64,000 nt of DNA from Streptomyces reniochalinae (GTDB taxonomy: Bacteria > Actinomycetota > Actinomycetes > Streptomycetales > Streptomycetaceae): the NCBI RefSeq assembly GCF_003323735.1, contig NZ_QOIM01000017.1, positions 101,456 to 165,455 on the forward strand. Reading direction: 5' to 3'. The notes beneath the pieces are model-generated. The model saw nothing but the letters and a program-made list of their open reading frames with translations, was not told the DNA's origin and did not search any database. Positions 1 through 64,000 of this stretch are shown here, one piece after another (positions within the stretch are counted from its first letter, which is position 1; each line of letters starts with the position of its first letter). The position numbers were made by a program, and so were the translations under genes.

Positions 1-1700
1 AGGCCGACCAGCGCGTCGAGTTCGCCCAGCACCTCCTTGGGAGCGCGCGCCTCCCCCTCGGGCTCCTCGGCCGCGGGGGCCTGGTCACCGGCCGCTGCGG
101 TGTCGGGCCGCGGGCTCGCCGTGCGCTGCCGCGGCACGGTGGCCGTGGCGGTCAGCAGCCCCGGTGTGCCCTCCGCGGGGGAGGGGGAGGCGGCACCGAT
201 GGCCGGTGCGGCAAGCGGTGCGACGGGCGCCGCGCTTTCGTCGCTGGTGCAGTCCTCGACGGTCGGGCCCTCCTCCGCGAACTCGTAACCGCCGCGCGCG
301 CACCGCTCCGTGCGGCAGCGCCGCAGCGTCGTGCGGCAGCCGTCGATGACGTGGAAGCCGTAGCCCCGCGAGCCGGTCACCCGGCAGTTGTGGAAGGTGC
401 CCCGCCCTTCCGCCGAGACGTAGAAACCGGCTTCCGCCGCTCCGCTCACCGTGCAGCGCTCCACCGTCGGATCGGCGCCCTTGGTGACGATGACGCCGGT
501 CGCGGTCTCGTCGACCGTGCAGCCGCTGAGCACCCCGCCGCTGCCGTGGTCGCGGAACCAGGCGCCGGTGCCCGCCTTGCTGATGCGCGAGTCGTCCAGC
601 TGGACGACGGCCCCGTCGCTGACCGAGACGGCGGTGCCGCGTACCTGGGACAGATCGCTGTCGAGCACGTCGGCGCGCGAGCCGCGGTCGAGGACGAACA
701 GCGCGTCGGGCACCGTGTGCACCCGGCAGGTGTCCAGGACGGCGGTGGCGCCGTCGCTGACCCACACGGCCGGATAGTCGCCGGTGCTCTCGTGTATCTC
801 GCAGCCGTTGGCGTCCACGCGGGTCCCCGGATCCCACACCGACAGACCGTTGCGGCCGAAGCGTCGCACGGTCGAACGCGTCAGCGTCAGCACCGAACGG
901 GACCGCAGATCGACGGCGTTCTCGGGGATGTCGTGGATGTCGCAGTCGGCGAGGGTGACCACGGCATCGGTGTCCAGGGTGACGCCGTCCGCCGAGGTGC
1001 GGTGCACCCGGCAGTCGGTGAAGTGGCCGCTGGCGCGTCCCGCCACCCGCACACCGCTGCCCTTGATCTCGTACACCTCGCAGCCGACCGCCTCCAGCGT
1101 GCTGCCCTCGCCCTGGAGCGTGATGCCGGCGCCTGACGCCAGGTGCACCCTGCAATGCGCCAGCCGCGGGCGCGCGCCGTCGCGCACGAGTACGCCGGAC
1201 TGCCCGGCCGCCACCACCTCGCACTCCTCGTAACTGCCGCTCGCGCCGCCCATGATGCTGAGCCCGAGCCCCGCCGGATTGTCCACCGTGCAGCGCCGCA
1301 CGGTGGGACGGGCGCCGCCGCGCACCTCGATGCCGGCCGCCGAACGGGTCATCACCCGCAGCCCTGCAAGCTCGGGCGCCGCGTCCTCGACCAGTACGGC
1401 AGGAACGGCGGAGTCCTGGCCCTCGACCTGGAGGTCCTGGACGAGGGCGGCGGAGCGGAGGGTCAGCGCCACCCCGTCGGCGGGCGCGATGCGGACCGGG
1501 CCGCCGCCCGACCTCTCGGGCCCGCGCAGGGTCACCGTGCGCTCGATGACCAGGTTCTCCCGGTAGGTGCCGGGCGCCACGGTGAGCACGTCACCGTCAC
1601 CCGCGGCCTCCAGCGCCGCCGACAACGACGCGTACTCGCCCGTGCGCCGCCGCCAACGCGACGTGCCGCCGTGCGTCACCTGGACCGAGCCCTGTGCCAT
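1..1700 (-). CDS. Beta-helix repeat / AAA+ ATPase fusion protein (3' end outside window)
   Basis: The reading frame starts at ATG 1700 (MAQGSVQVTHGG) and runs to the left edge without a stop, so only about 566 codons are present. It contains a long series of roughly 23-residue turns of the right-handed parallel beta-helix type (recurring patterns such as CEVYEIKGSGVRV and CRVHRTSADGVTL), as in pectate-lyase-like proteins. A Pro/Ala-rich linker follows. The last visible residues, ELDALVGL, match the opening of CbbX/SpoVK-type AAA+ ATPase domains, which in Streptomyces are commonly fused behind such a beta-helix. I infer that Walker A and B lie outside the window. Substrate and role are unknown; a cytoplasmic scaffold or remodelling ATPase is the usual guess. 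No signal peptide is visible. Confidence 0.8.
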   Translation of the reverse strand, partial: MAQGSVQVTHGGTSRWRRRTGEYASLSAALEAAGDGDVLTVAPGTYRENLVIERTVTLRGPERSGGGPVRIAPADGVALTLRSAALVQDLQVEGQDSAVPAVLVEDAAPELAGLRVMTRSAAGIEVRGGARPTVRRCTVDNPAGLGLSIMGGASGSYEECEVVAAGQSGVLVRDGARPRLAHCRVHLASGAGITLQGEGSTLEAVGCEVYEIKGSGVRVAGRASGHFTDCRVHRTSADGVTLDTDAVVTLADCDIHDIPENAVDLRSRSVLTLTRSTVRRFGRNGLSVWDPGTRVDANGCEIHESTGDYPAVWVSDGATAVLDTCRVHTVPDALFVLDRGSRADVLDSDLSQVRGTAVSVSDGAVVQLDDSRISKAGTGAWFRDHGSGGVLSGCTVDETATGVIVTKGADPTVERCTVSGAAEAGFYVSAEGRGTFHNCRVTGSRGYGFHVIDGCRTTLRRCRTERCARGGYEFAEEGPTVEDCTSDESAAPVAPLAAPAIGAASPSPAEGTPGLLTATATVPRQRTASPRPDTAAAGDQAPAAEEPEGEARAPKEVLGELDALVG

Positions 1701-1889
1701 GGAGTGCTGTGCCCCAACCTCGTGCGATACAAGATGCGTTGTCCCTTGCACGGATCGCGCGGTGCGCCGTCCGTGCTGGTCGCACCACCGTAGCGTGCGC
1801 CGGTGGTCCGGGTTGACGGGTACGGGGGAGTGACTCGTGCGGACGGTTCCCTCGCCTGCGGCGAGCCGCTCGCGTGGTGCGCGCGGGCC

Positions 1890-2495
1890 TCAACTGCTGT
1901 TGCCGGTACGTCCCCAGTCGGGACCGATGCGGCCCCACTCCTCGTCCCAGCGCGCGTACCGGCGTCGCAGCGCCAGCCGGATCGCGGCCCGCCGCCCGAC
2001 CTCCAGTACGGCAGCGGTGAGCGCGGCGGCGCCCAGCCCCGCGAGGAGCGCGTGCGAGGCGGCGCCGCGCGGGCTCATCGGGCGGGAGGTGAGCCGGCCG
2101 TGCCGGTCGGTCCACACCAGGAAGCGGCCGCCGGGCCTGACCGGACTGCGCAGCACGAGGGTGCCCGTGTGGGAGGAGCCGTCGGGCCCCGCCCAGCGGG
2201 CGGTGACCTGGTTGCGGTTCGGCTGCTGACCGGCCGCCGTCTCCGTCTCAGAGTCCAACGGAGGGCGGACGACGACGTGCTGGGCCGTCGCCCACGTGCG
2301 CTGACGGTCGCGCTGCTGCTCGTGCGCCGTACGCAGCATCGCGTCGTGGGCGGCCTCCTGCGCGGCCCAGCCCACCAGCGGAACCCCCACGACCATCAGC
2401 ACCGCCGCCCACAGGGACAGCCAGGCTTCGCGGCGGTCGCTGCGGCGGGCCAGTGCGTTTCCACGCCAGCGCCACAGACCGATGATCGTCAGCAC
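1890..2495 (-). CDS. Rv1733c-type two-pass membrane protein
   Basis: The protein has 201 residues. It has a basic N-terminus (LWRWRGNALARRSDRREA), a first hydrophobic helix near residues 25-47, an extracytoplasmic stretch of about 90 residues that includes RPGGRFLVWTDRHG, a second helix near 145-165, and a cytoplasmic tail (RRRYARWDEEWGRIGPDWGR). This layout and the Trp-rich ends are typical of the Rv1733c family, membrane proteins of unknown function found in actinobacteria and usually present in several copies in Streptomyces. The gene stands alone between the beta-helix gene and the divergent encapsulin locus. Confidence 0.75.
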   Translation of the reverse strand: MLTIIGLWRWRGNALARRSDRREAWLSLWAAVLMVVGVPLVGWAAQEAAHDAMLRTAHEQQRDRQRTWATAQHVVVRPPLDSETETAAGQQPNRNQVTARWAGPDGSSHTGTLVLRSPVRPGGRFLVWTDRHGRLTSRPMSPRGAASHALLAGLGAAALTAAVLEVGRRAAIRLALRRRYARWDEEWGRIGPDWGRTGNSS

Positions 2496-3067
2496 CGCCG
2501 CACACCCCCTTCTCGCCGTCCGTCAGCCCTCTCGACGGGCGCGGTACCCGCACGAGAGGGACCGCGGGGCTCCGCGCGGCCGGTCCGCGCCCGTGCGCCG
2601 GGGTACGGCGGCCGGGCGGCCGCACATCCCGGGGCCGCTTGTCCGCTCAGCCGCCTGGTCGAGACGGCCGCACCGGGACGGACCGGGGCGCGCTTCGCCC
2701 GAGGTCCGTGAGTCCCTCGGATCCCCTCGTGATCCGCCGAGTTTACTGAGCGATCCGCCGCGGACGGACGGCGGGCGCGAATCCGCCGTCCGCGCGCCCC
2801 TGGGCGCCCCCGCACGTCCTGGTGAGTTTGCGGGGCGGGGCGGGCGGCGGACACCGGCACGCGTATTGCGCAGAGTGATCACAGTGGCACTTTCGTCACA
2901 ATCGGTGAATAAGGTTACGCGCCGACGGCCCGTCATACCCCGTCGTTGTCGTGACATTCGACGCGCTCGCGCATCTTTTGAGTGATTGCCGCATCTCACG
3001 CGCCTCACTTAGCTTCATGGCCGCAGCGCGTGAATTACCAGATGATCACTGAGATTGGCGGTGTCGG
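2496..3067. other. Divergent intergenic region, no gene seen
   Basis: These 572 bases separate the Rv1733c-type gene from the first encapsulin gene. I see no convincing coding sequence. The nonamer GATCCGCCG occurs twice (2731-2739 and 2752-2760). The 8-bp palindrome GTGATCAC and a nearby GTGGC...GTCAC pair sit at about 2876-2900. The right end holds a probable promoter, listed separately. Confidence 0.5.
2986..3015 (+). promoter_or_regulatory. Probable promoter of the encapsulin pair
   Basis: TTGCCG (2986-2991) and TAGCTT (3010-3015) are separated by 18 bases, a reasonable match to the principal sigma factor consensus of Streptomyces (TTGACN, TAGNNT). Transcription would begin around 3022, about 45 bases before the first shell gene. 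The -35 box is only a partial match, so this remains a prediction. Confidence 0.45.
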
Positions 3068-4480
3068 ATGACGACTGCGGCGGAGCGTAATTCCGGAAGC
3101 GAGAGCGCGGAAGCGGCGCAGCAGAGCCTTGCCACGGCGGCGGCACGGAATCTCGCGACCACCACGAAGACACCCCCGCAGATGCAGGGCATCAGCTCCC
3201 GGTGGCTGCTGCGGGTCCTGCCCTGGGTCCAGGTCACCGGCGGCACCTTCCGGGTCAACAGGCGGCTCAGCCACACCCTGGGCGACGGCCGCGTGGAGTT
3301 CGTCTCCACCGGGTCCGACGTGCGGGTGATCCCCCTGGAGCTGTCCGAGCTGCCCATGCTGCGCGGCTACGACGACCTGCCGACCCTCGAAGCCCTCGCC
3401 GCCCGCTGCGAGCAGCGGGACTTCGGCCCGGGCGAAGTGATCGTACGCGAGGGCGAGCCCGCCGACCGGCTGGTGCTGATCGCCCACGGCAAGCTGCGCA
3501 AGTCCACCCGCGGGCGGTACGACGGGGAGAGCACCCAGGGTGTCCTGGCCGACGGCGAGTTCGACGGCGACGAGCGGCTGACCGGCGAGGCGGGCACCTG
3601 GGACCACACCCTGACGTCGCTGACCAGCGGCACGGTGCTCACCCTGGAGCGCGGCGCCTTCGACTCCGTCCTCGCCGACTCCGACTCGCTCCGCGCCCAC
3701 CTGACCGCCTCCAGGTCGCTGATCCCCTCCCAGCGCACGGAGAACGGCGAGTCCGCGATCGCGCTGGCCTCCGGGCACGTCGGCGAGCACGCACTGCCCG
3801 GCACCTTCGTCGACTACGAGCTCAAGCCCCGTGAGTACGACCTGGAGGTCGCCCAGACCGTGCTGCGGGTCCACACCCGCGTCGCCGACCTGTACAACCA
3901 CCCGATGAACCAGCTCGAGGAGCAGCTGCGGCTGACGGTGGAGGCGCTGCGCGAGCGTCAGGAGCACGAGCTGGTCAACAACAGCGGGGTCGGCCTCCTG
4001 CACAACGTGGACATGAAGCAGCGCGTCCACACCCGCTCGGGCCCGCCCACCCCCGACGACCTCGACGAACTGCTGGCCACCGTCTGGAAGGACCCCAGCG
4101 TCATCCTGGCGCACCCGAAGGCCATCGCCGCCATCGGCCGCGAGGCCAGCGCCCGCGGCGTCTATCCCCAGTCCATCGACTACGAGGGCCACTCGGTGCC
4201 CGCCTGGCGCGGCGTGCCGATCCTGCCCTGCAACAAGATCCCGGTCAGCCCGCAGGGCACCACCTCCGTCCTGGCCATGCGCACCGGGGAAAAGGCCCAG
4301 GGCGTCGTGGGACTCCACCAGACCGGAATTCCCGACGAGTACAGCCCGAGCCTTTCGGTTCGGTTCATGGGTATCAACGACAAGGCCGTCATGTCGTATC
4401 TGGTGAGCGCCTACTACTCCGCCGCCGTGCTGGTTCCCGACGCGCTCGGAATGCTGGAGGACGTGGAAATCGGGCACTGA
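3068..4480 (+). CDS. Family 2B encapsulin shell protein (EshA-like), copy 1
   Basis: The protein has 470 residues. It assembles into a virus-like protein nanocompartment of the HK97 fold. The N-terminal arm carries [23 protein letters not shown] and the WLLRVLPWV motif. Residues of about 95-210 form an inserted cyclic-nucleotide-binding-like domain ([20 protein letters not shown]). The C-terminal half carries the capsid core ([63 protein letters not shown]). The phosphate-binding cassette usual in true cNMP binders is not recognisable, so ligand binding is uncertain. EshA of S. griseus, from the same family, is linked to sporulation and antibiotic production. The gene is followed after 70 bases by a second shell gene. 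No terpene cyclase or prenyltransferase cargo gene is nearby. Confidence 0.93.
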
Positions 4481-4550
4481 GGCGGGCGGCTGACACAGCC
4501 GCCAGGAAATCCGGAAACAGGCACCAGGAAGCATCAGAAACTGGGGACAG

Positions 4551-5939
4551 ATGACCACGCACCCCGAAGAGACCCGGCAGCGGACCCCCTCCAGCCTCGC
4601 CACGGCGGCGGCACGCAATCTCGCCGGCACCACCAAGACGCCCCCGCAGATGCAGGGGATCTCCCCGCGCTGGCTGTTGCGCGTCCTGCCCTGGACCGAG
4701 ACCACGGGCGGCAGCTATCGCGTCAACCGGCGCCTCACCCACACCCTGGGCGACGGGCGTATCGAGTTCGTGACCACCGGCGCCGACGTCCAGGTCATCC
4801 CCTCGGAGCTGCGGGAGATCCCCCTGCTGCGCGGGCTCGATGACGAAGCGACCCTGCGGGCCCTCGCCGACGGCTTCACCCAGCGCGAGTACGCGGCGGG
4901 CGACACGCTCACCACCCGTGGCGAGCCTGCCGGTGAACTGCTGCTGATCGCGCACGGCCGGGTCGGCAAGCACGCGGCGGGGCGCTACGACGACGAGGTC
5001 GACCTGGGCGTGCTCGCCGACGGTGACCACGCCGGCGGCCAGATCCTCACCGCGGACCCGGGCACCTGGGAGTACACGCTGCGGGCGCGGACGCGCTGCA
5101 TCGTGCTCGCGCTGCCCCGCGACACCTTCCGGCGGACCGCGGACAACTCCCCGCCGCTGCGAAGCCACCTCGACTCCGTGCTCTCCCGCGCCGTTCCCGC
5201 ACAGAACCGGCGCGGAGAGGCCGACATCGCCCTCTCCTCGGGCCACGCGGGCGAAGCAGAGCTGCCCGGCACCTTCGTCGACTACGAGCTGAACCCCCGC
5301 GAGTACGAGCTGTCGGTCGCGCAGACGGTGCTGAAGGTGCACAGCAGGGTCGCCGACGTCTACAACGACCCGATGAACCAGGTCCAAGAGCAGCTGCGGC
5401 TGACCGTGGAGGCGCTGCGCGAGCGCCAGGAGCACGAGCTGGTCAACAGCCGGGAGTTCGGTCTGCTGCACAACGCCGACCTGACGCAGCGCATCCACAC
5501 CCGCGGCGGTCCGCCGACGCCCGCCGACATGGACGAGCTGATCTCCCGCCGCCGCAAGACCCGCTACATCCTGGCGCACCCCAAGGCGATCGCCGCGATC
5601 GGGCGCGAGTGCAGCAGGCACGGGCTCTATCCCGACCAGGTCGAGGTGGAGGGCGTCAAGACGCGCGCCTGGAGGGGCATCCCGATCCTGCCCTGCGACA
5701 AGATCCCGGTGCGCGAGGACGGCACCACCTCGGTGCTGGCCATGCGCACGGGGCTGGAGGACCAGGGGGTCATCGGCCTGCATCAGACGGGTCTGCCGGA
5801 CGAGATCCAGCCCTCGCTCAACGTCCGCTTCATGGGCGTCGACGAGCGGGCCCTGGTCTCCTACCTTGTCAGTGCCTACTTCTCCGCCGCCGTGCTGGTT
5901 CCCGACGCGCTCGGCATCCTGGAGGACGTCGAGGTCTGA
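4551..5939 (+). CDS. Family 2B encapsulin shell protein (EshA-like), copy 2
   Basis: The protein has 462 residues and is collinear with the preceding shell protein over its full length. It shares the N-terminal [18 protein letters not shown] segment, the inserted cyclic-nucleotide-binding-like domain at about 90-205, and the capsid core ending [15 protein letters not shown]. The start at ATG 4551 follows GGGGACAG. The two proteins are clearly diverged paralogues rather than a recent duplication, which suggests a mixed two-component shell, as reported for some family 2B systems. Transcription probably runs through from copy 1 and ends at the hairpin just downstream. Confidence 0.93.
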
Positions 5940-5948
5940 ACACCGGGT

Positions 5949-5984
5949 CCGGGGGGCGGCCGGCCGCGCCGGGCCGCCCCCCGG
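5949..5984. terminator. Hairpin terminator between convergent genes
   Basis: A perfect 13-bp inverted repeat (CCGGGGGGCGGCC at 5949-5961 and its complement at 5972-5984) has a 10-base loop. It lies between the ends of the convergent encapsulin and phosphoketolase genes and could serve both. There is no T-run, as is usual in Streptomyces. Confidence 0.65.
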
Positions 5985-5996
5985 CAGGACGTCGGG

Positions 5997-8384
5997 TCAC
6001 CGGCCCGGCCAGCGCCATTCGGTGACCTCGGGCATGTCCTCACCGTGCTCGAGGATGTAGCGGTGGTGCCGCTCGCGCAGGCCGGCCGCGCGCTGCCGTA
6101 CGGTCGCGGCCCGCGCGCCCAGCCCCTCCGTCCGGTCGATCACGTCCATGACCAGGTGGTAGCGGTCCATCTCGTTGCGCACCACCATGTCGAACGGCGT
6201 CGTCGTGGACCCCGATTCGCGGTAGCCGCGCACGGCGAGCTGCGGGTGGACAGTGCGCCCGTAGACCAGGCGGTGCACCAGCCAGGGGTAGCCGTGGTAG
6301 GCGAAGATGACCGGCCTGTCCCGGGTGAAGAGGGCGTCGAACTCGGTGTCGGCCATGCCGTGCGGATGGTCGCGGTGGCGCATGAGCCGCGCCATGTCCA
6401 CCACGTTGACCACCCGCACGGCCACCTCGGGCAGCCACTCGCGCAGCAGTGAGGCGGCCGCCAGCGTCTCCTGGGTGGGGATGTCACCGGCGCAGGCGAG
6501 GACCACGTCGGGCCCGTTGCCGCCGTGTTCGGTCCCCGCCCACTCCCACACGCCGACGCCGCGCGCGCAGTGGTCGCGGGCCGAGTCGAGGTCGAGCCAG
6601 TCGAAGCAGGGGTGCTTGCCCGCGACGATCACGTTGACGGTGTCGCGGGTGCGCAGCGCGTGGTCGGTGACGCACAGCAGGGTGTTGGTGTCCGGCGGCA
6701 GGTAGACGCGCACCACGTCGGGGCTCTTGTTGAGCACGTGGTCGATGAAGCCCGGGTCCTGGTGGGAGAAGCCGTTGTGGTCCTGGCGCCAGGCGTGCGA
6801 GGTGAGCAGGTAGTTGAGGGAGGCGACGGGGCGGCGCCAGGGGACCTCGCGGGCGCTGTGGACCCACTTCACGTGCTGCGAGGCCATGCTGGAGACGAGG
6901 TTGGTGAACGCCTCGTAGGAGGCGAACACGCCGTTCCTGCCGGTGAGTACGTACCCCTCGAGCCAGCCCTGGCACAGGTGTTCGGAGAGGACCTCCAGTA
7001 CGCGGCCGTGGCGGCCCAGGTGCTGGTCGGTGGGGAGCAGCTCCGCCTGCCAGTCGCGGTCGGTGGCGTCGAAGACGGCGCTCAGGTGGTTGGAGTCCGT
7101 CTCGTCGGGCCCGAACAGGCGGAAGTCGCGCCGCTCCTCGGTGCGGCGCAGCAGCTCGCGCAGGAAGGAGCCCAGCTCACGGGTCGGCTCGTGGGAGGAG
7201 GCGCCGGGGCGCTCGACGGCCACCGCGCAGGACTCCAGGCCGGGCAGCGGAAGCTCACGCAGCAGCCGTCCGCCGTTGGCCTCGGGGACGGAACCCAGGC
7301 GCAGGTCGCCCTCGGGCACCCACTCCAGCACACGCGGGTGCGGCCTGCCCGCCTCGTCGAACAGTTCTTCGGGCCGGTAGGAGCGGAGCCACTGCTCCAG
7401 CTGGCGCAGCCGGTCCGGGTCGTCCCGCACCCCGGACAGCGGCACCTGGTGCGCACGCCAGGTGTCCTCCACCGGGACCCCGTCCAGCTCCCGCGGCCCC
7501 GTCCAGCCCTTGGGGGTGCGCAGCACCAGCATCGGCCAGTGCGGCCTGGCCCGCGCGCCGTCACCGCCCTCGCGGGCCGCACGCTGGATCGCGTCGATCC
7601 GCTCCATGGCCACGTCGAGCGCGCCGGCCAGCGCGCGGTGCGCCTCCACAGGCGGGGTGTCCTGGTCCGCGGTGACGAACAGCGGGTCGTAGCCGTAGCC
7701 GCGCATCAGGGCTGCCAGCTCGTCCTCGGGCAGCCGGGCCAGCACCGTCGGGTTGGCGATCTTGTACCCGTTCAGATGCAGGACGGGGAGCACGGCGCCG
7801 TCGTGCACCGGGTCCAGGAACTTGTTCGCGTGCCATGAGCCGGCCAGCGGGCCCGTCTCCGCCTCGCCGTCTCCCACGACCGCGCACACCAGCAGGCCGG
7901 GATCGTCGAACGCCGCGCCGAAGGCGTGCGCCAGCGCGTATCCGAGCTCCCCGCCCTCCTGGATCGACCCGGGCACGCTCGGCGCCGTGTGGCTGGGGAC
8001 GCCGCCCGGCTGTGAGAACTCCGCGAACAGCCGGCGCATGCCCTCCTCGTCGCGGGGGACGTCGGGGCGCAGCTGCGAGTAGGTGCCCTCCAGCCAGGCA
8101 CCCGAGAGCACCGCCGCGGCCCCGTGCCCCGGGCCCCACACCCCCAGCGTGCGCCGGCCCCTGGTGCGGATCAGCCGGTTGAGGTGGGTGTAGAGCAGGG
8201 TCAGCCCCGGGCAGGTGCCCCAGTGGCCCAGCAGCCTGGGCTTGATGTGCTCGGGGCGCAGCGGCTCGCTCAGCAGTGGGTTGGCGCGCAGGTAGAGCTG
8301 GCAGGCCGAAAGGTAGTTCAGGGCGCGCCAGTGCGCGTCCAGCCCGTCGGCCTCACGCTCGGTGAGGGGCTCGTGTTCCGGCAT
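5997..8384 (-). CDS. xfp: Phosphoketolase (xylulose-5-P / fructose-6-P)
   Basis: The enzyme has 795 residues, normal for the family. It is thiamine-diphosphate-dependent and cleaves xylulose 5-phosphate (often also fructose 6-phosphate) with phosphate to acetyl phosphate plus glyceraldehyde 3-phosphate or erythrose 4-phosphate. The signature EGGELGYALAHAFGAAFDDP and the cofactor motif GDGEAETGPLAGSWHANKFL, followed by LNGYKI, are intact. The C-terminal half contains the expected YPWLVHRLVYGR and IVAGKHPCFDWL segments. The frame is open far upstream of 8384, but similarity begins at MPEHEPLTEREADGLDAHWRALNYL, so ATG 8384 is taken as the start. The divergent neighbour is a GAF regulator. Acetyl-phosphate production and the aldehyde dehydrogenase nearby both touch two-carbon metabolism. 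Confidence 0.95.
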   Translation of the reverse strand: MPEHEPLTEREADGLDAHWRALNYLSACQLYLRANPLLSEPLRPEHIKPRLLGHWGTCPGLTLLYTHLNRLIRTRGRRTLGVWGPGHGAAAVLSGAWLEGTYSQLRPDVPRDEEGMRRLFAEFSQPGGVPSHTAPSVPGSIQEGGELGYALAHAFGAAFDDPGLLVCAVVGDGEAETGPLAGSWHANKFLDPVHDGAVLPVLHLNGYKIANPTVLARLPEDELAALMRGYGYDPLFVTADQDTPPVEAHRALAGALDVAMERIDAIQRAAREGGDGARARPHWPMLVLRTPKGWTGPRELDGVPVEDTWRAHQVPLSGVRDDPDRLRQLEQWLRSYRPEELFDEAGRPHPRVLEWVPEGDLRLGSVPEANGGRLLRELPLPGLESCAVAVERPGASSHEPTRELGSFLRELLRRTEERRDFRLFGPDETDSNHLSAVFDATDRDWQAELLPTDQHLGRHGRVLEVLSEHLCQGWLEGYVLTGRNGVFASYEAFTNLVSSMASQHVKWVHSAREVPWRRPVASLNYLLTSHAWRQDHNGFSHQDPGFIDHVLNKSPDVVRVYLPPDTNTLLCVTDHALRTRDTVNVIVAGKHPCFDWLDLDSARDHCARGVGVWEWAGTEHGGNGPDVVLACAGDIPTQETLAAASLLREWLPEVAVRVVNVVDMARLMRHRDHPHGMADTEFDALFTRDRPVIFAYHGYPWLVHRLVYGRTVHPQLAVRGYRESGSTTTPFDMVVRNEMDRYHLVMDVIDRTEGLGARAATVRQRAAGLRERHHRYILEHGEDMPEVTEWRWPGR

Positions 8385-8533
8385 GCCGGATGGGTACCAG
8401 GCCGGGGCGGATCCGACACCCCGCGCGCCCCCCTCATCCCGTACGACACCCCGGACGCGCACCGCGCCTGTGGGTGCCGGCCCGACTCGTCCTGGGCGTT
8501 GCCCGCCGCCTCCGCCCGCTGCACGATGACGGG

Positions 8534-9823
8534 GTGCGCAATCCATGGCTGGCGCTCGAGGCGGGAGCGGACGCGGCCCAGCGGGCCGGAGCCCTGCGCC
8601 GCGCCCACGAGACGTTCCTGACCGGCGGTACCGTCGACGCGCCCGTACGCGAGGTGGTGGCCGACTCGTGGCGGCGCTGCGCCGGGGCGCGGCTGGCCCC
8701 GGAGAGCATGGCCGGTGTCGAGGTGGACGACGCGGGCCTCGCGCTGCGCCGCGCACGGCACCCCCTGGCCCGCGCGATGCCGCTCTTCCGCGAGCTGCTG
8801 GGCACCATCGCCGACGACGGCGCCCACCTGCTGTCCGTCTGCGACGAGCGCGGCACCATGCTCTGGGTCGAGGGCCACCCCCAAGTGCTGCGCCGGGCCG
8901 AGCGGATGAACTTCGTCCCCGGCTCCCAGTGGGCCGAGCACGCCAGCGGCACCAACGCGCCCGGCACGGCGCTCGCGGTCGGCCACGCCGTGCAGATCTT
9001 CGCCGCCGAGCACTACTGCCGCCCCGTACAGGCATGGACCTGCGCGGCAGCACCTGTGCACGATCCGCGCACCGGGCGCGTCGTCGGCGCCGTCGATCTG
9101 ACGGGCGGCGACCATCTCGCCTCTCCGCACAGCCTCGCCCTCGTCCAGGCCACGGCGCGGGCCGCCGAGGCCCGCCTCGCCGCGCTGGGCCCGGGCCCTG
9201 GAGACGGCACGGCACCCGACGGCGGCCTGCTCGCCGTTCTCGGCCGCGACGAGGCCCGGCTCCACCGTCCGGGGGCGGGAAGCCTGCGGCTCGGCCGGCG
9301 GCACAGCGAGATCCTGCTGCTGCTCGCCGCGCACCCCGACGGGCTGACGGGTGAGGCGCTCGTCCGCGAGCTGTACGGGGAACGCGACGTCAACCCCGTC
9401 ACCCTGCGTGCCGAACTCTCGCGGCTGCGGCACCTGCTCGGACCGCTGCTGGCCTCCCGTCCCTACCGGTTACGGCACCGCCCCTACACCGACTACGACA
9501 CCGTGGGCGAGGCGCTGGCCGCGGACGATCCCGCCGCGGCGCTCGACGCCTACACGGGACCGCTGCTGCCCGCCTCCGAGGCCCCCGGCGTGGTGCGGCT
9601 CCGCCGGCTGCTGGAGAACCGCCTGCGGCGCCACCTGCTGTCCGGCGCCGAACCCGCGCTGCTGGAGAGGTGGCTGTGCACCGCGGGCGCGGAGGACGAC
9701 CTGGAGGCGTGGGAGGCGCTGCACGGCCTGCGCCCGTCCGCGCGTACGGCGGCCCGGGTGCGCGAACTGAGCGCGCTCTACGGGCTGTCCCCGGACGCGG
9801 CACGGACCGCCCGTAGAGCGTGA
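8534..9823 (+). CDS. GAF-domain transcriptional regulator (AcoR-like), TTA-containing
   Basis: The protein has about 429 residues from GTG 8534 (VRNPWLALEAGADAAQRAG). The N-terminal region (SWRRCAGARLAPES) and GAF domain (about 75-210: LLSVCDERGTMLWVEG, HASGTNAPGTAL, GVVGAVDLTGGDHL) resemble AcoR-type activators. There is no sigma-54 ATPase domain. Instead a winged-helix-like segment (LRLGRRHSEILLLLAAHPDG through LRAELSRLRHLLG) forms the C-terminal third. It precedes the aldehyde dehydrogenase gene in the same direction, the usual arrangement for its activator. A TTA leucine codon lies at 9470-9472 (in the PYRLRH stretch), so translation should depend on the bldA tRNA. Earlier in-frame starts exist, but that sequence is not protein-like. 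Confidence 0.8.
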   Translation: MRNPWLALEAGADAAQRAGALRRAHETFLTGGTVDAPVREVVADSWRRCAGARLAPESMAGVEVDDAGLALRRARHPLARAMPLFRELLGTIADDGAHLLSVCDERGTMLWVEGHPQVLRRAERMNFVPGSQWAEHASGTNAPGTALAVGHAVQIFAAEHYCRPVQAWTCAAAPVHDPRTGRVVGAVDLTGGDHLASPHSLALVQATARAAEARLAALGPGPGDGTAPDGGLLAVLGRDEARLHRPGAGSLRLGRRHSEILLLLAAHPDGLTGEALVRELYGERDVNPVTLRAELSRLRHLLGPLLASRPYRLRHRPYTDYDTVGEALAADDPAAALDAYTGPLLPASEAPGVVRLRRLLENRLRRHLLSGAEPALLERWLCTAGAEDDLEAWEALHGLRPSARTAARVRELSALYGLSPDAARTARRA

Positions 9824-9931
9824 CCAGTGCCAGGACGCCGAGCGTGACGCCCGGGTGACAGGGGAGCGGGGGCATCGGCGTGTGCCGGGGCGGGAGCGGT
9901 ACGCCGGGCGCGGTCTACGCTCGCAACGTAT

Positions 9932-9945
9932 CCGCAACGTTGCGG
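9932..9945. promoter_or_regulatory. 14-bp palindromic operator before aldehyde dehydrogenase
   Basis: CCGCAACGTTGCGG is a perfect palindrome 117 bases before the dehydrogenase start. An extra half-site, CGCAACGT, sits just upstream at 9922-9929. The position suits the binding site of the adjacent GAF regulator. This link is inferred from proximity. Confidence 0.55.
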
Positions 9946-10062
9946 GTACTAGCCTCCCGGCACCACCCGCCGGTCGGCCGCGCCGGCCCGCGTGAGCCGA
10001 CCTCCGGGCGGGCCCGTACGAGTCGGCCGGCACAGGAGCCGGCCAGCACAGGGAGGCAGAGC

Positions 10063-11585
<1,523 letters not shown>

Positions 11586-11586
<1 letters not shown>

Positions 11587-11960
11587 TGGGCACGCCTGAC
11601 GAGCGGGCGGAGCCCGAGCGGGTCGCCGTCACGCCCGCGGCCGCCGAACTGCTGCGGACGCTCACCTCCAAGCACGGGCCGCTGATGTTCCACCAGTCCG
11701 GCGGCTGCTGCGACGGCAGCAGCCCCATGTGCTACGGCAGGGGCGAGTTCCGCACGGGCGGCTCCGACGTGCTGCTCGGTGAGCTGGAGATCGACGGCGT
11801 GGCAGAACCCGTCCCGTTCTGGATGTCGGCCGCGCAGTTCGCGCACTGGAGCCACACCCATCTGACCGTCGACGTCGTCGAGGGCAGGGGCAGCGGCTTC
11901 TCGCTGGAGGCCCCCGAGGGGGTGCGCTTCCTGATCAGGTCGCGGCTGGTCGGCGGCTGA
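11586..11960 (+). CDS. DUF779 family protein
   Basis: The protein has 124 residues and begins inside the stop codon of the aldehyde dehydrogenase gene (TGATG). It carries the family's conserved HQSGGCCDGSSPMC cluster of cysteines and the region WMSAAQFAHWSHTHLTVDVV. DUF779 genes nearly always accompany acetaldehyde dehydrogenase genes; their biochemical role is unknown, though the paired cysteines suggest metal or redox chemistry. Confidence 0.92.
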
Positions 11961-11989
11961 CCTCCGGCGCCCCGCGGTCCCTACACGCT

Positions 11990-12026
11990 CGCGGGCACCG
12001 CCGTCTCCCCTACGGCGGTGCCCGCG
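11990..12026. terminator. Bidirectional hairpin terminator
   Basis: A perfect 15-bp stem (11990-12004 with 12012-12026) has a 7-base loop, and ACGCT/AGCGT flanks extend it. It lies between the convergent DUF779 and Pro/Gln-rich genes. Confidence 0.75.
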
Positions 12027-12083
12027 CAAGCGTTCATGGGGCGACGCGCGCCGAGCGCGCGACGGCTCGTCGGTACCCCGGTG

Positions 12084-12770
12084 TCAGTACCCCCGGCCGC
12101 CGTACTGGTGGCCGCCGTACGGGTCCTCGTGCTGGACCGGCATCGGGCGGGGCGCCGCGGGGCGTGGGGCCACCGGACGCATGTACTGCGTCGCCTGGCT
12201 GTGCATCGCCTGCTGCTGGTACTGCTGCACCTGGACCTGCGGCTGCGGCTGCTGCGGCATCTGCTGCATCGGTGCCTGCGGCTGCGCCGGGCCCTGCGGC
12301 CCCGGGTAGCCGTAGCCGCGCGGCTGCGCCTGCTGCGGAATGTGCGGCGCGGGCGTGTGTTGCAGCGGAACAGGGCCGCCCTGCATGCCCGAGCCTCCAC
12401 CGGGCGGAAGGGCGGCCGGAGCCTGCCGGACCGGCTGCTGGCGCATCGGCGCGGCCTGCTGCGGTGCGGGCTGCGGCGCCGGGGGCTGGGGCGCGGCCGC
12501 GCCCGGGTACCCGTATCCCGGCGCGGGCGCGTGCTGCAACGGTGCGGGCTGCGGCATCTGCGGCTGCCGCGGGTCGGGGCCCGCGGGCAGTGCCGGAGGC
12601 AGCGCCGCGAGCGCGCTGCCCGTGCTCCCCGTGTCATAGGCCGACGGCACCCGGATGGGAGCGATCTGCGGTGTGCCCCGCTCGGCGACGAGCATGTCGT
12701 AGATCGGCGTCTCGGGGTAGGACGATGCAGCGTAGTAGCCGCCGCTGTAAGAGCTGCGGGGGGAGGTCAT
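12084..12770 (-). CDS. Pro/Gln-rich DUF6643-like protein
   Basis: The protein has 228 residues from ATG 12770 (MTSPRSSYSGGYYAASSYP); ATG 12776 and 12791 are also in frame and no clear ribosome binding site decides. The N-terminal 55 residues (YPETPIYDMLVAERGTPQIA) are conserved in a Streptomyces-specific family. The remainder is low complexity, rich in Pro, Gln, Ala and Gly, with two copies of APLQHAPAP / PLQHTPAPH-like segments, and probably disordered. Function is unknown. Confidence 0.75.
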   Translation of the reverse strand: MTSPRSSYSGGYYAASSYPETPIYDMLVAERGTPQIAPIRVPSAYDTGSTGSALAALPPALPAGPDPRQPQMPQPAPLQHAPAPGYGYPGAAAPQPPAPQPAPQQAAPMRQQPVRQAPAALPPGGGSGMQGGPVPLQHTPAPHIPQQAQPRGYGYPGPQGPAQPQAPMQQMPQQPQPQVQVQQYQQQAMHSQATQYMRPVAPRPAAPRPMPVQHEDPYGGHQYGGRGY

Positions 12771-13194
12771 GCTCATAAGGTAAGCCCACAATCCGCATCG
12801 GCACTAGAGAGGTACACACACAACGCCTGGCCCACCCGCATCACCGCAGGCGGGCACCTGTTTTCACCCCCGTGGGAGCGACCGCGCCAGGGAGCTGCGC
12901 GGAAGGAGCTCGACCGGGGGCCGAAGGCCCCTCACGCCGACCGTGTTGACGCCCGGTCAGGCGTGGCGAGACGGCTCTTTCCCGCCTGCTTCCTGAAACG
13001 GGCGCGCGGGAGGAGAAGCTGACAGAAGCATAAGCCCACCGGCAATGCCTCAGAACGCCCCTGCCCGAACAAGTTGTTCGACTTCGGCGGACTGCGGCGA
13101 GAGGAGCGCGAAGGGGCTTCGGCGGGCGCGGACGCGTGCAATAGGTTGGGAGGGACCGGAACGCCGGGTCCACCGAGCCCGAGGGGGAGTGGCT
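12771..13194. other. Divergent intergenic region with a short palindrome
   Basis: These 424 bases separate the DUF6643-like and TerD genes and hold no convincing gene. CGAACAA-G-TTGTTCG (13066-13080) is a perfect odd-length palindrome 115 bases before the TerD start. It resembles a LexA box but has the wrong internal spacing. Confidence 0.45.
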
Positions 13195-14667
13195 ATGACG
13201 ATGCGCAAGGGGACCAACGTCCCCGTGTCCGCTGCGACGGTCCGGATCGAGCTGGGCTGGTCGTCAGGACCGCTCGTGCCGGACGTCGACGCGTCGGCAC
13301 TCCTGCTCGACTCGCACGGCAAGGTCCGCTCCGACGCGGACTTCGTCTTCTACAACCAGCCCCGGCACTCCTCGTCGGCCGTCCTGCACGAGGGCAAGAA
13401 CCCGATAGGCGAGTCCTGCACCGACGGGCTGACCGTCGACCTCGGGCGCGTCGAACCGGAGATCGACCGCATCGTCATCGCGGCCTCCGCCGACGGCGGC
13501 AGCTTCGGCCAGGTGCCGGGCCTGTACGTACGCCTGCTGGAGGCCGGGGCTGCCGGAGCCCCAGCCACCGGAGCGGAGATCGCCCGCTTCGACCCGGCCG
13601 ACGCGGCAGCCGAGACCGCCTATCTGCTGGGGGAGCTGTACCGCAGGCAGGGCGCGTGGAAGTTCCGCGCTGTCGGTCAGGGGTACGACAGCGGCCTGGC
13701 CGGTCTCGCCACCGACTTCGGCATCAGCGTCGACGAGCCGTCCGCCGCGGGCGGTGCACCCGCCCCGGCCGGCAGCGGCGCGCCGCTGCACCCGCACAGC
13801 GCCCCCACCCCGCACGTGCCAGGACCGCCCGACGTGCGGGTGCCCGGCCTGCCGCAGGGCCCCGGCGCCCCGAGCACCCCCGACCTGCCGGCCCCCTCGG
13901 TCCCCGGCCCGACGGCGGACGCCGCCCCCCCGGCGCCGCCCGCTCCCTCCATGCCCGCGACCCCCTCGGCCCCCGCCCCCTCGGCTCCGACGCCACCGGC
14001 ACCTCAGCCCGCACCCGCCGCGCCCGTGCGGCTGAGCAAGGTGACGCTCACCAAGGAGGCGCCGTCGGTCTCGCTGACCAAGCAGGGCGGCACCTCGGGC
14101 GCCATGCGCGTCAATCTCAACTGGACGACCCAGGCCCAGCAGCCCAAGGGGCTGGCCGGACGGCTGAGCAAGGCCATGGGCGCGCTGACGGGCCCGGACC
14201 TGGACCTGTGCGCCCTCTACGAGCTGGCCGACGGCCGCAAGGGCGTCGTGCAGGCGCTCGGCAACTCCTTCGGCTCGCTGCACAGGCCGCCCTACATCCA
14301 CCTCGACGGTGACGACCGCACCGGCGCCGTGGAGACCGGCGAGAACCTGACGCTCAACCTCGACCACGCGGCCGAACTGCGGCGCGTCCTGATCTTCGTC
14401 ACCATCTACGAGGGCGCGCGCAGCTTCGCCGGGCTGCACGCCACCGTCACCCTCAGGCCGCAGCACGGCGCGCCCGTCGACTTCTCCCTCGACGAGTGCA
14501 CCATCCCCTCCACCGTCTGCGCCCTCGCCCTGATCAGCAACGAGAGCGGCGAGTTGATGGTGCGTCGCGAAGCGCGTTACCTGGTGCCGCAGCGAGGGGT
14601 GAGTCCGCAGCGCACCGTCGACCAGGAGTACGGCTGGGGCATGCAGTGGACGCCGGGGCGCAAGTGA
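13195..14667 (+). CDS. TerD family protein with two TerD-like domains
   Basis: The protein has 490 residues. Start ATG 13195 follows GGGGGAG. The N-terminal domain (about 1-180) is a canonical calcium-binding TerD fold: [56 protein letters not shown] Pro/Ala-rich linker of about 100 residues follows. A second TerD-like domain starts near residue 300 ([42 protein letters not shown]). Family members are linked to tellurite and stress resistance and to stress-associated calcium-binding complexes. The gene stands alone here, away from a ter cluster. Confidence 0.9.
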
Positions 14668-14758
14668 CAGGGCGCCGGCGCGCGGGTGCCTCGTCGCGAC
14701 CGCCGCGAACCGGCCGCCCCCGGAGAGGGGAGGCCGACCGGGTGGGGAGGCGCGGCCG

Positions 14759-15919
14759 TCAGCCGTAGGTGCGGCCCTTCCACGCGGCGCCCCGGCCCCG
14801 GTAGTGCTGCACGGCCGAGTCGACGGTCATCGCCAGATAGAGCGCGGCCGTCACCGGCAGCAGGAGCGCGAGCCACACCGGCCCGCCGTAGTAGCGCAGC
14901 ATCGGCAGGTACGTCAGCGTCATCAGCAGCCACGCCGCCCCGCCCACCGGCGACCCCGCGCACGCCCACACCGGCGGCACCAGATACACCAACACCAGCC
15001 CCATCACGGTGCCGACCAGCAGCAGCGGGTTGTTGAGCAGCTGCGCGTAGGCGCTGCGCGAGACCATGCGCCACAGCGGCCGCAGACCCACGTACGGGCG
15101 CACGCTCGTCACCGAGTCCGCGAGCCCCAGCCAGATCCGGCCACCCGCGCGCTTGACGGCGCGGCCCAGCGTCACGTCGTCGATGACCGCGTCCCTGATG
15201 CTGTCCGGCACCCGGGCCCGCACCGCGGCCTCGGTACGCAGCAGCGCACACCCCCCTGCCGCCGCGGCGGTGCGCGCCGTCGGCCTGTTGACCCAGCGGA
15301 ACGGATACAGCTGCGAGAAGAAGTACACGAAGGCCGGCACGATCATCCGCTCCCAGCCGGTACGCACCCGCAACCGCGCCATCTGCGACACCAGGTCGAG
15401 CCGCCCGGCGAGCGCCCCGCGCACCAGACGGCGCAGCGAATCAGGACCGTGCGCGATGTCGGCGTCCGTCAGCAGCAGGAACTCGGGCACCCCGCCACCG
15501 GTGCTGTGGCCCGCCCGCGCGCGGGCGATCCCGCACCGCAGAGCCCACAGTTTGCCCGTCCAGCCCGGTTCGGGCTCCCCGGAAGAGAGCACCGTCAACG
15601 GCAGGCCGCGGGCCGTGCGTTCCGCGAGCGTGCGGGCGAGCCGCCCCGTACCGTCCGTGGACCCGTCGTCCACCAGCAGCACCTCCGCCCGCCCCGGGTA
15701 GTCCTGCGCCAGCAGCGACGGCAGGCTCACCGGCAGCACCTCGGCCTCGTCCCTGGCCGGTACGACCACGGTGACGGACGGCCAGGCAGCCGGCTCCTCG
15801 GCGGGCGCGGGCGGCATGCGCACGTCGGTCCGCCAGAAGAAGCCCTGGCCCAGCAGCAGCCACACCCACGCGGCCAGCGAGGCGAGCGGAACGGCGGAGG
15901 TCCAGGTGAGGGTGGTCAT
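14759..15919 (-). CDS. HpnB-like family 2 glycosyltransferase
   Basis: The protein has 386 residues. It has an N-terminal membrane helix (about 5-25), a GT2 catalytic domain (VTVVVPARDEAEVLPVSLPS, VDDGSTDGTG, and LLTDADIAHGP as the DxD-type motif), RAVKRAGGRIWLG, and at least two C-terminal membrane helices. This pattern matches hopene-associated glycosyltransferase HpnB. No squalene-hopene cyclase or other hopanoid gene is nearby, so the acceptor is uncertain. It is convergent with the TerD gene and divergent from the racemase gene. Confidence 0.8.
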   Translation of the reverse strand: MTTLTWTSAVPLASLAAWVWLLLGQGFFWRTDVRMPPAPAEEPAAWPSVTVVVPARDEAEVLPVSLPSLLAQDYPGRAEVLLVDDGSTDGTGRLARTLAERTARGLPLTVLSSGEPEPGWTGKLWALRCGIARARAGHSTGGGVPEFLLLTDADIAHGPDSLRRLVRGALAGRLDLVSQMARLRVRTGWERMIVPAFVYFFSQLYPFRWVNRPTARTAAAAGGCALLRTEAAVRARVPDSIRDAVIDDVTLGRAVKRAGGRIWLGLADSVTSVRPYVGLRPLWRMVSRSAYAQLLNNPLLLVGTVMGLVLVYLVPPVWACAGSPVGGAAWLLMTLTYLPMLRYYGGPVWLALLLPVTAALYLAMTVDSAVQHYRGRGAAWKGRTYG

Positions 15920-16003
15920 CGAGCGGCAGTCTGCCGCACGCGGGCCACCGGGGGCACCATGACGAGCCGGGTCCGCATAGCCGATCGATTACAGTTGTTC
16001 ACC

Positions 16004-16804
16004 GTGAAGATCGCGCTCATGGACTCCGGTATCGGCCTGCTCGCCGCCGCGGCGGCGGTACGCCGCGCACGCCCCGACGCCGACCTGGTGCTCTCGCTCG
16101 ACCCCGACGGAATGCCCTGGGGCCCCCGCGACGCGGACGGAATCACCGAGAGAGCCCTCCTGTGCGCCCGCGCCGCCGCCGCGTACGAGCCCGAGGTCCT
16201 GATCGTGGGCTGCAACACCGCCTCCGTGCACGCGCTGCCCGCCCTGCGCGCCGAACTGGAGCCCGCGCTGCCGGTCATCGGCACCGTCCCCGCCGTGAAA
16301 CCGGCTGCCGCGGCCGCCGCGAACACCGGGGGAAGGGTCGCCATCTGGGCCACGCCCGCCACCACCGGCAGCCCCTACCAGCAGCAGCTGATCGAGGAGT
16401 TCGCGAACGGCGCCGACATCACCGGCGTGCCCTGCCACGGCCTCGCCGAAGCCATCGAGAACGGCGACGAACAGCTCATCGCTGCGGCGGTCGAGGCCGC
16501 GGCCCGGCGCACGCCCGACGACGCGCGGACCGTCGTCCTCGGCTGCACCCACTACGAACTGGTCGGCCAGCGCATCCGCGAAGCCCTCGGCGCCTCCGGC
16601 CCCGGCGGGCCGGCGCTTCAGGGCTCCGCCGTCGCCGTCTGTGCGCAGGCGCTGCGCCGCGCGGGCATCTCCCCTGACCCAGGCGCCGCGCCCACCGGCG
16701 GCCTCACGGTGCTGCACAGCGGCAGGACCGGCACCCTTCCCGCTGCCGCGCTCACCTACGCGGAGGGCCGCCTCCTGGCCCCCGCCCCGGCCGCGCACGG
16801 CTGA
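16004..16804 (+). CDS. Aspartate/glutamate racemase family protein
   Basis: The protein has 266 residues from GTG 16004 (MKIALMDSGIGLLAAAAAVR). It has both catalytic cysteine motifs of cofactor-independent amino-acid racemases, VGCNTASVHALP and LGCTHYEL, together with the DSGIG glycine loop. Sequence and length fit a MurI-like protein, but the main peptidoglycan glutamate racemase is normally elsewhere in Streptomyces, so this may be a specialised paralogue. An in-frame ATG at 15959 is an alternative start. Confidence 0.8.
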   Translation: MKIALMDSGIGLLAAAAAVRRARPDADLVLSLDPDGMPWGPRDADGITERALLCARAAAAYEPEVLIVGCNTASVHALPALRAELEPALPVIGTVPAVKPAAAAAANTGGRVAIWATPATTGSPYQQQLIEEFANGADITGVPCHGLAEAIENGDEQLIAAAVEAAARRTPDDARTVVLGCTHYELVGQRIREALGASGPGGPALQGSAVAVCAQALRRAGISPDPGAAPTGGLTVLHSGRTGTLPAAALTYAEGRLLAPAPAAHG

Positions 16805-16898
16805 CGCCCGCACGCCCCGTATAACCCCTTCGGGGGCTTTGCGGACGGCTCGGCTCCACGGGCTGCCCCCGCCGCGCCGCGGGGGTACGCTGCCGAGC

Positions 16899-17516
16899 AT
16901 GACGGATCTGCCCCGCGACGGCGCGCCCCCCGCCGAAGGTGGCGCCGGATTCCGCGGCCACGACGACGCCGCCCTCGCCCCGCCCGCGCCCCTCGCGGAC
17001 GCCGCCTCGGCCGCGGGAGCCGCGGGGTGGACGGGACGGGCCACCAGCCGCCTGCAGTGGGGGCTCGCCGCCCTGGGAGCCGGCTGCCTGGCGCTCGGTA
17101 TCGAGCTCGCCGTCGACCCCAGCTGGTCGGGCGGGCTCGTACCGCTGGTCATGTCGGTCGTCGGCTGTGTCGCCGCAGGGCTGCTGATCCTCTTCGGCAC
17201 GCTGGCCTTCGTCCACGTCGAGGTCACCGTCGACGAGGACAGCCTCCAGGTGCGCTGCGGCCACGCGGGTGTGCCGCGACGCCGGATCCCGCTGCGGGAC
17301 GTCGTCTCGGCCGACCACGCGCCCACCGTCACCCCACGGCACTGGGGCGGCTGGGGCTACCGCTGGCGCCCCGGGATGGGCACGGCGGTGGTGATCCGGC
17401 GCGGTGAGGGCGTCGTCCTGCGGCTGGGCGACGGCCGAGTCTTCACCGTCACCGTGGACGACGCCGAGGCGGCCGTCCACCACATCCGCGCCCGCCTCGC
17501 GGTGCTGCGGGCCTGA
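16899..17516 (+). CDS. Membrane protein with PH-like C-terminal domain
   Basis: The protein has 205 residues from ATG 16899. After a disordered N-terminus come two hydrophobic helices (about 50-72 and 78-100). A cytoplasmic beta-rich domain follows (EVTVDEDSLQVRCGHAGVPRRRIPLRDVVSAD, then RWRPGMGTAVVIRRGEGVVL and RVFTVTVDDAEAAVHHI), of the kind found in bacterial PH-like membrane proteins. Function is unknown. Confidence 0.7.
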   Translation: MTDLPRDGAPPAEGGAGFRGHDDAALAPPAPLADAASAAGAAGWTGRATSRLQWGLAALGAGCLALGIELAVDPSWSGGLVPLVMSVVGCVAAGLLILFGTLAFVHVEVTVDEDSLQVRCGHAGVPRRRIPLRDVVSADHAPTVTPRHWGGWGYRWRPGMGTAVVIRRGEGVVLRLGDGRVFTVTVDDAEAAVHHIRARLAVLRA

Positions 17517-17589
17517 CCGCCGCTGCCTCGCCCGCCCTCCCGGCTCGGCGCCACCCGCCTCGGCACCACCGGCTCGGCGCCTCAGCCGG

Positions 17590-18231
17590 TCACCCGGACA
17601 GGCGCATCAGCAGATGCCCCCGGCGGAACCTTTCCCCCTCTCCCGGCTCCCGGAGCATCCGGCCGACCTCGGTGAACCCCGCATCGGCCGCCAGTCCCGC
17701 GAGGTCGTCGACCGGCCACCGGTAGGCCGTCGTCACCTTGTGGTCGAACGCCGCGGTCGGCCCGCCTTCCGACTCGAAGAAGGCGAGCAGCAGTGTTCCG
17801 TCGGGCGCGAGTACCCGGCGGAACTCCGCGAAGTACGCGGGCACTTCCTCCGGCGGGGTGTGGATGATCGAGTACCAGGACACGATGCCCCGCAGTCGGC
17901 CGTCGGCCACGTCGAGGTTGTCCATGGAGCCGAGCTCGAACCGCAGGTCGGGGTACGCCTCGCGGGCGAGGCCGAGCAGTGCGGGCGACAGGTCGACGCC
18001 GAAGACGTCCAGCCCCAGATCCCGCAGGTGCGCCGTGACGCTTCCGGGCCCGCACCCCAACTCGGCCACCGGCCCGGGCCCCGCGGCCCGCACGGTGTCG
18101 GCGAAGGCGGCGAGCACCGCGCGATCCAGCGGAAAGCCGTCGAGCGCGTCACGGGCCAGTTCGGCATAGAGGACGGCGACGGCGTCGTAGGCGTCGGCTG
18201 TCGCACGAGGGTGCGACGAAGGTGTGGTCAC
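17590..18231 (-). CDS. Class I SAM-dependent methyltransferase
   Basis: The protein has 213 residues from GTG 18231 (VTTPSSHPRATADAYDAVA). Motif I VAELGCGPGSVTAHL, motif II DVFGVDLSPALLGLARE, and GIVSWYSIIHTPPEEVPAYF with LAPDGTLLLAFFE mark a small-molecule methyltransferase of the UbiE/Methyltransf_25 type. The substrate cannot be read from sequence. The divergent neighbour is a Nudix hydrolase. Confidence 0.85.
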   Translation of the reverse strand: MTTPSSHPRATADAYDAVAVLYAELARDALDGFPLDRAVLAAFADTVRAAGPGPVAELGCGPGSVTAHLRDLGLDVFGVDLSPALLGLAREAYPDLRFELGSMDNLDVADGRLRGIVSWYSIIHTPPEEVPAYFAEFRRVLAPDGTLLLAFFESEGGPTAAFDHKVTTAYRWPVDDLAGLAADAGFTEVGRMLREPGEGERFRRGHLLMRLSG

Positions 18232-18354
18232 GGGCGAGGACACTAGCGCCTTTCCCGGCCTGTCCCCAGCCGGCCGCCGGCCCCGAGACCTGCCTGGCGG
18301 GCACGCGGCATGCACGGGCCGCCCCCGGCCCCGGACAGGTCGTAGTCTCGGTGC

Positions 18355-18837
18355 ATGGCCACTCCTGATTTCATCCGTGACCTGCGGCTCTCCGCGGGCC
18401 ACCAACTGCTGTACCTGCCCGGTGTCACCGCGGTCGTCTTCGACGGCCGGGGGCGGGTGCTGCTGGGCCGGCGTGCCGACACCGGTACGTGGTCGGTGAT
18501 CGGCGGTATCCCGGAGCCGGGCGAGCAGCCCGCCGACTGCGCGGTGCGGGAGGTCTTCGAGGAGACGCACGTGCGGTGCGTGGCGGAGCGGGTCGTCTCC
18601 GTCCACGGCGTCGAGAAGCCCGTCACCTACCCGAACGGTGACGTCTGCCAGTTCATGGACATCACCTTCCGCTGCCGTGCGGTCAGTGACGACGCCCGCG
18701 TCAACGACGACGAGTCGCTGGAGGTGGGCTGGTTCGCCCTGGACGCGCTGCCGCCCCTCGCGGACTTCGCCGTCTTCCGGATCAAGCAGGCCACCCAGGA
18801 CGGACCCGCCTGGTTCGAGGGCATGCCGGGGGCGTAG
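18355..18837 (+). CDS. Nudix hydrolase
   Basis: The protein has 160 residues. It hydrolyses a nucleoside diphosphate linked to another group. The Nudix box GGIPEPGEQPADCAVREVFEETHV is complete apart from a His where Gly is usual after EET. The N-terminal IRDLRLSAGHQLLYLPGVTAVVFD and C-terminal GWFALDALPP are typical of house-cleaning Nudix enzymes in Streptomyces. The exact substrate is unknown. Confidence 0.9.
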   Translation: MATPDFIRDLRLSAGHQLLYLPGVTAVVFDGRGRVLLGRRADTGTWSVIGGIPEPGEQPADCAVREVFEETHVRCVAERVVSVHGVEKPVTYPNGDVCQFMDITFRCRAVSDDARVNDDESLEVGWFALDALPPLADFAVFRIKQATQDGPAWFEGMPGA

Positions 18838-19408
18838 CCGGACGGGTACCTTCAGGCCGCCCCCACCCCCTCCCCGCGCCCGCGCGATCACTGCTGGGCG
18901 GCATCGTCACCGATGTCACCCCCCGGCAGGACGCTCCACGGCCAGGAGACCTCCGGCCCTGTCGTCGCCCGCATCCACGCCGGAACCGTCGACACAACGA
19001 GGCATTCGCCGCCGCATGGGGAAGCATCGACGCGCCGATGGGAGGCGTGAGAGACCCGGAACGGGGAGAGTACGTGCGAGTGCCGCCCCCGGATCCCCGA
19101 GCGCCGCAGACGTTGGCCAAGTGCGACAACACGAGCGGACCCGCTCTTCGTAGGGACCTACGAAGAGCGGGTCCCTGCCTGCGAAAGTCTTCATGTCTTC
19201 CACCTCTGGCTGAGGTCACACGATGGGCGGTGTACTCCTCACACAAGCTGAACGAAGGCGTCGAGGCGCGCTGATCTCCCGCGGGTGCCGTCGGACGAGC
19301 TGAGCTCGCCGCGCGTGGGGAACCCGCCAGTTGCCCCGAGGGGTGCGGTGTCCCGCACGGCCAGGGCATCCGGGGAGTCCCGCCGCCTCCGAACCGAAAG
19401 AAGCGACC
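18838..19408. other. Intergenic region with strong hairpin, no gene recognised
   Basis: These 571 bases lie between the Nudix and guanine deaminase genes. Third-position GC bias is weak in every frame, and no open frame resembles a known protein. The stretch 19175-19270 is less GC-rich than its surroundings. It contains the perfect hairpin listed separately. Confidence 0.5.
19137..19174. other. Perfect 17-bp inverted repeat
   Basis: GGACCCGCTCTTCGTAG (19137-19153) and its exact complement (19158-19174) flank a 4-base loop. It could be a terminator for the Nudix transcript, but it sits 300 bases past that gene and has no T-run on either strand. A structured RNA or remnant mobile element end is also possible. 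Confidence 0.6.
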
Positions 19409-19912
19409 GTGACTACGCAGACCCAAGAAGCGAACACCCGGGATCACGAGCGTGCCTGGATGGGCGAGGCGATCAGGCTGGCCACCGACAGCGTGGCGAA
19501 CGGCGGCGGTCCGTTCGGCGCCCTGGTCGCCAAGGGCGACGACATCATCGCGCTCGGGAACAACCAGGTCACCGCGGCTCTGGACCCGACGGCGCACGCC
19601 GAGGTGACCGCGATGCGTGCCGCCTGCAAGCAGCTCGACACCTTTTCGCTCGACGGCTGTGTCCTGGTCACCTCGTGCGAGCCGTGTCCGATGTGCCTCT
19701 CCTCCGCGCTGTGGGCCCGGGTCGACCGGATCGTCTTCTCCGCCGACCGGCACGACGCCGCGGTCGCCGGTTTCGACGACCGCAAGTTCTACGACCTGTT
19801 CGAGAAGCAGCCGGCCTCGATGTGGCCTGTGCACGTCGAGCAGCTGGACCTGCCCCACCGCACGGCGCCGTTCGACGCGTGGCTGGCCAAGTCCGACCGC
19901 GTCGACTACTGA
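19409..19912 (+). CDS. Nucleoside/guanine deaminase
   Basis: The protein has 167 residues from GTG 19409 after GAAAGAAG. It is a zinc-dependent CMP/dCMP-type deaminase with HAEVTAMRAA (zinc His and catalytic Glu) and CEPCPMCLS (two zinc Cys). The GGGPFGALVAKGDDI segment and C-terminal FDAWLAKSDRVDY are characteristic of the guanine deaminase branch, which makes xanthine from guanine. The product is the substrate of the xanthine dehydrogenase encoded just downstream, which supports the assignment. Confidence 0.9.
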   Translation: MTTQTQEANTRDHERAWMGEAIRLATDSVANGGGPFGALVAKGDDIIALGNNQVTAALDPTAHAEVTAMRAACKQLDTFSLDGCVLVTSCEPCPMCLSSALWARVDRIVFSADRHDAAVAGFDDRKFYDLFEKQPASMWPVHVEQLDLPHRTAPFDAWLAKSDRVDY

Positions 19913-20247
19913 CCGCCCGTACCGCCGCGTCTCACCTGCCGGGGCCGGCCACCCGCACCCAGGGGGGCCGGCCACCCGCGCGGGGCGTCGCATGTGTGCG
20001 GCCCGAAACCGCGCCGTGACAGGGACAGTTGCCCTGACGCACCGCACCCCCCGCACGGGAGGCTCCGGGAGGTCCGCCGCCGGGTCTGTTTGGACGATGG
20101 GCCAATGCGCGGGGAGGCGGATGATCAGCTCGTCAGAGCTTCCTATGAGCCCGACGCTCGTTTTCCCAGGTCGGGTTGACTGGCGGTCCGCGGCAACTTA
20201 GCTTCAAGCACACCGACCCGTAGGCGGCCAGAAGGAGGCGAAGTCGG
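19913..20247. other. Intergenic region upstream of xdh operon
   Basis: No gene is seen. A 16-bp direct repeat GGGGCCGGCCACCCGC occurs at 19941-19956 and 19964-19979. The right part holds the xdh promoter, listed separately. Confidence 0.5.
20176..20204 (+). promoter_or_regulatory. Strong vegetative-type promoter of xdh operon
   Basis: TTGACT (20176-20181), 17 bases, TAGCTT (20199-20204) is a near-consensus HrdB-type promoter. The expected start near 20211 leaves a leader of about 300 bases before xdhA that contains a small ORF. Confidence 0.7.
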
Positions 20248-20325
20248 ATGTCGACCCTCGCCGACGTGCAGCGCCTCGCTCAGCGCACCGCCTGGGTTCC
20301 GGGTCGCGTAGCGCACGGCTGCTGA
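20248..20325 (+). CDS. 25-residue leader ORF upstream of xdhA
   Basis: ATG 20248 follows AGGAGG (20233-20238) at 9 bases and is read for 25 codons to TGA 20323. The peptide starts MSTLADVQRLAQR and ends RVAHGC. It lies about 37 bases after the predicted transcription start and 185 bases before xdhA. The consensus ribosome binding site makes translation likely. A leader-peptide or attenuation role is inferred; no homologue is known to me. Confidence 0.5.
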   Translation: MSTLADVQRLAQRTAWVPGRVAHGC

Positions 20326-20460
20326 GCAGCCCCTGTGCCGGGGCGCCCCCTCGCGGCCCCGGCGTCTTCCGCTCTTCGTCATCGCCCGCGGCACGCCGTT
20401 CCGTGCCGGTCCGCGCTCCCGGTTTCCCAAGCCGCGCCACCGAAAGAGAAAGCCACTGAA

Positions 20461-20517
20461 ATGGCGACTAGGATCATCAGCACGACCGCGCACCGAAATG
20501 AGGATGTGTCATGGTAG
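20461..20517 (+). CDS. 18-residue ORF overlapping the xdhA start
   Basis: ATG 20461 opens an 18-codon frame (MATRIISTTAHRNEDVSW) that stops at TAG 20515, 7 bases inside xdhA. An AAAGAGAAAG stretch lies upstream as a weak ribosome site. If translated it would couple translation to xdhA. It could also be chance. Confidence 0.3.
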   Translation: MATRIISTTAHRNEDVSW

Positions 20518-22000
20518 CGGCGCGGACCACGGTCAATGGGAAGGTCACACCGATTTCCCCGGCCGCACCCCATACATCGGTTCTGGATTTCCTGCGTGAG
20601 CGCGGCCTCACCGGGAGCAAGGAAGGCTGCGCCGAGGGCGAATGCGGCGCGTGTTCGGTGCTGGTGGCCCGTCCGGGGGTGAACAAGCCCACCGACTGGG
20701 TGGCGGTCAACGCCTGCCTGGTTCCGGCCGCGGCCCTCGACGGGCAGGAGATCGTCACCTCCGAGGGCCTCGCCACCGCGGGCGAACCCGGCACGCCGCC
20801 CACGCTGCACCAGGTGCAGGAGGAGATGGCGCTCCGCGGCGGCTCCCAGTGCGGTTACTGCACACCGGGCTTCGTGTGCAGCATGGCCGCCGAGTACTAC
20901 CGGCCGGACCGCTGCGCGCACGCGGGCGCGGCCGACGGCGGCCCGGCCGACACCGACGCGGGCGGCACGACCGACGCCGAGCACGGTCCGAACGGGTTCG
21001 ACCTGCACTCGCTCAGCGGAAACCTGTGCCGCTGCACCGGTTACCGTCCGATCCGCGACGCCGCCTTCGCGCTCGGCGCGCCCACCGAGGACGACCCGCT
21101 GGCACAGCGCCGCGAGCAGTCGCCGCCGGCACCCGTCGCCACCGAGTACACCCAGGGCGACAGCGTGTTCCTGCGGCCGGGCACGCTGAGCGAAGCGCTG
21201 CGGGTGCTGCGCGAGCGGCCCGAGGCGGTGGTGGTCGCCGGGAGCACCGACTGGGGTGTGGAGGTGAACATCCGCTCCCGCCGGGCGGAGTGCGTGGTCG
21301 CCATCGACCGGCTGCCCGAACTGCGGGGCCTGAGCGTCGAGTCCGACCACGTCGAGATCGGCGCCGCGCAGACGCTCACCGAGATCGAGCGCCGTCTCGA
21401 CGGCCGCGTCCCGCTGCTGGCACAACTGTTCCCGCAGTTCGCCTCCCGGCTCATCCGCAACGGCGCGACCCTCGGCGGCAACTTGGGCACCGGCTCTCCC
21501 ATCGGCGACAGCCCGCCCGTGCTGCTCGCCTTGGAGGCGTCGCTGGTGCTCGCCGACGCCGACGGTGAGCGCGAGGTCCCGCTGGCGGACTACTTCACCG
21601 GCTACCGGCAGAGCGTGCGCCGCCCCGGCGAACTGATCCGCGCGGTGCGCATCCCGCTGCCGCTGTCGCCGGTCGCGGCCTTCCACAAGATCGCCAAACG
21701 GCGCTTCGACGACATCTCCAGCGTGGCGGTCGCGTTCGCGCTGGACATCGAGGACGGCCTCGTACGCAAGGCGCGCATCGGGCTGGGCGGCGTCGCCGCC
21801 ACGCCGGTCCGCGCCCTGGCCACCGAGGCGGCCCTGGAGGGCAAGCCGTGGGTGCGGGAGACCGCCGAGGCCGCAGCCCAGGTGCTGCGGGCCCAGGGAA
21901 CCCCGATGAACGACCACCGGGCCAGCGCCGAGTACCGCTCCGCGATGCTCGGCCAGAGCCTGCTGAAGCTGTACGCGGAAACCACGGAGGCGGTGTCGTC

Positions 22001-22004
<4 letters not shown>
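20511..22004 (+). CDS. xdhA: Xanthine dehydrogenase, iron-sulfur/FAD subunit
   Basis: The protein has 497 residues. It carries the two [2Fe-2S] clusters and FAD of molybdenum hydroxylase. The plant-type cluster motif GCAEGECGACSVLV is at about residue 43. The second cluster motifs are SQCGYCTPGF and NLCRCTGYRPI. The FAD domain follows from about 205 (AVVVAGSTDWGVEV, IRNGATLGGNLGTGSPIGDSPP), ending in the CO dehydrogenase-type C-terminal domain. Start ATG 20511 follows GAGGA. It overlaps xdhB by four bases. Xanthine and hypoxanthine are oxidised to urate with the large subunit. Confidence 0.95.
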
Positions 22005-24410
<2,406 letters not shown>

Positions 24411-24418
<8 letters not shown>

Positions 24419-25229
24419 CACGACCTGGGTGGCCGCGGTCGCGCGGTTGCGGGCACGCCGGGAACCCGGCGTGCTGGTGACCGTCGCGACCGTGCGCGGC
24501 CACGCGCCCCGCCGGGCCGGTGCCAAACTCGTCGTGGGGCGGACGGGGGCCTGGGGCTCGATCGGCGGCGGCAACATCGAGGCGGTGGCCATCGACCGGG
24601 CCCGCGAGCGGATCGGTACCGGCGACCCGGAGCCCGAACTGATGGACTTCGCCCTCAACGACAAGGTCACCAACCGGCACGGTGTGCAGTGCTGCGGCGG
24701 AGCCGTCACCGTACTGCTCGAACCGCTGCCTGTGGTGCCCGCGGTGGCGCTCTTCGGCGTCGGGCACGTCGGTCTCGAGCTGGCCCGCATCCTGGCGCGC
24801 CACAGCCTCGACCTGCACCTGGTCGACACCCGCACCGACATGCTCACCGACGAACGGCTCGACGTGCTGGCGGACGCGGTGGCGCAGGTCCACGTCCACC
24901 ACAACCCGCTGCTCCCCGAGGAGGCGCTCGCGGAGCTGGCGCCCGGCACCCACGTCCTGATCATGACTCATGACCACGCCGAGGACGCCGCGCTGGCCGA
25001 CGCCGCCTTGCGCACCACGGGACTCGGCTCGATCGGACTGATCGGCTCGGCCGCCAAGTGGTCGCGCTTCCGGAAACGTCTGGCCACCGAGGGCGGTCAC
25101 GACGACGCCGCGATCGACCGGATCAAGACCCCGATCGGCCTGACCGAGATCACCGGCAAGGAGCCCGCCACGATCGCGGTGAGCGTCGCGGCGGACCTGC
25201 TGCGGACCTTCGAGGCGGACCGCGGCTGA
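24411..25229 (+). CDS. xdhC: XdhC molybdenum cofactor insertion protein
   Basis: The protein has 272 residues. It binds and sulfurates molybdenum cofactor and delivers it to xanthine dehydrogenase. The N-terminal XdhC/CoxI domain (GVLVTVATVRGHAPRRAGAK, GSIGGGNIE) and the Rossmann domain (LFGVGHVGLELARIL, VDTRTDMLTDERLDVL, MTHDHAEDAALADAAL) are complete. It ends the operon. Confidence 0.95.
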
Positions 25230-25251
25230 GCGTCTCGCACCGGCGGGTGGG

Positions 25252-26754
25252 TCAGGGCCCTGCCCGGCGTACGGCTCGTACCGCGTCGTCGTCCGTGGCC
25301 AGCCGGGCCGTGACCCAGGCCAGCGCCGGGGCGTTCCGGTCGAGGTCTTCGCGGTCGATCGCGTCCAGGCGGTCGCACGGCTGGTGATAGCAGGGGTCGA
25401 ACATCTGCCCAGCGGTGCCGCCGAAGAGTTTCTGCTGTGCCGCCGTCTTCACCCCCAGGTTGCCTCCGTCGATGCCGCCGACCGGAAGGCCCGCCGCCTG
25501 GAAGACCAGATGGTCGGAGCCGATGGCGCCCGGGTCCTGGCGCTCGAAGGGCAGCCCGTGCCGGGTGAAGTAGCCGGCGAACAGTTCGGCGAGCTCGTGG
25601 CTGCCGCCGGACCCCGTGTCCCACACGAAACGCCCGGAGTTGGAGGGCGCCAGCAGCTCTGCGTTGAGGACGGCCGCGATCCTGCCGCGCTCGGCGGGGG
25701 AGAGGTGGTCCACGTAGTACCCGGAGCCGACGTCGAGGATCTCCTCCGCGCCCCACCACATGAATCTGACCTTGTTGCGCACCGCGTTTTGGTGCGGCGC
25801 CATCGCCAGCGCCGTCTGCAGGACGGTCGCGGCCGTCGAGCCGTTGTCGTTGACGCCGGGTGCCTCGGGGACGCTGTCCAAGTGCCCGCCCAGCACGACC
25901 ACGTCGTCGGGATCGCCGCCGCGGGTCTCGGCGATGAGGTTGACCGTCGTGCGCTCCACGTTCCGCGCCCGCAGCGTCAGGCGCACCCGAGCCCCGGGCC
26001 GCGCCGCCGCCTGACGGGCCAGCCGCTCCCCGTCGGTCTGCGAGACCATGCCCATGGGGATGCTGAAATCCTCCGGGGCCATGGCCATGAGGCGGTAGTT
26101 GTTCCGCGGAGACGGGGTCGGGTAGTACATCACCACAGCCCGTGCACCGGCCCGCGCGGCGACCTGCTGCTGGTGCGCGAACCCGCAGGCGTTCCGGGCC
26201 AGTACGACGACGGAGCCGCGGACGGCCACGCCGTCGTAGTCGCCGGCGTCGCAGCCGGTTCTGCCCTCGGGCAGGGCCACGGCCCGTGCGGTGAGGCCGC
26301 GCGCGGCGGTCGACGGAGTGAACCTGGTCATCAGTACGGGCACGTCGCGGGCCCTGCCGTGGCCCGTCCGCACGGACAACCGCTCGCTCGTGACGTCGAA
26401 GTCGGTGTAGGGGACCCGCTGCCGCCGCACCGCGTACCCCGCGTTCTCCAGCTGCCCGGCGACGTACCGCGCCGAACGTGTGAACCCGGGCCGGTTGTAG
26501 CCGCGGTCGCCGCCGCTGTCGTCCGCGATCCGCTGGAAGGCGCGCAGGTGGCGGAACACGTCACGGCCGCGTACCCGAGACGCCAGCCGGTCGGCCGTCA
26601 GCGCGCGCGTACCGGCGGCGTGTGCCGTGCCGTCCCCGGCGGGCGGAGTCGCGGCGGTGGCCACCGTCTGCTGACCCGCCAGGCAGGTCAGCGTGAGCGC
26701 GGCTGCCGCCGCCGGTCTCAGCACCCGGCGCAGCGGGCGGGAAGAGATACGCAC
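25252..26754 (-). CDS. Secreted M28 family aminopeptidase with PA domain
   Basis: The protein has 500 residues with a signal peptide (RRVLRPAAAAALTLTCLAGQ, cleavage probably near ATAA). A PA-type insert covers about 140-260. The M28 zinc site appears as GGHLDSVPEAPGVNDNGS, WWGAEEILDVGSG and GAIGSDHLVFQAAGLP. At the position of the usual second Asp ligand (the N-x-D-M region) it reads NAELLAP, a Glu. It lies 193 bases downstream of the P450 gene on the same strand, so read-through from the precursor/P450 unit is possible. It could trim the Met-Arg leader of the pentapeptide, but this is inference and it may be an unrelated extracellular peptidase. Confidence 0.9.
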   Translation of the reverse strand: MRISSRPLRRVLRPAAAAALTLTCLAGQQTVATAATPPAGDGTAHAAGTRALTADRLASRVRGRDVFRHLRAFQRIADDSGGDRGYNRPGFTRSARYVAGQLENAGYAVRRQRVPYTDFDVTSERLSVRTGHGRARDVPVLMTRFTPSTAARGLTARAVALPEGRTGCDAGDYDGVAVRGSVVVLARNACGFAHQQQVAARAGARAVVMYYPTPSPRNNYRLMAMAPEDFSIPMGMVSQTDGERLARQAAARPGARVRLTLRARNVERTTVNLIAETRGGDPDDVVVLGGHLDSVPEAPGVNDNGSTAATVLQTALAMAPHQNAVRNKVRFMWWGAEEILDVGSGYYVDHLSPAERGRIAAVLNAELLAPSNSGRFVWDTGSGGSHELAELFAGYFTRHGLPFERQDPGAIGSDHLVFQAAGLPVGGIDGGNLGVKTAAQQKLFGGTAGQMFDPCYHQPCDRLDAIDREDLDRNAPALAWVTARLATDDDAVRAVRRAGP

Positions 26755-26947
26755 AGGAAGTCCCTTCGAGCGATGAACCGCGACGGCGGGCGGGGGCCGC
26801 CGGCGGCGGGTCCTGAGGCGGAGAAACAGGCCGGGCCAGGGCAGGGGGAAAGAGCCGGACCTGGGGCAGGGCCCAGGTATGGGCCGGGTCAGCGCTCTGG
26901 GTGCGGGACCAGGCCGCGAACGCAGCGGGGACCGGTCGCCGGCACGG

Positions 26948-28147
26948 TCACGGACCCGTGTCGCGTACCCGGACGGGGAGCGTCCGCAGTCCCCGCAGGG
27001 TCGCGGTCGGCTCGTACTCGGCCGTGCCGGACGGGACGAACCCGAGGCGCGCCTCGCGCAGCGCCGCGAGCACGGCGCGCAGTTGCAGCGTGGCCAGGCC
27101 CGCGCCCAGGCAGGCGTGCGCGCCCCGGCCGAAGGCCAGGTGCTGCCCCCTGCGGCGGCCGAGGTCGACGGTGTCCGGATCGGGGAAGACGTCCGGGTCG
27201 CGGTTGGCGGCGCCCAGCAGCAGCACCAGCACCTGTCCGCGCCCTATCCGCTGCCCGGCCACCTCGCTGTCCCGCACGCACACCCGGGCGTCCGCCTGCA
27301 CCGGTCCCTCCAGGCGCAGCAGTTCGTCCACCAGCGTGTCGAGCCGCCCCCCGGCGGCCGCGCGTTCCGGCAGCGTCTGATCGCCCGTCACCAGGCGGGC
27401 GAGCGCGTTGCCCAGCAGGCGGCTGACCGACTCGTAGCCCGCGTGCAGCACGGCGCGCAGCGAGTTGGCCAGCACGGCCTGCGAGACCTCGGGGGTGTGT
27501 GCGCGGGCCGCCCGCACGGCCCCGACGAAACCGCCCTCGTCGGCCGTGTCCAGCCATGTGCCGACCATGCGGCTCAGCTCTTGTCTCGCCTCGGTGCCAG
27601 GATCGGCGCGCGCGGGATCGAGCCCGGCGTCCATGCTGCGGACGATGGCGTTCGACATCTCCTCGAACCTGGGCCCGTCGGGGGCGGCGACGCCCAGGAA
27701 GTCGCACATCGTGTGCAGGGCGAGGGGGCGGGCGACCTCGCTGACGAGATCGACCGGCCGGTCCGTGCCGCGTACGGCAGCCAGGCGTTGCGCGGAGAGC
27801 CGCGCGGCCGTGTCGGTCACCGCCGTGTGCGAGCGGGTGTGCAGCGCGGAGACGAGCAGGTGCCGGATGGCTCCGTGGGCGGGCGGGTCGAGGGACTGCA
27901 CGCTCAGCAGCGCTTCGGGGATCTCCTCTCCCACCCTGCGGAAGTCCGAGCCGAACGAGGCCGAGTCGCCGAGAACCGCGCGGCACTCGGCGTGCCCGGT
28001 CAGGACCCAGGAGTCGAGTTGCCCGTGCCAGTAGACGCGCCGGTGTTCGCGCAGCCGCCGGTAGAAGGGGTGCGGTGCGGCGATGACCTCGGGCGCCAGG
28101 GGGTCGTAGCGGGTGTCCCGCTGTCGGTGCGCCGCGGCTCCCGTCAT
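26948..28147 (-). CDS. bytO: Cytochrome P450, probable peptide-crosslinking (biarylitide-type)
   Basis: The protein has 399 residues, a soluble bacterial P450. The heme-binding loop FGRGAHACLGAGLA has its axial cysteine at residue 346. The ExxR pair is in VDELLRLEGPV. The I-helix reads LHAGYESVSR, with Tyr/Glu-Ser in place of the usual acid-Thr pair. The start ATG 28147 follows GAGAGG. Its partner is the pentapeptide gene 142 bases upstream on the same strand. In the biarylitide family such a P450 joins the Tyr3 and His5 side chains of an MxYxH precursor through a C-C or C-N bond. I infer the same reaction here. No ferredoxin gene is adjacent, so electron donors must come from elsewhere. Confidence 0.88.
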   Translation of the reverse strand: MTGAAAHRQRDTRYDPLAPEVIAAPHPFYRRLREHRRVYWHGQLDSWVLTGHAECRAVLGDSASFGSDFRRVGEEIPEALLSVQSLDPPAHGAIRHLLVSALHTRSHTAVTDTAARLSAQRLAAVRGTDRPVDLVSEVARPLALHTMCDFLGVAAPDGPRFEEMSNAIVRSMDAGLDPARADPGTEARQELSRMVGTWLDTADEGGFVGAVRAARAHTPEVSQAVLANSLRAVLHAGYESVSRLLGNALARLVTGDQTLPERAAAGGRLDTLVDELLRLEGPVQADARVCVRDSEVAGQRIGRGQVLVLLLGAANRDPDVFPDPDTVDLGRRRGQHLAFGRGAHACLGAGLATLQLRAVLAALREARLGFVPSGTAEYEPTATLRGLRTLPVRVRDTGP

Positions 28148-28244
28148 GGTCTGCCTCTCTCGGGGTGCGGTTTTGCAAGTGCGGTTCTCGGGGTGCGGAT
28201 TCCGGCCAGGTGCCGAGGAGCGGGGAGGTGGGGCGGGGCGTCGC

Positions 28245-28276
28245 CCGCGGCCACGCGGTCAGCCGCGTGGCCGCGG
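28245..28276. terminator. Perfect 14-bp hairpin between precursor and P450 genes
   Basis: CCGCGGCCACGCGG (28245-28258), loop TCAG, then its exact complement (28263-28276). It begins 14 bases after the precursor stop codon. It may act as a partial terminator that makes precursor mRNA more abundant than P450 mRNA, or protect the short upstream message from 3' exonucleases. Confidence 0.7.
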
Positions 28277-28289
28277 TGACGTGGTGTCA

Positions 28290-28307
28290 TCAGTGGATGT
28301 AGCGCAT
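28290..28307 (-). CDS. bytA: Pentapeptide RiPP precursor MRYIH (biarylitide-type)
   Basis: The whole gene is 18 bases: ATG CGC TAC ATC CAC TGA, encoding Met-Arg-Tyr-Ile-His. An AAGGAG ribosome binding site lies at 28314-28319, 6-7 bases before the ATG, far better than chance for an accidental start. The residues fit the M-x-Y-x-H motif of biarylitide precursors, in which Met-Arg is leader and Tyr-x-His is the crosslinked core. The P450 gene follows on the same strand. Ile at position 4 makes the predicted product a Tyr-Ile-His biaryl tripeptide. Identification rests on motif, ribosome site and context; the gene is too short for similarity search. Confidence 0.87.
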   Translation of the reverse strand: MRYIH

Positions 28308-28771
28308 GGCACTCTCCTTTCCGCGAAGGGGTGTCAGCAACGCCGTGGACACGGACACGGAGTCGACGGCGAGTTCATCAGGGCCCCGGTATTCCGGGGC
28401 GGGAGGAATTCCATCCGGAAGCGGGGGCGCCAGTTCCTACCGGGAGGCGCCTGCATAACCATGGCGGTGGCGGTGTTCACTCATCGGAAGAAAAGCAATC
28501 CGCGCATCCCGCCTTCCCTGTTGGTGCGGCAGCGGCCGGAAGTCAGCCGTCGTCACCCTCCGACAGCGATTGCGTTCCGCGCAAGGGGCGGTACGTCGAA
28601 AAACGCCACTTTTCCACCGGTGGAAAAGTGAACGACGTATTCCGCCGTGACGTATGGGGACTGTGTCCGGAACAGTGAATGCGGAACGGGCGAGCGGGGC
28701 ACGCACATGTTTGGCGAGCCGCTCGGCATGACGCGACTGCAAAGGTGTGTACCTATGGAGATGCGGGTGGA
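28308..28771. other. Divergent control region of the pentapeptide locus
   Basis: These 464 bases lie between the precursor gene and the divergent winged-helix regulator. They hold a small hairpin (CCCCGG-TATT-CCGGGG, 28384-28399) and the 24-bp palindrome listed separately. I could not find a near-consensus promoter for the precursor. No other gene is visible. Confidence 0.55.
28607..28630. promoter_or_regulatory. 24-bp perfect palindromic operator
   Basis: The left arm CACTTTTCCACC (28607-28618) is followed without spacer by its exact complement (28619-28630). It is unusually AT-containing for this genome. It contains TTTCCA and TGGAAA half-sites, the hexamers found in IclR-type operators. 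It lies 142 bases before the adjacent regulator with an IclR-like winged helix. Confidence 0.7.
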
Positions 28772-29401
28772 GTGCAGACCACGCAGAAGACGGAGACCGG
28801 GGCGTACTTCGTGAGCGCGGCACGGGGATTCGCGTTACTGGCAGCTCTCGCGGAACTGGAGGAGGAGGACCCGGGCGCCCACCGGTTGGGCGTCATCGCC
28901 CGCCGCGCGGGCCTGAGCCCCTCCCAGGCGAACAAGCTCCTCGCTCAGGCCGAGCAGCACGGACTGGTCCGCCGGACCGGCTACGGCCGCTACGCGTTGT
29001 CCCCGCACGCGGCGGCGACAGGAACGACGGAGACAGACAGGACGACGCGTCCCACCCCGGCGGGTCCGACGGCGCGTCCCGCGGCAGCTTCGACGGCGGG
29101 TCCCGCGGCGCGGCGCGCGGCGGCCGCGTCGGCACGCCCCTCGACGGGCCCGGCGGTACGGTCCACGGCGGGGACGGCGCGTCCACCGGCGGCGGTGCCG
29201 GCTGTGCCGGTGGCGCCGGCGGTCCGCAGGGCGAGGGCGCTGGCGGCGGGAGGGGCGAAGACGCCGGTGACGGCGCCCGGGCCGGGGCCGCTGACCGCAC
29301 GGGAGCGGCCGGGACGGACCCCCGCGGCGGGAGCGGCACCGGCACGGAGGGCGCTGCCCGGAGCCGGGCAGCCCCCGGTGTCCACCGTGCCGGCACGGTA
29401 G
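28772..29401 (+). CDS. IclR-like winged-helix regulator with low-complexity tail, TTA-containing
   Basis: The protein has about 209 residues from GTG 28772. The first 80 form a winged helix-turn-helix (GFALLAALAELEEEDPGAHR, VIARRAGLSPSQANKLLAQA, GLVRRTGYGRYALSP) similar to the DNA-binding domain of IclR proteins, but the IclR ligand domain is missing. The tail is Ala/Pro/Thr/Arg-rich. A TTA leucine codon at 28835-28837 makes expression bldA-dependent. From about 29020 onward the coding-like base pattern moves to the next frame, which stays open to 29559, so a frameshift in the tail is possible. Probable regulator of the divergent pentapeptide/P450 genes. Confidence 0.65.
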   Translation: MQTTQKTETGAYFVSAARGFALLAALAELEEEDPGAHRLGVIARRAGLSPSQANKLLAQAEQHGLVRRTGYGRYALSPHAAATGTTETDRTTRPTPAGPTARPAAASTAGPAARRAAAASARPSTGPAVRSTAGTARPPAAVPAVPVAPAVRRARALAAGGAKTPVTAPGPGPLTARERPGRTPAAGAAPARRALPGAGQPPVSTVPAR

Positions 29402-29543
29402 TGCCGGAGCCGGACCACCTCCCGTGTCCACCGTGCAGGCGCGGTGACGGGCACGAGGGGGCGGGCCAAGCGTCGGCGCGGGGCGGAACGGCGCGGGCGC
29501 CCGAGTGGGCACCCACGCCGGCCTCACCGCTCGCGGACGGGTC

Positions 29544-29960
29544 TCACACCTTGCGGTAGCTGTACGCCTCCTCGGCCGCCGCCGCCACCGCGGCCAGGTC
29601 GCCGCCGCCCGCGGCCGTCACCACGGCGCCGATCGCCCCCTCCACCAGCGGGGCGTCCAGCAGCCGGGACGGGTCGGGCAGTTCGTCACCCTCGGCCAGC
29701 AGCGTCTTGACCGTCAGTACCGCGCTGCCCAGGTCGGCGAGGAGTGCGACGCCCGCCCCCGCGTCCACACGCCGGGCCGCCTCGGTGATCACCTCTTCGC
29801 TCGTGCCCAGGCCGCCGTCCGGGAGGCCGCCCGCGCCGGTGACCGGAGCGTCGGGCACCCCGGCGAGAGCGGCGGCCATCGAGGAGACCGCGTCGGCGAC
29901 CTGCTTGCTGTGGGAGACCAGCACGATCCCCACCCGGGCTCCCTCGCTCGTGTCCGCCAT
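29544..29960 (-). CDS. dhaM: Dihydroxyacetone kinase phosphotransfer subunit DhaM
   Basis: The protein has 138 residues, a single EIIA-mannose-type domain with the phosphorylatable histidine in VGIVLVSHSK (His17) and GTSEEVITEAARR, LLADLGSAVLTVKTLL. It lacks the HPr and EI-like domains of E. coli DhaM, as is usual in actinobacteria, and so takes phosphate from HPr. ATG 29960 is preferred over the overlapping GTG 29966 because AGGGAG is then correctly spaced. It ends the dhaKLM operon. Confidence 0.9.
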   Translation of the reverse strand: MADTSEGARVGIVLVSHSKQVADAVSSMAAALAGVPDAPVTGAGGLPDGGLGTSEEVITEAARRVDAGAGVALLADLGSAVLTVKTLLAEGDELPDPSRLLDAPLVEGAIGAVVTAAGGGDLAAVAAAAEEAYSYRKV

Positions 29961-29962
29961 GC

Positions 29963-30643
29963 TCACGCGCTCCCTTCCGCGTCGCCGCCCGCTTCGGCGA
30001 GGGCCGCCATCAGCAGGGCCGCCGAGGCGGCTCCCGGGTCCTGGTGGCCGATGCTCCGCTCGCCCAGATAGCTGGCGCGGCCCTTGCGGGCCTGGAGCGG
30101 AGTGGTCTCCTCCGCGCCCTTCTCGGCCGCCGTCCTGGCCGCTCGCAGATCCTTGCCGCCGCTGTCCGCCAGCGCGTCGGCGGCCGGCCTGAGCGCGTCC
30201 AGCATCGTCTTGTCGCCCGCGGTGGCGCCGCCGAGCTGGGCCACCGCGTCGATGCCCGCGCTCAGCGCCCCGGCCAGCTCCTCGCCGGTCACCACCTCCG
30301 CGTCACCGAGCGTCTTGCCCGTGCGGCGCAGCAGCGTCCCGTACAGCGGGCCCGAGGCGCCGCCGACCGTCGAGACGAGTTTGCGGCCGGCCGTCATCAG
30401 CACCGAGCCCGGCGTGGCGGGGACGCCCTCGTCCAGCTCGCTGCGGACCGCCTCGAACCCGCGGCGCATGTTGCCGCCGTGGTCGGCGTCGCCGATCGCC
30501 GAGTCCAGCTCCGTCAGCCGGTCGGCCTCGCGGTCGACCGCGTCCGCCGCGGCCCGCATCCAGCGCGCGAAGAAGGCGGCGTCCAAGCCCTCCGCGCTCC
30601 CGCCGGTGCCCTCGCCTGCGCCGTTCGTCACCTTGCCGCTCAC
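29963..30643 (-). CDS. dhaL: Dihydroxyacetone kinase ADP-binding subunit DhaL
   Basis: The protein has 226 residues from GTG 30643, with GAAGGAG 5 bases upstream. It holds the tightly bound ADP that shuttles phosphate from DhaM to dihydroxyacetone on DhaK. The Mg-ADP motif LDSAIGDADHGGNMRRGF, plus GGASGPLYGTLL and ERSIGHQDPGAASAALL, are intact. DhaM follows within four bases. Confidence 0.92.
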   Translation of the reverse strand: MSGKVTNGAGEGTGGSAEGLDAAFFARWMRAAADAVDREADRLTELDSAIGDADHGGNMRRGFEAVRSELDEGVPATPGSVLMTAGRKLVSTVGGASGPLYGTLLRRTGKTLGDAEVVTGEELAGALSAGIDAVAQLGGATAGDKTMLDALRPAADALADSGGKDLRAARTAAEKGAEETTPLQARKGRASYLGERSIGHQDPGAASAALLMAALAEAGGDAEGSA

Positions 30644-30862
30644 CACTGCTCCTTCGCCGCTGTCCCGGTCTTCTCTCGTGCTGCCGCGTGCGGGGCGTAC
30701 CGCGCCACGGCCACCACGGCGGCGCGTCCCGCCCCGCACGCGGCGCCACGGCCACGCCGGAATCCCGTCGTACCGGATTCAGTACCGGATCTGTACCGGA
30801 TCCCGGCGGGCCAGGACCGCCTCGCGCCGGTGGTCCGTGTCACCGCCGCTGTGCGCTCCTGC

Positions 30863-31855
30863 TCAGACGCCCCACCGCAGCCCCGGGGTGCGCACAGGCG
30901 CATCCCACAGCCGCAGCAGCTCCTCGTCGGCCGGGCACAGCGTCACCGAGGCGCCGGCCATGTCGAGCGAGGTCACATAGTTGCCGACGAGGGTACGGGC
31001 GACCGGAACCCGCCGCTCGGCCAGGACCCGGTGCACCTCACCGCAGAAGCCGTACAGCTCCAGCAGCGGCGTCGCCCCCATGCCGTTGACCAGCGCCAGC
31101 ACCGGCTGCTGGGAGGGCAGCTCCTCCAGCACGGCGTCAACGGCGGCCTGAGCGATCTCACCCGAGGTCATCATCGCGCGCCGCTCCCGGCCCGGCTCCC
31201 CGTGGATGCCGACGCCCAGCTCCAGCTCACCCGGCGGCAGCTCGAACATGGGGCCGCCCTTCGACGGGGTGCTGCACGCGCTCAGCGCCACCCCGAAACT
31301 GCGCGACGACTCGGCCACCCGACGCGCGGTGTCCGCGACCCGCTCCAGCGGCGCGCCCTCGGCGGCGAGCGCCCCAGCGATCTTCTCCACGAACAGGGTC
31401 GCGCCGGTGCCCCGGCGCCCGGCCGTGTGGGTGCTGTCGGTGACGGCGACATCGTCTTGGACCAGTACCTTGGCGAGGCGGACGCCCTCGTCTTCGGCGA
31501 GCTCGGCCGCCATGTCGAAGTTCAGGACGTCGCCGGTGTAGTTCTTGACGACGAACAGCACGCCCTCGCCGCTGTCGACGGCCGCCGCGGCGGCGACCAT
31601 CTGGTCGGGAACGGGAGAGGTGAAGACCTCGCCGGGGCACGCGGCGTCCAGCATCCCCGGCCCGACGAAACCTCCGTGCAGCGGCTCGTGACCCGAGCCG
31701 CCCCCCGAGACCAGGGCCACCTTCCCCGCCACGGGCGCGTCCCGGCGGACCACGATCCGCCTGTCCACATCGACCGTTAGCTCCGGATGCGCCGCGGCCA
31801 TCCCGCGCAGCGCGTCGGGGACCACGGACTCGGGCACGTTGATCAGCATTCGCAT
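30863..31855 (-). CDS. dhaK: Dihydroxyacetone kinase substrate-binding subunit DhaK
   Basis: The protein has 330 residues from ATG 31855, preceded by GGAGG. It binds dihydroxyacetone covalently. The catalytic His56 (GGGSGHEPLHGGF) and the covalent His218 (GVGIHGEPG) fall at the same numbers as in E. coli DhaK, and NYTGDVLNF is conserved. With DhaL and DhaM it makes dihydroxyacetone phosphate using PTS phosphate. A 219-base gap separates it from dhaL. Confidence 0.94.
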   Translation of the reverse strand: MRMLINVPESVVPDALRGMAAAHPELTVDVDRRIVVRRDAPVAGKVALVSGGGSGHEPLHGGFVGPGMLDAACPGEVFTSPVPDQMVAAAAAVDSGEGVLFVVKNYTGDVLNFDMAAELAEDEGVRLAKVLVQDDVAVTDSTHTAGRRGTGATLFVEKIAGALAAEGAPLERVADTARRVAESSRSFGVALSACSTPSKGGPMFELPPGELELGVGIHGEPGRERRAMMTSGEIAQAAVDAVLEELPSQQPVLALVNGMGATPLLELYGFCGEVHRVLAERRVPVARTLVGNYVTSLDMAGASVTLCPADEELLRLWDAPVRTPGLRWGV

Positions 31856-32161
31856 GTGTACCTCCGGGCGAGCGTAGCAGCCACGTCGGCGCACCTCGTG
31901 GCCGCGAAGTGCGCGCGCACCCCGGGGGAGTCGTGCGTCCCGCGGGAGTCGTGCACGCCCCAGGAGGGGGCGTGCATCCTGCGGGGAGTCAACCACGCCC
32001 CAGGAGAGTCGTGCGCGTCTCGGGGAGTCGTGTGCGTCATCGGCACCCTGCCGGGTGCCGCCCGGGAGCGGCGCGCGGCCACCGCAGGACCGGTGGTCGC
32101 ACGCCGTGGGGGGGGAACCGCGCACGACCTCACCGGAGCCGAGCCGATAGGCTCCGACGCC
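31856..32161. other. Divergent region between dhaK and deaminase genes
   Basis: This 306-base stretch has no gene. Its centre is a set of degenerate tandem repeats, listed separately. Confidence 0.5.
31921..32038. repeat. Degenerate tandem repeats of about 18-22 bases
   Basis: Units built on GGGAGTCGTGC plus a variable CGTCCCGC / ACGCCCCAGGA half recur five to six times: GAGTCGTGC at 31928, 31946, 32007 and 32025, and CACGCCCCAGGAG at 31953 and 31993. They lie in the divergent promoter region of dhaK and the deaminase gene. The purpose is unknown. Confidence 0.55.
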
Positions 32162-33151
32162 ATGGCAGCACCGATCCCCAAAGCAGAACTGCACCTCCAC
32201 ATCGAGGGCACCCTCGAGCCCGAACTCGCTTTCGCCCTCGCCGAGGGCAACGGGCTGACTCTCCCCTTCGCCTCGCAGGACGACCTGCGGGCCGCCTACT
32301 CCTTCCAGGACCTCCAGTCCTTCCTGGACCTGTACTACGCGCTGATGACGGTGCTGCGCACGGAGGACGACTTCGCCGACCTGGCCGACGCCTACCTCAC
32401 CCGCGCCCGTGAGCAGGGCGTACGCCACGCGGAGATCTTCTTCGACCCGCAGGCGCACACCGCGCGCGGCGTCCCCGTGGGCACCGTGATCCGCGGGCTC
32501 GCGCGGGCGCTGGACGCGGCGCCGGAGAAGCACGGCATCACCACGCGGCTGATCATGTGCTTCCTGCGCGATCACAGCGCCGGCTCCGCGCTGCGTACGT
32601 TCGAGGAAGCCCGCCCCCACCTGGAGCGCATCACCGCAATCGGGCTGGACTCGGCGGAGGTCGGCAACCCGCCCGCGAAGTTCCGTGAGGTGTTCGAGCT
32701 GGCGCGGGAGGCGGGCCTGAAGTGTGTGGCGCACGCCGGTGAGGAGGGCCCGCCCGCCAACGTGTGGGAGGCCCTGGACGTGCTGGGCGTGGACCGTGTC
32801 GATCACGGGGTGCGCAGCATGGAGGATCCAAAACTGGTGGCGCGGCTGGCCGCCGACCAGGTGCCGCTGACGGTGTGCCCCCTGTCGAACCTGCGCCTGC
32901 GCGTCGTCGACCGCCTCGCCGACCATCCGCTGCCCGCGATGCTCGACGCGGGGCTGATGGTCACCGTCAACTCCGACGACCCCTCCTACTTCGGCGGCTA
33001 CGCCGAGGACAACTTCACCGCCGTGCGCGAGGCGCTCGGGCTGGACGAGGAGACGCTGCGCGCCTTGGCCCGCAACTCCTTCCAGGCATCCTTCCTCGAC
33101 GAGACGACACGCGAGACCTACCTGAAGGAGGTCGACGCCCACGTCTTCTGA
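32162..33151 (+). CDS. Adenine (or adenosine) deaminase
   Basis: The protein has 329 residues from ATG 32162. It is a zinc hydrolase of the adenosine deaminase superfamily. The metal-binding start is AELHLHIEGTLEPEL; further motifs are VAHAGEEGPPANVWEAL (catalytic Glu), DRVDHGVRSMEDP and VTVNSDDPSYFG. The HIEGTLEPE form and NPPAKF segment are features of the branch that contains adenine deaminases, so adenine to hypoxanthine is the likelier reaction; adenosine cannot be excluded. Hypoxanthine would feed the xanthine dehydrogenase in this window. Confidence 0.88.
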   Translation: MAAPIPKAELHLHIEGTLEPELAFALAEGNGLTLPFASQDDLRAAYSFQDLQSFLDLYYALMTVLRTEDDFADLADAYLTRAREQGVRHAEIFFDPQAHTARGVPVGTVIRGLARALDAAPEKHGITTRLIMCFLRDHSAGSALRTFEEARPHLERITAIGLDSAEVGNPPAKFREVFELAREAGLKCVAHAGEEGPPANVWEALDVLGVDRVDHGVRSMEDPKLVARLAADQVPLTVCPLSNLRLRVVDRLADHPLPAMLDAGLMVTVNSDDPSYFGGYAEDNFTAVREALGLDEETLRALARNSFQASFLDETTRETYLKEVDAHVF

Positions 33152-33197
33152 CGTGAGCGGAAGGGGCCGCCCCGGCCACGGGAAGGCTGCCCTCTTA

Positions 33198-33242
33198 CGT
33201 GGGAGCGCCGCCCTACGGGTCCCGCACGGCGGCGCTCCCACG
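33198..33242. terminator. Bidirectional hairpin terminator
   Basis: A perfect 15-bp stem (33198-33212 with 33228-33242) and 15-base loop lies between the convergent deaminase and alpha/beta hydrolase genes. Confidence 0.75.
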
Positions 33243-33253
33243 CCATGACACCG

Positions 33254-34165
33254 TCAGGATGCCTGGCGGACCAGCAGTTCCCGCAGGGCCCCGCTGATGT
33301 CCCGCGGCGCTTCCTCGGCCATGAAGTGGCCGCAGGAGACGGTGGAGTGCCGCAGGTCGAGTGCCCAGGCCCGCCACAGGGCGGCGGCTTCGTAGCCGAG
33401 CGCGGCACCCCAGTCCTGCTGTAGCACGGTCACCGGCATGGTCAGCTGCCGCCCCGCGGCGCGGTCGGCCCGGTCGTGTTCGACATCGATGCCCGCTGAG
33501 GCGCGGTAGTCCGCCACGATGGACGGCACGGCCTTCGCGCAGGCGGCCAGGTAGGCGGCGCGGATGCCGGAGGGTATGGCGTCGGGGTCGTTGGCCCAGA
33601 TGTCGAGGAAGTGGGAGAAGAAGGCGTCGGCCGCTGCCTCGATCATCCGCTCGGGCAGTCCGGGGGGCTGGGCCATGAGGTAGAGGTGGAAGCCGACGGC
33701 CGCCGAGGTGCCGTGCAGGGCCTCCCACATGTCCAGGGTGGGCAGGACGTCGAGGCAGGCCAGATGGGTGACGGCGGCCGGATGGTCGAGCCCGGCGCGG
33801 AAGGCCACGAGAGCCCCGCGGTCGTGGCCTGCCAGAGCGAAGCGGTCGTGGCCCAGGGCGCGCGCGAGGGCGACGGCATCCGCCGCCATGGTCCGCTTGG
33901 AGTACGTCTCGGGACCCTCCTGACGCGGTTTGTCACTGTCGCCGTAGCCGCGCAGGTCGGGGCAGATGACGGTGTGGTCGGCGGCCAGGTCCGCGGCGAC
34001 GTGCCGCCACATCAGATGGGTCTGCGGAAACCCGTGCAGGAGGACGACGGGCGAGCCGGACCCTGCGACCGCCGCCTGGAGCGTGACGCCGTCCGCCACC
34101 CGGACACGGTGGTACTCGAAGCCGGGGATCCGGGCGTCGGCCCCGGAAGGTGTGCGTGCTGTCAT
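33254..34165 (-). CDS. Alpha/beta hydrolase, haloacetate dehalogenase-like
   Basis: The protein has 303 residues from ATG 34165. The oxyanion motif is LLHGFPQTHLMWR; the nucleophile elbow GHDRGALVAFR carries Asp rather than Ser, as in haloacetate dehalogenases and epoxide hydrolases; and the terminal catalytic His lies in VSCGHFMAEEAP. DLRGYGDSDKP is also typical. In fluoroacetate dehalogenases a second arginine follows (GHDRGAR); here it is Leu, so a carboxylate substrate is doubtful and an epoxide or other ester is possible. It is divergent from the BTAD regulator. Confidence 0.82.
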   Translation of the reverse strand: MTARTPSGADARIPGFEYHRVRVADGVTLQAAVAGSGSPVVLLHGFPQTHLMWRHVAADLAADHTVICPDLRGYGDSDKPRQEGPETYSKRTMAADAVALARALGHDRFALAGHDRGALVAFRAGLDHPAAVTHLACLDVLPTLDMWEALHGTSAAVGFHLYLMAQPPGLPERMIEAAADAFFSHFLDIWANDPDAIPSGIRAAYLAACAKAVPSIVADYRASAGIDVEHDRADRAAGRQLTMPVTVLQQDWGAALGYEAAALWRAWALDLRHSTVSCGHFMAEEAPRDISGALRELLVRQAS

Positions 34166-34397
34166 GACTGTCCTCACTGTCGTCACTGTCCTCGGGGCGG
34201 CCGTGCCGGCCCTGTCTGCCGTCTCGTCGTGTGTCACCGCTCGGCGGCGTCGCCGGGGATCTCCACTGAGGGCGGGGCGTCGGCCCCGCTGTCCCGCGCC
34301 CGGTGCCTCCACCCTGCGGTCCGTGGATGAGCAACCGATGAGCACGTATACGTTGGGGTCAGCGAGCGGTACGGGAGGGCGGGACGCCGGAGTGCGG

Positions 34398-36428
34398 GTG
34401 CGATACGGAGTGCTGGGCGCGGTCGCGGCCTGGAGCCCGGACGGTGAGGCCCTGGCCCTCAAAGGGCCGCGGCACCGGGCCGTCCTGGCCCGCCTGATCG
34501 TCGCCCGCCGGCAGACCGTGACGGTGGCGCGGCTGGTGGAGGACCTGTGGGACAGCCCGCCCGACGACGCCGTGGGAGCGGTGCGCACCTTCGTCTCCGC
34601 GCTGCGGCGGGCCCTGGAACCCGAGCGGCCGCCCCGCAGCCCCTCCCGGCTGCTGGTCACGGAGGGCACCGGCTACGCGCTGCGTGCCGCGCCCGACGAC
34701 GTCGACGCCTGGCGGTTCGAACAGGCCGTCGCCTCCCTCACCGAAGCGCAGCCCGCGCAGGTGGCGGCCCGCACGACCGAAGCACTCGGCTGGTGGCGGG
34801 GCCCCGCGTACGCCGGCTTCGGCGACGTGCCGTGGGCGCGCGGCGAGCGGGCCCGGCTCACCGAACTGCGCCTCCACGCTCTCGAACGCCGTGCCGAGGC
34901 CCGCATCGCGCTGGGGGAGGCCGCGCGAGCCGTGCCCGACCTGGACGCCCACGTGGCGGAGCACCCGTGGCGCGAGGACGCCTGGCAGCTGCTCACGCGA
35001 GCCCTGTACCGCACCGGCAGACAGGCCGACGCGCTGTCCGTACTGCGCCGGGCCCGCGCCACGCTCACCGAGCAGCTCGGCGTGGACCCCGGTCCCCGGC
35101 TGCGCCGCCTGGAGGAGGACATCCTGCGCCAGGCGGAACACCTGGACCCGAGCGCGGCCGGCACGGCGGCGCAGGTGTGGGCCCAGGCCACCACCGCCTA
35201 CGAGAGCAACGTCTCGGCGCGCTCCCGGGTCCACCTGGAGTCCACCGCCGTCCTCATGCGGGACCTGGCCGTCACCGGGGGCGGCGGCCTCGAGTCGGCC
35301 CGGCACCACCGAGTCGCCGCCGTGGCCGCCGCCGAACAGATGGGCGACCCGGAACTGACGGCACGTGTCATCGGCGTCTACGACGTGCCCGCGATCTGGA
35401 CCCGCGCGGACGACCCCGAACAGTCGCGGTGGCTGGTGGGCGCGGCGGAGCGGACCCTGCTCCAGCTCCCGCCGCCTGCTCCGCCCGCTGCCCCGGCCCT
35501 CGCGCAGGAGGCGTCCCCAGCGGCCGACGAGCACGCCGCGGCGCGCTGCCGGCTGCTGGCCACCATCGCCGTGGAATCGCGGGGCGCACCGGCCGACGGG
35601 GAAGCCGCCCGGGGCACGACGGCGCGCCCGCTCCAGGCCGCCCGGCAGGCCGAGGAGATCGCCCGGAGCCTCGACGACGCGGCGCTGCTCGCCTACGCCC
35701 TCAACGGCACCTTCATGCAGACCTTCCACCGCGCGGGACTGGCGGCACGCCGCGACGCGATCGGCGCCGAGGTGGTGGACCTCGCCGCGCGACACGGGCT
35801 GGCGCGGTACGAGGTGCTCGGTCACCTCATCCGCCTCCAGGCCAGGTGCGCCCGCCGAGACCTGGCGGGAGCCGACCGGCACGCCGCCGCGGCCGACGCA
35901 CTGGCCGCCCGGCACGAGCTCCCCCTCGTCGCCGTCCTCACCACCTGGTACGGGGCGCTGCGGACGGCCATGACCGGGGCGCCCGAGGCCGCCCGGCGCG
36001 CCTACGCGCAGGCCGCCGCGTGTCTCGACGGCGCGGGCATGCCGGGGCTGCGCAACGGTCTGCCGCCCCTCGCGCTGCTGAGCGTGCAGATCGCGCACGG
36101 CGAGCCGCTCACCGTGGACGAGGCAGCCGACTGGGGCCCGTACGAGCCCTGGGTGCGGCCCACGCTGCTCGTCGGGCAGGGGCGCAGCGAGGAGGCCCGC
36201 GCGGCGCTGCGCGCGATGCCCCCACCGCCGCGTGACCTCCTGTTCGAGGCGATGTGGTGTCTCGTCGGCGGCGCCGCGGCGGCGGTGGGCGAGAGCGCCG
36301 TCACCCGACGGGCCCTGGCCCAGCTGGAGCCGGCCGCCGGGGAACAGGCCGGAGCGGGCAGCGGGCTGCTCACCTTCGGGCCCGTCGCCGGCCACCTGCG
36401 CGTCATGACCGCGGCCCTGGAGAGCTGA
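34398..36428 (+). CDS. SARP-like BTAD transcriptional regulator
   Basis: The protein has about 676 residues from GTG 34398 (VRYGVLGAVAAW), with GGAG 5 bases before; GTG 34392 and ATG 34338 are alternatives. It has an OmpR-type winged helix at 1-95 (LALKGPRHRAVLARLIVARR, VEDLWDSPP, VRTFVSALRRALEP). The bacterial transcriptional activation domain covers about 100-245 (WRGPAYAGFGDVPWARGERARLTEL, LLTRALYRTGRQADAL). A long TPR-like helical half lacks an ATPase domain. Such proteins control secondary metabolism or development. The next gene, 90 bases on, supplies an NB-ARC-like domain, so the pair looks like a split AfsR. Confidence 0.88.
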   Translation: MRYGVLGAVAAWSPDGEALALKGPRHRAVLARLIVARRQTVTVARLVEDLWDSPPDDAVGAVRTFVSALRRALEPERPPRSPSRLLVTEGTGYALRAAPDDVDAWRFEQAVASLTEAQPAQVAARTTEALGWWRGPAYAGFGDVPWARGERARLTELRLHALERRAEARIALGEAARAVPDLDAHVAEHPWREDAWQLLTRALYRTGRQADALSVLRRARATLTEQLGVDPGPRLRRLEEDILRQAEHLDPSAAGTAAQVWAQATTAYESNVSARSRVHLESTAVLMRDLAVTGGGGLESARHHRVAAVAAAEQMGDPELTARVIGVYDVPAIWTRADDPEQSRWLVGAAERTLLQLPPPAPPAAPALAQEASPAADEHAAARCRLLATIAVESRGAPADGEAARGTTARPLQAARQAEEIARSLDDAALLAYALNGTFMQTFHRAGLAARRDAIGAEVVDLAARHGLARYEVLGHLIRLQARCARRDLAGADRHAAAADALAARHELPLVAVLTTWYGALRTAMTGAPEAARRAYAQAAACLDGAGMPGLRNGLPPLALLSVQIAHGEPLTVDEAADWGPYEPWVRPTLLVGQGRSEEARAALRAMPPPPRDLLFEAMWCLVGGAAAAVGESAVTRRALAQLEPAAGEQAGAGSGLLTFGPVAGHLRVMTAALES

Positions 36429-36518
36429 CCGCCCCTCCCCGCCCGGGAGTTCGGGCTGTCCGCCGGCGCGACCTGGCCGCTACAGTCGGTCCGGTACCGG
36501 ACTCAGGGGAGGGGTGGC

Positions 36519-38636
36519 GTGTTCGAGGTCGTCACGGTGGGGGCGCTCGCCGCGTTTCTCGGCGCGGTGGGAAACGGCGCCGCCGGGGAGTTGGGCAAAC
36601 GGCTGGTCGTGTCGACCGGCGCCCAGGTACGCCGCACCCTGGGGTGGGGAGCGCCGCTGCCGGCCACCGAGGAGGAGCGCGAGGACCTTGCCCGCCGTGT
36701 GCACACCCAGCTGATCGGGGACCGCAGGCAGGCGGACGAGTGGGCACTGCTGCTGCGGAGCCTGCCGCCGGACGCGGTGGAGCTGCGCCCTGGCGCGGGA
36801 CTGCCGCCCGCCACGCGCCACTTCACCGACCGCGAGAGCGTGGTCAGACAGTTGCAGCGGGAGGCGAGGCGGGCCGCAGGGGGCCGTCCGCGCGTGGCGC
36901 TGCTGCACGGGCCCCCGGGAATCGGCACCAGCGCGGTGGCCCTGCACTGGGGAGCCGGCCAGGCCGGCCGCTTCCCCGACGGACAGTTCTACGTCGACCT
37001 CCGCGACGGCGCGGGGGAGCACCGAGTGGCGCCGGCCGCCGTGCTGGCGCGCCTGCTGGAGCGCATGGGCGTGGCGCCCGACCGGATGCCGCCCACAGGC
37101 GCGGGCCGTGAGGAGCTCTACAGAAGCCTCACGGCAGGACGCAGGGCGCTGGTGGTGATCGACCACGCCTGCACGGCGGCCCAGGTCCGGGCGCTGATCC
37201 CCGCCACGCCGGAGGTCTTCCTCCTGGTCGTCTCCTCAGGACCGGCCTTCGCACTGGAGGCGGAGCGTGTCACGGTGCCCCCGCTGACGGACCGGGACGC
37301 GGTGAGGCTGCTGCGGCGGGTGGCGGGCCAGGAGAGGGTGACGCGGGCCAAGCGGGACATGCCGGCACTGCTGGGCCACTGCGCGGGCAACGCCTACGCG
37401 CTCAAGGTCGCGGCCACGCGTCTGCTGACCGGGGAAACCCTCCCCGACGACGCGGAGGAGACCATGGAACATCCCGTACGCGGGCTGGTGCAGACCGCGT
37501 CCCGCCGCCTGCGCCCCGGGACCGCCCGGCTGTGCCGGCTGGTCTGCCTGGGCGACTGGCCGGCGATCGACGCCGGACTGGCCGGCTGGGCCGCGCAGGT
37601 CGCGCCCGAGGAGGCGGCCCGCATGCTCGACGAGGCCGCCGAGGCGCAGCTTGCGGAGCCCACCGCGGACGGCCGCTACCGGTTTCGGCCCGAGGTGCGG
37701 CGCGCGCTGGCCGACGCGGCGGGGCCCGAGGACTCCGTCCCGGCGTGTGCGGCCGCGGTCTCCCGAGTGCTCCAGGGCCTGCTGAACAGGGCACTGCACG
37801 GCGCCCACGCGGCACTCCCGCAAAGCTGGCGTGTCGAGCCGGCGCCCGCGGAAGGGACCGCGTACGCCGACGAGGCCGAGGGCATGACGGCGCTGCTGGC
37901 CGACAGCGCGAACCTGCTCCGTGCGGTCTTCGTGGCGCAGGAGTACCAGCAGACCGACACCGCGCTGCGCCTGGCCCGCGCCCTGTGGCCGCTCCAGCTG
38001 AAGGCCGGGCACTGGGACGACGTGCTGCCCGCACTCCGGTTCGCCGCGGCCTGCGCTGACCAGCACAGGCCGCAGTCCCGCATCGCCGGCGCGCTGCACT
38101 TCCAACTCGCCCACTGCCTCGGCGAACTGCGGCACCACGACGAGGCGGACGGCGAGATCGAGGCGGCCCTCGCGTGCGAGCGCGCGGTGGGCCATCTGCG
38201 GGGCGAGGCCTCGGCGGTGGAGCTGCGGGGCCTGCTGCGGCTGGCGTCGTGGCGCTGGGAGGAGGCGTTCGACTGCTTCACCGAGGCAGAGCGCTGCTAC
38301 CGGCTCATCACGCCGGGCCAGGAGGGCGCCGAGGACCTTCCCCGAGCGCTCGCCCTGGCCTCGCGCCACCAGGGGAGGGCGCTGCGCGGCATGCGCGAGT
38401 TCGCCCGCTCCCGCGCCCGGCTGATCAGCGCGCGGGACTTCTTCGCGGAAGCAGGCGAGGCCTACAACCACGCCCGTGCTCTCACCGACCTCGCGGAGAC
38501 GCTGCACGACGAGGAAGACCAGGCCGGGGCGCTGGCCGCCATCGCCGAGGCCGAGCGGCTGCTCACACCGGAAAAGGCCACTGCGCACCTGCGGTATCTG
38601 GCGGATCTGCGGCGCCGGTGCGAGGGTGCGCCGTAG
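36519..38636 (+). CDS. NB-ARC/TPR (STAND-like) protein with degenerate P-loop
   Basis: The protein has 705 residues from GTG 36519 after AGGGGAGGGG. An N-terminal region of unknown type (1-100) is followed by an NB-ARC-like ATPase domain. Walker A reads LLHGPPGIGTSAVAL, with Thr where the essential Lys should be; Walker B is RALVVIDHA. A PLTDRDAVRLLRRVAGQERV segment matches the ARC2 part. The C-terminal 250 residues are TPR-like helices (FQLAHCLGELRHHDEADGEI and so on). The missing lysine argues against normal ATP hydrolysis. Its 3' end overlaps the convergent glycosyltransferase-like gene by 74 bases. Confidence 0.8.
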   Translation: MFEVVTVGALAAFLGAVGNGAAGELGKRLVVSTGAQVRRTLGWGAPLPATEEEREDLARRVHTQLIGDRRQADEWALLLRSLPPDAVELRPGAGLPPATRHFTDRESVVRQLQREARRAAGGRPRVALLHGPPGIGTSAVALHWGAGQAGRFPDGQFYVDLRDGAGEHRVAPAAVLARLLERMGVAPDRMPPTGAGREELYRSLTAGRRALVVIDHACTAAQVRALIPATPEVFLLVVSSGPAFALEAERVTVPPLTDRDAVRLLRRVAGQERVTRAKRDMPALLGHCAGNAYALKVAATRLLTGETLPDDAEETMEHPVRGLVQTASRRLRPGTARLCRLVCLGDWPAIDAGLAGWAAQVAPEEAARMLDEAAEAQLAEPTADGRYRFRPEVRRALADAAGPEDSVPACAAAVSRVLQGLLNRALHGAHAALPQSWRVEPAPAEGTAYADEAEGMTALLADSANLLRAVFVAQEYQQTDTALRLARALWPLQLKAGHWDDVLPALRFAAACADQHRPQSRIAGALHFQLAHCLGELRHHDEADGEIEAALACERAVGHLRGEASAVELRGLLRLASWRWEEAFDCFTEAERCYRLITPGQEGAEDLPRALALASRHQGRALRGMREFARSRARLISARDFFAEAGEAYNHARALTDLAETLHDEEDQAGALAAIAEAERLLTPEKATAHLRYLADLRRRCEGAP

Positions 38637-40391
38637 CCGGCGTGACCCGCACCGGGTGGGTCAGTGCGGCGGTCCGCACCCGCAGCGTCGTGCCGTCGGG
38701 CGGCAGCGATCCGCCGCTCGCCAGCCACGCGTACAGCGCCGAGGCGTACGCGGCCGGATCGGCGTCCGCCCCGTCCCCGGCGGACAGGTCGAGCAGCTGG
38801 CCTTCCCTGGTGCGCACGGTGCAGGTGTCGGGCCCGGTCACGAAGCCGGCCAGCGCGCAGTGCGGATGCCGGCGCAGCACCTGCGCGCTCCACCTGTCCG
38901 GTCCGCCCAGGCGGGGATCGTCGGCTCCGCCTTCCCGCACGATCACGTCGGCCACCTCCAGGTCGCCCGGGTCCCGGGTGTCCTCGTGGACGGCCAGGTG
39001 CGTCTCGCCGACGGCGTGGTACGGCTGGTCGGCCGAGCGTTCGAGGTGAACCTCGCGCCCCTCGACGCGGGTGCGGACGTGCAGGGGCGCCGTGCGGTGG
39101 GGCGGCGCGTACGGTGGCAGCGGCAGTGGCTCAAGCAAGGCGGGCGTGGCGGGCTCCGGCAGCTCCATCAGGGCGTAGAAGTGGCGGCGCAACGAAGCCG
39201 CCGAAGCACCGGGCGCCGAGCTGGTGTGTTCGGCCGGGCCGTTGAGCGGCCTGTGGTCCGCCAGCAGCTTCTCCAACTGGTCGGGCAGCGGACGGCGCGG
39301 CTCCAGCCGGGGGGCTTTCCGCACGAACTCCGCGGGCGGGGCCTCCGGGTCCAGCCTGTCGTGGTTCGCGGACGCCAGCAGTACGGGGACGCCCAGCGCG
39401 GCCGAGTAGTAGGTGACCGCGCCGAAGTCCCCCAGCACCACATCCGCCGCCAACAGCGCCTGCCGCCACGCGTGCACGGGGTCGATCAGGGTGAGCCCGC
39501 TGCGTCGCGCCCGGTCCAGCCAGGCGCGGATCTGGCCGGGACCGTGTCCGTACCAGATGTTCGGGTGCAGGACCGCGGCGACCCGGTACTCGTCGGCCGG
39601 CAGTTCCGCCGCGAGGCGCGGCAGCAGTTCGGGCAGCAGGTCCTGGCCACCGCCGTTGCCGAAGAAGCCCTCGGGGTTCCACGTGGAGTTGAGGACGAGA
39701 AGGCGCTGGCCGTCGCGCACACCCAGCGCACGACGGAACCGGTCCCGGTAGCGGCGGGCGGCCAGCATGCGGTCGAAGCAGGGGTCGCCGGCCAGGACGG
39801 CGGCCTGGGCCGCTTCCGGGCACACCCGGCGCAGCCGGTCCACCTGTTCCGGATGAGACAGCACGAGGGCGTCCACGAACGGCTCGCCCTCCGCGAGCAA
39901 CCACTCCCGGGACAACCCGAAAGTCGGCTCCCCCTCCCGGCTCCCGGCACCCGGCACCCGGCACCCGGCACCCGGCACCCGGCACCCGGCACCCGGCACC
40001 CGGCACCCGGCACGGCCAATTTTTTAGTGTACCCGACACCGTGAGACAGCACGGCCAATTTGCCCTGAAGCAACTCGATTTGACCACCGAAGCTGGCGGA
40101 GACGGCGAGATCCACCGGGGTCGTCAGCGCCTGGCTCCAGGGCAGTACGGGCAGGCCCAGCTCGGCGAACAGTTCGCGGGTGCCGGCCTGGAAGGCGGAG
40201 GACTCCGTCGAGGTGACCAGCAGTTGCAGCCGGAAGTCGTCGTGGAACAGCGGCAGCACGTCCAGCAGCCGGCCCGCCGAGGTGACGTTGTGCACCACGA
40301 GCAGGACGCGCCGCTCGGTGCTCCGGCTGGTCCAGCGCTCGGCGTCCCGCCCGACGGGCACCCGTATCGTCGGCGTGTCAGCTGCTCCCAC
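38563..40391 (-). pseudogene. GT-B / CDP-glycerol transferase-like gene split by a 7-bp repeat tract (phase-variable or broken)
   Basis: The N-terminal part begins at 40391 (MGAADTPTIRV) and encodes a Rossmann-like half (RRVLLVVHNVTSAGRLLDVL, FGGQIELLQGKLAVLSHGVG). The C-terminal part, in another frame down to 38563, resumes at PTFGLSREWLLAEGEPFVDA and carries LNSTWNPEGFFG and LLAADVVLGDFGAVTYYSAA, the region corresponding to the nucleotide-sugar site of CDP-glycerol glycerophosphotransferase-type enzymes. The halves meet inside ten copies of a 7-bp repeat. With 10 copies the frames do not join; 11 or 8 copies would give one protein of about 611 or 604 residues. The repeat is open in all frames and would encode (VPGAGCR)n. 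Family assignment is moderate. Confidence 0.75.
39943..40012. repeat. Ten perfect tandem copies of CCCGGCA (7 bp)
   Basis: Seventy bases of uninterrupted CCCGGCA repeats, with one imperfect copy (CCCGGCT) at the left, lie within the split glycosyltransferase-like gene. Because 7 is not a multiple of 3, each gain or loss of one copy changes the reading frame. Confidence 0.97.
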
Positions 40392-40675
40392 GCGTCACCC
40401 TCGCTTCCCCTCCCGCGCCGTACGGCCGCACCGGCCCAGCGGATCACCCTAACGAGAGCCTCTGTCCACCGGGGCGGCGGTGCACGCGTCCGACCGGCTC
40501 GGCTCCAGCGCCCTGGCTCGGACACGCGGCCGGGCGGTTGCGCCCGGCACCGATCGCCGGGCTGGACCTGACGGCCCTGGACGTCCTGCACCGCGGGGCC
40601 TCGCGGATCCGCTCGCCGTCCAGCCACCGTGACCTCCTTCGCGGCTGGTGTCCGAGCCAGGGAACGGGCGCCGGC

Positions 40676-41626
40676 TCACAGCGGAGTGGCCGCCTGGAGG
40701 ATGACGACGAGCGCGACGGCGGCGTTGGCAGAGGAGAGGGCGGAGAGAGCGGCTCCGAGGGCCGCGAGCCACGCGGCGAGTCCTGCGACGAGCCCTGGGG
40801 CGGTGGTCGGCGGGAGCCAGAGCCGCGCGGTCGGCGGCGGGGCGAGCAGCGCCTGCACGCGCCGGGGGACCTGTCCGGCGCCGGCGAGCGCGGGAAGGCT
40901 CCGCGGCGGACCGTTGCGCGCGATGAGCGCGGCCTTGCCGACCGCGCGGGCGGTCATCCGCCGGTCACCGACGATCCGGGCGGCCTCCTCGTCGGCCCAC
41001 CGTTCCACCCCGAAGGTGACGGCCGTGCGCAGGGGCCTCAGGAAGGGGTTGGCGACGGCCGCGAGTTCGGCGAGGAGCAGCAACAGCGGGTGGCGGGCTG
41101 TCAGATGTGCGCGCTCGTGCGCGAACAGAGCGCGCCGCTCGGCCGGTTCGAGCGCGTCGAGCAGGGATGTGGTGACCACGACTCGTGCGCGCGTACGCCG
41201 GTTTCCCGGCAGGGCGAAGGCGTACGGCTCGCTGTCGGGCAGTACCGCGACGGGGGAGGGCGGCAAGCCGCCGAGCGCGCGTCGGACGCGCCGCCGGACG
41301 CGGAGGTGGCGCGCCACGGTGACGCCGCCCGCGGTGACGAGCGCGAGGAGCGCCGGGATGGCGGCCTTCCCCAGGATCTCGTCGTAGGGGACGGCCGCGC
41401 GCACTTGCGGATGGGACCACGCGTCGGGCAGCGGGTTGCCAGGCAACTGGGCGGTGCCGACGACGACCAGCAGCCCCAGGCACAGGGTGCTGCACGCGGC
41501 CAGGACGACGCCGGCCGCGACCAGCAGGCGCGTCGTGGCGCGGGGGTGCAGACGCCGCTCGGCGAGCCTGGCCACCGGCCAGGACGTCAGGGGCAGGACG
41601 AGGGGGAGGAGGACGAAGAAGCCCAC
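40676..41626 (-). CDS. M56 family membrane metallopeptidase (BlaR1-like, no sensor domain)
   Basis: The protein has 316 residues from GTG 41626. It has membrane helices near 1-20, 35-60, 88-106 and at the C-terminus. The zinc protease motif HERAH (FAHERAHLTARHP) and the downstream ERWADEEAARI Glu ligand region are intact. There is no extracytoplasmic penicillin-binding sensor domain. It starts 3 bases after the BlaI-like gene, forming a regulator/protease pair. Confidence 0.9.
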   Translation of the reverse strand: MGFFVLLPLVLPLTSWPVARLAERRLHPRATTRLLVAAGVVLAACSTLCLGLLVVVGTAQLPGNPLPDAWSHPQVRAAVPYDEILGKAAIPALLALVTAGGVTVARHLRVRRRVRRALGGLPPSPVAVLPDSEPYAFALPGNRRTRARVVVTTSLLDALEPAERRALFAHERAHLTARHPLLLLLAELAAVANPFLRPLRTAVTFGVERWADEEAARIVGDRRMTARAVGKAALIARNGPPRSLPALAGAGQVPRRVQALLAPPPTARLWLPPTTAPGLVAGLAAWLAALGAALSALSSANAAVALVVILQAATPL

Positions 41627-41629
41627 GGC

Positions 41630-42127
41630 TCAGTCGCTCTTCCCCTCCGCGTCGTCGCCCGGCGCCTCGGTGCCGGTGCCGCTCCCGGTGCGGCTTCCGG
41701 TTCCGGTGGCCGGGTGCGGGGCGCGGTCGTGACCGCCGTCGCGCCCGCCCTCTCCGGTTTGCGTCAGCAGCGAGCGCAGCAGTTGCTCGTCGTCGTCGGT
41801 CAGCCCCGTGACGAAGCGGGTCAGCACGGTGCCGCGGTCGCTCTGGTTGTCGAGCACCTGCCGCATCCGGTGAGCGGCCAGCCCCGCCGCGTCCGCCGCA
41901 GGTGTCCACACGAAGGAGCGGCCGGCCTTCTCGCGGGTGACGGCCCGTTTGGCGAGCAGACGCGTGAGGATGGTGACGACGGTGGTGTACGCGAGGCCGC
42001 CGCCGAGCCGTTCCCTCACCCAGGCGGCGGTGACGGGCCCCGGTGCGGCGTGCAGGGCGGTCAGCACCGTGGCTTCCAACTCGCCCTGTCCGCGTCGGCG
42101 TCCCCGCTCGCGTGCTGTCTCGCCCAC
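41630..42127 (-). CDS. BlaI/MecI family transcriptional repressor
   Basis: The protein has 165 residues from GTG 42127 after GGAGGAG. The winged helix (LEATVLTALHAAPGPVTAAW, LAYTTVVTILTRLLAKRAV) is typical of BlaI/MecI/CopY repressors, and the dimerisation region (LLRSLLTQTGEG) is followed by a Gly/Thr-rich tail. It is coupled to the M56 protease, which would inactivate it by cleavage. The likely operator is the TCTACA-N4-TGTAGA dyad 87 bases upstream. No beta-lactamase is nearby. Confidence 0.92.
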   Translation of the reverse strand: MGETARERGRRRGQGELEATVLTALHAAPGPVTAAWVRERLGGGLAYTTVVTILTRLLAKRAVTREKAGRSFVWTPAADAAGLAAHRMRQVLDNQSDRGTVLTRFVTGLTDDDEQLLRSLLTQTGEGGRDGGHDRAPHPATGTGSRTGSGTGTEAPGDDAEGKSD

Positions 42128-42213
42128 AACTCCTCCCTCCGCCGGCCGGCCACCGTACGACCGGCCCCGTGCGCTCGGGGCGTGTGGTCGCCGCGCCGCT
42201 CGTTTGAGTATCT

Positions 42214-42229
42214 TCTACAGTCTTGTAGA
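42214..42229. promoter_or_regulatory. BlaI-type operator
   Basis: TCTACAGTCTTGTAGA is a dyad of TCTACA and TGTAGA around GTCT, containing the TACA/TGTA half-sites recognised by BlaI/MecI repressors. It lies between the divergent BlaI-like and membrane protein genes and could control both. Confidence 0.75.
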
Positions 42230-42284
42230 TTTTCGCGTTCCGTCGGACTGTTCGCAGCCCGCCGGGTGTCTGGGAGGAAGAGTA

Positions 42285-43205
42285 ATGGGAGCTTCGCCGC
42301 CCGGGAGTGGGGCCATCCCCTGCTCCCCGACGGAAACCGGCAGGGAGTTCGCGCGGGTGGTGGACGAAGCCCTGCGCTCGGAGGTCTTCAGGCGGGAGTT
42401 GCGGGGAGCGCCCGCCGGCACCGCGGAGCGTCTGAGGAGTTGGGCGCACGAGTCGGCGGAAGAGCTGGCGGGTGAGGCGGCAGCCGAGTACCGCGCACTG
42501 TGCCGGACACGCGAAGAACGCACTGCCCGGGGTCGGGATGCCGGCTCCGCGAGGAGGGTGCACCGGGTCCGCGGCGGCGGACTGTTCGCGGCGCTCGCCG
42601 TACTGGTGCCGCTGGTCGCCGCCGCCGCGGCCGTGGTCTTCCTGGTGCTCGGATACGTGCTGATGCTGGTTCGGGCTCAGCGGGACGTCGGTGCCTCGCT
42701 CGTGGTGACCGGGTGGTCGGGGGCCGGGATCGCCGCCGTCACGGGCGCCCTGGGACTGGGCAGGCTCGTCGTCACAGCGCGCCGCCACTCCAGATCCAGC
42801 CCCGCCTCCGGCCCAGGCGGTACGCCGGTCCTCGCGGAGGACCGGCGTGCGGAGGACAGGGCAGGGAAGGCGTGGCGCGCCGCTCTGCTGGAGCGCGCGG
42901 TGCTGCCGTACCTGCGCGCCCGGTTGCCCGACGCGAGACGGGAGGTCTCCGCGGGTCGGGAGGCCCCCGCGAGGCGGTCAGGTCATCACAGTCCCGACTA
43001 CGGGACTTTCGACTACGGGTCTTTCGACTACGGAAGTTTCGACTTCGCCAGCCCTGACTACGCGGGCCCGGACTTCGGCAGCCCCGCAAGCGGCGGTTCG
43101 GATACCGGCGTCCGCGGCCCCGACTCCGCCGCTTCCGACTCCGGCAGTCCCGGATCCAGCGGTTCGGAATCCGGCGGTTCCGCGTCCGGCGGCCCCGGTC
43201 GCTGA
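42285..43205 (+). CDS. Membrane protein with repetitive disordered tail
   Basis: The protein has 306 residues from ATG 42285 after GGGAGGAAG. The N-terminal 95 residues are soluble and helical (REFARVVDEALRSEVFRREL). Two membrane helices cover about 100-127 and 135-160. A basic stretch is followed by a tail of five-residue steps, (S/T)(F/P)DYG-like (YGTFDYGSFDYGSFDFASPD), then a Ser/Gly-rich end. I do not recognise the family. Sharing the operator region with the BlaI/M56 pair suggests common regulation. Confidence 0.65.
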   Translation: MGASPPGSGAIPCSPTETGREFARVVDEALRSEVFRRELRGAPAGTAERLRSWAHESAEELAGEAAAEYRALCRTREERTARGRDAGSARRVHRVRGGGLFAALAVLVPLVAAAAAVVFLVLGYVLMLVRAQRDVGASLVVTGWSGAGIAAVTGALGLGRLVVTARRHSRSSPASGPGGTPVLAEDRRAEDRAGKAWRAALLERAVLPYLRARLPDARREVSAGREAPARRSGHHSPDYGTFDYGSFDYGSFDFASPDYAGPDFGSPASGGSDTGVRGPDSAASDSGSPGSSGSESGGSASGGPGR

Positions 43206-43474
43206 ACCGGCGGTCCGGGATCCGACGGTTCGGGGCTGGCGGTCCGGGGCTTCGCAGCCCCGGGCCCGGCAGTGCCGGATCGAGCGTTCGGGTCCCGGCC
43301 GCCCCGGCACCGGGCGTTCCTCGGTGGAAGGCCCGACCGGAGGCCCGTCCGAAGGCTCATCCGGCGGCAAGGACCCGCCCGGTGCGTGAGGGGGCGGGAG
43401 AGGTGGGCCACACCCGCGTCCCCGCGCCCCGATGGCCCCCACTGTCCCGGCGCGGGCCCGGCCCGCGCCGGGGG

Positions 43475-43741
43475 TCAGCGCCGGGAGTTGCCCAGCAGGA
43501 GGCGGTAGAGGATGAGCAGGACCAGCGAGCCGCCGATGGCGGCGCCCCAGGTGGGCAGATCGAAGAACTCCTGCCGGATGGGGCGGTCCAGGAAGGTGGT
43601 CGAGATCCAGCCGCCGACGAACGCGCCCGCGACCCCGATGAGCACGGTGCCGATCAGGCCGCCCGGGTCACGGCCCGGTAGCAGCACCTTGGCTATGGCT
43701 CCCGCCAGCAGGCCGAGGATGATCCAACTGATGATGCCCAT
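43475..43741 (-). CDS. GlsB/YeaQ/YmgE family membrane protein
   Basis: The protein has 88 residues in three hydrophobic segments (MGIISWIILGLLAGAIAKVL, GTVLIGVAGAFVGGWIST, AAIGGSLVLLILYRLLL). The GRDPGGLIGTVLIGVAG motif defines this transglycosylase-associated, stress-linked family. The start ATG 43741 follows GAGAGGAA. It is divergent from the ArsR gene. Confidence 0.92.
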   Translation of the reverse strand: MGIISWIILGLLAGAIAKVLLPGRDPGGLIGTVLIGVAGAFVGGWISTTFLDRPIRQEFFDLPTWGAAIGGSLVLLILYRLLLGNSRR

Positions 43742-43985
43742 CACATTCCTCTCCAGTTCACCGGCAACGGACGTACCGGCGCACGGGAAGACGCCGCGAA
43801 GCGCAAAACAGTTCCATGGTTGCGCAACTGACAGGGTGCTGTGGATGAGGAGGTGCGGCGGTCTGACCGGCACCACCGGCACCAGGCGCCTCTAGACTGA
43901 GGCCCGTCGCGGGCGCGCGGTCCGTGGCGGGCGGCCGCCGACCGGTCGCCGGAAGGCGTGTGGACGTGCGGACGGGAGTGCAGCG

Positions 43986-44345
43986 GTGGCATCGCAGGCA
44001 GGCGGTCACACGGACCCGTCCCCTCAGGTGCTGGCAGACGCCGCCGCCGCCTTCGGCCTGCTCGCCTCGCCCTCGCGGGTGCACATCGTGTGGGCGCTGT
44101 CCCAGGGGGAGTGCGATGTCACGCACCTCGCCGCGCGGGTCGGTGGCACGCTGCCGGCGGTGAGCCAGCACCTGGCCAAGCTGAAGCTGGCCGGGCTGGT
44201 GCGGGCCCGGCGTGAGGGGCGGCGGCAGGTGTACCTGGTCGACGATCCGGTCGTGGTCGCCGTGGTGCACGAGATGGTGCGGCAACTGGACGTGGAGCGT
44301 TCGCGGCCGCGACGGGCTGCGCGGGTGAGCGAGTTCGGTGCCTGA
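43986..44345 (+). CDS. ArsR family transcriptional regulator
   Basis: The protein has 119 residues from GTG 43986. The winged helix is typical (LLASPSRVHIVWALSQGECD, LPAVSQHLAKLKLAGLVRAR, GRRQVYLVDDP). The metal-site ELCVCDL motif is reduced to GECDVTHLA with a single Cys. It overlaps the P-type ATPase gene by eight bases and probably represses its own operon in response to a divalent metal. Confidence 0.92.
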   Translation: MASQAGGHTDPSPQVLADAAAAFGLLASPSRVHIVWALSQGECDVTHLAARVGGTLPAVSQHLAKLKLAGLVRARREGRRQVYLVDDPVVVAVVHEMVRQLDVERSRPRRAARVSEFGA

Positions 44346-47124
44346 GACGGCGGGCCTCTCCCGGCGCGGGGAGGGGCCGGTGCGCGCCCGTAGCGAGGCG
44401 GCGCCGCTGGAACACGCGGCAGGGCTGGCGGCCCACGCCCCGCTCGCGGCGCTGCGGCGGCTGGAGGCGGGCCCGCGTGGTCTCACCGAGGCCGAGGCGG
44501 CGGACCGGCTGGCGCGGTACGGCGAGAATTCCCCGCCCTCGTGGCGCACTCCGTCCCTGTGGCGGCGGCTCTGCCGGGGCGTACGGGATCCGTTCACGGC
44601 CGTCCTGCTGTGTCTGGCAGTCGTCTCCACCGCCGTGGGGTCGTGGGGGACGGCAGGGGTGATCGCGGCGCTGGTCACCGTCAGCTGTGTGCTGCGGGCC
44701 TGCGGGGAGCTGCGGGCCGACCGGTCGGTCGCGGGGCTGCGGGCTCTGCTCGCCGGCACGGTCACGGTGGTGCGGCGCCCCGACGCGGGCGCGGCGCGAC
44801 CGCTGCCCCGGGAGCTTCCGGTCGGTGATCTGGTGCCGGGGGACGTGGTCAGGCTGGGCCCCGGCGATCTCGTTCCGGCCGATGTGCTGTTGCTGCGCTC
44901 CACGGGCCTGGTCGTGCATCAGGCGCCGCTGACCGGCGAGTCGGGTCCGCTGTCCAAGCACCGCGCGGATGCCGCGGCCGTTCCGCCCGCCGGTGACACC
45001 GAACTGTTCGAGCAGCCCCATCTGTGCTTCCAGGGCAGCAGCGTGGTCGCCGGCGGCGGTACCGCTGTGGTGATCGCCACGGGCGCGGCCACCCGGCTGG
45101 CCGCCGGACACGGGCACGGGCGGGGGCGCGTACGCGCCGCGCACGGCGCCTTCGACCGTTCGGTACGCGGCGTCGCCTGGACTCTCGTCCGCTTCATGCT
45201 GCTGACGCCGCCGCTCGCTCTCGCGGCCGACGCGGCCGTCAGCGGGCACGGAGTGCAGATCCTGCCCTTCGCCGTGGCGGTCGCCGTCAGCCTGACGCCG
45301 GAGATGCTGCCCGTCGTCATGACCGCGGTCCTCGCCCGCGGTGCCGTCTCCCTCGCACGGGAACACCGGCTGATCGTGCGGCGGTTGTCCGCGTTGCCGG
45401 ACCTCGGCGCCATGGACGTCCTGTGCCTCGACAAGACGGGCACCCTCACCCAGGACCGACCGGTCGTCGACCAGGCACTGAACGCGGACTGCGCCCCCGA
45501 CCCCGCGGTGCTGCGGTGGGCGGCGCTCAACGCGCTGTGGACCGTGCAACTGGCCGAGAACCCGGTGCCCGACGCGCTGGACGAGGCGGTCCTCCGCGCC
45601 GCGGCGCACGGCGTGGGGGCCGCCGCGGACGGGAGCGATGCCGAACCCGGTGTCGAGGCGTGGGAGGGCGTGACCGCGCTCCCCTTCGATCCGGCCAGGC
45701 GGCTGTCCACGGCCGTCGTCCGGGAGCCGGGGCGCCCGGGCGTGCACACGCTCGTCGTCAAGGGCGCGGTCGACACCGTGCTGGAACGGTGCGCGCTGCC
45801 GGAAGCCGGCCGTGAGGCGCTGCGCGCGGCCGCGGCGCGGTACGCCTCGGACGGCCTGCGGCTGCTCGCTGTGGCCACCGCCGAACGCGGCCACCGGGCC
45901 GGCGGGCGCGCCATGGGAGTGGCGGACGAGCGCGGCCTGACCTTCGTCGGGCTGGTCACGCTGCGGGACTCCCTCACCGAGGAGGCGCCCGAGGCGCTGC
46001 GCGCGCTGAGCGGGCGCGGTGTGGACGTGAAGATCCTGACAGGTGACGATCTGGGCACCGCCGTCCGCACCTGCCGGGAACTGGGCCTCGACCCCGGCGA
46101 CGACGTGCTGACCGCCCGTCGCCTCGACGCGCTCGGCGACGAAGAACTGGCCCGTGAGGCCCGCCGCGTCCGTGTGTTCGCCCGGTGCACCCCGCGCCAC
46201 AAGGCGCGCGTGGTCTCCGCTTTGCGGGCCGACGGGCGGACCACAGGGTTCCTCGGCGACGGTGTCAACGACCTGGCCGCACTCCGCGCCGCCGACGTGG
46301 CACTGTGCCCGCGCGACGCGGTCGCGCCCGCGCGCGAGAGCGCCGACGTGGTCCTCGGCGAGCGGCCGTTCGCCGGGTTGGGCCATGCGCTGGACGCGGG
46401 CCGCCGCGCGGGTGTCTCCCTCACCGCCTATCTGCGCGTAACCCTCTCCTCCCAGCTCGGCAACGCCTTGGCGATGCTCGCCGCCGCGCTGCTGTTCCCG
46501 TTCGTGCCGATGCTTCCCGCGCAGGTCCTCGTGCAGAACCTGTTCTTCGACGCGGCGCAACTCGCCTTCGCCTTCGACCGGAGCGGTCCCGCCTCGCCCC
46601 GGAGGCCCGCCGCGCTGCGGACCGGGCAGGTCCTGCGGTTCATCACCGCCTTCGGCGTGCTGAACGCCGTGGCCGACCTCGCCACCTTCGCGGTGCTCGC
46701 GCTCACCGTGCGCGGCGCGGCCGACGCGAGTGGGCAGGCCCTCTTCCACGCCGGCTGGTTCACGGAGAACCTGCTCACGCAGGCGATGGTGATGGCGCTG
46801 CTGCGCTCCGTGCCCCGCTTCCGCCGTCCCGCACCGCCAGGACCCGTCGGGCTCGCCGCTCTCCTGCTGGCGGCCACCGGCATCCTGCTGCCGCTCACCA
46901 CGCTCGGCCCGCTGCTGGGCATGGTCGCCGCCCTGACGCCGCTCTCCTATGCGCTGCTCGCGCTGGTGCTGCTGCTCTACGGCGCCGCTCTCGCGGCCGC
47001 CATGAGGCGGTGCGCGCGCGAGGGCTCGTCCACGGGTGAGGCCCCGGGCGCGGGCGCACCCCGGAGCACAGGCGAGGCCGCGGGCGCGGACTGCGAGGCC
47101 GCGCCTCCGGTCGCGCGGGGGTAG
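44338..47124 (+). CDS. Cation-transporting P-type ATPase (MgtA-like)
   Basis: The protein has 928 residues from GTG 44338. Motifs in order are LTGESGPLSKH (actuator), VSLTPEMLPVVMTAVLARG (ion site in helix 4), LDKTGTLTQD (phosphorylated Asp), FDPARRLSTAVV and KGAVDTVLERC (nucleotide domain), and GDGVNDLAALRAADVAL (hinge, with Leu-Ala replacing the usual Ala-Pro). Six C-terminal hydrophobic segments follow. The PEMLP ion-site motif points to the magnesium-type P3B branch rather than Ca or K pumps. Coupling to ArsR, unusual for magnesium pumps, leaves metal identity open. Confidence 0.88.
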   Translation: MPETAGLSRRGEGPVRARSEAAPLEHAAGLAAHAPLAALRRLEAGPRGLTEAEAADRLARYGENSPPSWRTPSLWRRLCRGVRDPFTAVLLCLAVVSTAVGSWGTAGVIAALVTVSCVLRACGELRADRSVAGLRALLAGTVTVVRRPDAGAARPLPRELPVGDLVPGDVVRLGPGDLVPADVLLLRSTGLVVHQAPLTGESGPLSKHRADAAAVPPAGDTELFEQPHLCFQGSSVVAGGGTAVVIATGAATRLAAGHGHGRGRVRAAHGAFDRSVRGVAWTLVRFMLLTPPLALAADAAVSGHGVQILPFAVAVAVSLTPEMLPVVMTAVLARGAVSLAREHRLIVRRLSALPDLGAMDVLCLDKTGTLTQDRPVVDQALNADCAPDPAVLRWAALNALWTVQLAENPVPDALDEAVLRAAAHGVGAAADGSDAEPGVEAWEGVTALPFDPARRLSTAVVREPGRPGVHTLVVKGAVDTVLERCALPEAGREALRAAAARYASDGLRLLAVATAERGHRAGGRAMGVADERGLTFVGLVTLRDSLTEEAPEALRALSGRGVDVKILTGDDLGTAVRTCRELGLDPGDDVLTARRLDALGDEELAREARRVRVFARCTPRHKARVVSALRADGRTTGFLGDGVNDLAALRAADVALCPRDAVAPARESADVVLGERPFAGLGHALDAGRRAGVSLTAYLRVTLSSQLGNALAMLAAALLFPFVPMLPAQVLVQNLFFDAAQLAFAFDRSGPASPRRPAALRTGQVLRFITAFGVLNAVADLATFAVLALTVRGAADASGQALFHAGWFTENLLTQAMVMALLRSVPRFRRPAPPGPVGLAALLLAATGILLPLTTLGPLLGMVAALTPLSYALLALVLLLYGAALAAAMRRCAREGSSTGEAPGAGAPRSTGEAAGADCEAAPPVARG

Positions 47125-47236
47125 GCAGCTACGGGGGCCCGGCGACGACTCGGCCGGGGCCTGCGGTTTCCCTGCGGGTCCTGCCTCGGCACTCGGGGGC
47201 CACTGCCCGTAGCGTGCGGTCCGCGGGGTGGGGCAT

Positions 47237-47274
47237 GGCTGGTCGCGCCGTTCCCCGCGCCCCTTCGGGGCGCG
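47237..47274. repeat. Streptomyces-type intergenic palindromic element
   Basis: GGCTGGTCGCGCCGTTCCCC is followed by the hairpin CGCGCCCC-TTC-GGGGCGCG (47256-47274). I recognise this as one of the abundant Streptomyces intergenic repeats. It lies between the convergent ATPase and LacI genes and may double as a terminator. Confidence 0.6.
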
Positions 47275-47292
47275 TCCCGGGCCAGGGGAGTG

Positions 47293-48393
47293 TCAGCGTG
47301 GGGCGGGCGGGGCCGTTGAGGCGCGCACCATCAGGTCGGCGCGGACCGTGGCCACGTCGCCGGGTGGCGGGGTCTCCAGGCCCAGGGCGAGACGTCCGGC
47401 CCTGGCGCCCGCCTCGTGGAGGGGAAGGCGCACGGTCGTCAGCGCGGGGGAGGCGTCCGCGGCGAAGGGCAGATCGTCGAAGCCGCCCACCGAGACGTCC
47501 TCGGGTATACGCAGCCCGCGGTCGCGCAGCGCGGCGCAGACGCCGAGTGCGACGGTGTCGTTGGCGGCCAGCACCGCCGTCAGGTCGGGGGCGCGGCGCA
47601 GCAGTTCGAGCGCGCCGTCATAGCCGGCCGAACGGTCGTAGGCGCCGCCGTGCACGGTGAGGCGCTCGGCTTCGGCGAGCGCCTCGGGCGCCTGCTCGCC
47701 GAGGGCCCTCCTGTGCCCCTCCAGCCGGTGCCGGGTGGTGGAGCGGTCGGCGGGGCCCGTCACGTAGCCGATGCGGCGGTGCCCGAGGGTGAGGAGGTGC
47801 GCGGTGAGGCGGTGGCTGCCGCCCCGGTTGTCGAAGGTGAGCGTGACGACGCCGTCCTCGGCGGGGGCGGGGGGTTGCTCCGTGGTGCCGCTGCGCGGCG
47901 GGAGCGGGGGTCTGCCGCACAGGACGATCCGCGTGCCTCCCGCGGCGAGGTGGCGCAGCCGGTCGGCGAGTGCGGTGCTGTGTGCGGTCTCCTCCACGGC
48001 GCTTCCGGTCAGGACGACGGCGGCGGCCCGCTGGCGGCGCAGCAGCGTCAGATAGGTCAACTCGCGCTCGGGGGAGCCTCCGGTGTTGCAGACGACGGCG
48101 AGCTTCTGGCCCGCGCCCGTGACCCCTTCGCCGCCCATCTCGCTCTGCACGGCGCTCGCGACGATGCCGAAGAAGGGGTCGGCGACGTCGTTGACCAGGA
48201 TGCCGACCAGGTCGGACGTGGCCGCGGCCAGGGCGCTCGCGGGCCCGTTGACGACGTATTGCAGTTCGTCGACGGCGCGAAGGACGCGGGTGCGGGTTCC
48301 GTCGGCCACCGGGTAGTTGCCGTTCAGTACGCGGGAGACCGTCGCCGAGGAGACTCCGGCCCGGGCGGCCACGTCGGCCAGGGTCACTGTCAT
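47293..48393 (-). CDS. LacI family transcriptional regulator
   Basis: The protein has 366 residues. The N-terminal LacI helix-turn-helix and hinge are clear (TLADVAARAGVSSATVSRVL, YVVNGPASALA). The periplasmic-binding-protein-like sensor contains GILVNDVADPFFGIVASAVQ, LGHRRIGYVTGPADRSTTRH, LTAVLAANDTVALG and SVGGFDDLPFAA. It is divergent from a three-gene catabolic operon with palindromic operators between them, so it most likely represses that operon until a sugar-like inducer appears. Confidence 0.94.
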   Translation of the reverse strand: MTVTLADVAARAGVSSATVSRVLNGNYPVADGTRTRVLRAVDELQYVVNGPASALAAATSDLVGILVNDVADPFFGIVASAVQSEMGGEGVTGAGQKLAVVCNTGGSPERELTYLTLLRRQRAAAVVLTGSAVEETAHSTALADRLRHLAAGGTRIVLCGRPPLPPRSGTTEQPPAPAEDGVVTLTFDNRGGSHRLTAHLLTLGHRRIGYVTGPADRSTTRHRLEGHRRALGEQAPEALAEAERLTVHGGAYDRSAGYDGALELLRRAPDLTAVLAANDTVALGVCAALRDRGLRIPEDVSVGGFDDLPFAADASPALTTVRLPLHEAGARAGRLALGLETPPPGDVATVRADLMVRASTAPPAPR

Positions 48394-48528
48394 GTCTTCC
48401 TCCGTCTTCCCGCTCCTGCGCCCGCCCCGGTCCCCACGCGCGCGTGGGGCTGCGGCCGGGGGGCGAGCGCCATGGTCTCACCTCAGGGCGTGTCCTCTAC
48501 CCCCGTCCACGGTGAGACCCCTTCTGTG

Positions 48529-48544
48529 GGGAAAGCGCTTTCCC
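48529..48544. promoter_or_regulatory. LacI-type operator 1
   Basis: GGGAAAGCGCTTTCCC is a perfect 16-bp palindrome with the central CG of LacI-family operators, located 136 bases upstream of the LacI start. Confidence 0.82.
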
Positions 48545-48654
48545 TCGAACAGCTCTTCCTTCGTCGATCACTCTCCCACGGTCCGGCTGTGCGCCGCCAC
48601 GTATCCGCGCGGGCCTCTTGTGGGCCGCTCCCGAGGACAGCTAGCGTGGCGCTC

Positions 48655-48668
48655 TGAAAGCGCTTACC
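48655..48668. promoter_or_regulatory. LacI-type operator 2
   Basis: TGAAAGCGCTTACC contains the perfect core AAGCGCTT (48658-48665) and lies about 85 bases before the oxidoreductase gene. It is weaker than site 1; the pair could support looping. Confidence 0.65.
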
Positions 48669-48751
48669 GACACTCACCGCCTGCGCGGCGGCCCCGCGGG
48701 AACCGCCGGTGCGCGAGGGGATCGAGAGACAGTCGAGAGGAAGACGCACAC

Positions 48752-49903
48752 GTGACAGTCAGGACCGTACGGATCGCCATGAACGGCGTGACCGGACGCA
48801 TGGGACACCGCCAGCACCTCGTGCGCTCACTCCTCGCACTGCGCGAGCAGGGCGGCCTCGACCTCGGCGACGGGACCGCACTGGTGCCCGAGCCTGTACT
48901 GGTGGGCCGGCGCGAGCACGCGCTGGAATCCCTCGCCGCCCGCTACGGGCTGCACGAGTGGAGCACCGACCTGGACGCCGTCCTGGCCGACCCGACCATC
49001 GAGATCTACTTCGACGCGCAGGTGACCTCCGCCCGCGAGACCGCGCTGAAGAAGGCCATCGCCGCGGGCAAACACCTCTACACCGAGAAGCCGACCGCCA
49101 CCGGGCTCGACGGCGCACTGGAACTGGCGCGGCTCGCCACGCGCGCGGGGATCAAGCACGGCGTCGTGCAGGACAAGCTCTTCCTGCCGGGACTGCTGAA
49201 GCTCAAGCGGCTCGTCGAGGGCGGCTTCTTCGGCCGGATCCTCTCGGTGCGCGGCGAGTTCGGCTACTGGGTGTTCGAGGGGGACTGGCAGGAGGCGCAG
49301 CGCCCTTCCTGGAACTACCGTGCCGAGGACGGCGGCGGCATCGTCGTCGACATGTTCCCGCACTGGGAGTACGTGCTGCACAACCTCTTCGGCCGCGTGA
49401 CCTCCGTACAGGCCCACGCCACCACCCACATCCCGCGCCGCCGGGACGAGCGCGGCAAGCCCTACGAGGCCACCGCCGACGACGCCGCCTACGGCATCTT
49501 CGAGCTGGAAGGCGGCGCCCTCGCGCAGATCAACTCCTCCTGGGCGGTGCGGGTCCACCGCGACGAACTGGTCGAGTTCCAGGTTGACGGCACCGAGGGA
49601 TCGGCCGTCGCCGGGCTGCGCCGCTGCCGCGCCCAGCACAGGGCCGCCACGCCCAAGCCGGTGTGGAACCCGGACCTGCCCGCGACCGAGAGGTTCCGCG
49701 AGCAGTGGCAGGAGGTGCCGGACAACGGCGACTTCGACAACGGCTTCAAGGCCCAGTGGGAACTCTTCCTCCGCCACGTCGCGCTCGGCACACCCTACGA
49801 GTGGGACCTGCTGGCCGGCGCGCGCGGCGTCCAGCTCGCGCAACTCGGCCTCCGGTCGTCGGCCGAGGGCCGCCGCCTGACCGTCCCGGAGCTGTCGCTG
49901 TGA
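48752..49903 (+). CDS. Gfo/Idh/MocA family oxidoreductase
   Basis: The protein has 383 residues from GTG 48752 after GAGAGGAAG. The N-terminal Rossmann domain (RTVRIAMNGVTGRMGHRQHL) and the GKHLYTEKPTATGLDGALEL segment with its conserved EKP are typical of NAD(P)-dependent sugar or inositol dehydrogenases. The C-terminal domain carries SWNYRAEDGGGIVVDMFPHW with the active-site Asp/His. First gene of the LacI-controlled operon; it overlaps the next gene by GTGA. The substrate is unknown, probably a sugar derivative. Confidence 0.9.
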   Translation: MTVRTVRIAMNGVTGRMGHRQHLVRSLLALREQGGLDLGDGTALVPEPVLVGRREHALESLAARYGLHEWSTDLDAVLADPTIEIYFDAQVTSARETALKKAIAAGKHLYTEKPTATGLDGALELARLATRAGIKHGVVQDKLFLPGLLKLKRLVEGGFFGRILSVRGEFGYWVFEGDWQEAQRPSWNYRAEDGGGIVVDMFPHWEYVLHNLFGRVTSVQAHATTHIPRRRDERGKPYEATADDAAYGIFELEGGALAQINSSWAVRVHRDELVEFQVDGTEGSAVAGLRRCRAQHRAATPKPVWNPDLPATERFREQWQEVPDNGDFDNGFKAQWELFLRHVALGTPYEWDLLAGARGVQLAQLGLRSSAEGRRLTVPELSL

Positions 49904-51123
49904 GCGCGGCGCCGCGCCCGCCGGCCGGGCGGCCCGCGGGGATCAGGCTGCCCGATGCCACCGGCGCCCTGCGCGGGTACGTCCCACGGACCGCGCCGGC
50001 CCCGGCCGTCAGCGCCGGGGCCGGGGCCGCGCCGCTCACCTCCCGCACCGTCTTCGCGGCCGCCCACGTCGTCGCCGACCCGTTCGCGGACCACTGCCCC
50101 GGCGCCCCCGCGGCCGTCGACTGGGACGCCACCCTGACGTTCCGCCGCCACCTGTGGGCGCACGGCCTCGGCGTGGCCGAGGCCATGGACACCGCGCAGC
50201 GCGGCATGGGGCTCGACTGGCCCCGCGCCGCCGAGCTGATCGGCCGCTCCGCCGCCGAGGCGCGCGCGGTGGGCGGCCGTATCGCCTGCGGGGTGGGCAC
50301 GGACCAGCTGAGCGGACCCGCCGCCGGGAGGGAGCGGGTGCGTGCGGCGTACGAGGAGCAGCTCGGCGTCGTGGAGGACGCGGGAGCCCAGGCCATCGTC
50401 ATGGCCTCCCGTGCGCTGGCCGCCGCGGCCCGCGGCCCCGAGGACTACCTCGCCCTCTACGGCGACCTGCTGCGTCAGGCCGCCGAGCCCGTCATCCTGC
50501 ACTGGCTCGGCCCCATGTTCGACCCCGCCCTGGAGGGCTACTGGGGCAGCCGGGACCTGGACGCCGCCACCGAGACGTTCCTGACGATCATCGCGGAACA
50601 CCCCGACAAGGTGGACGGGGTGAAGGTCTCCCTGCTGGACGCCGACCGTGAGAGGGCACTGCGCCGCCGCCTGCCCGCCACGGTGCGCTGCTACACCGGA
50701 GACGACTTCCACTACCCCGAGCTGATCGCGGGCGACGAGCGCGGATTCAGCCACGCGCTGCTCGGCGTGTTCGACCCCCTCGCCCCGCTGGCCGCCGAAG
50801 CCGTCCGCACCCTGGACACCGGGGACGGTGGGGCCACCGGGAACACCGCCGGATTCCGCGCGGCACTCGACCCCACCGTCCCCCTCGCCCGCCACCTGTT
50901 CCAGGAGCCCACCCGCTTCTACAAGACCGGCGTCGTCCTGCTCGCCTGGCTCGCGGGGCACCAGTCCCACTTCACCATGGTCGGCGGCCTGCAATCGGCA
51001 CGCTCCCTGCCCCACCTGGCGCGCGCCTACGAACTCGCCGACGGGCTCGGTCTCTTCCCCGACCCCGACCTGGCCCGTACCCGCATGCAGCAGTTCCTCG
51101 CCGTCCACGGAGTGCCCCGATGA
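49900..51123 (+). CDS. DUF993 aldolase-like protein
   Basis: The protein has 407 residues from GTG 49900. DUF993 proteins have a dihydrodipicolinate-synthase-like barrel. Here AVDWDATLTFRRHLWAHGLG, GADQLSG-like GVGTDQLSGPAAG, and KVDGVKVSLLDADRE, with a lysine in the position expected for Schiff-base chemistry, are visible. It lies between an oxidoreductase and a sugar isomerase in one coupled operon, so a retro-aldol or dehydratase step on an oxidised sugar is plausible but unproven. Confidence 0.85.
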   Translation: MSAAPRPPAGRPAGIRLPDATGALRGYVPRTAPAPAVSAGAGAAPLTSRTVFAAAHVVADPFADHCPGAPAAVDWDATLTFRRHLWAHGLGVAEAMDTAQRGMGLDWPRAAELIGRSAAEARAVGGRIACGVGTDQLSGPAAGRERVRAAYEEQLGVVEDAGAQAIVMASRALAAAARGPEDYLALYGDLLRQAAEPVILHWLGPMFDPALEGYWGSRDLDAATETFLTIIAEHPDKVDGVKVSLLDADRERALRRRLPATVRCYTGDDFHYPELIAGDERGFSHALLGVFDPLAPLAAEAVRTLDTGDGGATGNTAGFRAALDPTVPLARHLFQEPTRFYKTGVVLLAWLAGHQSHFTMVGGLQSARSLPHLARAYELADGLGLFPDPDLARTRMQQFLAVHGVPR

Positions 51124-51965
51124 CAGCCGCCCCGCCCGACCTCGCCCGCTTCTCCATCAACCAGGAGACCGTCAAACAACTCTCCCTGCCCGCGCTCGCC
51201 GAGACCTGCGGTGAGCTGGGCGTCACCCAGGCCGGACTGTGGCGCGAGCCGGTGCGCCGGTACGGCGTCGAGGCGGCGGCCCGGCTGATGAGGGACGCGG
51301 GCCTCACCGTCACCTCACTGTGCCGGGGAGGCTTCCTGACCGCCACTGAGCCCGGCGAGCGGCGCCGCGCCCTGGACGACAACCGCGCGGCACTGGAGGA
51401 GGCCGCCGCGCTCGGTACCGGCACCCTCGTGCTCGTCTCGGGCGGGCTCCCCGAGGGCAGCCGCGACCTGCACGGGGCGCGTGAGCGGGTCGCTGACGCG
51501 CTCGCCGAACTCGGCGACCACGCGGCCGCTGTGGGCGTGCGCATGGCGCTCGAACCCCTGCACCCGATGTTCGCCTCCGACCGGTGCGTGGTCTCCACCC
51601 TCGGCCAGGCCCTCGACCTGGCCGAACGCTTCCCGTCCGACCGGGTGGGCGTCGTCGTGGACACCTACCACCTGTGGTGGGACGACCAGGTGCCCGAACA
51701 GATCGCCCGCGCGGGCAGCGGGGGGCGCATCGCCGCCTTCCAGCTCGCCGACTGGGTCACCCCGCTGCCCGAGGGCGCGCTGTTGGGGCGGGGCCAGCTC
51801 GGTGACGGCTGCGTGGATCTCCGCCACTTCCGCACGCTGGCCGACGCGGCCGGATACCGGGGCGCTATCGAGGTCGAGATCTTCAACCCCGGCCTGTGGG
51901 CACGCGACGGCACCGAAGTGCTGGCGGAGACCGCCGGGCGGTACGTCCGTCACGCGCTCGGCTGA
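51120..51965 (+). CDS. Sugar phosphate isomerase/epimerase family protein
   Basis: The protein has 281 residues and starts in the ATGA overlap with the DUF993 gene. It is a xylose-isomerase-like TIM barrel with metal-site residues in MALEPLHPMFASDRCVVST, VGVVVDTYHLWWD and GAIEVEIFNPGLWA. Last gene of the LacI-controlled operon. Exact substrate unknown. Confidence 0.9.
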   Translation: MTAAPPDLARFSINQETVKQLSLPALAETCGELGVTQAGLWREPVRRYGVEAAARLMRDAGLTVTSLCRGGFLTATEPGERRRALDDNRAALEEAAALGTGTLVLVSGGLPEGSRDLHGARERVADALAELGDHAAAVGVRMALEPLHPMFASDRCVVSTLGQALDLAERFPSDRVGVVVDTYHLWWDDQVPEQIARAGSGGRIAAFQLADWVTPLPEGALLGRGQLGDGCVDLRHFRTLADAAGYRGAIEVEIFNPGLWARDGTEVLAETAGRYVRHALG

Positions 51966-51997
51966 CCCCGGCGCCCGCCGACGCGAGCGGCGTGGCC

Positions 51998-52813
51998 TCA
52001 GGAGGGCTTGCGGGCCAGAGCGCCGTACATCGCGATGTCCTCGTCGCTGACCTGCTCGTCGTCAGGGTCGGGGCGCCACTTGTGGACCTGCACGAGACCG
52101 GGCTCGATCAGTTCCAGCCCGTCGAAGAAGGCGGCCGCCTCGGCGCGGGTGCGCAGGGCCATCGGCATGCCCTCCGCCGCGTACCGCTCGGCGACCCGAC
52201 CCACCTCCTGCGGGGCGAAGTCGGCCGTCCCGACGGTCGCCGCGAGGTAGCTGCCTGCGGGCAGCGGGTCCAGCAGCCGGCGGAGCAGTCCGTGGTCGTC
52301 GTCGCCCGGGTGGATGAAGTGCAGCATGCCGACGACCAGCAGCGCCACCGGCTCGTCGAGCGCGAGGGTGTCGCGGAACCCGGCGGAGCCCAGGATGGCG
52401 TCCGGGTCCCGCATGTCCGCCTCGACGTAGGTGGTACGGCCCTCGGGCGTGCTGTTGAGCAGGGCCTGCGCGTAGTTCAGCACGATCGGGTCGTTGTCGA
52501 CGTAGACGACCTTCGACTCGGGCGCCGTGCCCTGGACGACCTCGTGCAGATTGGGGGAGGTCGGCAGCCCCGTGCCGATGTCCAGGAACTGGCGCACTCC
52601 CCGCTCGCGCGCCAGGTAGCGGCTCGCGCGCAGCATGAACGCGCGGTTGGCCCGCATGTGCACCGGCAGCGCGGGCCACACCTCCACCATGGCGTCCCCG
52701 GCCACCGTGTCGGCCGGGTAGTGGTTCTTGCCGCCCAGGATGTAGTCGTAGACCCGGGCCGAGTGGGCCGTTCCCGTGTTCAGCCGCTCCTGACCGCCGT
52801 CCCCGATATGCAT
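51998..52813 (-). CDS. DUF574-type SAM-dependent methyltransferase
   Basis: The protein has 271 residues from ATG 52813 (MHIGDGGQERLNTGTAHSAR), with GGAG 6 bases before; GTG 52825 is an alternative. Conserved family features are ARVYDYILGGKNHYPAD, RQFLDIGTGLPTSPNLHEV, VVYVDNDPIVLNYAQALL and LLVVGMLHFIHP. These methyltransferases are very numerous in Streptomyces, often beside regulatory genes, with unknown substrates. Confidence 0.93.
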   Translation of the reverse strand: MHIGDGGQERLNTGTAHSARVYDYILGGKNHYPADTVAGDAMVEVWPALPVHMRANRAFMLRASRYLARERGVRQFLDIGTGLPTSPNLHEVVQGTAPESKVVYVDNDPIVLNYAQALLNSTPEGRTTYVEADMRDPDAILGSAGFRDTLALDEPVALLVVGMLHFIHPGDDDHGLLRRLLDPLPAGSYLAATVGTADFAPQEVGRVAERYAAEGMPMALRTRAEAAAFFDGLELIEPGLVQVHKWRPDPDDEQVSDEDIAMYGALARKPS

Positions 52814-52873
52814 GCACCGCTCCACAACTGAGCCCCGGTGGTCCGCCGGAGCGTCGAACTCGTTGTCGACACC

Positions 52874-53770
52874 CTACGGGTGGACGTCCGTTGACGCGCA
52901 ACCGAACCGCGCCAGGCAGTGCCACACCTTCTTCACCGCCTGCGGGTCGTGGCCGCCCGTGCGCACCGCCTCACCCAGGACGCGGGGGTCGAGGCGGCCG
53001 CCGCCGCCCTCCCGCGCGATGCGCACGCCGAGATCCACGTACTCCTGGCCGCGGTAGTCGGGGTGGCGGCGCAGCTCGTCCGCGGTGAGTACGAAACCCG
53101 GGTGCCACTCGACGGGGCAGGGGAGCCGCGCGGCCGCCGCCTCCACCGCCGTGTTCCGGAAGGAGGGGTCCAGGACGAGCGCGTCGACGTCCCGGTCGAG
53201 TCGGACGCCGCCGTGGACCTGGGCCTCGACGTAGTCGTCGAGCAGGTCACGGCTCTCCGCCTCGGCCAGTTCGACGAGCGCCATCCGGGAGGCCACGCCG
53301 AAGGCGGACGGCTCGGTGACGCTGTCCGGATAGCAGAACGTGGCACGCGCGAGCGTTTCGCGGGTGAGCCGCAGATGGGCCGAGCCGAAGCGGGGGGCCG
53401 CACCGGCCCGACGGCTGCGGTGGTCGAGCGCGCCGTAGACGGGGCGCTCCTCGGGCGGCGCCTCGTCGTACGCGCCGCCGAACATCCGGGCCTCCCACCG
53501 CCACCGGTCTCCGCCGGGGTGCGCCGTCAGGCCGCCGTTGCCGACACCGGTGACGAACTGCGAGGAGTAGGTGCCCTCCCGCGCCAGCCGCTCCAGCACC
53601 TGCTCCTCGCCCACCAGCCGGTCGGGGTGGAAGTTCACCGTGACGCGGGCTTCGGCTCCGAGCGGCCCGCCGCGCGAGCGCGCTGCGACGTACCGCAACG
53701 CCCGCAGCTGTGGTGGCCCGAGGGCGACACGGCCCGCCCGGCCGGTGGCGCCGCGCAGGTGTGTCTCCAT
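52874..53770 (-). CDS. DUF3626 domain protein
   Basis: The protein has 298 residues from ATG 53770. [60 protein letters not shown] and [20 protein letters not shown] are the conserved blocks of this uncharacterised family, whose weak similarity to ADP-ribosyltransferase-like folds I recall but cannot test here. It sits alone between a methyltransferase and a divergent oxidoreductase gene. Confidence 0.8.
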
Positions 53771-54000
53771 CCGTCCAGAGTGCCGGGAGGAGCGTGCTTG
53801 GCGCACCCGGAAATCGCGTGCGTGCGAGGAGAGCGCCGTCCCCCGGCGACGGCTCCGAGGCCGGGCGTGTGCGGCGCCGAGCGGCCGGTTCCGGCCACGT
53901 GTACGGCCCTGCCACCGGTGGTAAGCCGAGGAGTGCCAGGCAAGATGATCCGACGGCCGCGAGCGGTCCGGCCGCGAACCGACGAGGGGACGAACGCAGC

Positions 54001-54447
54001 ATGCCGATCCAGGGTGAGTACGTGCCGAGCCCGGAGCAGTGGGTGCGTGACCAGGTCGATCTGTACGAGAGCTCCGGCGGCACGGAGGGCACCACGATGC
54101 GGGGGATGCCCGTCATCGTCCTCACCACGCGGGGTGCCAGGAGCGGCAAGGTGCGCAAGACACCGCTGATGCGGGTGGAGCACGAGGGGAAGTACGCCGT
54201 GGTCGCCTCGAAGGGCGGAGCGGCCGAGCACCCCGTCTGGTACCACAACCTGGTCGCCGACCCCCGGGTCGAACTCCAGGACGGGCCCAAACGGCAGGAC
54301 ATGACGGCCCGCGAGGTCACCGGCGAGGAGAAGGTGCGGTGGTGGGAGCGCGCCGTGGAGGCGTTCCCCGACTACGCCGAGTACCAGCGCAAGACCGGCC
54401 GTGAGATTCCGGTCTTCGTCCTGGAACCCACCCCCGGCGGACACTGA
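54001..54447 (+). CDS. F420-dependent (Ddn-type) nitroreductase family protein
   Basis: The protein has 148 residues from ATG 54001. The split-barrel flavin/deazaflavin family motif [20 protein letters not shown] (cofactor phosphate site), then [20 protein letters not shown] and [20 protein letters not shown], match deazaflavin-dependent oxidoreductases such as Ddn. It probably reduces quinones or other electrophiles with F420H2. Confidence 0.92.
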
Positions 54448-54542
54448 GCGGCAGGCCCGAGGCGCGCGGGCGCGGTCGGCCCGGCGCGGCGGCCTCAGCA
54501 GGGCGAGGGTGTGAGCCACGAGGCAGGAGCGAAGGAGCCCGG

Positions 54543-55199
54543 ATGGGTGAGCGCACGGACGGACACGAGGGCCCCGGCGGAGTGCGGGTGCCGGACTCCC
54601 GGCTGGCGGCGGAGGCCACGGAACTCGTGCGGGACACGACCGGCGACCTGGTCTACGACCACTCGCGCCGCGTCTACTTCTTCGGCAGCCTCCTGGGCCG
54701 TGCCCGTGGCATCGGCCACGACCCGGAACTGCTCTACGTCGCGGCCCTCTTCCACGACGTCGGGCTGGGCGAGCCGTTCCACGACAGCGGCCGCCGCTTC
54801 GAGGTCGACAGCGCGGACGAGGCCCGCCGCTTCCTTGCGGCCCGCTCCGTGCCGGAGGACAGCATCCGGCGGGTGTGGACGGCGATCGCCCTGCACACCA
54901 CACCGGGCATCCCGGAGTTCATGGAGCCCGAGGTGGCGCTGGTGACGGCGGGAGTGGAGTACGACGTCCTGGGCTTCGGCTTCGACGAGCTGGCGGCCGA
55001 CGACCGGGAGGCCGTCGTCACGCTGCATCCGCGTCCCGCGTTCAAACAGAGCATTCTGCGGGCGTTCGCTGACGGGGTGGGACCGAAGCCCGAAACGACG
55101 TTCGGCAACGTGAAGGCCGACGTCCTGGCGCACTACGACCCGCACTTCGAGCGCGGCGATTTCGTCCGCACCGTCCTGGAGTCGCCCTGGCCGGAGTGA
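54543..55199 (+). CDS. HD domain protein (cyanamide hydratase-like)
   Basis: The protein has 218 residues. The HD metal motif is split as YDHSRRVYFFG, LFHDVGLGEPF and IALHTTPGI. Overall layout resembles cyanamide hydratase-like HD proteins common in actinomycetes and fungi. Reaction unknown. It follows the Ddn-type gene after 95 bases and may be co-transcribed. Confidence 0.85.
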   Translation: MGERTDGHEGPGGVRVPDSRLAAEATELVRDTTGDLVYDHSRRVYFFGSLLGRARGIGHDPELLYVAALFHDVGLGEPFHDSGRRFEVDSADEARRFLAARSVPEDSIRRVWTAIALHTTPGIPEFMEPEVALVTAGVEYDVLGFGFDELAADDREAVVTLHPRPAFKQSILRAFADGVGPKPETTFGNVKADVLAHYDPHFERGDFVRTVLESPWPE

Positions 55200-55256
55200 A
55201 CCTCCGCCTGCGCGAGTGGCGGAGGCGCCCCTGGGACCGCCTCCGCCGCCCCGCCG

Positions 55257-56402
55257 TCATGCCGGTGGGGTCGCGTCCCAGGCGGCTTCGGCGCTGCGGA
55301 CGGCTCCGTCCGCGGCGGAGGTTCCCGTGCCGGCACCCGCGACGTCCAGCGTCCGCAGCCCCGCCGCAAGGGCCCGCACCGTGTCCGCGACCACCGTGCG
55401 GTCGGCAGCACGACCGTAGTGGTTCACGCGGAACATCTCCTCGGCGAGCGCGCCCGCCGCAGCCTGGAGCGGCACCCGGGGATCGGCCTCCAGCGCCGCG
55501 GCCACCACCTCGCGCGCGTCCACGCCCTCGGGCGCGCGCAGGGTCGTGGCGGCGGGCGCCGCGTCCTGGTCGCGCACCACGTACGGGGCCAGCCCCGGCA
55601 GCTCGCGTGCCGCGGCGCGCGTCGCGGCGGAGGCCGCGCGGTGCCGGGCGATCGAGTTCTCGAGACCTTCGGCGGCCACCCGGTCGACGGCCTGTTCCAG
55701 TGCCAGCATCTCCAACTGGGCGGGCGCGTGGGGCAGCGCGGTACGGCCGCCGTCGAGCCACCGCTGTTTCCAGTCGAGCAGCGAGAGGTACGAGCGGCGC
55801 GGCGCCTGCTCGTTCGCGGCGATCCGCTCCCACGCCCTGGCGCTGACCGAGACGGCGGAGACCCCGGCCGGGCCCGCCAGCGCCTTCTGTCCGCCGACGA
55901 CGCACAGGTCCACGCCCCACGCGTCCGTCAGCAGCGGCTCGGCGCCCACCGAGGCGACGGCGTCCAGCATCAGCAGCGCGCCGCTCTCACGCACCGCTTC
56001 GCCGATCTCGGCGACAGGGTTGGTGTTGCCGGTCGCCGCCTCCGCGTGGACGAGGCTGACCAGGCCGATGCGGGGGTTCCGCCGCAGGGCCTCGGCCACC
56101 TGTCCGGCCTCGACGGCTTTGGTGAACGGCGCGCTGAGCGTGACCACCTCGGCCCCGCAGGCACGCAGCCAGCCGCCGAACGTCTCCCCGTAGGGGCCGC
56201 TGACCACGTTCAGCGCCGTACTGCCGGGCGCCGCAGCCGAACGGATGCACGCCTCCAGCGGCAGCAGCGCCTCGCCTTGCATCGCCACCACGTCGCACCC
56301 GGTCCTCAGCAGTGAGGCGACCTTGTCCTCGACGGCGGCGAAGTGGTCCGCGGTCAGCGGCGGCAGATCCAGCAGGGACGGGTGCTCGGTGTTCGCAGTC
56401 AC
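55257..56402 (-). CDS. Class V PLP-dependent aminotransferase
   Basis: The protein has 381 residues from GTG 56402 (VTANTEHPSLLDLPPLTADH) with GGAAGG five bases before. The pattern matches alanine-glyoxylate or pyridoxamine-pyruvate aminotransferases: NVVSGPYGETFGGWLRACGA, LVHAEAATGNTNPVAEIGEA, LMLDAVASVGAEPLLTDAWG and the PLP lysine in CVVGGQKALAGPAG. The amino acceptor cannot be decided from sequence. Confidence 0.9.
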   Translation of the reverse strand: MTANTEHPSLLDLPPLTADHFAAVEDKVASLLRTGCDVVAMQGEALLPLEACIRSAAAPGSTALNVVSGPYGETFGGWLRACGAEVVTLSAPFTKAVEAGQVAEALRRNPRIGLVSLVHAEAATGNTNPVAEIGEAVRESGALLMLDAVASVGAEPLLTDAWGVDLCVVGGQKALAGPAGVSAVSVSARAWERIAANEQAPRRSYLSLLDWKQRWLDGGRTALPHAPAQLEMLALEQAVDRVAAEGLENSIARHRAASAATRAAARELPGLAPYVVRDQDAAPAATTLRAPEGVDAREVVAAALEADPRVPLQAAAGALAEEMFRVNHYGRAADRTVVADTVRALAAGLRTLDVAGAGTGTSAADGAVRSAEAAWDATPPA

Positions 56403-56533
56403 GGTCGCCTTCCAGCCACGAGGGGCGCTTCCTGGCACGTGCCCCGTTACCGCACGACCCTACGTCCGTGATCCGCCCGCCTCACCCTCCGGTACCCCGC
56501 ATCCGCTGCCGGAGGCTGCCGGCACCGGGAGGG

Positions 56534-58681
56534 TCAGGGACGGGGGCTGGTCACCAGCAGGGCCACGTCGTCGTGGTTGTCGGGGTGGCGCAGCGTCTTC
56601 AGCAGCCGGTCGCAGGTCTCCTCCAGCGATTCCGCCGCGCCAGGGCCACCCGGGCGCAGCAGATCCAGCAGCACGCCCAGCCGGTCCTCGATGTCGTCCC
56701 GCCGCGTCTCGACCAGCCCGTCGGTGTACAGCACGAGCCGGTCGCCCGCCTCGAGACCGACCGTCGTGGTGCCGTACTCGCCCAGCCCCGTGCCCAGCGG
56801 GGCGCCCTCGGGCGGGCCGACCAGCCGGGGCTCGCCCCGGGCCGGGACGAGGACGGGGGGCAGGTGGCCGGCCGAGGCGATCCGGCAGCGGCCCTCCGCC
56901 GGGTCGTAGACGGCGTACAGGCAGGTGGCGATGTAGGGGTCGAGGCCTATCGTGATGCGGTCGAGGTGGCCGAGCACGTCGTGCGGGGGCAACGACAGCC
57001 GGGCGAGGGTCTGGGTGGCGGTGCGCAGCCGTCCCATGGTGGCGGCCGCGTTGATGCCGCTGCCCATCACGTCGCCGACGACGAGGGCCGTGCGGTCCTG
57101 TTCGAGCTCCAGCACGTCGAACCAGTCGCCGCCGACCTCGCTGTGGGCGCCGGCCGGCTGGTAGCGGGAGGCGACCCGCAGCCGGGTCGCGGTGGCCGCC
57201 GGTGTGGGCAGCATGCTGCGTTGCAGGGTGAGCGCGATGTTGTGCTGCTGCCGGTAGAGGCGGGCGTTGTCGATGCAGACGGCGGCGCGTCCCGCCAGCT
57301 CGCAGGCGAGGACGGTGTCGTCGCGGTCGAAGGGCTTGGGGTTGCGGGAGCGTTTGAGGTCCAGGGCGCCCAGCACCTCACCGCGCGCGATGAGGGGGAC
57401 GGCCAGGTAGGAGTGGACCCCGGCGCGCGCCAGCAGCGCCGCGGACTCCTCGTCCCTGGCGATGTGCAGCAGATCCTCGGGGCGCACCGCAGGTACGGCG
57501 ACGGGCTCCGCCGTGGCCACACAGCGGGTGACCAGCCGGTCGGCTCCGTAGCGCGCCACATGCCCCGGCAGGTCGGCCGCGTCCGCGGCGACGGTCGGGT
57601 AGGCGAGCGCGAGCGCCAGCGCACGGAAGGTGGCGGTCTCCTCCTCGGGGATGCGCACCGGCTGGTCGCTCACGGCGGCGTCCAGCACGTCCACGGCGGC
57701 GATGTCGGCCAGGTCGGGCACGGCGACCTCGGCCAGCTCCCTGGCGGTCTGTTCGAGGCCGAGCGTGGTGCCGATACGGACCGAGGCCTCCGCGAGGTGG
57801 GAGAGGCGCTGCCGGGCCGCTTCGGCCTGGAGCGCCGCCTGGTGGCGCTCGGTGATGTCGGTGACGGACACGGACAGCCCCAGCGGGCGCCCGCCCGCGT
57901 CGTCGAGCCGGAAGACGGACACGGACCAGGCCCGCCCCTCGCCCCGCGAGGTCTCACCGCCGAGGACTTCCTGGTCGATGACGGGTTCGCCGGTCTCCAG
58001 CACCTGCCGCATCACCCGCTCCGCCTTGCCCGCGTGGCCGTGGGGGAGGACGTCGTGGACGGAGCGGCCCAGGTGCTCCTCGACGCCGACGCCGTCCAAC
58101 TGCGTGAGGGTCGGGTTGACGGACACGTAGCGCAGCGCGGTGTCCATGACCGCGATCCCCATCGGGGACTGCTGCACCAGCCGGGCGGAGAAGGCCAGGT
58201 CGCGTTCGACCTCCCGCAGCGTGGCCTGGTCGGTGATCAGGCCCAGCCCGAAGACCGCGCCCTGGTCGTCGTTGAGGCGCATGTTGCGGAACTCCAGGGG
58301 TTTGACCTTGCCGTTCCGCAGCTTCACGGGGAAGGAGCCCGCCCAGCTCCGGCCGGACCGCAGCACCTGATCGAAGAGCCCCAGCACCAGATCCCGCTGC
58401 TCGTCGGGGACCAGCAGCGGCGCCGCGTAGCTGCCCAGCGCCTCCTCGGCCGAGTAGCCGAACAGCTCTTCGGCCTGCGGGCTCCACAGCACGATACGTC
58501 CCCGCGCGTCGAGCACCACGGCCCCCACGCCCAGCACGTCCAGGAGCCCGCCGGGCGGGGACAGGGACACGCCCTGCGGTCCTTCGCCTGCCACCGGCGC
58601 GCCGTCGACGTCGCCTGCCGGCGGCTCCTCGCGGTTCCTCACGACGACGGCTACCTTCCTGCCCTGGGCGCTCCCTTCCAT
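56534..58681 (-). CDS. PAS/GAF-sensing SpoIIE-type PP2C phosphatase
   Basis: The protein has about 715 residues; the start is uncertain (ATG 58681, or an upstream or downstream alternative). Two PAS domains occupy about 50-290 (GAVVLDARGRIVLWSPQAEE, GIAVMDTALRYVSVNPTLTQ) and a GAF domain about 310-480. The SpoIIE/RsbU phosphatase carries metal-binding aspartates in SEVGGDWFDVLEL, VVGDVMGSGINAAA, LYTDGLVETR and DNHDDVALLV. Such proteins dephosphorylate anti-anti-sigma factors in partner-switching circuits. It is cytoplasmic, with no partner gene adjacent. Confidence 0.92.
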   Translation of the reverse strand: MEGSAQGRKVAVVVRNREEPPAGDVDGAPVAGEGPQGVSLSPPGGLLDVLGVGAVVLDARGRIVLWSPQAEELFGYSAEEALGSYAAPLLVPDEQRDLVLGLFDQVLRSGRSWAGSFPVKLRNGKVKPLEFRNMRLNDDQGAVFGLGLITDQATLREVERDLAFSARLVQQSPMGIAVMDTALRYVSVNPTLTQLDGVGVEEHLGRSVHDVLPHGHAGKAERVMRQVLETGEPVIDQEVLGGETSRGEGRAWSVSVFRLDDAGGRPLGLSVSVTDITERHQAALQAEAARQRLSHLAEASVRIGTTLGLEQTARELAEVAVPDLADIAAVDVLDAAVSDQPVRIPEEETATFRALALALAYPTVAADAADLPGHVARYGADRLVTRCVATAEPVAVPAVRPEDLLHIARDEESAALLARAGVHSYLAVPLIARGEVLGALDLKRSRNPKPFDRDDTVLACELAGRAAVCIDNARLYRQQHNIALTLQRSMLPTPAATATRLRVASRYQPAGAHSEVGGDWFDVLELEQDRTALVVGDVMGSGINAAATMGRLRTATQTLARLSLPPHDVLGHLDRITIGLDPYIATCLYAVYDPAEGRCRIASAGHLPPVLVPARGEPRLVGPPEGAPLGTGLGEYGTTTVGLEAGDRLVLYTDGLVETRRDDIEDRLGVLLDLLRPGGPGAAESLEETCDRLLKTLRHPDNHDDVALLVTSPRP

Positions 58682-58793
58682 CCTCCCTCGCGCTCCGGTG
58701 ACGTGCCCCTCCAGCGCGCAGGGGTGCACCCGATGCGCCCGTTCGGGTGATCGGGGCGGGGACGGCGGCGCGAGCGGCGCCCGCCGGCCGGGC

Positions 58794-59471
58794 TCACCTC
58801 GTGCGGGCGCTGGCCAGCACGTCCTCCACGTCGTGGACGCCCGCCCGGGAGCCGCCCGTGGCGATACCGAGGACGAAGGAGGTGCGGTCGCTGTCCACCG
58901 TGACGACGGTCATCAGCAGGTGGCCCGCGGGCCTTCCCCCGCGGGCCGGCAGCCGCAGCGCCACCGTGTGCGCCGGATGGCCGCTGACCTCGGTGGCCCG
59001 GGACCCGACGAGCTCCGCCGGGCGGCGAGGGAAGAAGAACTCCGCGTTCGACCCGGCCGCCGCCTCGGTGTAGGTCCCGAGGTCGGCTGTCGGCACCACC
59101 TGCCCGGACCGGCCGGTCAGGACGGTGCCGCCGCTCCCGCTGCCCGCCGTGGTGCGGGTGATCCGCGAGGAGAACGCATCCACGAGGTCCGCGTCCTCCC
59201 GGCGGTCGAGCCCCCAGCCAGGAGGGAGCGCGTAGGAGACACCGGCCCTGCTGTCGCTCACCCGGGGCCTGTCGGCCAGTGGGGCCTCGTCACGGGCGCG
59301 CAGCAGCCACCGGACCGTGACGCCGCCGCACACCAGCGTGAGCACCACCGCCACCGTGAGAGCCGCCCGCAGCCCGCGCCGCACCTGCCGCGGCGCGGGC
59401 GGAGGGGGAGGGGGAGCCGTGCCCGGACGGTGCGGCGGGTACGGCTGCCCGGACAGTGGTGGTGGCGTCAT
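58794..59471 (-). CDS. Membrane-anchored protein of unknown function
   Basis: The protein has 225 residues from ATG 59471 (MTPPPLSGQPYPPHRPG). A Pro-rich cytoplasmic N-terminus leads to a single membrane helix (about 35-57, LRAALTVAVVLTLVCGGVTV). An extracytoplasmic domain includes GVSYALPPGWGLDRREDADL and HLLMTVVTVDSDRTSFVLGI. This is a common Streptomyces layout similar to lipoprotein LpqN/PsbP-like folds, but I do not recognise a defined family. Confidence 0.7.
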   Translation of the reverse strand: MTPPPLSGQPYPPHRPGTAPPPPPPAPRQVRRGLRAALTVAVVLTLVCGGVTVRWLLRARDEAPLADRPRVSDSRAGVSYALPPGWGLDRREDADLVDAFSSRITRTTAGSGSGGTVLTGRSGQVVPTADLGTYTEAAAGSNAEFFFPRRPAELVGSRATEVSGHPAHTVALRLPARGGRPAGHLLMTVVTVDSDRTSFVLGIATGGSRAGVHDVEDVLASARTR

Positions 59472-59531
59472 GCGCTCAGCTTTCCCGTCCGCTCCCGGCC
59501 CTACCTGAGCGCGCGTACTCAGAGGGATCAC

Positions 59532-59693
59532 TCAGCCGACGCGGTGGCCCCGCCAGCCGAGGTCCGCGCTCCAGGTGGCGGCGGACATGTGGTCGGTGAA
59601 GTACCGGCCGAAGTCCGGTGCCGCGAGGATGCGTGCGCGTTCCGCCGCCGGAGTCGGACTCGTCGTCGGGGTCAGTGGGTAGTAAGAGGCCAC
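59532..59693 (-). CDS. 53-residue microprotein resembling the N-terminus of branched-chain aminotransferase
   Basis: GTG 59693 follows GAGGAG at 7 bases, a strong ribosome site. The peptide contains AAERARILAAPDFGRYFTDH, which strongly resembles the N-terminal segment of IlvE-type branched-chain amino acid aminotransferases (ILA-PGFGRYFTDHMV). It then diverges (MSAATWSADLGWRGHRVG) and stops, where IlvE would continue for 300 more residues. No remaining IlvE sequence follows. It could be a remnant or a stand-alone regulator or partner protein. It is directly upstream of the membrane-anchored protein gene, 60 bases away. Confidence 0.6.
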   Translation of the reverse strand: MASYYPLTPTTSPTPAAERARILAAPDFGRYFTDHMSAATWSADLGWRGHRVG

Positions 59694-59963
59694 GGCCAAC
59701 TCCTCACGCCGGTGCGGCGGTCGCGGTGGCCGGCCCGTGGAGCCTCGGCGTCCGGGCCGACCAGCAGCGCGCACTCGCCGCGGGCGACGTCCGACCTCGC
59801 GGAGACATGGACGAGCCCGAAGCGGCGCGGGGAACCGCGCGACGGACCACCCCCACTCGCGGACCGCGGCTGCCGGCAGTGGCACCCCTTCCCAGGACCC
59901 GCAGGGTGAGCCACCGCACCGCCGCGACGGCAGCTCGCCCTTGTCCGGTGAGAGCATGGCGGC

Positions 59964-61729
59964 GTGGACAGGCGGGCCGAGTCGTGGTTGCAGCTGCTGC
60001 TGGAGGACGCGGAGCCGACGGCGTACGAGGCGCTGCGGCAGCGGCGGCTGGCATCGGCCACCCAGGAGGCCGAACGCGAACGGATCGCCGCCGAGGCGCT
60101 GCGCGCCGAGCGGCTCCGCTCCCGGTTGCGCGAGCGCCGGCAGCGGGCACGGGAGCTGGCGGCGCTCGGCGATCTCGCGCTGCGCCTGACCGGCACGCAC
60201 GAACGCGGGGTGCTGCTCCAGGAGAGCGTCGCCCAGGCGCGGCGCCTGCTCGACGTGGACGTCGCCTACCTCGCGCTGACCGGTGCGGACGGGAGGATGA
60301 CCATCGAGGTGACCGACGGCTCCACAGGGCCACGCCTGCGCGGCATCGTGCTGGAGCCCAGCAGCGGGCTCGCCGGGCGCGTGGTGGAGGGCGGAGAGCC
60401 GGTGCAGAGCACGGACTACCTCGACGACGCCGGACTGACCCACGCGCCGGGCGTGGACGACGTGGCACGCGCCGAGCGGCTGCGCACCATCCTCGGCGCG
60501 CCCCTGCGCCTGCGCGGGGAGACGCTCGGCGTCCTGATGGTGGCCCAGCGCCGGGTGCGGTCCTTCACAGGGCAGGAGACGTCACTGCTGTCTTCGCTGG
60601 CCGCCTACGCCGCCGTCGCGATCGACAACGCCCGCCTCATCGAGCGGCTGCGCCACCACGTGACCACTGTCGACCGTGCGGTCGCCCTGCACGAGGACCT
60701 GCTGCGGGCCGCGCTGCGCGGCGGGGGAGTGGACGAGGCGGTCACCGGCCTCTCGCGGGTGGTCGGGGGCACCGTCCGTTTCGAGGACGAGGCGGGCCGC
60801 ACCGTGGCCGCGGCGCGGAACGGCTCAGCGGCGGTGCCCGACGACCGAGCGGGCCACTGCACCCGCACGGTGCCCGTCTCCTCCTCCGCCGTCCGCTTCG
60901 GCGCCCTGCGCGTCAGTACGCGCACACCGCTGGACGAGGACTCCCAACGGCTGCTGGAGCGGGCCGCCATGACGATCGCCCTGGTGGTCGCCGCCGAGCG
61001 GGCGGCCACCGACGCCGAACGCCGCTCCGCCGCCGAACTGCTCGAACAACTGGTCGCCGGTGAGGTCGAGGACACCTCCGCCTTCGAGCGCCGCGCCCGC
61101 GCAGGGGGCCTCGACGTGGCCCGGGGCCACACCGTGGCCGTCGCCGACCTCCACGGCGCGCCCGCCCTGGACCGGCTGGCGGCCCGCCACGGCGGGCTGA
61201 GCGGCGTGGTGCGCGGCCGTGCCGTCGGCATCCTGGAAACCCGCCCGACGAGCTGCGCGACCAGTTGACCGGCGCCACCGCAGGGCTCGGCGGCCCCGCC
61301 CACGGCGTCGCCGGGCTGGCCGCCGCCTACCGGGACGCCACCGCCTGCCTGACCGTCCTGCACGCACTCGACCGCGCCGACGTCCGCGCGGCACCCGCCG
61401 ACCTGGGCCCCTACCGCTACCTGCTCAGCGCCTCGGGCCGGGCCGACGCGCAGCGCTTCGTCCAGGCCACCATCGGCCCGCTCCTCGACCACGACGCGCG
61501 GCACCGTACCGACCTGACCGGCACCGCCGACACCTTCCTCACCCAGGGGCGCGGCCACACCGCCACCGCCGCCGCCCTCACCATCCACCCCAACACCCTC
61601 TACCAGCGTCTGGAGCGCATCGCCGAACGGCTCGGCGACACCTGGCGCCACGGCGACCGGGCCCTGGACGTCCACCTGGCGCTCCGGCTGCACCGCCTCG
61701 CCCGCACCCTGGGCGAACCACCCACCTGA
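59964..61729 (+). pseudogene. GAF/PucR-type regulator split by a frameshift
   Basis: The first frame (59964-61268) gives 434 residues: an N-terminal helical region, a GAF domain (about 75-225, LLDVDVAYLALTGADGRMTI, SSGLAGRVVEGGEPVQSTDY) and a central PucR-type region, ending RPTSCATS. The PucR C-terminal helix-turn-helix (HPNTLYQRLERIAERLGDTW) follows in another frame to 61729, and its sequence extends backward as PDELRDQLTGATAG before any start codon. One base lost, or two gained, near 61236-61245 would explain this. The second part could also start at TTG 61265, overlapping the first stop (TTGA). Either a real disruption or a sequencing error. Confidence 0.75.
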
Positions 61730-61755
61730 GCGGGCCCTTACCGGAGAAATCCCCC

Positions 61756-63195
61756 ATGGTCACCGGTCCCGCCACGGCACTAGCGTGCACCGGTGTGGAC
61801 ACCGCACTGGACGCGCTCGCCTCCGCACTGCCGGACAGCGCACTCGTGACCGACCCCGACGTCCTGGCCGCACTGGCAGCCGATGACGCGGAGTGGGCCC
61901 CCGCGGGAAAACCGCTGGCCGCACTCCGTGCGAGCACCACTGCTCAGGTACAGGCCGCCGTAGGTGTCTGCGCCGATCTGCGGATACCGGTCGTCACGCG
62001 GGGCGCGGGAACCGGCCTCTCCGGTGGGGCGAACGCCACCGACGGCTGCCTCGTGGTGGATCTGTCCCGGATGAACCGCATCCTCGAGATCGACGCGGAG
62101 AACCTGCTGGCCGTCGTCCAGCCCGGGGTGGTCAACAACGACCTCAAGGCCGCCGTCGCCGAGCACGGGCTGTGGTATCCGCCGGATCCGGCCAGCGCCC
62201 CCTGGTCCACCCTCGGCGGCAACGTCGCCACCAACGCGGGCGGCCTGTGCTGCCTCAAGTACGGTGTGACCCGCGACTACGTCCTGGGTCTCGAAGCCGT
62301 CATGGGCGGTCCGGCCGGCCCCTACGGCACCGCCGTGCGGTTCGGGCGCCGCACCGCCAAGGGCGTCAGCGGCTACGACCTGACCGGGCTGTTCACCGGA
62401 TCCGAAGGCACGTTCGGCGTCATCACCGAGATCACCCTGCGGCTGCGCCGGGCACCCACCGGCACCCCGCACACGGTGGTCGGCGCCTTCGACGACCTCG
62501 TCTTCGCCGGGGAGGCGGTGGCCCTGTGCACCCGCCGCGGGCTACAGCCCGCCGCGCTCGAACTCCTCGACCGCGCCTGCATGACGGCGGTCGAGGAGTG
62601 GAAGCACCTGGGCATCGAGGCGGACGCCGCCGCCCTGCTGCTGGCCCGGGTGGACTCCCCAGGACAGGCAGGGGAGGAGGAGGCCGCGGCAGTGGCCGCC
62701 GCGTTCACCGAGAGCGGCGCGCTGTGGGCGGAGCGCTCCACCGACCCCACCGAGGCGGAGGCGCTGTTCGAGGTGCGTCGGCTCGCCTATCCCGCGCTGG
62801 AGCGGCTCGGTCCCGTGCTCACCGAGGACGTCTGCGTGCCGCGCTCCGCCGTCCCCCAGATGCTCGCCCGCACCGAGGCCGCAGGCCGCCGGCACGGCGT
62901 GCGCATCGCCACCATCGCGCACGCGGGCGACGGCAACCTGCACCCGCTGCTGATCACCCCGCCCGGCGACGACGCGGCCCGCGAGGCCGCGCAGACCGCC
63001 TTTGAGGAACTGCTGTCCGAAGCCGTCGCGCTCGGCGGCACCGTCACCGGCGAACACGGCGTCGGCCTGCTCAAACGGGACGGCATGACGAGGGAACTGG
63101 GTCCCGGGGTCTGCGCTGTGCAGCACGCCGTCAAGGACGCGCTCGACCCCCTCGGCCTGTTCAACCCGGGAAAGGTCGTGGGCACCGCCCACTGA
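61756..63195 (+). CDS. FAD-linked oxidase, GlcD/D-lactate dehydrogenase type
   Basis: The protein has 479 residues from ATG 61756; GTG 61795 is an alternative. The FAD-binding PCMH domain shows VVTRGAGTGLSGGANATDG and LGGNVATNAGGLCCLKYGVT. The C-terminal substrate domain shows TIAHAGDGNLHPLLI and TVTGEHGVGLLKRDGM. The family oxidises 2-hydroxy acids such as glycolate or D-lactate. No iron-sulfur partner (GlcF) is present nearby. The split PucR-type gene upstream in the same direction may have been its regulator. Confidence 0.92.
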   Translation: MVTGPATALACTGVDTALDALASALPDSALVTDPDVLAALAADDAEWAPAGKPLAALRASTTAQVQAAVGVCADLRIPVVTRGAGTGLSGGANATDGCLVVDLSRMNRILEIDAENLLAVVQPGVVNNDLKAAVAEHGLWYPPDPASAPWSTLGGNVATNAGGLCCLKYGVTRDYVLGLEAVMGGPAGPYGTAVRFGRRTAKGVSGYDLTGLFTGSEGTFGVITEITLRLRRAPTGTPHTVVGAFDDLVFAGEAVALCTRRGLQPAALELLDRACMTAVEEWKHLGIEADAAALLLARVDSPGQAGEEEAAAVAAAFTESGALWAERSTDPTEAEALFEVRRLAYPALERLGPVLTEDVCVPRSAVPQMLARTEAAGRRHGVRIATIAHAGDGNLHPLLITPPGDDAAREAAQTAFEELLSEAVALGGTVTGEHGVGLLKRDGMTRELGPGVCAVQHAVKDALDPLGLFNPGKVVGTAH

Positions 63196-63258
63196 CGCAC
63201 CCGGGCGACCGGTACAGGGCCCGCCTGAGCACCACCCACGCGCCCCCGCCACCGGGAC

Positions 63259-63696
63259 TCACAGCGCCGTACCGTCCCGGCGGATCGGGCCCCACCTGCC
63301 CGGCTGGCTGGTGACGATCTCGTGCGCCTCCGCGATGACCTGATCGGCGATCCAGCCGAGCGGAGAGACGTCGCGCACCAACGGCTCGTTGTCAGGACCG
63401 CGCCCCAGCTCGTCCCCGGTCAGCACCCAGGCACGGGTGCGGGAGTCCCTGACCCGGGGCAGATGCGAGTAGTCGTACAGACGCCTGGCCACCCACACCC
63501 GCACCGGACGACCGGCCCACCAGTCCTCCACCGCGAGCGGGCTGGCCGACAGCCCCGGCATGGCGGCTCCCGTCAGATCGTCCATGCTGGAGCCGCTTCG
63601 CAGGTCCACCGCGGGACCGCGTGACCAGCGTACGAAGAGCCGACCGCGCCGGGTGACGAGATCGCTGAGGGCGTCCAGCGAAGCGAAGACCGGCAT
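63259..63696 (-). CDS. DUF6098 family protein
   Basis: The protein has 145 residues from ATG 63696 with GAGAGG six bases upstream. FASLDALSDLVTRRGRLFVR, WSRGPAVDLRSGSSMDDLTG, WVARRLYDYSHLPRVRDSRT and GRGPDNEPLVRDVSPLGWIA match an uncharacterised family widespread in Streptomyces. No catalytic motif is evident. Confidence 0.82.
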   Translation of the reverse strand: MPVFASLDALSDLVTRRGRLFVRWSRGPAVDLRSGSSMDDLTGAAMPGLSASPLAVEDWWAGRPVRVWVARRLYDYSHLPRVRDSRTRAWVLTGDELGRGPDNEPLVRDVSPLGWIADQVIAEAHEIVTSQPGRWGPIRRDGTAL

Positions 63697-63880
63697 GGAC
63701 CACCTCTCCGTCACCGTGTCCCTCCACTCCGCCGACGTCCACCACACCCACTCCCGCCCCGTCTCCGGCCCCCGAGAACGACCGCCCTGCGGCCGCCCCC
63801 GACTGACGGGGGCCGCCCGCGACTGACGGCGCCCGGGTTCCCCTCCCTCACCACCCGTAACGCGGCCTCGCTCATGCGGC

Positions 63881-63913
63881 GAGCGGGTGGGAGGGTGTTC
63901 CTCCCACCCGCTC
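63881..63913. terminator. Strong hairpin terminator
   Basis: GAGCGGGTGGGAGG (63881-63894) pairs perfectly with 63900-63913 around a 5-base loop; outer CATGCG/CGCATG flanks extend the stem. It lies 67 bases beyond the stop of the gene entering from the right edge. Confidence 0.8.
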
Positions 63914-63979
63914 GGGGTGTCGCATGCGTGGTGCGTGTGTGCTGGGTGTGGGGGGTGTTGTCGGCTGGGGGCCTTCTGC

Positions 63980-64000
63980 TCAGTAGGCGGAGTCGACGTT
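63980..64000 (-). CDS. C-terminal end of an unidentified gene
   Basis: The last six codons read NVDSAY followed by TGA at 63980-63982. The terminator immediately downstream supports a real gene end. Nothing more can be said about its product. Confidence 0.4.
   Translation of the reverse strand, partial: NVDSAY

What the first reader, a model, noticed from the sequence alone, without database searches (positions are those of the whole stretch)
28290..28307. An 18-bp gene for the pentapeptide MRYIH next to a P450: a minimal biarylitide-type RiPP
The sequence shows ATG CGC TAC ATC CAC TGA with AAGGAG correctly spaced, on the same strand as a P450 starting 142 bases downstream. Established knowledge: biarylitide precursors are pentapeptides of the form MxYxH, the smallest known precursor genes, and their P450 crosslinks Tyr3 to His5. 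Inference: this locus makes a crosslinked Tyr-Ile-His tripeptide, perhaps N-acetylated. Standard annotation would miss such a gene.
Basis: partly seen in the sequence, partly recalled or inferred. Interest (0 to 1): 0.95.

Follow-up and report, generated by a model that had tools for sequence, protein, structure and literature searches.

The report
Pentapeptide RiPP with its own protease
An 18-base gene for the five-residue peptide MRYIH lies beside a P450 gene whose enzyme is predicted to link the peptide's tyrosine to its histidine, and beside a peptidase gene, found next to this pair in most close relatives, whose enzyme would likely trim the product, a step for which characterised clusters of this kind are reported to encode no enzyme.

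Summary
28290-28307(-) reads ATG CGC TAC ATC CAC TGA, with AAGGAG 6 nt upstream and a P450 gene 142 nt downstream. RBS + MxYxH-TGA occurs once in the 7.69-Mb genome: here. The P450 is 66% identical to P450Blt, a characterised biarylitide cross-linker. It groups with it (support 1.0) and keeps its key active-site residues, so a Tyr3-His5 C-N cross-link is predicted. All 11 distinct loci fetched for this P450 clade carry an MxYx[H/Y] gene. It is a biarylitide locus, a known RiPP kind.

It is a candidate leader-removing protease, which characterised biarylitide clusters are said to lack (PMC12951456). (2) A stem-loop with compensatory changes follows the 18-bp gene in 11 of 11 clade loci. Stems of at least 13 bp follow 25 of 28 non-MKYWH precursor genes, against 2.7% of random stretches and 13.6% of stretches after long ORFs. 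(3) A genome-unique palindrome lies between the precursor and a divergent HTH gene. No function was tested experimentally.

The parts
28290..28307 (-). bytA-like 18-bp gene, MRYIH (leader Met-Arg, core Tyr-Ile-His)
   Evidence: Read directly; unique RBS+MxYxH-TGA pattern in the genome; conserved in 11 of 11 fetched clade loci
28314..28319 (-). AAGGAG ribosome-binding site, 6 nt before ATG
   Evidence: Read directly; GAAAGGAG, GAAGGGAG or GGAAGGGAG at the same place in the orthologues
26948..28147 (-). Cytochrome P450, predicted Tyr3-His5 cross-linking enzyme (P450Blt clade)
   Evidence: Pfam p450; 8u2m 512.8 bits; tree, and residues 84/169/231/234/238/239 identical to P450Blt
28245..28276 (-). 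Stem-loop between the 18-bp gene and the P450: 14 complementary bp (12 of them in the minimum-energy fold), 4-nt loop, starting 13 nt after the stop
   Evidence: 6 of 13 pairs show changes on both sides across 10 loci, 98.5% of cells paired
25252..26754 (-). M28 family (PA + Peptidase_M28) metallopeptidase with a signal-peptide-like N-terminus (judged by eye), predicted leader-removing aminopeptidase
   Evidence: Pfam; relatives of known structure include KP1, 1cp7 and YwaD; next to the P450 in 8 of 11 clade loci; own clade; catalytic motifs kept
28607..28630 (.). 24-bp perfect palindrome CACTTTTCCACCGGTGGAAAAGTG, predicted operator
   Evidence: core unique in the genome with up to 2 mismatches; inverted repeat kept in 7 of 7 loci of the syntenic subclade
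28772..29401 (+). Divergent HTH (IclR-type DNA-binding domain) gene, predicted regulator; start codon (GTG) inferred, ORF open from 28679
   Evidence: PF09339 E=4e-8; similar genes in the other six syntenic loci and in L137

Best explanation
This locus carries an 18-bp gene for MRYIH followed by a P450 gene of the P450Blt clade and an M28-family peptidase gene, and it most likely makes a cross-linked Tyr-Ile-His tripeptide (a biarylitide). Shown: the gene, its conservation and uniqueness, the P450's kinship and active-site residues, the linkage of the M28 gene, the stem-loop's conserved pairing and the palindrome. Inferred: (1) the divergent HTH protein binds the palindrome and controls transcription of bytA-P450-M28. 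(2) The ribosome makes (formyl-)MRYIH. The stem-loop just after the stop codon holds back transcription or protects the short message, so the precursor is made in excess over the P450. (3) The P450 binds the whole pentapeptide and joins a Tyr3 ring carbon to a His5 ring nitrogen (-2 H, [M+H]+ 717.350). (4) The M28 enzyme, which looks exported, acts as an aminopeptidase and removes Met and then Arg. It would stop at the cross-linked Tyr, leaving the cyclic tripeptide ([M+H]+ 430.208), possibly acetylated by a host enzyme (472.219).
For: gene and uniqueness; 11 of 11 fetched clade loci with MxYx[H/Y]; only codons 2, 4 and 5 vary; 4, 23, 62 with PMC10929621 (A231, H234, E238 control P450Blt; His234 linked to C-N bonding), all identical here; 17 + 35 (of 392 genus genomes the M28 above 800 bits occurs in exactly the 4 with the P450 above 600 bits); 37, 42, 69 (linked M28 also in L135 and L137 without the dha neighbourhood; own M28 clade, support 1.0; no close M28 elsewhere in the genomes of the 3 M28-less clade loci); 43, 53 (palindrome); 46, 63, 65 (stem-loop); 74 (no NO synthase in the genome, so no RufO-type nitration).
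Against: No product, transcript or enzyme activity was measured. The M28 gene is missing from 3 of 11 clade loci (L133, L134, L136), so it is not essential to the class. It looks secreted (by eye) while the P450 is cytoplasmic, and no exporter was seen among the ORFs scanned, so how the peptide meets the peptidase is open. The 4-of-392 co-occurrence is not independent, because the four genomes share the locus by descent. Product masses are calculated, not observed. The stem-loop lacks a T-run and the terminator scan did not report it. Some loci's downstream stretches do not stand out from dinucleotide shuffles, and 13.6% of stretches after long ORFs carry a comparable stem. Position 74 of the P450 is Glu, not Val as in P450Blt.
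Confidence: 0.85

Rival explanations
1. The M28 gene is only a neighbour; leader removal is by general host proteases, as proposed for other biarylitides.
For: It is absent from 3 of 11 clade loci. Of the 41 locus records given (34 of them with only about 1.5 kb flanks, so a more distant M28 gene would be missed) the one hit was L121, which is clade locus L137 again. Published clusters are described as working without a dedicated protease (PMC8708641, PMC12951456; passages).
Against: Linkage recurs in L135 and L137 where the dha genes are not found; the linked copies are a separate M28 clade, and G138, G368 and G088 keep a distinct, about 43%-identical paralogue elsewhere.
Confidence: 0.35
2. 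The P450 nitrates Tyr3 like RufO instead of cross-linking it.
For: RufO also takes a pentapeptide (MRYLH) from an 18-bp gene (PMC12186263, passages) and is a relative (9m47, 289 bits; taken to be RufO).
Against: Tree position is with P450Blt, not RufO; the RufO residues I74, N165, D169 and V240 are E, S, V and S here. No NO synthase (PF02898) is found in the whole 99.66%-complete genome, while two of the 14 control genomes give matches; the RufO-like locus L157 has one.
Confidence: 0.02
3. The 18-bp ORF is a regulatory leader peptide whose translation controls the stem-loop and P450 expression, not a substrate.
For: Short ORF directly followed by a strong conserved hairpin before the enzyme gene.
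Against: Tyr3 and His/Tyr5 are held while codons 2 and 4 change; the enzyme is kin to one whose MRYLH-bound structure is described (PMC10929621); in the MKYWH loci the ORF lies downstream of the P450, where it could not lead it.
Confidence: 0.04
4. The cross-link is C-C, as in Planomonospora biarylitides and the MRYVH product of SavB.
For: SavB makes a C-C link on MRYVH (PMC13417212), close to MRYIH and identical to the precursor of the nearest orthologue L001.
Against: The I-helix here is P450Blt-like (AVLHAGYES); the MRYYH locus L124 differs at 231, 234 and 238. His234 was linked to C-N bonding (PMC10929621).
Confidence: 0.12

Closest known systems
P450Blt biarylitide pathway, Micromonospora sp. 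MW-13 (MRYLH; PDB 8u2m by inference)
   Same: Pentapeptide precursor MRYxH; P450 in the same clade with 66% identity and identical key active-site residues
   Different: Position 4 is Ile; here a linked M28 peptidase gene and divergent HTH gene. I did not read the P450Blt neighbourhood.
Biarylitide MRYVH cluster of Saccharothrix variisporea (savA/B/T/H)
   Same: MRYVH differs from MRYIH by one residue; same precursor size and P450 logic (PMC13417212)
   Different: C-C cross-link; amidinotransferase and hydroxylase co-encoded; P450 described as BytO-like at the I-helix
Myxarylin pathway with prolyl oligopeptidase ProTM32
   Same: Cross-link first, then protease, as proposed here (PMC12951456, passages)
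   Different: Protease is a serine POP from another strain, encoded next to a related cluster; here a metallopeptidase of family M28 with conserved linkage
Rufomycin RufO/RufB (nitration plus aminopeptidase)
   Same: 18-bp gene, related P450 and a named aminopeptidase (PMC12186263, passages)
   Different: Nitrates Tyr and feeds an NRPS; RufO residues and NO synthase not present here. RufB's family was not established in my calls.

Membership tests
Biarylitide RiPP (bytA/bytO) | 18-bp gene encoding MxYx[H/Y/W] | tested here: met
   MRYIH, one site in the genome
Biarylitide RiPP (bytA/bytO) | P450 of the biarylitide cross-linking clade next to it | tested here: met
   same clade as P450Blt, support 1.0; 142 nt away
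Biarylitide RiPP (bytA/bytO) | Precursor conserved with the P450 in relatives | tested here: met
   11 of 11 distinct clade loci fetched
Biarylitide RiPP (bytA/bytO) | Cross-linked tripeptide product | not testable with these tools
   Needs enzyme assay or LC-MS; masses calculated
RufO-type pentapeptide nitration | RufO active-site residues (I74, N165, D169, V240) | tested here: not met
   E, S, V, S at these columns
RufO-type pentapeptide nitration | NO synthase to supply NO | tested here: not met
   0 matches to PF02898 in the own genome; 2 of 14 control genomes (B. subtilis, Deinobacterium chartae) match
M28 aminopeptidase (peptidase side) | Metal-ligand and catalytic motifs (HLD, NDN, AEE, Asp/Glu, CYH) | tested here: met
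   for the first four motifs, Glu instead of the commoner Asp at the fourth; CYH read in the alignment. Roles of the residues recalled, not from a call.
M28 aminopeptidase (peptidase side) | Aminopeptidase activity on the cross-linked peptide | not testable with these tools
   Needs enzyme assay

The most novel reading that the evidence does not exclude
A self-contained biarylitide pathway in which a dedicated M28 aminopeptidase trims the leader residue by residue until the cross-linked ring stops it, so that the cross-link itself defines the product's end. A hitherto undescribed stem-loop right after the 18-bp gene, present across most biarylitide operons, sets the precursor-to-enzyme ratio.
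Probability: 0.4. Interest if true: 0.7.

Novelty: new variant of a known kind. Interest (0 to 1): 0.52.

Why it matters
[quoted passage not shown] This clade offers a linked, separately evolved candidate that can be tested directly. The stem-loop after the 18-bp gene is a searchable mark that could help find genes too short for annotation. The closely related MRYIH, MRYIY and MRYFY systems, in which the two Tyr5 members differ at position 231 of the P450, are natural variants for studying what sets the cross-link.

Tried and rejected
Considered and rejected: a chance ORF (unique in the genome; conserved); RufO-type nitration (residues; no NO synthase in the genome); a nearby encoded acetyltransferase (none among the 19 ORFs scanned); the palindrome as a dha-operon terminator (it lies beyond the HTH gene, and the T-run seen in the window is not evident in the other syntenic loci except L001). 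Rfam gave no match for 27900-29000. The Pfam scan only says 'P450'; NCBIfam gave 8 P450 families, all below their cut-offs.

Paper searches covered only the held open-access library: MRYIH (0 papers hold it); biarylitide with hairpin (1 paper, a review seen as a listing only); biarylitide with aminopeptidase (3 papers). One search was too broad (15,165 papers, 20 listed, none holding 'biarylitide'). Supplementary tables of PMC13417212 could not be read, so this strain or its relatives may be among the 277 clusters. Not done: an empty-site test for the insertion; the native P450Blt neighbourhood; structure predictions; a signal-peptide predictor.

Full report
OBSERVATION. Read on the minus strand, window 28307-28290 is ATG CGC TAC ATC CAC TGA (MRYIH), with AAGGAG 6 nt upstream. 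A P450 ORF (399 aa) starts 142 nt downstream. The pattern GGAG-N4-9-ATG-NNN-TAY-NNN-CAY-TGA is found once in the 7.69-Mb genome, here, and its backwards control 0 times. The genome is taken to be a Streptomyces, because same-genus genomes G368 and G138 hold contigs of the same length and match as the named records L002 and L003.

THE P450. The best solved relative is 8u2m (512.8 bits), deposited as 'P450-SU1'. I take it to be P450Blt because its numbering fits A231/H234/E238/S239 in PMC10929621 (parts 1-2 of 3 read) and V74/V169/V287 in PMC12186263 (passages), and because 8ukz carries Ala at 238. The PDB entry itself was not read; 9m47 is likewise taken to be RufO. Identity is 257 of 390 positions (66%). 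A tree of 49 P450 sequences (L125 and L127 are overlapping records that score the same P450; four are unrelated P450s from the own genome) puts the window with P450Blt and ten other loci (support 1.0), apart from RufO. The residues at Blt positions 84, 169, 231, 234, 238 and 239 are the same as in P450Blt. Position 74 differs (Glu, against Val in P450Blt and Ile in RufO). PMC10929621 ties His234 to C-N bonding, so I predict a Tyr3-C to His5-N cross-link. Against this, SavB makes a C-C bond on the near-identical MRYVH (PMC13417212, parts 1-4 of 8 read, plus term look-ups), but it is described as BytO-like at the I-helix. No NO synthase is found in the genome.

CONSERVATION. The genus search found a related P450 (E at most 1e-70) in 36 of 392 genomes; 30 loci, the window's own included, were returned, and the six further matches were not examined. 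The 394-genome searches of class and family gave 9 and 8 genomes with matches at their own thresholds. Of the 43 P450 rows (which include the window's own copy, two loci fetched twice, the overlapping L125/L127 and one unrelated P450 from the same genome), 39 have an MxYx[H/Y]- or MRHAH-type gene in the locus. The four without are L097, L118, L126 and L082; L082 is the unrelated P450. The 11 distinct clade loci fetched (window, L001-L004, L132-L137) all have one: MRYIH 4, MRYVH 3, and one each of MRYIY, MRYFY, MGYAH and MSYRH. The two with Tyr5 have Gly or Ser at position 231 where the window has Ala. L134 (MRYVH) has Thr there, so the position is not strictly tied to residue 5.

THE M28 GENE. 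26754-25252 encodes a 500-aa PA + Peptidase_M28 protein with an N-terminus that looks to me like a signal peptide (no tool run). Relatives of known structure are keratinase KP1, the aminopeptidase 1cp7 and YwaD, which the PDB names 'Aminopeptidase Y (Arg Lys Leu preference)'. It is the next gene after the P450 in 8 of 11 clade loci (the window; the others). In six of these (window, L001-L004, L132) the dha genes lie on the other side, so synteny could explain the linkage. In L135 and L137 no dha gene is detected within the fetched 17.5-18 kb, yet the M28 gene (63% and 58% identical) is there. In 392 genus genomes an M28 above 800 bits is present in G000, G138, G368 and G088 only, exactly the four with a P450 above 600 bits (only the best 3-4 candidates per genome were scored); the next best M28 scores 329. 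A nearer-relatives search gave 1 of 61, the own genome. The four are related, so the Fisher value (1e-9) overstates the case. The eight linked copies form one clade against 16 unlinked ones (support 1.0). The genomes of the M28-less clade loci have no close M28 elsewhere (G740 only a 43% one; G827 and G900 none at E at most 1e-60). Outside the clade no M28 was seen next to the pentapeptide loci, most of which had short flanks. The catalytic motifs are kept, with Glu for the commoner Asp at one ligand position, as in 3 of the 16 unlinked proteins. [quoted passage not shown] RufB is named as an aminopeptidase acting on nitrated pentapeptide (PMC12186263, passages). A search for 'biarylitide' with 'aminopeptidase' gave 3 papers; I read passages of PMC12186263 and parts 1-2 of PMC10929621, and saw PMC13192836 as a listing only.

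THE STEM-LOOP. Thirteen nt after the stop codon 14 complementary base pairs with a 4-nt loop (12 pairs in the minimum-energy fold) lie between the 18-bp gene and the P450 (28276-28245). All 11 clade loci have a stem of at least 13 pairs (G-U and one mismatch allowed; L135's starts at +30). On a 10-sequence alignment (I left L137 out because its stem sequence is unlike the others) 98.5% of cells pair and 6 of 13 pairs have changes on both sides; sliding the partners drops pairing to 25-49%. Over all 40 distinct precursor genes scored, such a stem within 80 nt is found in 25 of 28 non-MKYWH genes and 3 of 12 MKYWH genes (which lie after the P450). The controls gave 2.7% of 2,520 random stretches and 13.6% of 125 stretches after long ORFs. 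The three misses are the first copies of two tandem pairs (L108, L115) and L117 (11 bp). Many of these sequences are related, so the counts are not independent. By shuffle z-score in 60 nt the picture is weaker for some: L111 -0.35, L114 -0.74, L117 -0.62, L135 +0.83 (its stem starts later), the first copies in L108 and L115 0.03 and 0.24; the window is -4.66 and the other clade loci except L135 are -3.3 to -5.4. Two literature searches did not show a report of it: one search's single paper was not read, and one search listed 20 of 15,165 papers, none on biarylitides. A DNA-level dyad is not excluded.

REGULATION. A divergent HTH gene (IclR-type domain only) has counterparts in the other six syntenic loci and L137. 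Between it and bytA lies CACTTTTCCACCGGTGGAAAAGTG (28607-28630). The core with up to 2 mismatches occurs nowhere else in the genome. The 7 syntenic loci keep the inverted repeat, with changed outer arms that still match in most (not in L132; L133 has one mismatch inside). L137 has only half-sites, read in the alignment, and the three loci without a detected HTH gene show no such repeat among their best inverted repeats. In the window it is also followed by a T-run and scores as terminator-like; in the other syntenic loci, apart from L001, no such T-run is evident. I favour an operator.

VERDICT. The finding is right. It is a member of a known RiPP kind, with a linked M28 peptidase gene and a conserved stem-loop as features I have not seen described. 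That the P450 cross-links MRYIH is very likely; that M28 removes the leader is likely (about 0.6); the role of the stem-loop is a guess with good structural support. The calculated [M+H]+ for acetyl-YVH (458.203) equals the m/z 458 quoted in PMC13417212 for its YVH product, which suggests to me that acetylation happens in that host too; the text as I read it calls the product unmodified beyond the cross-link.

Noticed in passing
L132:8008 (MRYIY) and L133:7989 (MRYFY): Close orthologues whose precursor ends in Tyr rather than His; their P450s have Gly and Ser at Blt position 231 but keep His234. They would be expected to make Tyr-Tyr cross-links.
   Followed up: partly
L134:6593-11733, L135:5366-7782, L136:5313-10657: Clade loci with a B12-binding radical SAM protein and DUF5825 upstream of the pentapeptide gene; L134 and L136 also have an O-methyltransferase after the P450. 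PMC13417212's main text holds 'methyltransferase' 0 times and 'radical' only in a reference; its supplement was not read.
   Followed up: partly
L115:2855 and 2792; L108:1318 and 1236: Tandem duplicate 18-bp genes (MRYLH twice, MRHAH twice); a stem of 13 bp or more follows only the second copy.
   Followed up: partly
L157:7631-12833: RufO-like P450 with NO synthase, a Trp prenyltransferase-like ORF and MRYLH further upstream, resembling a rufomycin/ilamycin cluster (the resemblance is recalled).
   Followed up: no
window 20511-25229 (+) and 29544-33151: Flanking genes look like primary metabolism: molybdopterin xanthine-dehydrogenase-type subunits with XdhC, dihydroxyacetone kinase DhaM/DhaL/DhaK, adenosine deaminase-like ORF.
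   Followed up: no
L118, L126, L097: Related P450s for which no pentapeptide gene of the searched forms was found in the roughly 4-kb locus; for L097 (RufO-like) it may lie further away.
   Followed up: no
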